A stretch of DNA of 33,760 nt from a virus, in IMG/VR virus record IMGVR_UViG_3300007513_000115, positions 1-33,760 of that record. One strand, written 5' to 3'. Below, in pieces: positions 1 through 33,760 of this stretch. Position 1 is the first letter of the stretch. Every line of letters begins with the position of its first letter. Made by a program: the position numbers and the translations under genes. Under the pieces are notes generated by a model, which worked only from the letters and a program-made list of their open reading frames with translations, was not told the origin of the DNA and searched no databases.

Positions 1-2306
1 GCATGATTTTTTAAAGATGCCCTAAAATTGTCCGGGCCCATAGCAGGCAGAAGAAGAGTTTTAAACGCCTTGTTTAAAAACTCATCCAAAGTTACCTTTT
101 CTGAAAATTTTACGACATACTCGTCATGAAACCATTTTGTAAAATAACTTACAGAAATTGGTATATCAACTATCGGAACTTGTGTTAGCGTGCTCCTAGC
201 GGTGGATCCTTTTAAAAAATAGTCTTTATATGCTAGAGTGCTCAATATAAAATTAACCCTTTCTGCATGATTTTTGCTCTGATATTTCGTAGTTGACAAC
301 AACGAGTCTATAATATCGCCGAAGTAAACAAAAGCAACAGATATCTCATCTGGTTCCAGTTTTCCCAAAGTAGTTTTTACTTCTGCAGATTTTTTAAGGA
401 GGGCACCAGCCTCTTTTGCTTTCACTGGCTGTTTGGGCGGAGGTTTCCCGGGGGTTAACTTTGGAGCACCGGCGGATTTGATAGTTGCTAAGTCAATGGG
501 TCCGTGTGCTTGATAAAAATTTTCAAAATCAGTGGCAGACAAGGTGATATAGAACTTCCTCTTTTCCTTTGTGATGTCTTCAAGTATTTTTCTAAATACC
601 TTATTGGATCTCTTTCTCTCAAGTAGGGCATAAAATCTATCCGCCATGACTGTCGCATAATCCAAATCACCACTGACTTGTTCAGTATTCATAAAAGCAT
701 CGATTAACTTTCGTGCTTGAGAAGCGGTGTCTGGTTGTATTCCAGTCAATCTGGCAATTTCATTCTTAAAACTCTTTAGTGACATTTCATCAATTTTTTT
801 AACCTTAAGGCTAGAAGAGCTTCTATTAACTGTGCCAAGGTTCCATCCGCGAGCAACGATTGAATGGTCGCCCCATTTACCTTGCTTTAAACTTAGGTCT
901 CGTTTTTTTAAAAATTTTTTAAATCCGGTCAACACACTAGTTTTAAAACCGGACTCAAGATTTAGTATCTCCTCTTCTTTATTAGACGGTCCAAATATAT
1001 CGATATTATTCAATGCTTGCAAAATCGCTGAACGGAATGACAAATTAAGTTCAAATGTACCGTCTTGATTGAAAGTAAATTGAGGTATCTTAAAATGAAT
1101 CCACAACGTCACCAACGAGGTCTTCAGTGCCTTTATCTCTTCTTGGCTAAATAGTCCGCCTGCATTATTTGGCGGGGGTGCCCATCCAACGACAGCATAC
1201 CAATCTCCCGATTGTGGAACCAGGAGGTCATCGTATATCTTTTCCTCAAAGACATTCAAGCTATCCCCGTAAAGTGTCAGATCACCAAGAATCATCTTGT
1301 TGGCTGTCGACAAATATTTCCCGTCATAAGTCCACGTAAAAGACCTTAATCCTAAACGCCCACTTCTTCCAATACTCTCTATTGAATTATTCTCAATTGA
1401 GTAATAATTTCCTTGAAGCTTCACCTCTTCTGGTCCTTTTCTTTTGTTCTTTTTGTCTATTTTAAAAAGACGAAACATGGGGGTTAATGCTGACAACTGA
1501 TCGTTCTTTAATTTTAACAACGATTCTCTTCCCGAACCCTGAAGTTGAGAGGTTAAAGGTCCGTTCAATGGTTGATTTCTTAAATAAGCATAATTTTTGT
1601 AAGCATAGCCCGTTGTAACATTATGTTTTGCTAGCTCCTGCATTTTAGCAACTAAATACCCCTGCTCTCTAAAATTTCTAAGTTTATTCTGCTGACGTGC
1701 CTCTTCTGCTTTCTGCTGTGCCTGCGTAATTGAACTGGGGTCTGATGATTTTTTAATATCATACGCGAATGATGCAGCTGCGGCGACGCCGCCTGACCCG
1801 ACGTCGAAAGCACCCTTTATGTCAGAAGTGCCTACATTCTTTTTCGGGTCAAACGCAATATTTACTCCTGACTTTTGTGAAATTCTTTTCCTAAGTTCTT
1901 GGGCTTTTTTAGTTAGTGGAACATTGGAGATTATCCACTTCTTTGTCCACTCTTTTTGTTCCTCAATGCTCTGGTCGCCTATCTTCCCCGCCGCTTTATC
2001 TTTCTCATATTTTTCTTGTAATTTCGCAGGAGCCCCGTCTAAGGCACCGCCGGGACCATGAAGTATGACCTGTCTGAAGCCCAGACGACCAACAATGACG
2101 GGCTGGGCTACTCTCGCATTAAGTGCTCGTTTCACCTGATGTAGGCTCAGATCTCCAAGGACCGGAGATTTTTGGTGCTCCGTTGTCTGAAGACCCAATT
2201 GCTCCTGAACCGAAATGCGGCCCTGTTCTAATCTTTTGGCTATCTTAAGTGGGGCTGACACAAAGCGGTCAAGGGCACTTTCTTGTTCTTTGTCTTTTTC
2301 AGCCAT
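1..2306 (-). CDS. Large baseplate/hub-like virion protein, C-terminus outside window
   Basis: The frame is open from the ATG at 2306 to the left edge, giving 768 codons with no stop, so the gene is 3'-truncated by the window. It starts 2 nt after the TAG of the LysM gene and has no strong SD of its own, so translation is probably coupled. The N-terminus (MAEKDKEQESALDRFV) is charged and helical. The middle holds a mixed beta region (around residues 290-430) with a WYAVVGW segment and a segment reading FNQDGTFELNLSFRSAIL, which resembles beta-rich tube-like domains of phage hub proteins. A Pro/Lys-rich linker (PGKPPPKQPVK) lies near residue 620. I do not recognise a named family. Its place after the tape measure, tube-initiator-like and LysM genes makes a baseplate role likely, but this is inference. 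Confidence 0.72.
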   Translation of the reverse strand, partial: MAEKDKEQESALDRFVSAPLKIAKRLEQGRISVQEQLGLQTTEHQKSPVLGDLSLHQVKRALNARVAQPVIVGRLGFRQVILHGPGGALDGAPAKLQEKYEKDKAAGKIGDQSIEEQKEWTKKWIISNVPLTKKAQELRKRISQKSGVNIAFDPKKNVGTSDIKGAFDVGSGGVAAAASFAYDIKKSSDPSSITQAQQKAEEARQQNKLRNFREQGYLVAKMQELAKHNVTTGYAYKNYAYLRNQPLNGPLTSQLQGSGRESLLKLKNDQLSALTPMFRLFKIDKKNKRKGPEEVKLQGNYYSIENNSIESIGRSGRLGLRSFTWTYDGKYLSTANKMILGDLTLYGDSLNVFEEKIYDDLLVPQSGDWYAVVGWAPPPNNAGGLFSQEEIKALKTSLVTLWIHFKIPQFTFNQDGTFELNLSFRSAILQALNNIDIFGPSNKEEEILNLESGFKTSVLTGFKKFLKKRDLSLKQGKWGDHSIVARGWNLGTVNRSSSSLKVKKIDEMSLKSFKNEIARLTGIQPDTASQARKLIDAFMNTEQVSGDLDYATVMADRFYALLERKRSNKVFRKILEDITKEKRKFYITLSATDFENFYQAHGPIDLATIKSAGAPKLTPGKPPPKQPVKAKEAGALLKKSAEVKTTLGKLEPDEISVAFVYFGDIIDSLLSTTKYQSKNHAERVNFILSTLAYKDYFLKGSTARSTLTQVPIVDIPISVSYFTKWFHDEYVVKFSEKVTLDEFLNKAFKTLLLPAMGPDNFRASLKNH

Positions 2307-2308
2307 GA

Positions 2309-2644
2309 CTAGTACCCATAATACATTCTTATTCTGTCAAGAGGATGAGGAACATAGATGATGTCGCCTAACTCTACATGTGATTCAGTGGGAGTTTGGT
2401 TATACCAAGCAATGACCCACCACAGTGAGGAATCTCCGTAGTGTTCATGAGCTAGTTTAAAAAATTTATCTCCCACTTTCCACAGATGGGAGCGAGCCTC
2501 AATACTGGATATTTGCTCCTCCGTAAGCGGATGCATTTCTGGGGTTGCATACATGCTAATGACCTTAGTATCTCTATTCTTATTGATACTATCGTATCTA
2601 GGTAAATCATTAAAGATGCGATTTCTTTTTGTGTATCTACTCAT
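2309..2644 (-). CDS. LysM-domain baseplate wedge protein (gp53-like)
   Basis: This 111-residue protein has a basic N-terminus and a LysM-like module at about residues 52-101. The visible LysM signature is HLWKVGDKFFKLAHEHYGD, then a WWVIAWYN segment, then GDIIYVPHP, which is the usual beta-alpha-alpha-beta order. LysM-like wedge proteins such as T4 gp53 sit in the baseplate, where the fold is structural rather than peptidoglycan-cutting. SD GGAGGAAG lies just upstream of the ATG. The stop is TAG, and the next gene begins 2 nt later in another frame. Its position after the tape measure and tube-initiator-like genes fits a baseplate role. The LysM call is firm; equivalence to gp53 is inferred from size and context. 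Confidence 0.82.
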   Translation of the reverse strand: MSRYTKRNRIFNDLPRYDSINKNRDTKVISMYATPEMHPLTEEQISSIEARSHLWKVGDKFFKLAHEHYGDSSLWWVIAWYNQTPTESHVELGDIIYVPHPLDRIRMYYGY

Positions 2645-2674
2645 TTTAATTCTTCCTCCATTCTATGGGACCTA

Positions 2675-3469
2675 TTATTTCGTATACTCGCGCCAAGATT
2701 TCAATACCGCCTCTTTTTCTTTCCTGATCTGTTCGCTTACTCTTGCTGGTGATTTCGCGTGCTCGGTCGGAGTTTGCTGAGTTCGTTGTTGGTTTCCGAA
2801 TGAGAATCCGAACGGCAAAGATTTCTTCAAAGCAGTATTAGTAGAATCAACTTGTTGTTTTTTCGTTAAAGTCCCATATGGAAAGCTCTCTGCGCCGACC
2901 CACTGGTTTCCTATATACCCCAAATCATGCTCGTGAAGGACACCGATTTGGCAAGTAACCGAGTAAATCTTTGGAATTATTACACCGGTTCTGCTTGTCA
3001 CAACACCAACCTCTAAATTTGGGTTAAAGGAGAGTCCACCTTTTATTACCCCTAAGAGACCCTTTTGGGACGCTCGACTATCACCAGAAGTCTTGGCATC
3101 TTGAATTAAGTTTGTAAATTTTACCCTCACCAAAGGGGCACCATCCATTGTCTTTAACCCGCCAGCGTCTCTATATGTGGGGTATAACATTTGTGCGAGA
3201 TTTTGGAATTTTCCTAAATTAGCTTCGGCCTCTGCGACATCGTCCGAGACGACATCCCAAGATATGGATATCGTTCTAGATGTATTTTGGAATGTATAAA
3301 GCGGGTCCATTCTCCCGTATATTTGTTCTTCGGCCCAGGTTGATTCAAAAGTATCTGAGTAGTCTGTCAAGATGGATTGAAAGGTCTCGTGCGCTCCAGT
3401 AAGGACATGCGTGAATTTTATCTGCCATCCCCATTTATTTTCCAATTCTTTTCTATAACTACCTGGCAT
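2675..3469 (-). CDS. Baseplate tail-tube initiator-like protein (gp48/gp54 type)
   Basis: This 264-residue protein contains a tube-protein-like pattern: RTISISWDVVSDDVAEAEANL, then a hydrophobic LAQMLYP segment, then APLVRVKFTNLI, then GLLGVIKGGLSFNPNLEVG. In T4-like phages this arrangement is typical of proteins that cap the baseplate and start tail-tube polymerisation (gp48, gp54). The C-terminal 50 residues are polar and basic, ending in a predicted helix. A strong SD (GGGAGGT) precedes the ATG at 3469. It lies between the tape measure and LysM genes, which suits a baseplate-tube junction protein. The assignment is by pattern and position, and it could instead be another hub component. Confidence 0.6.
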   Translation of the reverse strand: MPGSYRKELENKWGWQIKFTHVLTGAHETFQSILTDYSDTFESTWAEEQIYGRMDPLYTFQNTSRTISISWDVVSDDVAEAEANLGKFQNLAQMLYPTYRDAGGLKTMDGAPLVRVKFTNLIQDAKTSGDSRASQKGLLGVIKGGLSFNPNLEVGVVTSRTGVIIPKIYSVTCQIGVLHEHDLGYIGNQWVGAESFPYGTLTKKQQVDSTNTALKKSLPFGFSFGNQQRTQQTPTEHAKSPARVSEQIRKEKEAVLKSWREYTK

Positions 3470-3495
3470 TATTGTGACCTCCCTTGCTTATATAA

Positions 3496-6120
3496 TTATC
3501 CCAATGCATAAAAATCGTTATTTATTAATGATATAGTGGACTTTGCCACGGTTCTTCCGTCTAATTTAATGACTATTTCTTTGCCTGCTGTTGCTTTGGA
3601 CATCAATTCAATTAACTTATCTAACTTATTTGCTACGAGACCACCTTCCTTCACTCCGATCAGCTGATCTGATGCATTTGCATTTACCATAAAATCATCT
3701 ACTTTCGGTGTGTCAGACTCAATTCCCATCAGTGTAGCCCTGTAATGAGTTGGTGTTATGCCTTTCGCTTTTCCAAGAGCCTTATTCGCTGCAATGTTTT
3801 TCGCAGACGCAGACTGGACCGCCTTATCTCCAGCACCGAGACCAACGCCACCTTTAGATTTAGACTTTCTTGCCTGGGCAAAAACCTGACCGCAATGACC
3901 CCTGACTCCAGGTGGCATTTTTCCGTTCTCATCGCAATAATCATATTTATACTGCATGGACTTAGCATCCCAACTCGCTTGAGCTGCTCTGTTCACTGTC
4001 CGTTTTCCTGAAGCGTGTTTTTTGTGGTCTCCTCTGATGCCTTCGCCCAGAGTTTTCATGATGCCAACCTTTCTAAGTGCTTTGGGTCCGAGCATCTGTC
4101 CTATCTTCGCGCCTGCGATGGCACCACCAACGACAGCACCAACTACCGCAAGGGTTGTTCCGGCTAATCCTCCCAGCATGGTGCGTATCGAAGTTTTTTT
4201 CAAAAAACCACCAGCACGTTTAAGTAAACTTATTCCTGTCTTTTTTATATTTTGCGCGGGGCTGATACCTCCTTTAGGAGTGGCACCGCCTCTTTTTCCT
4301 CCTGTGACAGAATCAAGAACACTATCAACTACGCCGCCGGTTGCTCCACCAGGCATTTCATTAAAATTGGTAACATAAACTGGTGTTCCACTCTTGACCA
4401 TGTCGGATGCGCCGCCGAGTATTTTCCCCATTAATGGAGATTTCTTAGACACAGCATCAATGCCTTTCTTCAGGATGCCGTCGGCTGCGCCTTTTGCAAT
4501 AATTCCTTGAGCGACGGTTGCACCGACACTGAGTGCCGCACCACCAGCCTTGACCGCCCACGTATTTTCTGCAAGTGCATCCTTCAGAAAACTCATTGCC
4601 TCCGTCATTTTCCCGGCCATCAATTCTTGATTCTTTTGAGCTTTTTCCTGACTAGTCATCGCAGCCTTATTGGTTTTGTCTACATCTTTTGAAGTTTTGT
4701 TTGATTTCTTCTCAAGGTCTGACATCTTCTTCATTTCTGATGTTAATCCCTTGTTGGAATTTATCATCTTCTGGATATCTGCAACGTCCATCCCCATAGC
4801 TGATGCCAAGGCTCTCATCGTACCTCGAACATCCGCGCCGCCGCCCTTTAGATCGACCTTTGATGCCGCCATCGCCTTAGTAATCATCGCGAACTTTTCA
4901 TCATCAGAGGCTTGCATTATCGCCAAGGAGTCCAGCCTGTCTTCTCCTCTTAATTCCAACAATGCATTGAGGCGACCAGTCGCCTCTGCTGCTCCCTCGA
5001 TGGTGTCTAGTTTCGCGCCAACGTCTAGTAGTTTCCCAACCTCAATTCCAAGTTTTTTAGATGCTCCTAGCATTTTTGCAAAATGCTTCATAAACGCACT
5101 GCCATAAGCAGCAAGATGGCTGCGGCTTTGCTTAAATGCTTGCCCAATAGCTTCTGGAGATTGCTTCATTGATTGTGCAAGATCTAGCAACTTAAGATTG
5201 TTCTTACTCGCCTCTTTCGCAGTCTGACCCATTGATTTTACAAAAAAGGTGAAGTTTTCAGCTGAAGTGCGAGCAGACATTCCCGCCTTGTCTAACAATG
5301 CATTTGTCTTGGATAAATCATTTATGGTATCCTGAGAAAGAGAATTGAAATCCATATAAGATTCGTTAAGTGCTATTTGAGCTTTTGACATCTCGCCCGA
5401 AGCTATTGTCACAGAGTCAGTTTCCATGGCAACCCTTTTCATCTGCTCTCCGAGATTAAAAGATCCATCAGTAACCTGTCCGGTTGACCTGTACAAGTCT
5501 TGGTTGCTTTGTTGGACCTTTTCCGCTAAATCGGATGCTCGTTGAAGTTCATTATTAAACTGGTTAAGAGGGTCGAACAAATTTCGGAATTTGTTTGCAG
5601 CGTCAGACTGCACAACATTCATCAAAGCAGTTTTAAACTTATTCGTTCCTGCGGCGGCGTCATCGGTTTTCGATTTAAAGATAGACATTGCGGATTGCAA
5701 CTTGGCAGAAGCACCCAAGAGCGAAGTACCCGCATCAGACGCATTGAAATAACTTAAAGATAAATTGTTAACAGTTGATCCCAGTACACTGTTAATCTTG
5801 ATTGATTCCTCTTGGGCAGCAGTGTAAGATTTGAGTTGCTGTTCAAGATTTATGAGGTTTTGTAATTCTTCTTTGTCGGCCGCATCTAATTGTTCTTTTG
5901 CTGCCAATTCGCTATAATTTTGGTTAAGGATCTCCTTTTTGTGAGAGATCTCTTTTCGCACAGATTCTTCTTTTTTGCCACGCAATTTTAAGATTTCTTG
6001 TTCTAATGCGTAAGACTTCTTATCTTGCTCAAACTGGTCCTTCTTTAGCTTGTTATTAATTACAGAGAGGTCGTTTTCTCTTTCTAATTCTTCTGGTGTT
6101 TTGTTGTTATCGTCGGCCAT
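3496..6120 (-). CDS. Tape measure protein
   Basis: This 874-residue protein should set tail length by spanning the tube lumen and may be ejected with the DNA. Residues 1-110 are a charged coiled coil. Residues 110-520 are mainly helical with many Ala, Ser, Lys and Met. Ala/Gly-rich hydrophobic stretches lie at 521-550 and 649-672, the second long enough to cross a membrane. A PVYVTNFNEMPGG segment at 580-592 separates them. The C-terminal 60 residues (GGLVANKLDKLIELM, then EIVIKLDGRTVAKS) match the end of many phage tape measures. Two Cys near 729 and 743 flank a charged loop. SD GAGGT precedes the ATG. It is the second largest complete gene in the window, as expected for a tape measure. Confidence 0.88.
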   Translation of the reverse strand: MADDNNKTPEELERENDLSVINNKLKKDQFEQDKKSYALEQEILKLRGKKEESVRKEISHKKEILNQNYSELAAKEQLDAADKEELQNLINLEQQLKSYTAAQEESIKINSVLGSTVNNLSLSYFNASDAGTSLLGASAKLQSAMSIFKSKTDDAAAGTNKFKTALMNVVQSDAANKFRNLFDPLNQFNNELQRASDLAEKVQQSNQDLYRSTGQVTDGSFNLGEQMKRVAMETDSVTIASGEMSKAQIALNESYMDFNSLSQDTINDLSKTNALLDKAGMSARTSAENFTFFVKSMGQTAKEASKNNLKLLDLAQSMKQSPEAIGQAFKQSRSHLAAYGSAFMKHFAKMLGASKKLGIEVGKLLDVGAKLDTIEGAAEATGRLNALLELRGEDRLDSLAIMQASDDEKFAMITKAMAASKVDLKGGGADVRGTMRALASAMGMDVADIQKMINSNKGLTSEMKKMSDLEKKSNKTSKDVDKTNKAAMTSQEKAQKNQELMAGKMTEAMSFLKDALAENTWAVKAGGAALSVGATVAQGIIAKGAADGILKKGIDAVSKKSPLMGKILGGASDMVKSGTPVYVTNFNEMPGGATGGVVDSVLDSVTGGKRGGATPKGGISPAQNIKKTGISLLKRAGGFLKKTSIRTMLGGLAGTTLAVVGAVVGGAIAGAKIGQMLGPKALRKVGIMKTLGEGIRGDHKKHASGKRTVNRAAQASWDAKSMQYKYDYCDENGKMPPGVRGHCGQVFAQARKSKSKGGVGLGAGDKAVQSASAKNIAANKALGKAKGITPTHYRATLMGIESDTPKVDDFMVNANASDQLIGVKEGGLVANKLDKLIELMSKATAGKEIVIKLDGRTVAKSTISLINNDFYALG

Positions 6121-6140
6121 TTTTTAATACCTCGCCACGC

Positions 6141-6452
6141 TTATTTAAATGGCCAGACTAAGCCGGTATCTTTTTCGAAGTTTTTAACAGCACCGTCGAG
6201 TCGGTATCGACTCTTATACGTCGCAGGATTGTTAAGCCCATGCTTGTTGTAGGCAATAACATAGTCCTTTTCAGCGGAAAGGGCGCGAGTGAATCTATCA
6301 ACCTGCATGGGGGTTCCTCTTATCGTAGCAGGGTAATAAGTGCCTGTCATAATAATATTCATCAGTCGTTGAACCTGTGCTGCCATCTGATTCATCGCTA
6401 ACTCGTTAAGACTTGTAAAGTCAATTATAATTTCATTAGTCTTGTCTGACAA
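6141..6452 (-). CDS. Small conserved tail protein before tape measure, TTG start
   Basis: This 103-residue protein has no family I can name. It begins with TTG at 6452, supported by a GGAGG SD seven bases upstream and by the absence of a better start. The N-terminal third is helical (NELAMNQMAAQVQRLM), and the C-terminus ends in the aromatic FEKDTGLVWPFK. It is the first gene after a terminator and a CTATTTA promoter-like box, and it directly precedes the tape measure gene, 20 nt away. That suggests a tail assembly or baseplate function expressed with the tape measure. Function unknown. Confidence 0.75.
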   Translation of the reverse strand: MSDKTNEIIIDFTSLNELAMNQMAAQVQRLMNIIMTGTYYPATIRGTPMQVDRFTRALSAEKDYVIAYNKHGLNNPATYKSRYRLDGAVKNFEKDTGLVWPFK

Positions 6453-6488
6453 GATAATTCCTCCGTCTTTAGATGTATCCCATCAAGT

Positions 6489-6495
6489 TAAATAG
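6489..6495 (-). promoter_or_regulatory. Putative late promoter box CTATTTA
   Basis: The coding strand reads GACAACTATTTAACTTG here. The box lies 13 nt past the terminator at 6508-6536 and 36 nt before the TTG start at 6452. It is one of six intergenic copies of the same 7-mer. No TTGACA-type -35 element is visible, as in T4 late promoters. Confidence 0.6.
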
Positions 6496-6507
6496 TTGTC
6501 ATATAAT

Positions 6508-6536
6508 AAAATAGGGACCACTAAGATCCCTATTTT
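6508..6536 (-). terminator. Hairpin terminator (possibly bidirectional)
   Basis: A perfect 10-bp stem, AAAATAGGGA pairing with TCCCTATTTT, encloses a 9-nt loop. On the coding strand it ends in an AT-rich T tract (TTTTATTATAT). The stem overlaps the stop codon of the ORF ending at 6535, closing the sheath-tube-gp26-like transcript. Confidence 0.8.
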
Positions 6537-6768
6537 ACTTCTTCTTTGAGGCTTTTTGCATTTCGTCGCTCTCAAATTCAAATTGTTTCTGTAATCTTCG
6601 TAGAAACCATCTTCTGATTTGGATTGAAAGATTGTATGCCTCTGTGAAGCTCCAACCTCCATGATACTTTAAAGCAAATATCTCCTCATAAACGTTTTCA
6701 ATATATTCGTTACCCAGGCCAAAAGAACTCGCCCGTAATGGGCACCTCCGTTTCCATTGTATGACCAC
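6535..6768 (-). CDS. Tail-assembly-chaperone-like ORF overlapping gp26-like gene; start unclear
   Basis: The recognisable part is residues 20-77 (NEYIENVYEEIF, then GGWSFTEAYNLSIQIRRWF), a small helical protein type with an EAYNL...RRWF signature that is common next to tape measure genes. The only start-like codon upstream is GTG at 6768. It has no SD, and the first 19 residues it adds look unlike a protein. The ORF overlaps the end of the gp26-like gene by 59 nt in the +1 frame and has no ATG. It may therefore be made by ribosomal frameshifting near the upstream stop (GGG TAA C, 6710-6715), giving a fused chaperone as in the G/GT genes of other phages. The C-terminus is charged (SDEMQKASKKK). 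Confidence 0.6.
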   Translation of the reverse strand: MVIQWKRRCPLRASSFGLGNEYIENVYEEIFALKYHGGWSFTEAYNLSIQIRRWFLRRLQKQFEFESDEMQKASKKK

Positions 6769-7561
6769 AATGATGGCATTCGGCGTCCTGTTTGAAGACT
6801 ACGTTGGGCATTACCCTCTTATAGGCGTCTCTCATGATTTTAGAATCTGATGCAGGAAGTACGTCAACAAACCTATTAATCTGATCGGGGTCGGTAACTC
6901 CATTCGCGCTGAAAATCATCATTTTCATCATGTCTGTTAGTCCCGAATCTGGAAGTCCATTTCTTTCCTTCATCTCTCTCGTCTTTTCTAACTTCAATTC
7001 GTCGGTACCGGTAAGGGCACGTATCTCTACTAGAATTTTAGTTTTAGGTAACTCCACTTCTGCAGTGCCATTTTCTGTGAATTTAACATCGTCAGCTTCA
7101 TCAATGGATGTATAACATTCATTGTACTTGGATAAATCAAATTGAAATTCAAAATCTTGATTGCAGTTCTGACACGCAACTTCTGCATCATAAGCAGCAC
7201 CATAACCAGTAATACGAGCGGCATACATTAGTGCGTTTTTATCACCGATCAACAAACTGTCTGATACTACATTCTCTTCTATAATGATACTATCTAGCAT
7301 CTTGTTTATCGCTACCCCTTTTCTTAGAAGGGACTGAGAAGACAAAATGTCTTCTTCCTTTGCTGTCATGTGACGGATTTCGACCGTTTCTTTACCGTGT
7401 AAAGGATGACCAACAGGGTAGAGTCTCCCCTTTGAGGGGAGGTCCACAATTTCTGTTGGTATCGAAAAATTTAGTAAAGATCCGCCCGAAGGCTTTTCCA
7501 TGACTGGATCTGGTGGGGATGCTGAATGTTTTCTTCTTGCTTCGTTTCTCTTATTCGACAA
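6710..7561 (-). CDS. T4 gp26-like baseplate/tail assembly protein with two CxxC pairs
   Basis: This 283-residue protein resembles the T4 baseplate protein family (gp26-type). Visible features are IVDLPSKGRLYP at 38-49, HMTAKEEDILSS at 64-75, LLIGDKNALMYAARITGYG at 103-121, and two zinc-ribbon-like cysteine pairs at 130/133 and 262/265. It ends in FFWPG. The start is a TTG at 7561 with SD GAGAGGAA about 5 nt upstream; the next Met is residue 21. The protein is likely cytoplasmic and acts in tail or baseplate assembly rather than as a major virion part. It is followed by an overlapping ORF in the +1 frame, the arrangement expected of a tail chaperone pair. Confidence 0.75.
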   Translation of the reverse strand: MSNKRNEARRKHSASPPDPVMEKPSGGSLLNFSIPTEIVDLPSKGRLYPVGHPLHGKETVEIRHMTAKEEDILSSQSLLRKGVAINKMLDSIIIEENVVSDSLLIGDKNALMYAARITGYGAAYDAEVACQNCNQDFEFQFDLSKYNECYTSIDEADDVKFTENGTAEVELPKTKILVEIRALTGTDELKLEKTREMKERNGLPDSGLTDMMKMMIFSANGVTDPDQINRFVDVLPASDSKIMRDAYKRVMPNVVFKQDAECHHCGHTMETEVPITGEFFWPG

Positions 7562-7588
7562 ACTTTCCTCTCTTTCTTAACCTTGTCT

Positions 7589-7594
7589 ATTATA
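7589..7594 (-). promoter_or_regulatory. Possible -10 box (TATAAT)
   Basis: The 69-nt gap between the tube gene and the gp26-like gene contains GCTATAATAGAC on the coding strand, a perfect bacterial -10 hexamer. No convincing -35 is present and AT-rich DNA yields such hexamers by chance, so the call is weak. Confidence 0.25.
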
Positions 7595-7630
7595 GCATTA
7601 TTTGAATGAAATTAAATAATTATTTTTGTT

Positions 7631-8269
7631 TTACCTTTTTTTCAGCCCTCTGTTCAGCTTTGAGCGTGCGACGGTCAGACCTGATTGTGAGATTGATCCG
7701 TCATCGAGCCCTGGAGAGAATCCAGCCTTGCCTGCGCCGACGTTTACATCGCCGACGCCAGATACGGTTGCCCAATCATATCTGAATGTGACTTCAAGAT
7801 TGATTAGATCATCCGACTCATAATCGGCCTCGTCGAAGTTGACGGACTTGATCCAGGGATTCCAAAAAGCCCACTCTTCTACGATCTCGCCCTCGGCATC
7901 GAGTTGTGCCATAAACAGCTTGCCGCCGACAGATTGGACAGCTGCTTTCTTTGTTATGGTCTTAGGGCTTTCCAGGTTTATTCCATCAGGAGTAACATAC
8001 CCACTGTTGTCTAATAGCTTCATCAGCGTTTTCGATGCATCCGGATGCAAAGGATCTGCTATAGTTACACTCATCTCGTCATACTCTACTCTACCCGGAA
8101 AGTAAAACTTATAATTTAAAAATACGTGCTCTGCCTCGGTGACAGTTATCGTCGGTCGGCTGGCCTTCTTGAGTAACCAGTAAGGGATTCCGTTAAATCC
8201 CATAATCCATCTGAACTTTCTCTTAGGTTCAATTGAATGATCGCTCCAAAATTTGCGATTCGCTACCAT
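7631..8269 (-). CDS. Tail tube protein (gp19-like)
   Basis: This 212-residue protein matches the T4-like tube subunit. The segment EAEHVFLNYKFYFPGRVEYD at 46-65 and the following IADPLHPDASKTLMKLLDNSG are hallmarks of the family. The segment AFWNPWIKSVNFDEADY is typical of the second half of the tube fold. It is longer than T4 gp19 (163 residues) because of a Gly-rich, then basic, C-terminal tail of about 40 residues. SD AGGAGG lies 8 nt before the ATG. It directly follows the sheath gene, as in T4. The subunits should stack as hexameric rings inside the sheath. Confidence 0.9.
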   Translation of the reverse strand: MVANRKFWSDHSIEPKRKFRWIMGFNGIPYWLLKKASRPTITVTEAEHVFLNYKFYFPGRVEYDEMSVTIADPLHPDASKTLMKLLDNSGYVTPDGINLESPKTITKKAAVQSVGGKLFMAQLDAEGEIVEEWAFWNPWIKSVNFDEADYESDDLINLEVTFRYDWATVSGVGDVNVGAGKAGFSPGLDDGSISQSGLTVARSKLNRGLKKR

Positions 8270-8334
8270 CAGTGATGTCCTCCTAATTTTCTCTACAACT
8301 TTAACTAGTCATATTATATTGTTTATTGCTGTTT

Positions 8335-9414
8335 TTAATCATCAAAAGCCGCGCCCTGATTCGTAACAACAAAATCAATCGCAATGAATTCCAAAGCCTT
8401 CGCTGGCTTTATGAAAATCTTAGCATACATGATATTTCTGTCAACTAGGTCAGGAGTTGTTGTAGTCTCATCAAGAACAACCTTATACTCCTGAACCCCA
8501 AAACCAGACTTCACCTGCTGAAGGAATGGTTCTACCTGACCTCGGAACCTATTCCAAGTTGCCTGCACATTCTGTTCAAACAGCAGTCTTGAGGCAATTC
8601 TGGAAATTTCCTTCTTTAGGAACACCATTAGTCTTCTGACATTGATTCTGTCAAGTGCTGAAGGCGTTGCCTGTAGCGTCTTTTGTCCGAAAATCACAAT
8701 CCCCTCTGCCGGGAACGATGCTATCGGATTAACTTGGTGCTCATATAGATCGTCTCTATCCTTAGCAGACAATCTTTGCGATACCGCCAGTACCGGCACA
8801 CCAGCGGAGCCTTCACTTAGACCGCCGCGGGTGAACCCTGCAGGAGCGAACCAAAGTTCGCCGATTCTCTGGGTTGATGCCATTGTGCCGAGTGCTACAA
8901 CTGACGGTGGTACCCAAACCTGTTGTGCGTTAATCTCATCGTAGATCTTTACCCACGGGAAGTAAGCACAGCCGTAACTCGTGTTTAGCCCTCTCTGTGA
9001 CAGAGTGTTAACACAGTCTGTAACATTATTATTTGTTATTCTTGTCTTAAAGTTGGCGGTTGTTTCTGTTGATGGTTGATACCCGCCCTGCTCCAAATCG
9101 ATAACTGCAAGAGCGTCTCCACGGTCCTCGCAGACCCTCAATACGTGGTCTGTGATGAGAGGTTCGCGGACTCCGGGGACTGCCATTAGGTTGATATCTA
9201 CAACCTCTGGTTCCGCCACAGAATCGATGGCGCGCTTCAATGAGTTTGCCGCGTAGTTATTCTTATACGATACTCCGGAAGCACCGACAACGTGATTACC
9301 AAAAGGTGCCCTCTCTTTGATGTTCAATCCGTCGAAACCACCATACATCGGTGAAGTAAACTTGGTAAATCCGGTCTTAATCAATTCCGTCCAAGAACCA
9401 GACCCCGCAGACAT
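8335..9414 (-). CDS. Tail sheath protein, C-terminal part
   Basis: These 359 residues carry the C-terminal sheath domain: VWVPPSVVALGTMASTQR, ELWFAPAGFTRGG, and then NVRRLMVFLKKEISRIASRL, the conserved sheath region that contributes the inter-subunit contacts. The ATG at 9414 has no SD. Reading upstream in the same frame, the codons stay open through 9636 up to a TAG at 9637-9639 that ends the N-terminal part. The intervening 74 codons (beginning RTPTSTRFDESYLD) read like normal sheath sequence. This is therefore the second half of one 1028-codon sheath gene (11421-8335) rather than a separate gene. The stop is TAA. Confidence 0.9.
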   Translation of the reverse strand: MSAGSGSWTELIKTGFTKFTSPMYGGFDGLNIKERAPFGNHVVGASGVSYKNNYAANSLKRAIDSVAEPEVVDINLMAVPGVREPLITDHVLRVCEDRGDALAVIDLEQGGYQPSTETTANFKTRITNNNVTDCVNTLSQRGLNTSYGCAYFPWVKIYDEINAQQVWVPPSVVALGTMASTQRIGELWFAPAGFTRGGLSEGSAGVPVLAVSQRLSAKDRDDLYEHQVNPIASFPAEGIVIFGQKTLQATPSALDRINVRRLMVFLKKEISRIASRLLFEQNVQATWNRFRGQVEPFLQQVKSGFGVQEYKVVLDETTTTPDLVDRNIMYAKIFIKPAKALEFIAIDFVVTNQGAAFDD

Positions 9415-9636
9415 TCTAAGTGCAGTATAAGAAGTAGCTGCTTTTCTAGAACCGGACTGGTAGTACGCTGTCTTAACGCTAGTGGCCGCCGAGTTGGCTG
9501 CGATAACGTCGTCTAGTGTGAATATAAAAGAATATTCAGTACTATTACCTGGGGCGTAGGTATCTGCTGCTATTCCTTGACCACCCCTTACAATATCCAG
9601 ATAGGACTCATCAAATCTAGTACTGGTAGGTGTCCT

Positions 9637-9639
9637 CTA
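9637..9639 (-). other. In-frame amber (TAG) codon inside the sheath gene
   Basis: The coding strand reads AGC ACC TAG AGG ACA. The TAG is codon 595 of an otherwise open 1028-codon sheath frame. No SD or good start lies just downstream, so without readthrough, suppression or a sequence error the C-terminal sheath domain would not be made. Confidence 0.9.
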
Positions 9640-11421
9640 GGTGCTGACTCCGAAATGAGCCATCTTGTCGCTTCTTAGTCCCTCTGCAGAAGAAGACCTT
9701 CTTAGGGGAAGTGACGGGAACACAACCGATGCAGTGGCTCCCAAACTCACTCCCGCGATTTGTGGATAAGAAGCAGACACGAATGCCCCGAAGATAGAAC
9801 TTGCCTTGAATGGAACGCCTCCCTCATGAACAGAAGCTGACAGAAATCGGGCGTGTTGGGTGAGCGAGATTGCGCCAGCTGCTAATCCTACCTCTGCCGT
9901 CGTTTTATAATGCACTGTTGCGCCTTGGGGTGCCCCGGCGGAGGCGTCTTCAGCAAAGACTAGTCTCTTATATCTAGGTGGACCGTAGAATCCAAATGGC
10001 AAATATGCCGGATCTGATATTCCTTCTTCCACATCGGAATTTAATTCAATTCTCACAAAACGAGACTGATTCGGCCAAGTACCGTAAGTTCTATATCGCT
10101 TATCTGTTTCATCCCATTCTTGATATTGGTCACCTATCTTTGCACCAATAAAATTATTTGAATTAGGATTCAAATTACATTGACTAAATCTTTCTAAAAC
10201 CTTTCGCTGTCCGTCGTGATCCCTTGTGTATCTCAAAGTGACAGAAAAAGACCCATACGGATCCACATCAGTTGGCGCACGGTGGTCGCTTATCGAAACC
10301 TTAATATTTCGGGAAGCCCATTCACCGTCTTCCAACCCAACGATCCTAAATAATTTTTGTTGTTTTGCTCCATCAAACTTAGTTGTGTTGCTTGAAAGGT
10401 CCTGACCAAAAAACCACCCTGTTTTAGCAGGTTGTGTGCCTATCTGGTTTGAGCCCCAGTTGTGTGCTGAACTTTGCAGCCCAACTATCACTCCATAGAG
10501 AGAATCATCTGCACCCAATTCGCCCTGATGAAGTGTTCCAGATCCGTGTAGATCTTTCGCATGTCTATCAAATGTCTCTCCCAGAAAATACTTTTTCGAG
10601 TCACTGACTGCGCTGCCCATGAGGGTTGGATTTGTATTGAAAACCTTTCTTATATATTTATCGCTGTTTCTGTCAAAGTTGAAAGTGAGTTTTTTACCAA
10701 CATTCGCATTATCGAAAAGGACAGCATTAAATTCCATCGTAGATACATTGCTTGATTTCAGTGCAAGACTATTTCCCGCTAAAGCATTCCCCTTTACCTC
10801 AACATCGTCAGTTTTATAATTTATACCGTCCAATAGTGTTCCCGAAAGCTCGATAGCACCTGCATCGAAATACCAGACAGCGGCGAGAGATCCAGTAGTT
10901 CTTGTTCTGTGCCGGTCACTCCTAGCACCGCGATTTCTCTTGTCTCCAACATATGACCCTTCAAAATCATATTGGTGGGACCCCGAAGTAAACAGGAACA
11001 ACCCAAAAACACCTCCATCTCCAGATGGAGTTACATCACTATTTGCAGCATGAGAATTAGAATGTTTCCACCCTGCTTCACCGCCGGAAACTGCTTCGTC
11101 GTGTGCCTCTCCGAGTACTCGTACCACAGTAACGGGTGCTGAATTCCTCAGATACGCCATAGCAGCATATGCTGCGTATGTAGGGGCAAGATAATTGCCA
11201 TCTCTCCAAACGTCTCCGCCTCTGCCACCGGCAATTGGATTGCCAAATATTTCCACGAATTCACTCATTGACCCAACAGTGACCGGTCTATTGCTGGGTC
11301 CTCTTTCTAGGCGACCAATTATTGCAGGACCGAGAGTGCCGGGGGTGGGTCCGGGTTGTGAGTTATCAATTTCATTAATAAAAACTCCAGGTGAGACGAA
11401 TTTAAATCTATCAACGGACAT
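9637..11421 (-). CDS. Tail sheath protein, N-terminal part (ends at in-frame TAG)
   Basis: This 594-residue section begins with the classic sheath N-terminus (FKFVSPGVFINEID, then GPAIIGRLERGPSNRPV, then SEFVEIFG). Residues 85-105 (YAAYAAMAYLRNSAPVTVVR) are also conserved. About residues 115-480 appear to be inserted, surface-exposed beta domains rich in Gly, Asn and Asp. The conserved core returns near residues 540-594 (PFKASSIFGAFVSASYPQIA). SD AAGGAG precedes the ATG, and a CTATTTA box lies 67 nt upstream. The section ends at a TAG, after which the same frame continues into the C-terminal domain. The full product would be about 1028 residues, against 659 in T4. Contraction of the sheath drives the tube through the host envelope. 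Confidence 0.92.
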   Translation of the reverse strand: MSVDRFKFVSPGVFINEIDNSQPGPTPGTLGPAIIGRLERGPSNRPVTVGSMSEFVEIFGNPIAGGRGGDVWRDGNYLAPTYAAYAAMAYLRNSAPVTVVRVLGEAHDEAVSGGEAGWKHSNSHAANSDVTPSGDGGVFGLFLFTSGSHQYDFEGSYVGDKRNRGARSDRHRTRTTGSLAAVWYFDAGAIELSGTLLDGINYKTDDVEVKGNALAGNSLALKSSNVSTMEFNAVLFDNANVGKKLTFNFDRNSDKYIRKVFNTNPTLMGSAVSDSKKYFLGETFDRHAKDLHGSGTLHQGELGADDSLYGVIVGLQSSAHNWGSNQIGTQPAKTGWFFGQDLSSNTTKFDGAKQQKLFRIVGLEDGEWASRNIKVSISDHRAPTDVDPYGSFSVTLRYTRDHDGQRKVLERFSQCNLNPNSNNFIGAKIGDQYQEWDETDKRYRTYGTWPNQSRFVRIELNSDVEEGISDPAYLPFGFYGPPRYKRLVFAEDASAGAPQGATVHYKTTAEVGLAAGAISLTQHARFLSASVHEGGVPFKASSIFGAFVSASYPQIAGVSLGATASVVFPSLPLRRSSSAEGLRSDKMAHFGVST

Positions 11422-11488
11422 ATTTTATTTCTCCTTAAAAAACGATTTTTTGACAAGAATCGACTAATCTTTAAACTTCTTTCTTAAA

Positions 11489-11495
11489 TAAATAG
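11489..11495 (-). promoter_or_regulatory. Putative late promoter box CTATTTA (sheath operon)
   Basis: The coding strand reads GAATACTATTTATTTAAG, 46 nt past the fibre terminator and 67 nt before the sheath ATG. An imperfect 20-nt palindrome (GTATC...GATAC, 11514-11533) lies just upstream and could be an operator or chance. Confidence 0.6.
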
Positions 11496-11541
11496 TATTC
11501 TAGAACCCGAAAGGTATCGTTAATAAGTGATACAAATAAAC

Positions 11542-11570
11542 AAAAAAAGGGGAGGCCGAAGCCTCCCCCC
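11542..11570 (-). terminator. Rho-independent terminator after fibre gene
   Basis: On the coding strand a perfect 8-bp stem GGGGAGGC/GCCTCCCC closes on a TTCG tetraloop, followed by seven T. This is the strongest terminator in the window, 28 nt after the fibre stop codon. Confidence 0.93.
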
Positions 11571-11597
11571 AAATGTCCTCTCTTTAAAAACTATTTC

Positions 11598-14500
11598 TTA
11601 AGAATTAGTTCCCGAACCCGAAAGGTAAGTAACGGTAAGAATGTCATCAGAATCCAATGCAAGACCTTCATGAAGAAGAACCTTGTAAGCATTCGCAGAA
11701 CCAGTCAACAGATGATAATCTGCATTCTGATCGCCGCGGCCTGCGCCGACTTCATCACCAACATGATCTCCGTGCAACAACAAACCATTCAAGTAGACCA
11801 TAAGACTACCGGATTGAGGTTGCGCACCAAGTGATGCAGTCGTATAAGGCGTTGGAACAGCTAAAGTTGCGTACATTCCCTTTGTGGGAGTAGATCCCGA
11901 TATGTTCGAGCCATCAGCTCGGACAAATACATCTTTTCTCCAACCAACACTTAGTCGACCAGAAGTCCAAGTAAGACCACCGTTCGCATCAGTCTTGTTG
12001 ATAACAACATCTGAATTCAACTTTGCCTTAGTTACCGACAGTGCTCCAAGCTTTGCCGTGGTTACTGAAGTGTCTGCAAGGTGGGCGGTAGCAACAGAAC
12101 CAGTCTGTATGTTGTCCACAGTGACAATACCAGTACCGTGAAGTGCATCAATGTAGCCAGAGTCGACGTGGAGTTCTGCCCATTGCAAGGCACTAGTGCC
12201 CAAGTCTCTAGCACTGTCCGAAGACGGAACCAGATCCGAGTCAAAGCGACCTGTAGCGGTAATGGTATCGCCAGTAGCGTTACCAAGATCAACGTTGCCG
12301 TTGAACGTGGCACCAGCTGCAATCGTTAACGTATTACCCGCAATTGCTGAACCGGTAAGTTGACCGGTGGTGCCATAAATGACAGACTTGCCACCGACAA
12401 CGGTTGCAGCAACAGCACCGTCAGTTAAGTTAAGCTCTGCTGCAGTTGCAGACACGAGCGTACCACCGAGTTTGAGACCGTTACTAGCATCATGAGACGC
12501 AATGTTAAAATCATACGCACCGTCCAAGACAGTAATCGTTGACGCCGCAGTGTCAAAAAAGTCGATTACCGTAGTCTCAGTATCATTGATCGCTGCCCTA
12601 AAAAGAACAGCACCATCAGTCGTATCCTTGGTAACGTCTTTAGCTCTAGCAACGATTGAACCGTATTCTCTTTGCCTAGCTCCGGAATCCATACCTGAAA
12701 AGTAAAGACCACCTAAGTAATCATCATCAGCAGGTGAATTACTAGCATTGTGCAACACAAAGCTTGGTATGTTACTTCCCGTAACAAGACCGCCAGCACC
12801 GTTGTTAGCTGCCAAAGTCGACAACCTAAGACCATTATCGGCATCATGAGTCAACGTGATATCCTTATCTGCACCGAAGTGAATTACGGATGAGTCCGAT
12901 AACAACATGATGTCATCGCCGATGACTGCATCCCCAGCTACACTCAAACCACCGTCGGTCTGTAAAGAACCGTCAGTTGTAGAAGTGGCTGCTGTGGTGT
13001 CATCTGTCTTAAGAATGCCCGAGAAGGTACCAGTTGTACCAGCAACAGCGGCAAAGGTACCAGCAGCTGCCGAGTTTGCACCAATAGTGGTACCATCAAT
13101 AGCACCACCGTCGATGTCAACAGCGTCAAGATATCCTGTACCGTCAATATAAAGGTCCTTCCACTGCGCGTCAGAGGCACCAAGATCGTTCTTATTGGTC
13201 ACCGATGGCACCAGATTTGAAATGAAGCCAGCAACAGCATTAATAGTACTTGTGGCTCCCCCAAACACAATATTAGCTGATGAAGTAAAAGAAGTTGCAT
13301 TGATTTGTTTCGCAACAACCTTGTCAGTTGTAGTGGTGTGGAACGTACCCATGCCACCAGAAACTAGTGTCGTGCCGGTCACTGAGTCGCCGGTCACTTC
13401 TGATGAAGCAACAACGGAAGTTGCATTAACGTCTTTGATAACGCCTTTATCCGATGTCATTGTGTGGAACGTAGCCGCTGAACCGGAGACCGATGTCGAG
13501 CCAACCACTGTCGCAGCAGAAACGCCCTTTGTCACTGAAACGTGTCCAGCGTCTACCTTAAGAGCTTGAATCAGCGAACCAGATATGGATCCAGTAACGC
13601 CAAGTCGAGGACCTATGATATTACCAACCTTTACCAATCTATCGGTCGAAGAACCAGACTGTAAAGTCATACCGGACTGTCCATCAACATTGAAGACAAG
13701 AGAGTCACCGTCGCGAGTAGTAGTGCCCAATGTCAATGAAAAGAGTGGACTAGATCCTGTCCCCTCGACGCCGACTTTACCACCGAGCTGAAAACCAGCA
13801 CCGACGTAATCACCTGCTACAGAACCAGAGACACCAGCAATAATCAAGTTATCCTGGATCTCCAAGGAGTCCTTGGTAACCGTTCTTGATACAATAGTAT
13901 CAACGTCAAGAGACGTAATCTTTGCGTAAGAAGCAGTAAGTGCCGTGATGTTCGCCTCGGTAACTGCACTGTTAGTACCAAGAGTTATGCCATCAATTGC
14001 GCCACCATTAATATCAACAGTAGTAAGCGTCGAAGTACCAGTCGCAGTGATTGTATCAATGTATCCAGTATCGATATGGGCTTCAGCCCATTGCTTAGCA
14101 CTAGTGCCCAAGTCTCTGGCACTATCAGTAGATGGAATCAAATCCGAATCAAATTGACCTGTACAAGTAATGGTGTCCGAAGTAGCATTACCAAGATCAA
14201 CATCACCAGTTGCACTCAGAGTGGTAACTGTTGCGGCTGCAGCACTGCTTGCACCAATGGTTGTTCCATCAATAGCACCGGCATTAATATCAACAGTAGC
14301 AAGCGTTGAAGTGCCTGTTACCGTGACATCGCCGCCGACGCCGACATTGTCGCTAAAAGACCCGGACTCTGCAAAGAGAGTGTTCCACTGTAAGGACGTA
14401 GATCCCAAATCACTTGCGCCGTCGGTCTTTGGAATTACATCCGAAGCCACATAACCGGTTACGGTAATGTCATCTCCGGTGGCGTTACCCAAAGTAACTG

Positions 14501-15689
14501 CTCCATCTAAAGTTGTTGCACCAGCAACCCCTAGGGATCCTAAAAGATGGGAAGATCCCGAAACATAAACTGACTTTTGAAAACTAAACGATTGATCCTG
14601 TGCTAACATAGCACTTTCGATTGAACCTGAGCCGATGTTGTCTCTTGTGATGCCACCGACTGCTATAAGTTTTGTTCCTATTCTTGTCCTAGCCATAATA
14701 GATGTACCTCCTGAAGCACTGCTTCCCCCGGACATGCCGGAAAGGGTTATGTTTGTGCCGACTGTTGCTGACATAGCTTGGTTGCCCGATGTTCCATCGG
14801 TACTGTTCGTTAAACTAATCGTACTGTCACTAACTGATGCACTTATCTGTATTGTTAAGTTGTTAATTACCTCACCTAAATAGGTCGCCAACTGAGCTGT
14901 CGTCATTGTTCCTGTCATATCCGCATTTGCGCCTCGACTTGCATACGAAGACTGGTTTGGAGTTCTCATGTGCGCTGTGACGCCGCCGGTTCCCGCATAA
15001 GGAGCCGTTGTCATGAAGGTCGTGCCAACCGAAGACCAAGTCGTTGAACCACTATTTATAAGATGAACACCCATAACGGCAGCTGAAGTAGTAGCCCTAC
15101 TATCAACTATCTTAAGATAGCTATTAGTGATAGACAAAGTTCCCATAGTAATCTCGCCAGCAGTACTAGCAGCTTCGAAAATAGATTCCACAGTATTCAG
15201 TGGTGTGTCTAGATTACTTACTGAGTTAATGTTAACCGAATAATCACCCGCACTGTTCTTTCTACCATAACTACCCAATCCGGAAGTAGCAGAGAATCCT
15301 GAAGACATATTAACAAAGTCTATCACAATTCCGTCATACCCGGGTTGCGTAAATTTTAGTACAGCTGGATGGGTCCCGTCAGACACAAACTTTGTGCGCC
15401 AATCCGCAAGAGACTGGCTGTCACTATCAAAACTAAAGTAGAAAAAAGGTACCTTGCTACCAACACCTGTTAAGTATACCGGTACATAATTTTCTGCATT
15501 ACCGGCGACGGTGTTATTCGACGCCGCCGTACCAGACAAAAAAGCATTGTTCTGATGTGTGTTCGAAACACTCGTAATAAAACCAAGTTTTATTTCAGAT
15601 CCAACAGCATCTTGTCCGTCGTTAATGGTTATAGCATCATATTGGTCTGGTAATCCGCTAAAGGCAATTGTGCCTGTTGCTGAAGCCAT
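11598..15689 (-). CDS. Large repeat-rich fibre (tail or neck fibre/adhesin)
   Basis: This 1363-residue protein is rich in Gly, Ser, Thr and Ala, as in trimeric phage fibres. Residues 1-330 form a distinct N-terminal region, probably the virion-attachment part. The middle has four imperfect copies of an SDLxPSTDSARDLGTSxxQW module (near residues 412-441, 510-543, 821-855 and 1148-1180). Around them lie three copies of VDINGGAIDGTTIGANSA and three of NATGDTITATG. A C-terminal beta domain of about 95 residues (SLMVYLNGLLLHGD, then LDSDDILTVTYLSG) resembles the one at the end of the gp15-like protein ending at 16835. SD CAGGAGGAA is strong. The gene lies between neck and sheath genes, so a neck whisker or a side tail fibre are both possible. 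Confidence 0.83.
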   Translation of the reverse strand: MASATGTIAFSGLPDQYDAITINDGQDAVGSEIKLGFITSVSNTHQNNAFLSGTAASNNTVAGNAENYVPVYLTGVGSKVPFFYFSFDSDSQSLADWRTKFVSDGTHPAVLKFTQPGYDGIVIDFVNMSSGFSATSGLGSYGRKNSAGDYSVNINSVSNLDTPLNTVESIFEAASTAGEITMGTLSITNSYLKIVDSRATTSAAVMGVHLINSGSTTWSSVGTTFMTTAPYAGTGGVTAHMRTPNQSSYASRGANADMTGTMTTAQLATYLGEVINNLTIQISASVSDSTISLTNSTDGTSGNQAMSATVGTNITLSGMSGGSSASGGTSIMARTRIGTKLIAVGGITRDNIGSGSIESAMLAQDQSFSFQKSVYVSGSSHLLGSLGVAGATTLDGAVTLGNATGDDITVTGYVASDVIPKTDGASDLGSTSLQWNTLFAESGSFSDNVGVGGDVTVTGTSTLATVDINAGAIDGTTIGASSAAAATVTTLSATGDVDLGNATSDTITCTGQFDSDLIPSTDSARDLGTSAKQWAEAHIDTGYIDTITATGTSTLTTVDINGGAIDGITLGTNSAVTEANITALTASYAKITSLDVDTIVSRTVTKDSLEIQDNLIIAGVSGSVAGDYVGAGFQLGGKVGVEGTGSSPLFSLTLGTTTRDGDSLVFNVDGQSGMTLQSGSSTDRLVKVGNIIGPRLGVTGSISGSLIQALKVDAGHVSVTKGVSAATVVGSTSVSGSAATFHTMTSDKGVIKDVNATSVVASSEVTGDSVTGTTLVSGGMGTFHTTTTDKVVAKQINATSFTSSANIVFGGATSTINAVAGFISNLVPSVTNKNDLGASDAQWKDLYIDGTGYLDAVDIDGGAIDGTTIGANSAAAGTFAAVAGTTGTFSGILKTDDTTAATSTTDGSLQTDGGLSVAGDAVIGDDIMLLSDSSVIHFGADKDITLTHDADNGLRLSTLAANNGAGGLVTGSNIPSFVLHNASNSPADDDYLGGLYFSGMDSGARQREYGSIVARAKDVTKDTTDGAVLFRAAINDTETTVIDFFDTAASTITVLDGAYDFNIASHDASNGLKLGGTLVSATAAELNLTDGAVAATVVGGKSVIYGTTGQLTGSAIAGNTLTIAAGATFNGNVDLGNATGDTITATGRFDSDLVPSSDSARDLGTSALQWAELHVDSGYIDALHGTGIVTVDNIQTGSVATAHLADTSVTTAKLGALSVTKAKLNSDVVINKTDANGGLTWTSGRLSVGWRKDVFVRADGSNISGSTPTKGMYATLAVPTPYTTASLGAQPQSGSLMVYLNGLLLHGDHVGDEVGAGRGDQNADYHLLTGSANAYKVLLHEGLALDSDDILTVTYLSGSGTNS
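12150..14452 (-). repeat. Dispersed fibre repeats (four DLGTSxxQW modules)
   Basis: Four modules inside the fibre gene lie at about 14365-14452, 14060-14160, 13125-13225 and 12150-12245. The second and fourth are close at DNA level too, sharing the run ACTAGTGCCCAAGTCTCT. This makes recombination between them and length variation of the fibre plausible. Confidence 0.8.
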
Positions 15690-15912
15690 ATAATTATTCC
15701 TCCTGTTTTATTCTACAGGTATGTTATATTAAAAAACTTTATGAAATATTCATTTTCTGAAAATGAAAGATGAAATGAGATGAAATGAGATGAAATGAGA
15801 TGAAATGAGATGAAATGAAATGAGATGAGATGAGATGAGATGAGATGAGATGAGATGATGTTAAAAAAACAAAAACGAAATTTTACTCATTCCCCCTAAC
15901 TAGGGTGGGAAA
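15690..15912 (-). promoter_or_regulatory. 223-nt non-coding leader before fibre gene
   Basis: This gap holds no ORF. From the fibre start outward it contains the SD, a 15-bp odd palindrome (15751-15765, CATTTTCTGAAAATG), the pentanucleotide array, an A-rich tract (15865-15880) and a weak CCCTA/TAGGG inverted repeat near 15894-15905. No CTATTTA box is present, so transcription probably enters from the unit starting near 16820. Confidence 0.55.
15771..15855. repeat. Pentanucleotide tandem repeat (17 units) before fibre gene
   Basis: Seventeen consecutive 5-mers: TGAAA and TGAGA alternate for four pairs, then two TGAAA, then seven TGAGA. On the fibre-coding strand the array contains only A, C and T (units TCTCA and TTTCA), so its RNA has no G. 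It ends about 80 nt upstream of the fibre ATG. Confidence 0.95.
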
Positions 15913-16173
15913 TCATGAAAACAATATTTTTTTTAAATTTCTCACAATATTGTCGAATTTACAAAAATCCGAACTTAAAAACTCAATAGATTTTGCTTTA
16001 CATTCTTCAGGATTCACAAACTCAAAAAAGAACCTTCCATCAGGTCTGCGATGGCACTGCAATAGCTGAATACCGCACAATTGCAAATATGCTGCGATTC
16101 CTATATCAGAAGTTGTATATTTCTCTCCTTCATTCGCCGCAGCGAGCGTCGATTCTTTTTTTTCTGTTGTCAT
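15913..16173 (-). CDS. DUF5659-like small protein
   Basis: This 86-residue protein has the DUF5659 pattern: a KYTTSDIGIAAYLQLCGIQL start, a charged turn and RFFFEFVNPEEC, then a C-terminal helix with NIVRNLKKILF. The family is found in phages and bacteria and has no known function. SD CGGAGA is 12 nt from the ATG, a long spacing. The stop is TGA. It is co-oriented with the proline-rich protein and the fibre, apparently in one transcript. The alternative is a phage protein of convergent pattern; I could not check by profile search. Confidence 0.72.
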   Translation of the reverse strand: MTTEKKESTLAAANEGEKYTTSDIGIAAYLQLCGIQLLQCHRRPDGRFFFEFVNPEECKAKSIEFLSSDFCKFDNIVRNLKKILFS

Positions 16174-16235
16174 TCTAAGTTTGTTCTCCGATAATGTATT
16201 TGCGCAAGTGCAGCGTGGTTCCGCCGCTGTAGTAA

Positions 16236-16769
16236 CTAGGATTCCCTCTTAACAAAGGCCGCGTTTTCTCCAGCATTTTCCGGAAGCCTTAAAACATAAA
16301 CAGAGTTTGCATCCAAGTTGTAGATCTTTTGTAAGCTTTTCACATAGGTTTCTAGAGATTCTTGAAGCTCGTCTATTCTGTCCAATATTTTTTCTTTGTC
16401 TGATTCATAATTTTGTTGTAATAGACCCAATCTTGCTACTGTATTCGTAACGAGGAGGCGACCCTTAATTACATCATTGGCATGATTTTCGTCCAAAGGC
16501 ACGACAGAGGGATGTTTCGGCGGTGGCGGTGGCTTTGGGGCTGGGGTTGGATTTTCGACTGCTGGTGTCGAAGGAGTTTTAACTTCTTTTTTCTTTCTTT
16601 TCTTTTTTATTTCTTTTTTTGGAGGCGGTACGTCAACTGGAAGGTCTGAAGAAGTGCCCTCGTCGTCGCCGATTAACGCATCCAGTGCCTTGGTGGCTTT
16701 ACCACTAAAGCTTGGGTCCGTTTGCTTCACCTTTTCAAGTAAATCAATTAATTTATCTAGATCAGCCAT
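16236..16769 (-). CDS. Unknown protein: Lys/Pro-rich linker plus coiled coil
   Basis: This 177-residue protein is not recognised. Residues 1-35 are helical (MADLDKLIDLLEKVK). Residues 45-95 form a low-complexity linker with a KKEIKKKRKKKE block and a proline block (PTPAPKPPPPPKHP). Residues 100-160 are a predicted helix or coiled coil (LQQNYESDKEKILDRIDELQ). The C-terminus is VYVLRLPENAGENAAFVKRES. SD AAGGAG is close to the ATG, and a CTATTTA box lies 50 nt upstream, making it the first gene of the fibre transcript. A structural or fibre-assembly role is possible but not shown. Confidence 0.75.
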   Translation of the reverse strand: MADLDKLIDLLEKVKQTDPSFSGKATKALDALIGDDEGTSSDLPVDVPPPKKEIKKKRKKKEVKTPSTPAVENPTPAPKPPPPPKHPSVVPLDENHANDVIKGRLLVTNTVARLGLLQQNYESDKEKILDRIDELQESLETYVKSLQKIYNLDANSVYVLRLPENAGENAAFVKRES

Positions 16770-16819
16770 TATTTTCTCCTTTTTTTAAAACATAACAAAC
16801 GTCTAATCTGCACACTATA

Positions 16820-16826
16820 TAAATAG
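16820..16826 (-). promoter_or_regulatory. Putative late promoter box CTATTTA (fibre unit)
   Basis: The coding strand reads ATCTTCTATTTATATAGTG, in the gap after the gp15-like gene and 50 nt before the ATG at 16769. No terminator separates it from the upstream operon, so it would add to read-through transcription. Confidence 0.55.
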
Positions 16827-16834
16827 AAGATATA

Positions 16835-18073
16835 TCAAGCTTTGACATAACTTATTATAAGAGTTTCATCAGATTCTGGAGGGTCCTCCGAAGTGAACTC
16901 AATGGTGGTGTCATTCGTAACAGTATAATCGTTATCAGCCCCCAATTGCATCAGCACACCATCTCTAAACACCATTTGAGTGCCGATGTGGAATGCTTCC
17001 GAAACAGTGAATGTTGTTCTAGATCCGTTTGGAGTTTCCTGGAAACTCTGATTGGGCGAATAATTCGTTGTTGTGACTGTTCCTGCCGTTGTGGTTGTTG
17101 TGGTCGTCGTACTTCCTCCTCCACCTGTGCTCTCTGCCCCTCTATCAAAAACAAATGGAGTGATTACCTGATCAGGCTCTCCAATAGGGACAAGTTTTGT
17201 AATTCCTGCGAGTCCGTAAAACCTTCCTATCTCTGTTTCGGGAGAATCGCCAAAAATTATTCTTTCTCTTGGTATTTTTATATCAACTGCGTTCTCTCTT
17301 ATCGAATATATCGGTTGAGACTGGTTTTTACCCTCCCCTATCAAATAGGCCAGGACTTTTATTTCTATTGTCGTTTCCAGCTGTCTCTCTTTGGATGTAA
17401 AAGAAGCGAAATTGTTATTTTGTGAGAAATCTTGCTGTATAAATCCCTCATATCTGTGTCCATACTTAGAGATCAAAATATAATTAACCCCACCAGGCTT
17501 TGTCAAAAAAGGAGTTATTAATTGATTCATTTGCTGTTGATATTCTGTACGTAAAGTGATCTTATAAGACATTTCCACATAAACAGGCATCGGAATGCTT
17601 ATAGTTTCATATACTATTTTGTTGTTGCGCATTCCTGGAAAGTTGACTTGTCCCCTCTTTCGCTGTGCGTCGGCATTTGCGAAATTAGACGATTTATCTT
17701 GTTTGATTCTTCTTGCGATCTTTATAGAGCCACCTTTCTCATCATCGTGAGGAACAACGTTACCCCAAACTGCGCCCTTCTTGCTTAAATCCTTCACTAT
17801 GTTGGTTCTTTCCACTGCAATGATCGGAAGTATTAAAGCACCAGTGGCATCCCTGAAATATACGTCTCTTTTCGCCGCCAAACTTCTTTCTGGGGATACC
17901 CAAGTAAGCTTTACAGGCTCGAACCCATTCGGTGTCATTGTGTGTAAATTTAAATCTTTAACATAGTCCAACATTGCCGCGTCAACATTTTCAATATCTG
18001 AAGCTCCGAAGCGAATTGGGAATTCCTGGTCCGAAGGGACGCCTCCAAGCATGAAATCATTTATTTTATGCAT
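16835..18073 (-). CDS. gp15-like tail sheath terminator paralogue with extra C-terminal domain
   Basis: I place the start at ATG 18073 (412 residues), which overlaps the upstream stop by 8 nt. A TTG at 18106 would add 11 residues and a longer overlap. The core (about residues 10-300) parallels T4 gp15-type sheath stabilisers: VKLTWVSPERS, then LPIIAVERTNIVKDLSKKG, then ISIPMPVYVEMSYKITLRTE with a QQQMNQLITPFL helix. It is roughly 60% identical by eye to the preceding gene product over the core. A Gly4-Ser-Thr8 linker begins at 317. Residues 337-412 are an added beta domain (TQMVFRDGVLMQLGADNDY, then DETLIISYVKA) also seen at the fibre C-terminus. The likely site is the top of the tail or the neck. 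Confidence 0.72.
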   Translation of the reverse strand: MHKINDFMLGGVPSDQEFPIRFGASDIENVDAAMLDYVKDLNLHTMTPNGFEPVKLTWVSPERSLAAKRDVYFRDATGALILPIIAVERTNIVKDLSKKGAVWGNVVPHDDEKGGSIKIARRIKQDKSSNFANADAQRKRGQVNFPGMRNNKIVYETISIPMPVYVEMSYKITLRTEYQQQMNQLITPFLTKPGGVNYILISKYGHRYEGFIQQDFSQNNNFASFTSKERQLETTIEIKVLAYLIGEGKNQSQPIYSIRENAVDIKIPRERIIFGDSPETEIGRFYGLAGITKLVPIGEPDQVITPFVFDRGAESTGGGGSTTTTTTTTAGTVTTTNYSPNQSFQETPNGSRTTFTVSEAFHIGTQMVFRDGVLMQLGADNDYTVTNDTTIEFTSEDPPESDETLIISYVKA

Positions 18074-18941
18074 CGGACCAACCCGCCGGAAGGTTCTGAC
18101 GACCAATAAATTCGCCTATTTCTCTCTCCGCTTCATCTTGAGTCATCACTCTTTCTCTGGGTATTTTAAAATCTACAGGATTTTCCCTAATTGTTATATT
18201 TGGACCCAATTCATCCTTCCCCCCGCCTATCAAATGACCTAAAACTTCAATATTCATCTTGGTTTCGAACTTCCTCTCTTCATTTGAAAAAGAACTCAAA
18301 TTATTGTTGTGAGAGAAGTCCTGTTGTATAAACCCCTCATATCTATGATGTTCATCGCTTATTATAATATAGTTTATACCCCCTGGAGAGGTTATAAACG
18401 GCACCATTATCTCGTTCATTTGTTGTTGATATTCTGTTCTGATCGTTATCTCATAATTAACAGTTATATATACCGGAAGTGGTATTGTTATGGATTCATA
18501 TACCACCTTTTTGTTAGCAGTTGGAAAGTTTGGTTGCCCCCTTTTTCTTTGTGCGTCAGCATTTGCGAAATTAGACGTTTTATCCTGCTTAATCCTTCTT
18601 GCTACTAATATGACACCACCCTTCTCATCAGATTCTGGTACCAAAGCTGCCTGAATCGTTCCCTTTTTAGAAGGATCTTTCACAAGACTTGTTCTCTCGA
18701 CGGTCATTAGCGGAAGAACCAAAGACCCGTCTTTGTCCCTAACTCTAGAGTCTCTCTTGCTTTGAAAAACTCTTTCAGCAGATGTCCAGATAACAGGAAG
18801 AGGGGTCCATCCATTATTTGTGGTTGTGTGTAAATTAAGCCCCTCTAAATACGAAAGCATCGCAGTATCAATATTCTCTATTCTAGACGGAGGGAATGGA
18901 ATTTCTTTTAATTTTTTAATATGGCCATCATTATCCGGCAT
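18066..18941 (-). CDS. gp15-like tail sheath terminator/stabiliser, first copy
   Basis: The ATG at 18941 is preferred (291 residues) because GAGAGGGA sits at SD distance; a GTG at 18968 lies within that region. The gene overlaps the upstream stop by 11 nt. The pattern is TPLPVIWTSAERVF, LPLMTVERTSLVKDPSKKG, ITIPLPVYITVNYEITIRTE, QQQMNEIMVPFITSPGG, then RYEGFIQQDFSHNNNLSSF. T4 gp15-type proteins share the order of an aged-sheath capping beta domain followed by a QQM-type helix. They form a ring that ends the tail and meets the neck. It lacks the C-terminal domain of its downstream paralogue. Equivalence to gp15 is by pattern and position. Confidence 0.7.
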   Translation of the reverse strand: MPDNDGHIKKLKEIPFPPSRIENIDTAMLSYLEGLNLHTTTNNGWTPLPVIWTSAERVFQSKRDSRVRDKDGSLVLPLMTVERTSLVKDPSKKGTIQAALVPESDEKGGVILVARRIKQDKTSNFANADAQRKRGQPNFPTANKKVVYESITIPLPVYITVNYEITIRTEYQQQMNEIMVPFITSPGGINYIIISDEHHRYEGFIQQDFSHNNNLSSFSNEERKFETKMNIEVLGHLIGGGKDELGPNITIRENPVDFKIPRERVMTQDEAEREIGEFIGRQNLPAGWSDA

Positions 18942-19419
18942 TGAAGAGTCCCTCTCTTGCCTTGACACATTCGGCGGTTACTTCCATTTTGTGTCCAACT
19001 TGACCGAATATCTGTTTTGGTTCGTTAAGAGTCACTATTTCGTAGTATTCTTCACCGTACAAAACAAAATCACCCTCTCGGACGAACAAATTCTGATCTT
19101 CTGTTAATCTTCTTTTGTGAAAATGAACAGTTATTTTTGATAACCGGTCCACTCCCAAATTTGTAGTTTCTGTTTCATATCCCTGCCACTCGACAAGAGC
19201 ATATACCCTTATTGGGTTTAAAAAGTTTTTATGAATTGCCTCACCATAAACGGGATGAAAGTCGGTGTCCTCGATGCTAATTGGATAATACAAGATTTGC
19301 TGGCCAATGACCTTTTCGACCAATTCATCATTTATTTGTTTTACCAGGTCTCTTTCTTTTTTTCCCAGAAAGAGTGGTGGAGGAGCATCCTGGGGCTGCT
19401 TCCATTTATTGTCTGCCAT
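18931..19419 (-). CDS. Neck/head-closure protein (probable gp14-type role)
   Basis: This 162-residue protein starts MADNKWKQPQDAPPPLFLGK. A helix (ERDLVKQINDELVEKVIG) is followed by a beta-rich domain (QILYYPISIEDTDFHPVYGE, then IRVYALVEWQGYE, then FVLYGEEYYEIVTL). The small beta-barrel style and the position between the connector-like and gp15-like genes fit a head-completion or neck protein. The SD is weak (GTGGGG), and the start lies 6 nt after the stop of the previous gene, so translation is probably coupled. The 3' end overlaps the next gene. The exact T4 counterpart is uncertain. Confidence 0.62.
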   Translation of the reverse strand: MADNKWKQPQDAPPPLFLGKKERDLVKQINDELVEKVIGQQILYYPISIEDTDFHPVYGEAIHKNFLNPIRVYALVEWQGYETETTNLGVDRLSKITVHFHKRRLTEDQNLFVREGDFVLYGEEYYEIVTLNEPKQIFGQVGHKMEVTAECVKAREGLFNAG

Positions 19420-19425
19420 GAATTA

Positions 19426-20724
19426 TTACCCCACAAATACCGACAACGGTATCTTCTTTTGTATATTGATGCTGGCGTCCATTGTTTCTGAATCAATTTG
19501 AGCTAACTTAGAATATGTCATTTCAGCCAGTGTCGTCTTTAACTCCTCCCTTAACTTATCTTGTTCTTCTCTCGCCTGAGTTAACAAATCTGAACCGTTT
19601 AACGTAACCGACTCGCCTGGAATAGGAATGGTTTGAAACTTACTCCTAATCTGGCCAAGTATCTCTTTGCACAAAGATAGAGCGAACCTCCTAATCCACT
19701 GCTTACCTATGCTGTTTATGCTCTTATATGGCAAGTTTGCAAACGGTAGAGTATTCATGTTGTTAATACCATCTATCCCAGTGTCAGTTCCTGAAGCTTC
19801 CTCAGAAAACGGATCCGAAGGAATTGAAAACTGGACCCACATCTTCTTAGGTCCACGATGATATGGTATTGGAAAAATTCTCAACTTATTATCCTTTAAT
19901 TCATACGAGAAATGGGACATCCTTGTATAAATGGAGTCTTCAAACGCCATCGCCTGAGCTTTGTTGTGCCAAGCGGGAATTAACTCAAATGTTGAAGTAT
20001 CTGAAAATTGTCCATAACTGTGGAGGTTCCCTACAACGTTTAGCCCTCCATAATATCCAAAGAATCTCCACATTGCTGCAGGTGTTTTATAAAAAACTTT
20101 CTTCACAAGAATCTTCTTGTTTCCAACTTTATTGAAATATGGCATACTGCCGGTCGTTGCCGCTGATGATGAGATTATCGTCTGTAAATCATAATCTTGC
20201 TGACCAATCGTAACGTCGAAGGACGCTGAATATTCTGCTTGTCCGCGTCCGACGCCTGCTTCGGCTCCAGCTGCTTCAGATGCCCGTCGGGCATACCCAA
20301 AGTCGAAACGCGGGTATTTTAATGCTACTTGAGTACCATCTAACGAAGATGACAGGCTGGTGTCCCCTGTTGATTTAAGGTTGCCTAGATGGTCGAACGC
20401 ACCCGTTGAATGACCCAAAAATGAAGAAAGTGAATTGTTCGCCTGATGAACGTTAAGTATATACGAGTACTCCAACACTGCCTCTTCATACGCAGCATAT
20501 ACATTCGCTGTTGTTAATTCAATATCTAATACGTCGCCGCCTAGTTTTCTATATACATAAGTAACCTGATCTGCTGCTCCAGACAAGAAATTAAAATCAT
20601 AGAAATCTGATGTGGTCTTGGAATATACCCTATACGGTACCACCGCATCAACATCATTAACAGAACCAGTAGATGGTAGTACAGACTTGCTCATTGTGCT
20701 GGCTGGCGTTAATGTCGTTGGCAT
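19426..20724 (-). CDS. Neck/connector protein (probable gp13-type role)
   Basis: This 432-residue protein has an N-terminal region with VVPYRVYSKTTSDFYDFNFL and a helical, acidic segment (VYAAYEEAVLEYSYILN), as seen in head-tail adaptor proteins. A beta-rich centre follows, and the C-terminus is helical (LLTQAREEQDKLREELKTTL). SD GGAGG is 8 nt before the ATG. It stands after the capsid genes and ahead of a small neck protein and the gp15-like pair, the place of gp13 in T4-like order. I recognise it as a type common in environmental T4-like phages, not as a defined family. Confidence 0.62.
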   Translation of the reverse strand: MPTTLTPASTMSKSVLPSTGSVNDVDAVVPYRVYSKTTSDFYDFNFLSGAADQVTYVYRKLGGDVLDIELTTANVYAAYEEAVLEYSYILNVHQANNSLSSFLGHSTGAFDHLGNLKSTGDTSLSSSLDGTQVALKYPRFDFGYARRASEAAGAEAGVGRGQAEYSASFDVTIGQQDYDLQTIISSSAATTGSMPYFNKVGNKKILVKKVFYKTPAAMWRFFGYYGGLNVVGNLHSYGQFSDTSTFELIPAWHNKAQAMAFEDSIYTRMSHFSYELKDNKLRIFPIPYHRGPKKMWVQFSIPSDPFSEEASGTDTGIDGINNMNTLPFANLPYKSINSIGKQWIRRFALSLCKEILGQIRSKFQTIPIPGESVTLNGSDLLTQAREEQDKLREELKTTLAEMTYSKLAQIDSETMDASINIQKKIPLSVFVG

Positions 20725-20784
20725 TTAGGGATCCTCCGGAGTTTCTCTTTTAATTAGTTAGACAAACAAAGAAAATCCGCTATG

Positions 20785-21177
20785 TTATGAAGAAGCCTTT
20801 GTTCTCCGCCTTCTTGTTGTCTTTGTCTTAGTTTCAGCAGTAGTTTTATTAGTTGTGTTAGATTTGTTTCTGCGTTTTCTATTTTTTTTAGTCGTCTCTT
20901 TAAGAGCGTTAACCACGGGCTTTGGTGCTTTTTCTTCTGGTAAGGCACTTTCAACGGGTTGTTCTTCTGCCTTCTGTACAGGTTCCGATATTTGGAATAC
21001 TGCTTCTTCAGGTTTGATTATTGGTTCAGGTTTCGGTTCCTCTCTCTGAGCAGGCGGCGTATCGGGTACGGACACTGTTGGTTCCGGTGTGTTCTTCGCT
21101 CCGAATAGTGCTGCTCGTTTTGTAGCATACTTTTTAGCATACTTTGTCATTGTTAATCGTTTTTTTCTTTTACCCAT
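20785..21177 (-). CDS. Lys/Arg-rich low-complexity protein
   Basis: This 130-residue protein has a basic N-terminus (MGKRKKRLTMTKYAKKYATK), a Pro/Glu-rich acidic middle (about residues 30-85) and a strongly basic Lys/Thr/Arg C-terminus (KKNRKRRNKSNTTNKTTAET, ending TTRRRRTKASS). The charge pattern resembles histone-tail or H1-like nucleic-acid-binding proteins, but no fold is evident and binding is only inferred. SD AAGGAG is strong, and a CTATTTA box lies 29 nt upstream, making it the first gene of the neck operon. It could be a virion DNA-binding or head-associated protein. Confidence 0.7.
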   Translation of the reverse strand: MGKRKKRLTMTKYAKKYATKRAALFGAKNTPEPTVSVPDTPPAQREEPKPEPIIKPEEAVFQISEPVQKAEEQPVESALPEEKAPKPVVNALKETTKKNRKRRNKSNTTNKTTAETKTKTTRRRRTKASS

Positions 21178-21206
21178 TATAAACTCCTTTATTTAGGCTT
21201 ATATAG

Positions 21207-21213
21207 TAAATAG
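21207..21213 (-). promoter_or_regulatory. Putative late promoter box CTATTTA (neck operon)
   Basis: The coding strand reads TCTAGACTATTTACTATA, starting 8 nt past the terminator at 21221-21253 and 29 nt before the ATG at 21177. It is one of the cleanest terminator-promoter pairs in the window. Confidence 0.65.
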
Positions 21214-21220
21214 TCTAGAC

Positions 21221-21253
21221 AATAGAAAACCCCAAGCCATAAGACTTGGGGTT
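21221..21253 (-). terminator. Hairpin terminator after the 147-residue protein gene
   Basis: A perfect 9-bp stem AACCCCAAG/CTTGGGGTT with an 8-nt loop is followed on the coding strand by TTTTCTATTG. It closes a one-gene transcript. Confidence 0.85.
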
Positions 21254-21289
21254 GATTCCATTTCAATGATAAGTCGAGTTGATTATTTA

Positions 21290-21733
21290 TTAAGCGAACG
21301 CTGGCGTGGTCGCTGCAGAGATAAATCCCTGAACGAGCCACCTAGTATTATCCTTATCGTACACTACATCTACCCAGGAGCCCTGTTCTGTGTCCGCTGC
21401 GAGGGTCAATACGTCATCGTCAGTGGTAACACCGTCAGCCTTTATCTGATCCGTATCCCCTGCGGCATCGTCGTCGTCCCACGTTACCGCGCCCTGGAAG
21501 GCGTCGGCTGCTGCGGCGGTGATCGTCACCGTGCCGCCTGTAACGTCGTCGATAATCCAAAACGAGTATCTAGTCCCGTTCTCCGGATCAGTTGGCAGGG
21601 TGATGGCTACCGCGCCGCCTGCGTCGATTGCGTAAAGTTCCCCACTCTCATTTTTTGAAATCGTCTTGCTAGCAGTTACAACCTCTAATCTCGCTCTGCT
21701 TGCTGAATATGCCGCTCTTCCTACTTTTGCCAT
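21290..21733 (-). CDS. Possible head decoration/virion protein (147 aa)
   Basis: This is a beta-rich, acidic protein. After the basic start (MAKVGRAAYSASRARLEVV) come GGAVAITLPTDPENGTRYSF, TVTITAAAADAFQG and a C-terminal WVDVVYDKDNTRWLVQGF. Such sequences resemble small jelly-roll or beta-tulip proteins that decorate capsids or tails. The gene has its own promoter-like box 52 nt upstream and its own terminator, right after the major capsid gene, so it can be expressed at high level separately. SD AAGGAG is present. Decoration is inferred from place, size and expression arrangement; the sequence itself is not assigned. Confidence 0.6.
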   Translation of the reverse strand: MAKVGRAAYSASRARLEVVTASKTISKNESGELYAIDAGGAVAITLPTDPENGTRYSFWIIDDVTGGTVTITAAAADAFQGAVTWDDDDAAGDTDQIKADGVTTDDDVLTLAADTEQGSWVDVVYDKDNTRWLVQGFISAATTPAFA

Positions 21734-21785
21734 TTTTTAAAATCTCCTTTTAATATATAAAAGCATTTCGCCTTATCACTTGTAG

Positions 21786-21792
21786 TAAATAG
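21786..21792 (-). promoter_or_regulatory. Putative late promoter box CTATTTA
   Basis: The coding strand reads TTAAACTATTTACTACAAG, starting 9 nt past the capsid terminator and 52 nt before the ATG at 21733. Confidence 0.62.
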
Positions 21793-21800
21793 TTTAACAG

Positions 21801-21832
21801 TTTAGAAAAAGCCCCCCAAATCAATGGGGGGC
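21801..21832 (-). terminator. Rho-independent terminator after major capsid gene
   Basis: An 8-bp stem (GCCCCCCA with TGGGGGGC) and 6-nt loop are followed on the coding strand by TTTTTCTAAA. It lies 25 nt after the capsid stop codon. Confidence 0.9.
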
Positions 21833-21856
21833 GATTCTTTTAGCTACCGGATGCTA

Positions 21857-23629
21857 TTAGCTAGCACCTGCCTCACCAAGGAGACCACGAACGATAACAA
21901 GACCATACATATCTGGTCGAACCATCTTCTTCGCGTAACGGGTCATAACACCCTTACGTGGCACGAAATCTTCCGTACCGAAGATGGTCGGTGTGACCTG
22001 TAGAGGTACATATGGAGCGTAGACATAGCCACTCTCAAGGAATGAACTACCCTTACGTCCAACTAGGATCACGTTTCTTGGGAAATAAGGATCAACAAAG
22101 ACCTCAAACTTCTTAGAAAGTGCGCCGACCTTTACAGCACCGATATCACCCTTGTCAGCATCAGCAGTTACGCTTGCGCGGAAACCACTAGTGAATTCAA
22201 GAATGTTGGCCACTTCTGGCGAGCAAACAACAAAGTTTGCGCCACCTCGAAGCGTCTTGCGGTGAATCTGAGCACTAACATCATTGATGGTCTCAATGAG
22301 GGTCTCATACCACTCGCTGACAGTGCCAGTGAAGTCAGGAGCAGCAGATGTTGCCCCAAGCTCGCTGCCATTACTATCAACAAACAAACCAGGTGCGCGA
22401 CTCCAGTAGCGAGTACCAGCTTTTGCACCTACGATAAGATCACCGAGAATTTCCTGATCAATTTCTAGAGCAATCTGCTCCGAAAGAATACCAGTCAACT
22501 CAACTTCGGCATCAAGGTTGTGATAGGCATTGAGATCTTGTCCCAATTCCGGTGACCACTTAGCCTTGAGCTTCTTGGTGACTGCCGTTACAGCAATACT
22601 ATCGACCTTGATATCGATTTCAGGTATGCGATGCTTACCAGCAGCAGAACCGACTTCACCAGTAGCGTCATCCGGCTCTTCAAGTCCCCATGTGTCGTTA
22701 CCAACAACGGAGCCAAGAGCGTCAGCTGCGCCTGCGCCTGCGCCGCCTGCCTCAAACTTGTCCGACATTGGATATGACAGATTTACAATACCGTCAGCAT
22801 CAGGAGCCGCACCGGGGCGACCGACGAAAAAGAGTTGCAAGTTGCCACTGCTATCAAGCTTGGTAAGTCTCCTAACCAACGTAGCACCAGTATTTGAACC
22901 GGTAACCTGAGAAATGGCAGCGAGTGCATTTTTGTTTAGATCTGCAAGATCACCCGTACCGGAAAGGGAAGAAGCACTAATCTGTAGTGCCGTGACCATG
23001 TTACCAGCAGTAGCCAGAATATCAGGGTCAAATCTAATTTCCTTCTTCTGCGCTTCTGACAATGCAGAAGCAGAAACATCAATGATTGCAGTTGTCGACA
23101 AAGTCTGAACCAAACCGACATGGCTCCCCGTTGGCGAACTGTACCCAGTTCCCAAATCGTAGAAACCGCCACCGCCGTCGCGACTGGTGGAGATGGTTGG
23201 GTCCAAATCTAATTTAACACCACCAGTGATCTGGCGACCAACGACGTGACCACCGTATACAGAGTCACCGGCATCGACGCCCGATTTGGCATGCGTATGT
23301 GTAAAGTCAAGGAAAAAGATGAGACCACTTGGTAGGCTCATCGGCTGTACCGAGACTAGATCATTAGCAATCAATCCACCGAATACTCGACGAACGATTG
23401 GAAAAGCAACTGCTGCGAAGCCTTCGACATCGCCAGCTGCCATTGAAGAAGCCTCACGTAGAAGCTCCTTGGCTTGGTTCTCAAGAAGAACCGCCATATT
23501 ATTTTTAGCACCATCATTACCGAGACCCTCTAAAAGACCAGTCTTTTCCCACTTGTTGAGAATAGCTGCGCCCTCTCTAGAGACATCGCGTTGAATAATG
23601 CCTTCAGTTAATTTTTGTAAAACAGACAT
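21857..23629 (-). CDS. Major capsid protein (gp23-like)
   Basis: This 590-residue protein carries the T4 gp23 signature. Residues 60-110 include EGFAAVAFPIVRRVFGGLIA, NDLVSVQPMSLPSGLIFFLD. The C-terminal third has NFVVCSPEVANILEF, KKFEVFVDPYFPRNVILVGR, YAPYVPLQVTPTIF and RYAKKMVRPDMYGLVIVRG. The protein forms the HK97-fold hexamers of the shell. The N-terminus contains LLE-G at 32-35 and LLE-N at 48-51, which fit the (L/I)xE cleavage rule of gp21-type proteases, so a processed delta domain is likely. The SD (TAGGAGG) overlaps the stop of the scaffold gene, suggesting coupled translation. A terminator follows at 21801-21832. Confidence 0.96.
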   Translation of the reverse strand: MSVLQKLTEGIIQRDVSREGAAILNKWEKTGLLEGLGNDGAKNNMAVLLENQAKELLREASSMAAGDVEGFAAVAFPIVRRVFGGLIANDLVSVQPMSLPSGLIFFLDFTHTHAKSGVDAGDSVYGGHVVGRQITGGVKLDLDPTISTSRDGGGGFYDLGTGYSSPTGSHVGLVQTLSTTAIIDVSASALSEAQKKEIRFDPDILATAGNMVTALQISASSLSGTGDLADLNKNALAAISQVTGSNTGATLVRRLTKLDSSGNLQLFFVGRPGAAPDADGIVNLSYPMSDKFEAGGAGAGAADALGSVVGNDTWGLEEPDDATGEVGSAAGKHRIPEIDIKVDSIAVTAVTKKLKAKWSPELGQDLNAYHNLDAEVELTGILSEQIALEIDQEILGDLIVGAKAGTRYWSRAPGLFVDSNGSELGATSAAPDFTGTVSEWYETLIETINDVSAQIHRKTLRGGANFVVCSPEVANILEFTSGFRASVTADADKGDIGAVKVGALSKKFEVFVDPYFPRNVILVGRKGSSFLESGYVYAPYVPLQVTPTIFGTEDFVPRKGVMTRYAKKMVRPDMYGLVIVRGLLGEAGAS

Positions 23630-23642
23630 TTATAGTAACCTC

Positions 23643-24740
23643 CTATGTTTTTTTAATTCCAGCCAAACGCTGAAGTCGCTCTGAAAAGGGGTCTGTAGAA
23701 TCTTTTTCCCTATTTCGTTGCGAGTGAATAAGCAATGAAGAATTTCTATTAACTGCTTCGCTAAGTGATTTCGGCACAGAACGTTTTTCTGTACTTCCCA
23801 CGGTGCTTTGAAGTGTTTCATAAATAACCTTCGCTTCCTTAGTCGATTCGGCCTTAGAAATCGCTTCGACAATCTTTCTTTTTTGTCGCTCATTCAGGGA
23901 GGAATTTTCAAGTGCCTTGTTGATATACAAGAGTTTCGCATTTGAAACATTTACCATATCAACCTTCTCTTTTAAAATCATTACTGCTTCCATAAACTTG
24001 CTATTTTCTTCAGCAAGTTTTTCTTTTTGATCTGTGTTTTTCTTAAGGGATTCTTCTAATTCTTTGAGTCTCGACCTTAAGGCTTCGTTTTCTTCTTTGA
24101 CTTCATCATCACTTTCTTGGGCGAGAGCCATATCAGCATACTCTTCCATCTGACTCTGCGGTGTACCGGCCCAGCCGCTCATCTTGGGATCGATGTCGAC
24201 TTTGATTCTTTCTAATATATCTTCCAACAAGGATTCATCAATCTCAATATCCATTTCCTCGTCTATCTCTTCCGACTCTTCAGTCAAAGGAGAAACTGCT
24301 TCGGGAGCAGCTGCTACAGCAGGTTCAAGGTTTTGAGCCACCGTTTCGTGAGAAACCTGATCAGGTGCGAGAACATCCGATGCGTCCTGTCCAGTTTCAG
24401 ATTCCAAATTGTCTATCTGTTGTCGGAGACCATCCAAATCCAATTGAACGATGTCGGTGTCGCTTACCGGTCCGGCAGAATCAGGAAGGTCTTCTTCGAG
24501 TGCAGGCGGGACCTGAGCCAAAGAAGGATCTGTCGCTGCCTCCATATCTGGTTCAACAGGAGAATCCTCCGCAAATTCGTCTTCTTCTGCGAAGGGATCT
24601 TCTTCCTGCTCTAGCAAAGCAGAAACCGCTTCCTTTATTTGATCTGAGTATCTTTCAACAACTATTGCTTCTGCATTTTTGATTGCTGATTCTTTGAGTG
24701 CTTTCGCATCAACTATCGCTTGTTCTAACATGGATGACAT
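23643..24740 (-). CDS. Prohead core scaffold protein (gp22-like)
   Basis: This 365-residue protein starts MSSMLEQAIVDAKALKESAI, a beginning typical of T4-like scaffolds. Residues 45-200 are highly acidic and proline-containing (EEDPFAEEDEFAED, EESEEIDEEMDIEIDESLL). Residues 215-300 are a long coiled coil (ENEALRSRLKELEESLKKN). The C-terminus is basic. Scaffold proteins fill the prohead and are degraded by the gp21 protease. Position immediately upstream of the major capsid gene agrees. The stop TAG is embedded in the capsid gene's SD. The start could also be the Met at residue 4, but the ATG at 24740 is kept. Confidence 0.85.
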   Translation of the reverse strand: MSSMLEQAIVDAKALKESAIKNAEAIVVERYSDQIKEAVSALLEQEEDPFAEEDEFAEDSPVEPDMEAATDPSLAQVPPALEEDLPDSAGPVSDTDIVQLDLDGLRQQIDNLESETGQDASDVLAPDQVSHETVAQNLEPAVAAAPEAVSPLTEESEEIDEEMDIEIDESLLEDILERIKVDIDPKMSGWAGTPQSQMEEYADMALAQESDDEVKEENEALRSRLKELEESLKKNTDQKEKLAEENSKFMEAVMILKEKVDMVNVSNAKLLYINKALENSSLNERQKRKIVEAISKAESTKEAKVIYETLQSTVGSTEKRSVPKSLSEAVNRNSSLLIHSQRNREKDSTDPFSERLQRLAGIKKT

Positions 24741-24778
24741 ACATTTACCCCTTAAAAAGTAGAAATATTTCTCAAAAG

Positions 24779-24785
24779 TAATTAG
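24779..24785 (-). promoter_or_regulatory. Weak promoter-like box CTAATTA before scaffold gene
   Basis: The 77-nt gap contains AATACTAATTACTTTTG on the coding strand, one base away from the CTATTTA box. A capsid-level promoter would be useful here, but a one-mismatch hit in AT-rich DNA is weak evidence. Confidence 0.3.
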
Positions 24786-24817
24786 TATTTAAATTTGTTA
24801 AATGACAGGAAATTATA

Positions 24818-25000
24818 TTACTCTGCTTTAGTGCGGATGCGGATTGTTGGAACGCCCCTGAAACCCAGTATAAATGGGGGTGGCTGCAGATTTTCTTTTG
24901 TGTCTGCTCCCTGTTTTGTGGCTATCGGGGTGTATTGACGTTTTACGTCAAAAGTTTTGATTATGTAATCTGATGATTTTTTAATATTAGACCTTGCCAT
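24818..25000 (-). CDS. Small conserved head-region protein (60 aa)
   Basis: The start is the ATG at 25000, preceded by GGAGA at SD distance. A longer reading from 25066 would overlap the upstream gene by 56 nt and lacks an SD. The product starts MARSNIKKSSDYIIKTFDVK and ends FRGVPTIRIRTKAE, with a PPPFILGFRG segment. It is basic and short, with no recognisable family. It sits between the 129-residue protein and the scaffold gene, 10 nt after the former's stop, so it belongs to the head cassette. Confidence 0.68.
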   Translation of the reverse strand: MARSNIKKSSDYIIKTFDVKRQYTPIATKQGADTKENLQPPPFILGFRGVPTIRIRTKAE

Positions 25001-25010
25001 GATAGTCTCC

Positions 25011-25400
25011 TTAAAAAGTTGAAAGCAAGGCGTAAGCCCTGTTCCCTTCAGAACCATCATTGGCAACAGTTACCCTGATTTTATCAACACCTGCAATCTC
25101 AATTATTCTAGTCATGGCTGCAGCGACGATAATGGACTGGGTGCCAGAGCCCGGCCCGCCGTCGGCGTCTACCGCTTCAACCAACTCGGACCACACACCT
25201 GTGCCGTGATAATAAACCTCTACCTTGGTAATGTTAGCGGTACCATCACAAACAAGATGTAAGAATCTTTGATTTTCTGTAAAATATGCGGTAGTGCTAG
25301 TAATGTGTGTAGTACTACTAGCACCGTTTACGTTCTTTGGTCTGCGGGTTCTGCCCCAACTTGCATGGGTGTGAAATCCTGAACTTGTACTTTGTGCCAT
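25011..25400 (-). CDS. Small beta-rich head-region protein (129 aa)
   Basis: This protein is not assigned to a family. It has a polar N-terminus (MAQSTSSGFHTHASWGRTRR) followed by beta-strand patterns (RFLHLVCDGTANITKVEVYY, then TQSIIVAAAMTRIIEIAG, then KIRVTVAND). These resemble small capsid-associated or decoration proteins. SD AAGGAG precedes the ATG. The gene lies between the bS21-like gene and the 60-residue protein in the head cassette, with tight spacing (10-11 nt) on both sides. A decoration or vertex role is possible but unproven. Confidence 0.68.
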   Translation of the reverse strand: MAQSTSSGFHTHASWGRTRRPKNVNGASSTTHITSTTAYFTENQRFLHLVCDGTANITKVEVYYHGTGVWSELVEAVDADGGPGSGTQSIIVAAAMTRIIEIAGVDKIRVTVANDGSEGNRAYALLSTF

Positions 25401-25411
25401 CTTTTAACTCC

Positions 25412-25645
25412 TTAATTATTAAACTTAGCATTATGCTTGTTTGTTATTTCGCGAGAAACTTTTAACTTTCTCTCACGTTTTCTCTTTCTCTTAACTGAAG
25501 GCTTTTCAAAAAATCTTCTTTTCCTAACTAAATCCAAAATCCCATTTTTCTTAACTTTTCTACAAAACTTTTTAATTAATCTTTCATTTTCATCAGTATA
25601 CCTGGTATTCGCTTCAACTAATACGTGAATTGGTCCTTTTGACAT
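25412..25645 (-). CDS. rpsU-like: bS21-like ribosomal protein
   Basis: This 77-residue basic protein matches bacterial small-subunit protein bS21. The core at residues 22-56 reads as RLIKKFCRKVKKNGILDLVR, then KRRFFEKPSVKRKRKR, parallel to the helix and R-x-R-x-F/Y-EKPS/T-x-x-RKR signature of bS21. The length is close to the usual 70 or so residues, and the Arg/Lys C-terminal helix is retained. bS21 binds the 30S platform near the 3' end of 16S rRNA, where SD pairing occurs. SD GAGGG precedes the ATG. The gene lies between a probable core protein and small head genes, spaced 13 and 11 nt, so it would be expressed with the late head genes. Phage-encoded bS21 is known from environmental phages. 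Confidence 0.9.
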   Translation of the reverse strand: MSKGPIHVLVEANTRYTDENERLIKKFCRKVKKNGILDLVRKRRFFEKPSVKRKRKRERKLKVSREITNKHNAKFNN

Positions 25646-25658
25646 TACGCCCTCACTT

Positions 25659-26069
25659 TCATAATAACTTTGTCCACGCTTTTCCGGCGACCGACAAAAG
25701 TCCGTCTATATTAACCCCGGGGTCACCAGGGGCATATGAAGATAGCGGACTCGATGGGGCGGGAGAACCTCCGACAGACCCACCTTTGGAGAGTGGCTCT
25801 GTACTTTCGAAAACATCTACTCCGTTATAAGCGTCCTTTGATATCGCTGCAAATAATTTCTTCTTTGTTTCTTTTATCTTTTTGCTTTTTCTCTCTTCTA
25901 ACATCCCGTCACTTGTTCTCGACTCAACAATTGGTTGAGTTTGAGGCGTTGTAAGTCCACCTACAACTTCCGTGATTATACCAGACAGCACCCCCTCTTC
26001 GAAGATGACTTCCTTTATGCATTGTTTAATCAACGGTTTGAGTATTTCTCTTAATTCGCTCTTCTTCAT
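25659..26069 (-). CDS. Probable prohead core/internal protein
   Basis: This 136-residue protein has an N-terminal amphipathic helix (ELREILKPLIKQCIKEVIFE), a hydrophobic LLSGIITEVVGGL-like segment, a Lys/Glu helix (EERKSKKIKETKKKLFAAIS) with AYNGVDVFESTEPL, then a Gly/Ser/Pro linker, and the short C-terminus VNIDGLLSVAGKAWTKLL. Proteins of this type commonly sit between the prohead protease and scaffold genes of environmental T4-like phages and may correspond to small core proteins. The start is 3 nt after the stop of the protease gene with a weak SD. Function is inferred from synteny. Confidence 0.6.
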   Translation of the reverse strand: MKKSELREILKPLIKQCIKEVIFEEGVLSGIITEVVGGLTTPQTQPIVESRTSDGMLEERKSKKIKETKKKLFAAISKDAYNGVDVFESTEPLSKGGSVGGSPAPSSPLSSYAPGDPGVNIDGLLSVAGKAWTKLL

Positions 26070-26072
26070 AAT

Positions 26073-26666
26073 TTACTCTTTAATGATGCTGTTCAGCAAT
26101 CTGTTAATCTTATCAGCTTTTGTAAAAATATTTGATCTTTCTTTGGCTTCTGTCACCATAAAGGCACCAGGTGTCGAAGGATCAGAAACCATATCAAAAC
26201 AAATCAATTGAAAATCATCCTCTACTATAGTGGTTCCGTTCTCCTCTCTTATCGATCCCATTCCTCTAGAAGAAATGCCCAGAGGAATACGATTTTCAAC
26301 AAGATTTCTGAGGATGTTGCCAGAAGGAGTATTGAGAACCTCTATCTTCCCCATACATTTGTTGCCATCCATATATATATTTGTCACTAGATGAGAAGCG
26401 TTAGCCAGATTAATGACTGAAGTGTCTGGATGATCTAGTTCACCCAAAGCTCTCCTCTCTTTTACCATCTTGCTATAGTTTTTCACTTCTCTCTCTAAGA
26501 TCATGTGAGGATAAACTCTACCATTTCCATTTTGCGTCTCGGACATTTGCATAACACCCGATAGAATTATGGCACCGTTGGCGACTCGACGTTTTTCATC
26601 CTCTGTAAGGAGGTCTTGACATATACCGCCTTCACAAAGTTCAAAATATTCTCTCAATAACTTCAT
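26073..26666 (-). CDS. Prohead maturation protease (gp21-like)
   Basis: The start is the ATG at 26666 (197 residues) because AAGGAG lies at SD distance; an upstream in-frame start at 26717 lacks this. The fold is that of gp21-type serine proteases. A conserved RVYPHMILEREVKNY at 50-64 is followed by the catalytic His in ALGELDHP (His79) and the Ser in GISSRGMGS (Ser133, or Ser132). The third residue of the triad is likely the downstream Asp in ICFDMVSDPS. The enzyme cleaves scaffold and capsid N-termini after (L/I)xE during head maturation. A 101-nt gap with a small GC-rich hairpin lies upstream. Confidence 0.92.
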   Translation of the reverse strand: MKLLREYFELCEGGICQDLLTEDEKRRVANGAIILSGVMQMSETQNGNGRVYPHMILEREVKNYSKMVKERRALGELDHPDTSVINLANASHLVTNIYMDGNKCMGKIEVLNTPSGNILRNLVENRIPLGISSRGMGSIREENGTTIVEDDFQLICFDMVSDPSTPGAFMVTEAKERSNIFTKADKINRLLNSIIKE

Positions 26667-26767
26667 ATTTCTCCTTCTGCGGGGGCCACCCGCCTCGACC
26701 AGGATCCCTTGCAACAATTAGCTACTGGGCGTATATACCATCTTATAGTGATAAACGGTTTCACAAG
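26667..26767 (-). promoter_or_regulatory. 101-nt leader of protease gene, with GC-rich hairpin
   Basis: The gap contains, on the coding strand, a CACTATAAG -10-like segment (about 26735-26743) and a GCGGG/CCCGC hairpin (26679-26693) just before the SD. The hairpin could shape initiation of the protease gene. No CTATTTA box is present here. Confidence 0.3.
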
Positions 26768-27121
26768 CTACCTCCTGACACGCACAGCGTTATTACGACT
26801 TGATGAGCGCGTTCGAATTTTAATTCCCTTATGATCTAACCTAACTCCATCGTCACCAAACAACATGTTCAAAACGTAACTTGCTCCAGAACTGAGACAG
26901 CCCAGGAGCATACCAGTAACAAGATAATTATCAAAAGTAAATAGTGTTGTGTAACCGTTTAGAGCCCATAAAAGAACGCCCACCCAGAAACCCACACACA
27001 TAGGGCAAGATATGAGTTCCTTCATAAATCCCCTAGTGGGGCGGAGCTTGTCCAGTATTTTTGCATATACCAGAATTTGTGTTAACCCGTAAGAACAAAG
27101 CACAAAATATAGTAGATTCAC
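26768..27121 (-). CDS. DUF1360-like small membrane protein, GTG start
   Basis: This 117-residue protein has three hydrophobic segments, at about residues 3-21, 40-57 and 65-88. The motif LRPTRGFMKELISCPMCVGF with CPMC at the second helix is typical of DUF1360-like proteins found in phages and Firmicutes. The C-terminus is a basic tail (KIRTRSSSRNNAVRVRR). It starts with GTG overlapping the TGA of the previous gene (GTGA), with GAGGAT as SD. A membrane protein in a head gene block is unexpected. It may serve in lysis timing, the host envelope or superinfection exclusion, but nothing shows which. Confidence 0.78.
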   Translation of the reverse strand: MNLLYFVLCSYGLTQILVYAKILDKLRPTRGFMKELISCPMCVGFWVGVLLWALNGYTTLFTFDNYLVTGMLLGCLSSGASYVLNMLFGDDGVRLDHKGIKIRTRSSSRNNAVRVRR

Positions 27122-27726
27122 TTATCCTCGCTTTCTCTAAGAATTGAATACATGTATTGGTAACCATACGGTCTAACACGATGATCCAGGGATCCCTTAC
27201 TATCTGAATGGGGTACTTCTCCCAGCTCTGTGCTGTCTTCTTCGTCAGGGTCGAGCATATGAGTCATCATATCGTAGTTTAGATGCTTGCGAGCCTTAAT
27301 GTCGGGCTCTTCCTCTCTTAGAAACAGACTAGTCGCGAAAATAGCACTTTGGACCGAGTCTATACCCTCTAAAATAGAATCATAAATTTTAGCTTCCATT
27401 GAAGAGAACACGTTACCCGATTGGACACTCGAAGGGTCTATTACACCCTTTGTTCTCAAGAATCTATAAAACCTATCCTGAACAGGATAAACTTCCCTTT
27501 CCATTAGCTTCTTTGGGAATGTTGTTATTTTGCTTTTTGCTGGAGATATTACTATATCTACCAAATCATGATCGAATATCATAATATCCCCGTTCAATGC
27601 TCGTCGAGCAATTAACTCTACAGATACAGCGTCGGGTTCTTCTGCAATTATTTGTATTTTTATGTTGCCTGAAGGGGCTGTTTCCGATACTCCTTCAGTA
27701 GGGACTATTTTTATTTTAACCGTCAT
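27118..27726 (-). CDS. Conserved unknown protein of packaging module (202 aa)
   Basis: This acidic protein starts MTVKIKIVPTEGVSETAPSG and contains a beta segment (NIKIQIIAEEP), a helical segment with ALNGDIMIFDHDLVDIVI, and PAKSKITTFPKKLMEREVYPVQ. The C-terminus is polar and ends GYQYMYSILRESEDK. It overlaps the previous gene by 11 nt and the next by 4 nt, so it lies in a tight operon. The acidic motif MLDPDEEDSTELGEVP resembles linkers. No known family is recognised. Its place between portal and protease genes suggests a structural or packaging-associated protein. Confidence 0.68.
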   Translation of the reverse strand: MTVKIKIVPTEGVSETAPSGNIKIQIIAEEPDAVSVELIARRALNGDIMIFDHDLVDIVISPAKSKITTFPKKLMEREVYPVQDRFYRFLRTKGVIDPSSVQSGNVFSSMEAKIYDSILEGIDSVQSAIFATSLFLREEEPDIKARKHLNYDMMTHMLDPDEEDSTELGEVPHSDSKGSLDHRVRPYGYQYMYSILRESEDK

Positions 27727-28543
27727 CTCTTTCTAACTCTTCTACTAAACTTTGTATTTTCAGCACCTCTTCGATCATCACTATATCGATTTCTTTGTCT
27801 CTATAGCTCTCTAAAAGGCTCAAAACCTTTCCTGTTTTGGCTTCCATTTCTTTATCAGAAGAAACTACCGAATGGCTCTCCATGGAGCGTATTTTTTCCT
27901 TAAGAGTCCCTATTTCTTCATTCATGATGATTTTTAACTCTAGTCCGCCGTCCACAAAAGATGTGACGTACTTTGTCAGTAACGTTTTTTGATTCTCATT
28001 AAGCTTGTTTTGGTACCTTTCATTAAATCTTTTCACGAAAGACTTATAAACTAGGTTATCTATGGGGTCCTTTGTTTCTTTTTTCTCGGGCTCTTTTGTC
28101 AATGCTTCAACAACCTTCCCTTCCAAGAGAACCTTGTCCTTGATTCCGATAGAGTCATTAAACATCGAATAAATACTGGCCAGGTTCTTGTAATTTGGAA
28201 CAAAATTAGCGAAAACAGAAGTACCCAAAGTCTTGTTTATCACCCTGATGAGAGAACTCTGCTCTCTGAACACTTCTTTTTTGCTTATCTTGGAATACGC
28301 AATTTTCGCTTCAATGATCATCTTCTCTGCTAAGTCTCTTTCCAGTCCATGAGTTTCATAAAGTGGCTTAAAAATCTTAAGCTCTTGCTTCAAAGAAGAA
28401 TCTTTCGCAAAGTGCTCTTTAATTATCCCCTTTATTATCTTCATTTTATTTTTATCGTTCTTGATGGCACTTTTTGTCAACTCTCGAACAAGTGCCTCGT
28501 AAACAAATGCGGTGTTTCTTTTCTTATTGTGTTTTAGTCTCAT
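27716..28543 (-). CDS. Conserved unknown helical protein after portal (275 aa)
   Basis: The start is the ATG at 28543, supported by GAGGGG upstream; the TTG at 28561 is less likely. It overlaps the portal gene's 3' end by 20 nt. The N-terminus (MRLKHNKKRNTAFVYEALVR) is typical of a protein often seen next to the portal gene in environmental T4-like phages. It is mostly helical and Lys/Glu-rich with a DGGLELKIIMNEEIGTLKEK segment and a coiled-coil C-terminus (VLKIQSLVEELERDDG). A prohead core or portal-associated role is suggested by position; I cannot assign a family. Confidence 0.68.
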   Translation of the reverse strand: MRLKHNKKRNTAFVYEALVRELTKSAIKNDKNKMKIIKGIIKEHFAKDSSLKQELKIFKPLYETHGLERDLAEKMIIEAKIAYSKISKKEVFREQSSLIRVINKTLGTSVFANFVPNYKNLASIYSMFNDSIGIKDKVLLEGKVVEALTKEPEKKETKDPIDNLVYKSFVKRFNERYQNKLNENQKTLLTKYVTSFVDGGLELKIIMNEEIGTLKEKIRSMESHSVVSSDKEMEAKTGKVLSLLESYRDKEIDIVMIEEVLKIQSLVEELERDDG

Positions 28544-30488
28544 TCTTTCCCCTCTTTTCAAGATCTTGAATCAGTTTCCTCACATCAGAATTAATTTCTG
28601 TGATTAAAATTTCTTCCCTATCATAAGTAGATTCCTGTTCTTCGTAAATACCCCTAGATAATGAAGTCAACCCTGCTAAACTATCAAAACCCTTCAAGGT
28701 GTTCCTTCTAGTCGACGAAGCCACCTCTCCTGCGTACTGACCCTTGTAAGAGCGTTTACGTGCGCCAGAGGGTCTCTTATCGACCTTAGACGCGGTCTTA
28801 GCATACTCTTTTCTACGATCCGACTTCGTTCTACCTCTCTTGTCTGTCCAGATGTCGTCGTCTCTTTTACCAGGAGCCGCCAACAACATGGAGTCATCTT
28901 CTGGGGGCTCTTCGCCGCCTTCTTCACCTCCAAGTTCTGGCTCCAACCCGGGTGATCCCTCACCGCCAGGTTCGAATTCGGAACCCTCTATATCATCCAT
29001 TCCGGTTGACGGCATTATTTCTGCCTGTTCCATTTCTCCAGCTGTTTCTAGCGCAGCCTCAAATTTACGATCATAAAACATTTCACGTTGATTTCTGATG
29101 AATTCTTCTTCAGAAAGATTGAACACCTTCGTGGCTATCCACCTCTTGCTAAAGAATCCTTCAGTTGCTCCAGAAGCAGTTTCAAACTTAACCTTCCAGT
29201 GCTCCAGCTCTTGTAGTTCTGCTATCTTTGATGGATTTGCTAGCTTCAAAGAAAACGATGTTAAATCTTCTCCGCGATATCCCAGTATATAAAGGTGCAC
29301 TATTCCAATTTTTTCAAGCTCAGTTATAACAGACCTCTGCAGCCTGTTAACGGTTCTCGCGAATCTAATATCTTTTTGAGCCAAAGTTGTTTTATCTTCT
29401 TCGGACCCTTCGGTTTGTGAAAGATAAGATGGCGGGATCTTCAATGCTGAAAATAACTTGTCTCTTAAGTACTTAACATCATCAATGTCTCCCGTATATG
29501 TCCCACCAGGCAAACTCTCAACCCGAGAAGAAGCATCCCCTCGCACTGGAATGAAATAATCTTCGTCTACAGACATCGGATTATAGCGGAGGTCGACACG
29601 ACCGGTGTTTGGATCGACGACTTGGTTCCTCTTCATCTGAGTCATGACCTTTTGCATATATTGCTCTACGTCCTGTGGCGGTATGCTGCCGACATCGATA
29701 TAAAAAACTCTTCGTTCGGGCGATCTAACAATGCGATAGGCCATCATTGCGTCTTCCAAGAGGGTTAATTGACGCCAGATTCTTCGTGCGGGTTCTAGTG
29801 CAGAAGTCCCGTATGGAGCGTGCTTATCATTTCCCAATATTCTGAAATGTGCCATTTGCCAATTCTCAAAAGTCATTCCTGCGGAATTCCACTGAAACTG
29901 GACGTAATTTGGATTAGTTTTGTCTTCCCCTTCTAACCTTTCTACTTCTTGTGTCGGCAAACCAATAACACTTTGGATACCAATGGTTTCATCCATATCC
30001 AAATATAAGAAAAAGTCCCCATACTTGCACATTGTGCGACACCAGCCAAATAAATTAAATTCCAAATTTAAAATATTATGATATAAAGAGTCCAAAATAT
30101 TTTTTATCTCGTCATTAGGACAATCAATAGTGAGTAGCGGTTGTAAGTTGGTAGATGTCGTCATCTCGTCGGCATATATATCCAAAGCTGAAGCAATCTC
30201 TGGTGTGTATTCCATTTGGTCAAAATCAACATATCGCTCCAAACGATTTTGATTTTGCATGACGTTCGCCATCAAGTTATCGAAAGGGTTGTATTCCGTC
30301 TTTTTGAATTGTTGCCCACTGGCAGAGCGAAATCTGCGAGAGTACTTATCTAGTTGTCTTCTTCTTAATCTTCTGGCGGTTTGTGTTCTGTAAGTTACTA
30401 GCGGTCCAGATAACAATTTTGTTAACTTCTTAAAAAGTTCGTTTTGGCTATTTACAGGATTTTTTGTATTTTTGTTTTTTCTGGCCAT
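28524..30488 (-). CDS. Portal protein (gp20-like)
   Basis: This 654-residue protein carries T4 portal patterns. It has an N-terminal basic region, then EYTPEIASALDIYADEMTT, FNLFGWCRTMCKYGDFFLYL, an RVFYIDVGSIPPQDVEQYM segment, YFIPVRGDASSRVESLPGG, and DDVKYLRDKLFSALKIPPSY before the helical wing. The dodecameric portal is the DNA gate, the TerL dock and the nucleus for head assembly. The C-terminal 130 residues are an acidic low-complexity tail (EGSEFEPGGEGSPGLEPELG) followed by a basic stretch, longer than in T4 gp20 (524 residues). SD AAAGGAT precedes the ATG, 5 nt after the TerL stop. Confidence 0.95.
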   Translation of the reverse strand: MARKNKNTKNPVNSQNELFKKLTKLLSGPLVTYRTQTARRLRRRQLDKYSRRFRSASGQQFKKTEYNPFDNLMANVMQNQNRLERYVDFDQMEYTPEIASALDIYADEMTTSTNLQPLLTIDCPNDEIKNILDSLYHNILNLEFNLFGWCRTMCKYGDFFLYLDMDETIGIQSVIGLPTQEVERLEGEDKTNPNYVQFQWNSAGMTFENWQMAHFRILGNDKHAPYGTSALEPARRIWRQLTLLEDAMMAYRIVRSPERRVFYIDVGSIPPQDVEQYMQKVMTQMKRNQVVDPNTGRVDLRYNPMSVDEDYFIPVRGDASSRVESLPGGTYTGDIDDVKYLRDKLFSALKIPPSYLSQTEGSEEDKTTLAQKDIRFARTVNRLQRSVITELEKIGIVHLYILGYRGEDLTSFSLKLANPSKIAELQELEHWKVKFETASGATEGFFSKRWIATKVFNLSEEEFIRNQREMFYDRKFEAALETAGEMEQAEIMPSTGMDDIEGSEFEPGGEGSPGLEPELGGEEGGEEPPEDDSMLLAAPGKRDDDIWTDKRGRTKSDRRKEYAKTASKVDKRPSGARKRSYKGQYAGEVASSTRRNTLKGFDSLAGLTSLSRGIYEEQESTYDREEILITEINSDVRKLIQDLEKRGKNETKTQ

Positions 30489-30493
30489 TTAAT

Positions 30494-32080
30494 TTATCCT
30501 TTGAAGAGCCACGGAAATTGTTCGTATTGACTCTTTGTTTTCTCTATTTTATCAAATATGCTCTTATTTTTATAGCTATTTTGACCTGGAATTGTAGTAT
30601 CCAGTCTAGAATTCGTTACAATCATAGAATCCAGACAAGCTTTTTTATATTCCGTGTTTCTCTGATTTTCCACCAATGCAGTGTCCCTTATCCAACAACC
30701 AATTGAGCATGCCATAACCAGATCATCATTATAGCTTCTCATTGCTTCAGGTTTGCCGTTATTCCATATAAAAGTCTTCATTTCATTAAGAAGACGCGCA
30801 GAATATATTTTAATTAGTTTGTTCCTTACGAATTCCTCCATCTTAGCGATAACTAATGGTCTAGTTTTAGAAGAAGTGGTGAATCCTGCGACGGCATTTG
30901 ATTTATTTTCTGCCTGTATCTGGTCTATGTATTCGTGGGTAGATTTTATCGAGTGGTAAATATTGGGATAATTATTTTCTCTAAGCTTCTCCAAAACAGA
31001 GTATCCTACCGAGTTGTTCTCCACCGTTATCATACAGTTGCCGTACTCTTTTCCAGCATTCAACAAAACATCTGAAAAGACATCGGGCGTTACTTTTCCC
31101 TGATATTCTGCGATGATCTCCATTGTCGCCAACTTAATAAGATGAAAAACTGAATAGTCTCTTCCATCACCTCGTGCCACGTCGGCACTTATCATATAAT
31201 CACTATCGTGCTTATACTCTTCCCAAATCCAATAATTTCTATCAAACCCAGTTCTATACTTGGGTTCCCTTATCATGTTTTCTACCCAGGCAATATCCTC
31301 TCCATGAAAAACAGTCTCTCCAGACATATTAAAATTACATTCTAATTCTTGTGCGATTTCGCGTCTGGACATATTTCTCGTTTCTTTTTCAAACCACGTC
31401 CTATCTCTATCCGGGTGCCTATCCCACGGAAGTTTAGTTGATTTAAAATCGTTAATTGACTGCTCCGCCTCCATATAAGTTTTGTGAAACCAATTACCAA
31501 CACCATTGGGTGTCGACAAGGCGATACAGCGACCACCAGTAGAAAGAGTGGGATACAGCCCAGTCCAAAGATCGTCTAATCCGTCTACGTGGGCGGCCTC
31601 ATCTACGACCAACAAAGAAAGAGCCTCTGACCGTCCAGCATCGCCACTAGTTGAAGATGCCTTTATTTGAGACCCGTTTGACAATTCGAAAGAAGTTCTG
31701 TTGTCAATTGTAACGTGTGCAATAGTTAACCATTCTGGTATATTTTTTAAAATATTTTTAACTTTTTTCACTAAATTGGATGCAGTTGAGAATTTAGTTG
31801 CGATAACGAGAACGTTCTTTTCTCTATGGAAGAGCATCATCCAAACGACATAAGCAGCAGTTATTGTAGATATTCCTAATTGTCTGGCTTTTAAAATGAC
31901 GTTAAAACGATTGTCTAGGAAGTCCTCAACCAAATCTTCTTGAAAATCGTATAAATGAAACGGAATTAGCCCTTTTTGTGGATGGGTAATGCGAGCGTAG
32001 CTATTAATGAAATAAACAGGATCCTTGCCACACTTAACAATCTCCCGCATTATTTCCTTCTTGGTTAACTGGAAAGACAT
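30494..32080 (-). CDS. Terminase large subunit (gp17-like)
   Basis: This 528-residue protein is the DNA-packaging motor ATPase-nuclease. Walker A is KARQLGIST (64-72) and Walker B is LLVVDEAA (156-163). A coupling motif appears as ALSTPNG (187-193). The nuclease acidic triad is visible as SADVARGDGRDYS (Asp300), VENNSVG (Glu354) and NDDLVMA (Asp452/453). The spacing of all motifs follows T4 gp17. The start at 32080 follows the previous gene's TAG by one codon in the same frame. The Met at residue 11 (32050) has the better SD (AAGAAGGA), but residues 1-10 match family style, so the first ATG is kept. Confidence 0.96.
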   Translation of the reverse strand: MSFQLTKKEIMREIVKCGKDPVYFINSYARITHPQKGLIPFHLYDFQEDLVEDFLDNRFNVILKARQLGISTITAAYVVWMMLFHREKNVLVIATKFSTASNLVKKVKNILKNIPEWLTIAHVTIDNRTSFELSNGSQIKASSTSGDAGRSEALSLLVVDEAAHVDGLDDLWTGLYPTLSTGGRCIALSTPNGVGNWFHKTYMEAEQSINDFKSTKLPWDRHPDRDRTWFEKETRNMSRREIAQELECNFNMSGETVFHGEDIAWVENMIREPKYRTGFDRNYWIWEEYKHDSDYMISADVARGDGRDYSVFHLIKLATMEIIAEYQGKVTPDVFSDVLLNAGKEYGNCMITVENNSVGYSVLEKLRENNYPNIYHSIKSTHEYIDQIQAENKSNAVAGFTTSSKTRPLVIAKMEEFVRNKLIKIYSARLLNEMKTFIWNNGKPEAMRSYNDDLVMACSIGCWIRDTALVENQRNTEYKKACLDSMIVTNSRLDTTIPGQNSYKNKSIFDKIEKTKSQYEQFPWLFKG

Positions 32081-32083
32081 TTC

Positions 32084-32683
32084 CTACTTTAGATTTTTGT
32101 TTCTAGCACCAGTTTCCATATTAAACGGATCGAATGGTTTATAATTATCTTTTTTAGATTTATCGTTCTTTGGGCGACCCTTGTCCTTACTAAGTTCCAG
32201 AAACTTTTTAAAAGTATCGTCTAAGCGATCCTTGCTTCCATCCTCGGCACCGTCCTGACCTCTTAGTGGATTACCGCCGATTTTATAGATCTTTTTAGCA
32301 GTGACAGTTGTTCTGACGCGAGATATATACTGAACCAATACTTCTATCTCGCCCTCCGCCTTTAAAGAAAGGGTATTTTTGGTCAACTTTTTATATTCCT
32401 TTTTGATAAACTTAACAACATCGTTTATCATTGATTCTATATCAGACTCAAAACTATTCTTGTGGACATCTTTTAGTTTAGGGTCACACTGGTATGTGAC
32501 GCAGATTCTATCACCATAAAACCGCACAGAAAATCCATCCATAACTCTAGAATCAATTAGTGGATCACCCTCTTCTCTTTTAAGACCCAGCTCAACACGG
32601 TTTCCGTCAGAGTCGGTCGCGCCGTCGTGCGTGTTTGACAACACTTGAGATATACCGTTTATGATGTTTAATATAGTAGCCAT
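32084..32683 (-). CDS. Conserved unknown protein upstream of TerL (199 aa)
   Basis: The protein starts MATILNIINGISQVLSNTHD. A beta strand region (FSVRFYGDRICVTYQC) leads to a helix (VVKFIKKEYKKLTKNTLSLK) and a second beta region (EVLVQYISRVRTTVTAKKIY). The C-terminal 60 residues are basic and low in complexity (DKGRPKNDKSKKDNYKPFD). SD GAGGAT and a CTATTTA box 20 nt upstream of the ATG mark the first gene of a long transcript that includes TerL and portal. The stop TAG is followed in frame by GAA ATG, the start of TerL. It could be a small-terminase analogue by position, but its sequence does not look like one. Confidence 0.68.
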   Translation of the reverse strand: MATILNIINGISQVLSNTHDGATDSDGNRVELGLKREEGDPLIDSRVMDGFSVRFYGDRICVTYQCDPKLKDVHKNSFESDIESMINDVVKFIKKEYKKLTKNTLSLKAEGEIEVLVQYISRVRTTVTAKKIYKIGGNPLRGQDGAEDGSKDRLDDTFKKFLELSKDKGRPKNDKSKKDNYKPFDPFNMETGARNKNLK

Positions 32684-32703
32684 TTAAAATCCTCGCTTTA
32701 TAC

Positions 32704-32710
32704 TAAATAG
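32704..32710 (-). promoter_or_regulatory. Putative late promoter box CTATTTA (TerL/portal transcript)
   Basis: The coding strand reads AACTACTATTTAGTATAAAG within the 32-nt gap between two genes. The 20-nt spacing to the ATG leaves room for a short 5' leader carrying GAGGAT. Confidence 0.6.
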
Positions 32711-32715
32711 TAGTT

Positions 32716-33114
32716 TCATTTCATAATTGCCATAGTATTCTTATCCGGACGCCAGCCTGACCTCCAACGTGCTTCGCGCCCTTCAACATAGTGAATATAA
32801 CAATCAAAACAACATTGAAATTTGTTCATATAAAGGTCATCTTTCATTGCAAAAGAATATCTTACACATACAGGGCACTCTCTATTGCTCTCTTTTTCTA
32901 GAATTCTTTTAGAGATTAAAATGCCGCCTTCTGTGCGCTGCCTCTCTGATCCTCTTTTTTCTGTTTCTCGTGAATAGAATTCTTTTAAATCCTTCAGATA
33001 TTTTTGTTCCTTTTCCTTGTTCCACAACTTCTTTGGATTCTGAATTGCTTCTTCACCGTATTTTTCACTTATAGCCTTTTCTAACTTTGCGACGTAATTC
33101 GGATCATCGCTCAT
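32716..33114 (-). CDS. CxxC zinc-binding-like protein (132 aa)
   Basis: The N-terminal half is helical and charged (YVAKLEKAISEKYGEEAIQN, then NKEKEQKYLKDLKEFYSRE). The C-terminal half holds cysteines in CPVC and CCFDC, spaced about 20 residues apart, which suggests a zinc ribbon or knuckle (ECPVCVRYSFAMKDDLYMNK, then FQCCFDCYIHYVEG). It begins 1 nt after the TAG of the spanin-like gene (TAGAATG), with no good SD, so translation is coupled. The function is unknown; DNA binding or a packaging role is plausible from the position before TerL. The stop is TGA. Confidence 0.7.
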   Translation of the reverse strand: MSDDPNYVAKLEKAISEKYGEEAIQNPKKLWNKEKEQKYLKDLKEFYSRETEKRGSERQRTEGGILISKRILEKESNRECPVCVRYSFAMKDDLYMNKFQCCFDCYIHYVEGREARWRSGWRPDKNTMAIMK

Positions 33115-33115
33115 T

Positions 33116-33598
33116 CTAGAAACTCGCTTTTAGATCTATTGCAACCCAACTAACAACTATAGTGATAGCAACTCCAACGGCGAATCCTCCAGCGGCGAAC
33201 CACATCCCCTTGTTGGTTGGTCGGTCCATAGCGATCTGACCAAGTTTAAGATTTTCTTCTTTTAAGGCAAACAAAACCTGCTCGTGAGATTCTTTCAGTG
33301 ATACGATGTGAGCTTTCAGAAGTTCTATCTTTAAATTAAATTTTGCTTTTTCCTGTGTGATTTTTAGTTCTGACACCAACTCGCACCTAGCCTTCGCCCT
33401 AGAAGCAGCAGTCAATAAGACCATGTTTGCTTCGTCGTCGTAACACCAAGCACCCGAGTCAGCATCTGGGAAGCCTACTGGAAGCTTTCCTCCGGGCGGA
33501 ACATAGATGTAGCTGCCAGGGACGCCTTCGACCGGTTGAGCACACACAGGAAATATCAGAGTAGATGCAAGAAGACATGCTATTATTTTATTCAACAT
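33116..33598 (-). CDS. Secreted, C-terminally anchored coiled-coil protein (spanin-like)
   Basis: From the ATG at 33598 (160 residues) the protein has a signal peptide at 1-20 (IIACLLASTLIFPVCA) with a V-C-A cleavage site before Gln21. A periplasmic Gly/Pro part with WCYDDE follows, then a coiled coil at about 68-121 (KAKFNLKIELLKAHIVSLKE) and one transmembrane helix at 132-154. A signal at the N-terminus and a membrane helix at the C-terminus is the layout of unimolecular spanins, which link the outer and inner membranes and disrupt them in lysis. Cys19 sits where a lipobox Cys would, but FPVC is not a canonical lipobox. A TTG at 33622 could extend it. The SD AAGGAG is 13 nt away. Confidence 0.62.
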   Translation of the reverse strand: MLNKIIACLLASTLIFPVCAQPVEGVPGSYIYVPPGGKLPVGFPDADSGAWCYDDEANMVLLTAASRAKARCELVSELKITQEKAKFNLKIELLKAHIVSLKESHEQVLFALKEENLKLGQIAMDRPTNKGMWFAAGGFAVGVAITIVVSWVAIDLKASF

Positions 33599-33760
33599 TT
33601 TTAAAACCGAACTCCTTTTCAATCATTTCTTTAATCACCTCCGGGTCACTTTTAGATTTTACAATCATTTCTCTCACTACCCATTCGTGATCTTTCTCTA
33701 GATCCTTTTCCGTCTTTGCATATTCCTTCTCATTTTTAGATATTGTCTCGTTGTATTCGC
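33588..33760 (-). CDS. 3' end of an unknown gene entering from the right edge
   Basis: The last 56 codons are open to the window edge and end with TAA at 33588. The peptide is charged and helical (EKEYAKTEKDLEKDHEWVVR, then KSKSDPEVIKEMIEKEFGFK). The stop overlaps the ATG of the spanin-like gene by 11 nt, and the SD for that gene is inside this one. No family can be assigned from so short a part. Confidence 0.65.
   Translation of the reverse strand, partial: EYNETISKNEKEYAKTEKDLEKDHEWVVREMIVKSKSDPEVIKEMIEKEFGFKNVE

Follow-up and report, generated by a model that had tools for sequence, protein, structure and literature searches.

Why does a gene for a virion structural protein contain an amber codon in the midst of a reading frame that stays open on both sides of it? 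The window analyzed here is a stretch of 33,760 bases, and the gene in question, a tail sheath (gp18-like) gene of 1029 codons counting an internal TAG and a terminal TAA, occupies positions 8335–11421 on its minus strand. Translation of the minus strand over 11421–9190 gave 594 sense codons (9640–11421), led by an ATG at 11421 with an AGGAG ribosome-binding site upstream, then TAG as codon 595 (9637–9639), and the frame remained open beyond it. The N-terminal sheath ORF from 11421 to 9637 ending in TAG, as described in the original prediction, was thereby confirmed. The open frame past the stop was confirmed as well, but not the length of 74 codons assigned to it: the TAG is followed by 433 sense codons and a TAA at 8335 (8335–9636), and 74 is the number of codons that precede the first in-frame Met (9412–9414). 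This Met, which begins a 359-codon ORF, had been placed 75 codons from the stop and described as lacking an SD; consistent with this, no ribosome-binding site was seen in the sequence upstream of it.

Both halves of the gene matched the PHROG tail sheath profile phrog_23 collinearly, at profile positions 23–159 and then 183–469 (E-values of 2.5e-9 and 3.3e-60 for the N- and C-terminal parts, respectively), and the part after the TAG aligned with residues 341–653 of T4 gp18 (PDB match, E 5.6e-41). A profile match that spans the N- and C-terminal parts is the mark of a T4-like tail sheath, and the gene also adjoins that of the tail tube (7631–8269), with a baseplate hub match at 6710–7561. The neighboring genes form a T4-like structural module, i.e., tail tube, baseplate hub and wedge, head-tail adaptor, major head, protease, portal, and large terminase. 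Thus, the collinear match of both halves and the tail, head, and terminase neighbors are what the window sheath has in common with the T4 gp18 family, whereas it differs from T4 gp18 itself in being longer (~1028 residues compared to 659), in having hypervariable blocks, and in bearing an internal TAG. Most likely, the sheath gene is otherwise normal and comes from an uncultured marine T4-like myovirus. Two blocks of the gene, 10700–11060 and 9735–10000 (approximately codons 121–233 and 474–563), differ from close relatives much more strongly than the remainder of the gene does, reaching a peak of 23 amino acid differences in 30 codons; these are probably exposed inserted domains that are exchanged by recombination or are under diversifying selection.

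When IMG/VR was searched with the downstream part of the sheath gene, at least 594 relatives were found, and the analysis continued with the best 80. Five of the IMG/VR relatives are close to the window in DNA sequence (93–95% identity in the second part of the gene, 86% in most of the first), and all five have TAC (Tyr) at the exact codon where the window has TAG, one base away. No stop was present at this site in any of the 79 relatives aligned there (from the best 80 of at least 594); the residues found were Y (28), T (27), S (9), G (5), N (4), H (3), Q (1), and V (1), with a gap in one. Among the same best 80 of at least 594, the sheath frame was open over 952–1131 codons in all 62 relatives whose fetched DNA contains the whole frame, and tblastn showed the relatives' sheath as one continuous gene with a terminal stop only. 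A chance juxtaposition of two ORFs was rejected, the gene being continuous in relatives, and homologues that encode the C-terminal domain as a separate SD-led gene were looked for and none was found.

To the constraint on each side of the TAG, dN/dS was applied as a measure. Codons 596–1029 gave values of 0.087 and 0.081 against two close relatives, and the alignable conserved blocks before the TAG gave 0.085 (codons 1–120) and 0.064 (codons 230–485). Codons 596–736, which include the 74 before Met 9414, gave a value of ~0.10. Constraint after the TAG (dN/dS of about 0.08–0.10) is therefore as strict as before it, which indicates that in-frame translation of the 3' part has persisted over almost the whole period of divergence, either ending very recently or continuing today. 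A recent nonsense change, a contig error, and full suppression are all compatible with this result, whereas an old truncation is not.

These results suggest that the TAG is very probably an isolated nonsense substitution without programmed function, due either to a contig error or to a defective allele of recent origin. A single third-position change, C to G, would convert the Tyr codon TAC into TAG; either this base would be miscalled in the assembled contig, or the contig would have captured a newly arisen defective allele or genome, one with no working sheath unless helped. Four options had been listed in the original prediction, and the comparison with relatives favors two of them jointly, sequencing error and recent nonsense mutation, while programmed readthrough and a suppressor tRNA found no support. 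A precedent for a contig error of the nonsense kind in such data is given by one relative, L049, which has an internal stop 12 bases from its contig end where L050, 99.65% identical to it, has a sense codon; judged from this pair of sequences, the nonsense codon of L049 is probably false. An isolated change is also favored by the intact state of the remaining window genes for which relatives have homologues. On the other side, apart from the TAG the contig looks clean, the genes shared with relatives having no frameshifts. Beside the TAG, six differences are clustered within codons 594–600. A consensus of mixed alleles, as this cluster would suggest, was considered and rejected, since a scan statistic gave P 0.13, short of significance. 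A near-identical strain covering the site was searched for and none was found, although such records may have been masked in this search; IMG/VR pattern searches for TAG in the sheath motif yielded no homologous contig, and the phage collection held no DNA-level match to the window. The sole IMG/VR pattern match for the TAG motif had no sheath homology and was set aside as a chance match.

A real TAG could be tolerated if an amber-suppressor tRNA, supplied by the host or by the rest of the phage genome, inserted Tyr or another residue. The range of residues accepted at this site in relatives means that many suppressors could work, the downstream constraint is preserved, and the window is a fragment (33.8 kb) of a phage genome; even so, we consider suppression unlikely given how TAG is used elsewhere in the window. 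Across 33 minus-strand genes of the window (10,814 codons), the sheath TAG is the one internal TAG, and there is no internal TAA or TGA. The terminators of these genes are TAA (21), TAG (6), and TGA (5), with one gene running off the window without a stop. All six TAG-ended genes that had been noted earlier (2309, 16236, 23643, 26768, 32084, and 33116) are present. In a comparison that took in two relatives and left out 2309, both relatives had TAG in the identical position for 23643, 26768, and 32084, the relatives' TAG lay one codon away for 16236, and in both TAA stood in place of TAG for 33116. That the TAG terminators coincide with the relatives' stops indicates that TAG functions as a terminator in this lineage, and the earlier view that TAG is not globally reassigned holds.

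The search for tRNA genes likewise argues against suppression. None was found within the 33,760-base window, and the tRNA model, run on nine relative records, found 17 tRNA genes in six of them (Arg, Met, Ile, Thr, Leu, Lys, and Pro), no CUA anticodon being among them; a close relative of 190 kb has tRNA-Arg and tRNA-Met. The check for an amber-suppressor tRNA that had been proposed was thus negative over the scope of this genome fragment and nine relatives. Phages in which TAG is recoded (table 15, e.g., some Crassvirales; PMC11210395, PMC9523058) resemble the window in having an in-frame TAG within a gene. They are recognized by many in-frame TAGs and by genes that are fragmented under table 11, whereas the window has a single internal TAG, uses TAG as a normal terminator, and yielded no suppressor tRNA. 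Of the phages for which use of table 15 is predicted, only about half have a suppressor tRNA gene (PMC11210395). The more specific version, with a TAG that is fixed in the phage population and decoded as an amino acid in a host that has a natural amber suppressor, would make an essential structural gene reliant on host suppression, and it appears more doubtful still.

Programmed leaky termination, which would yield a short sheath protein alongside the full-length one, is highly improbable. It would account for a downstream frame that is open and constrained, but sites of programmed readthrough are expected to be conserved, and this stop recurs in none of the aligned relatives; in addition, the gene is whole in the relatives that are 93–95% identical here, and in the RNA surrounding the stop and following it, stability did not exceed that of shuffled sequences (z = +0.52). 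That the C-terminal part is a separate subunit started at ATG 9414 is the least credible reading, for although an ORF does begin there, the ATG has no ribosome-binding site and lies far from the stop, the constraint already covers codons 596–736, and no relative with the whole frame has a split gene.

If the isolated nonsense substitution were real rather than a contig error, translation under the standard code would end at residue 594, and with the 433 residues lost the sheath would be without its entire conserved C-terminal part. The original prediction held that the C-terminal domain is needed and that a plain truncation would be lethal. This has to be qualified, since the sheath protein of phage FV3 could still self-assemble when as many as 100 residues had been removed from its C terminus (PMC6357053). 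Modest truncation is thus tolerated by recombinant sheath protein, but the loss here would be far larger, and a phage truncated in this way would be expected to be non-infectious. Should the TAG be both real and fixed, the phage could make an essential virion protein only with the aid of amber suppression. More generally, when one in-frame stop turns up in a phage contig from a metagenome, relatives are intact, and no suppressor tRNA is found, the best assumption is an isolated nonsense change or a contig error.

Three further observations concern the surroundings of the sheath gene and its relatives. The gene beside it (11598–15689) encodes 1363 amino acids, has no PHROG match, and is unmatched over its first third in relatives that are otherwise ~95% identical. 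Two adjacent genes at 16835–18106 and 18066–18968, also without a PHROG match, resemble diverged tandem duplicates, each matching the other's homologue in relatives at ~59% amino acid identity. Lastly, the genome-contig search found one sheath relative, in the 2.85 Mb chromosome of a WOR-3 MAG (CP070664.1), which has a homologous sheath and tail module with 57% amino acid identity in the C-terminal part of the sheath and no stop in the aligned sheath; this locus could be a prophage, a clue to the host, or a binning error.
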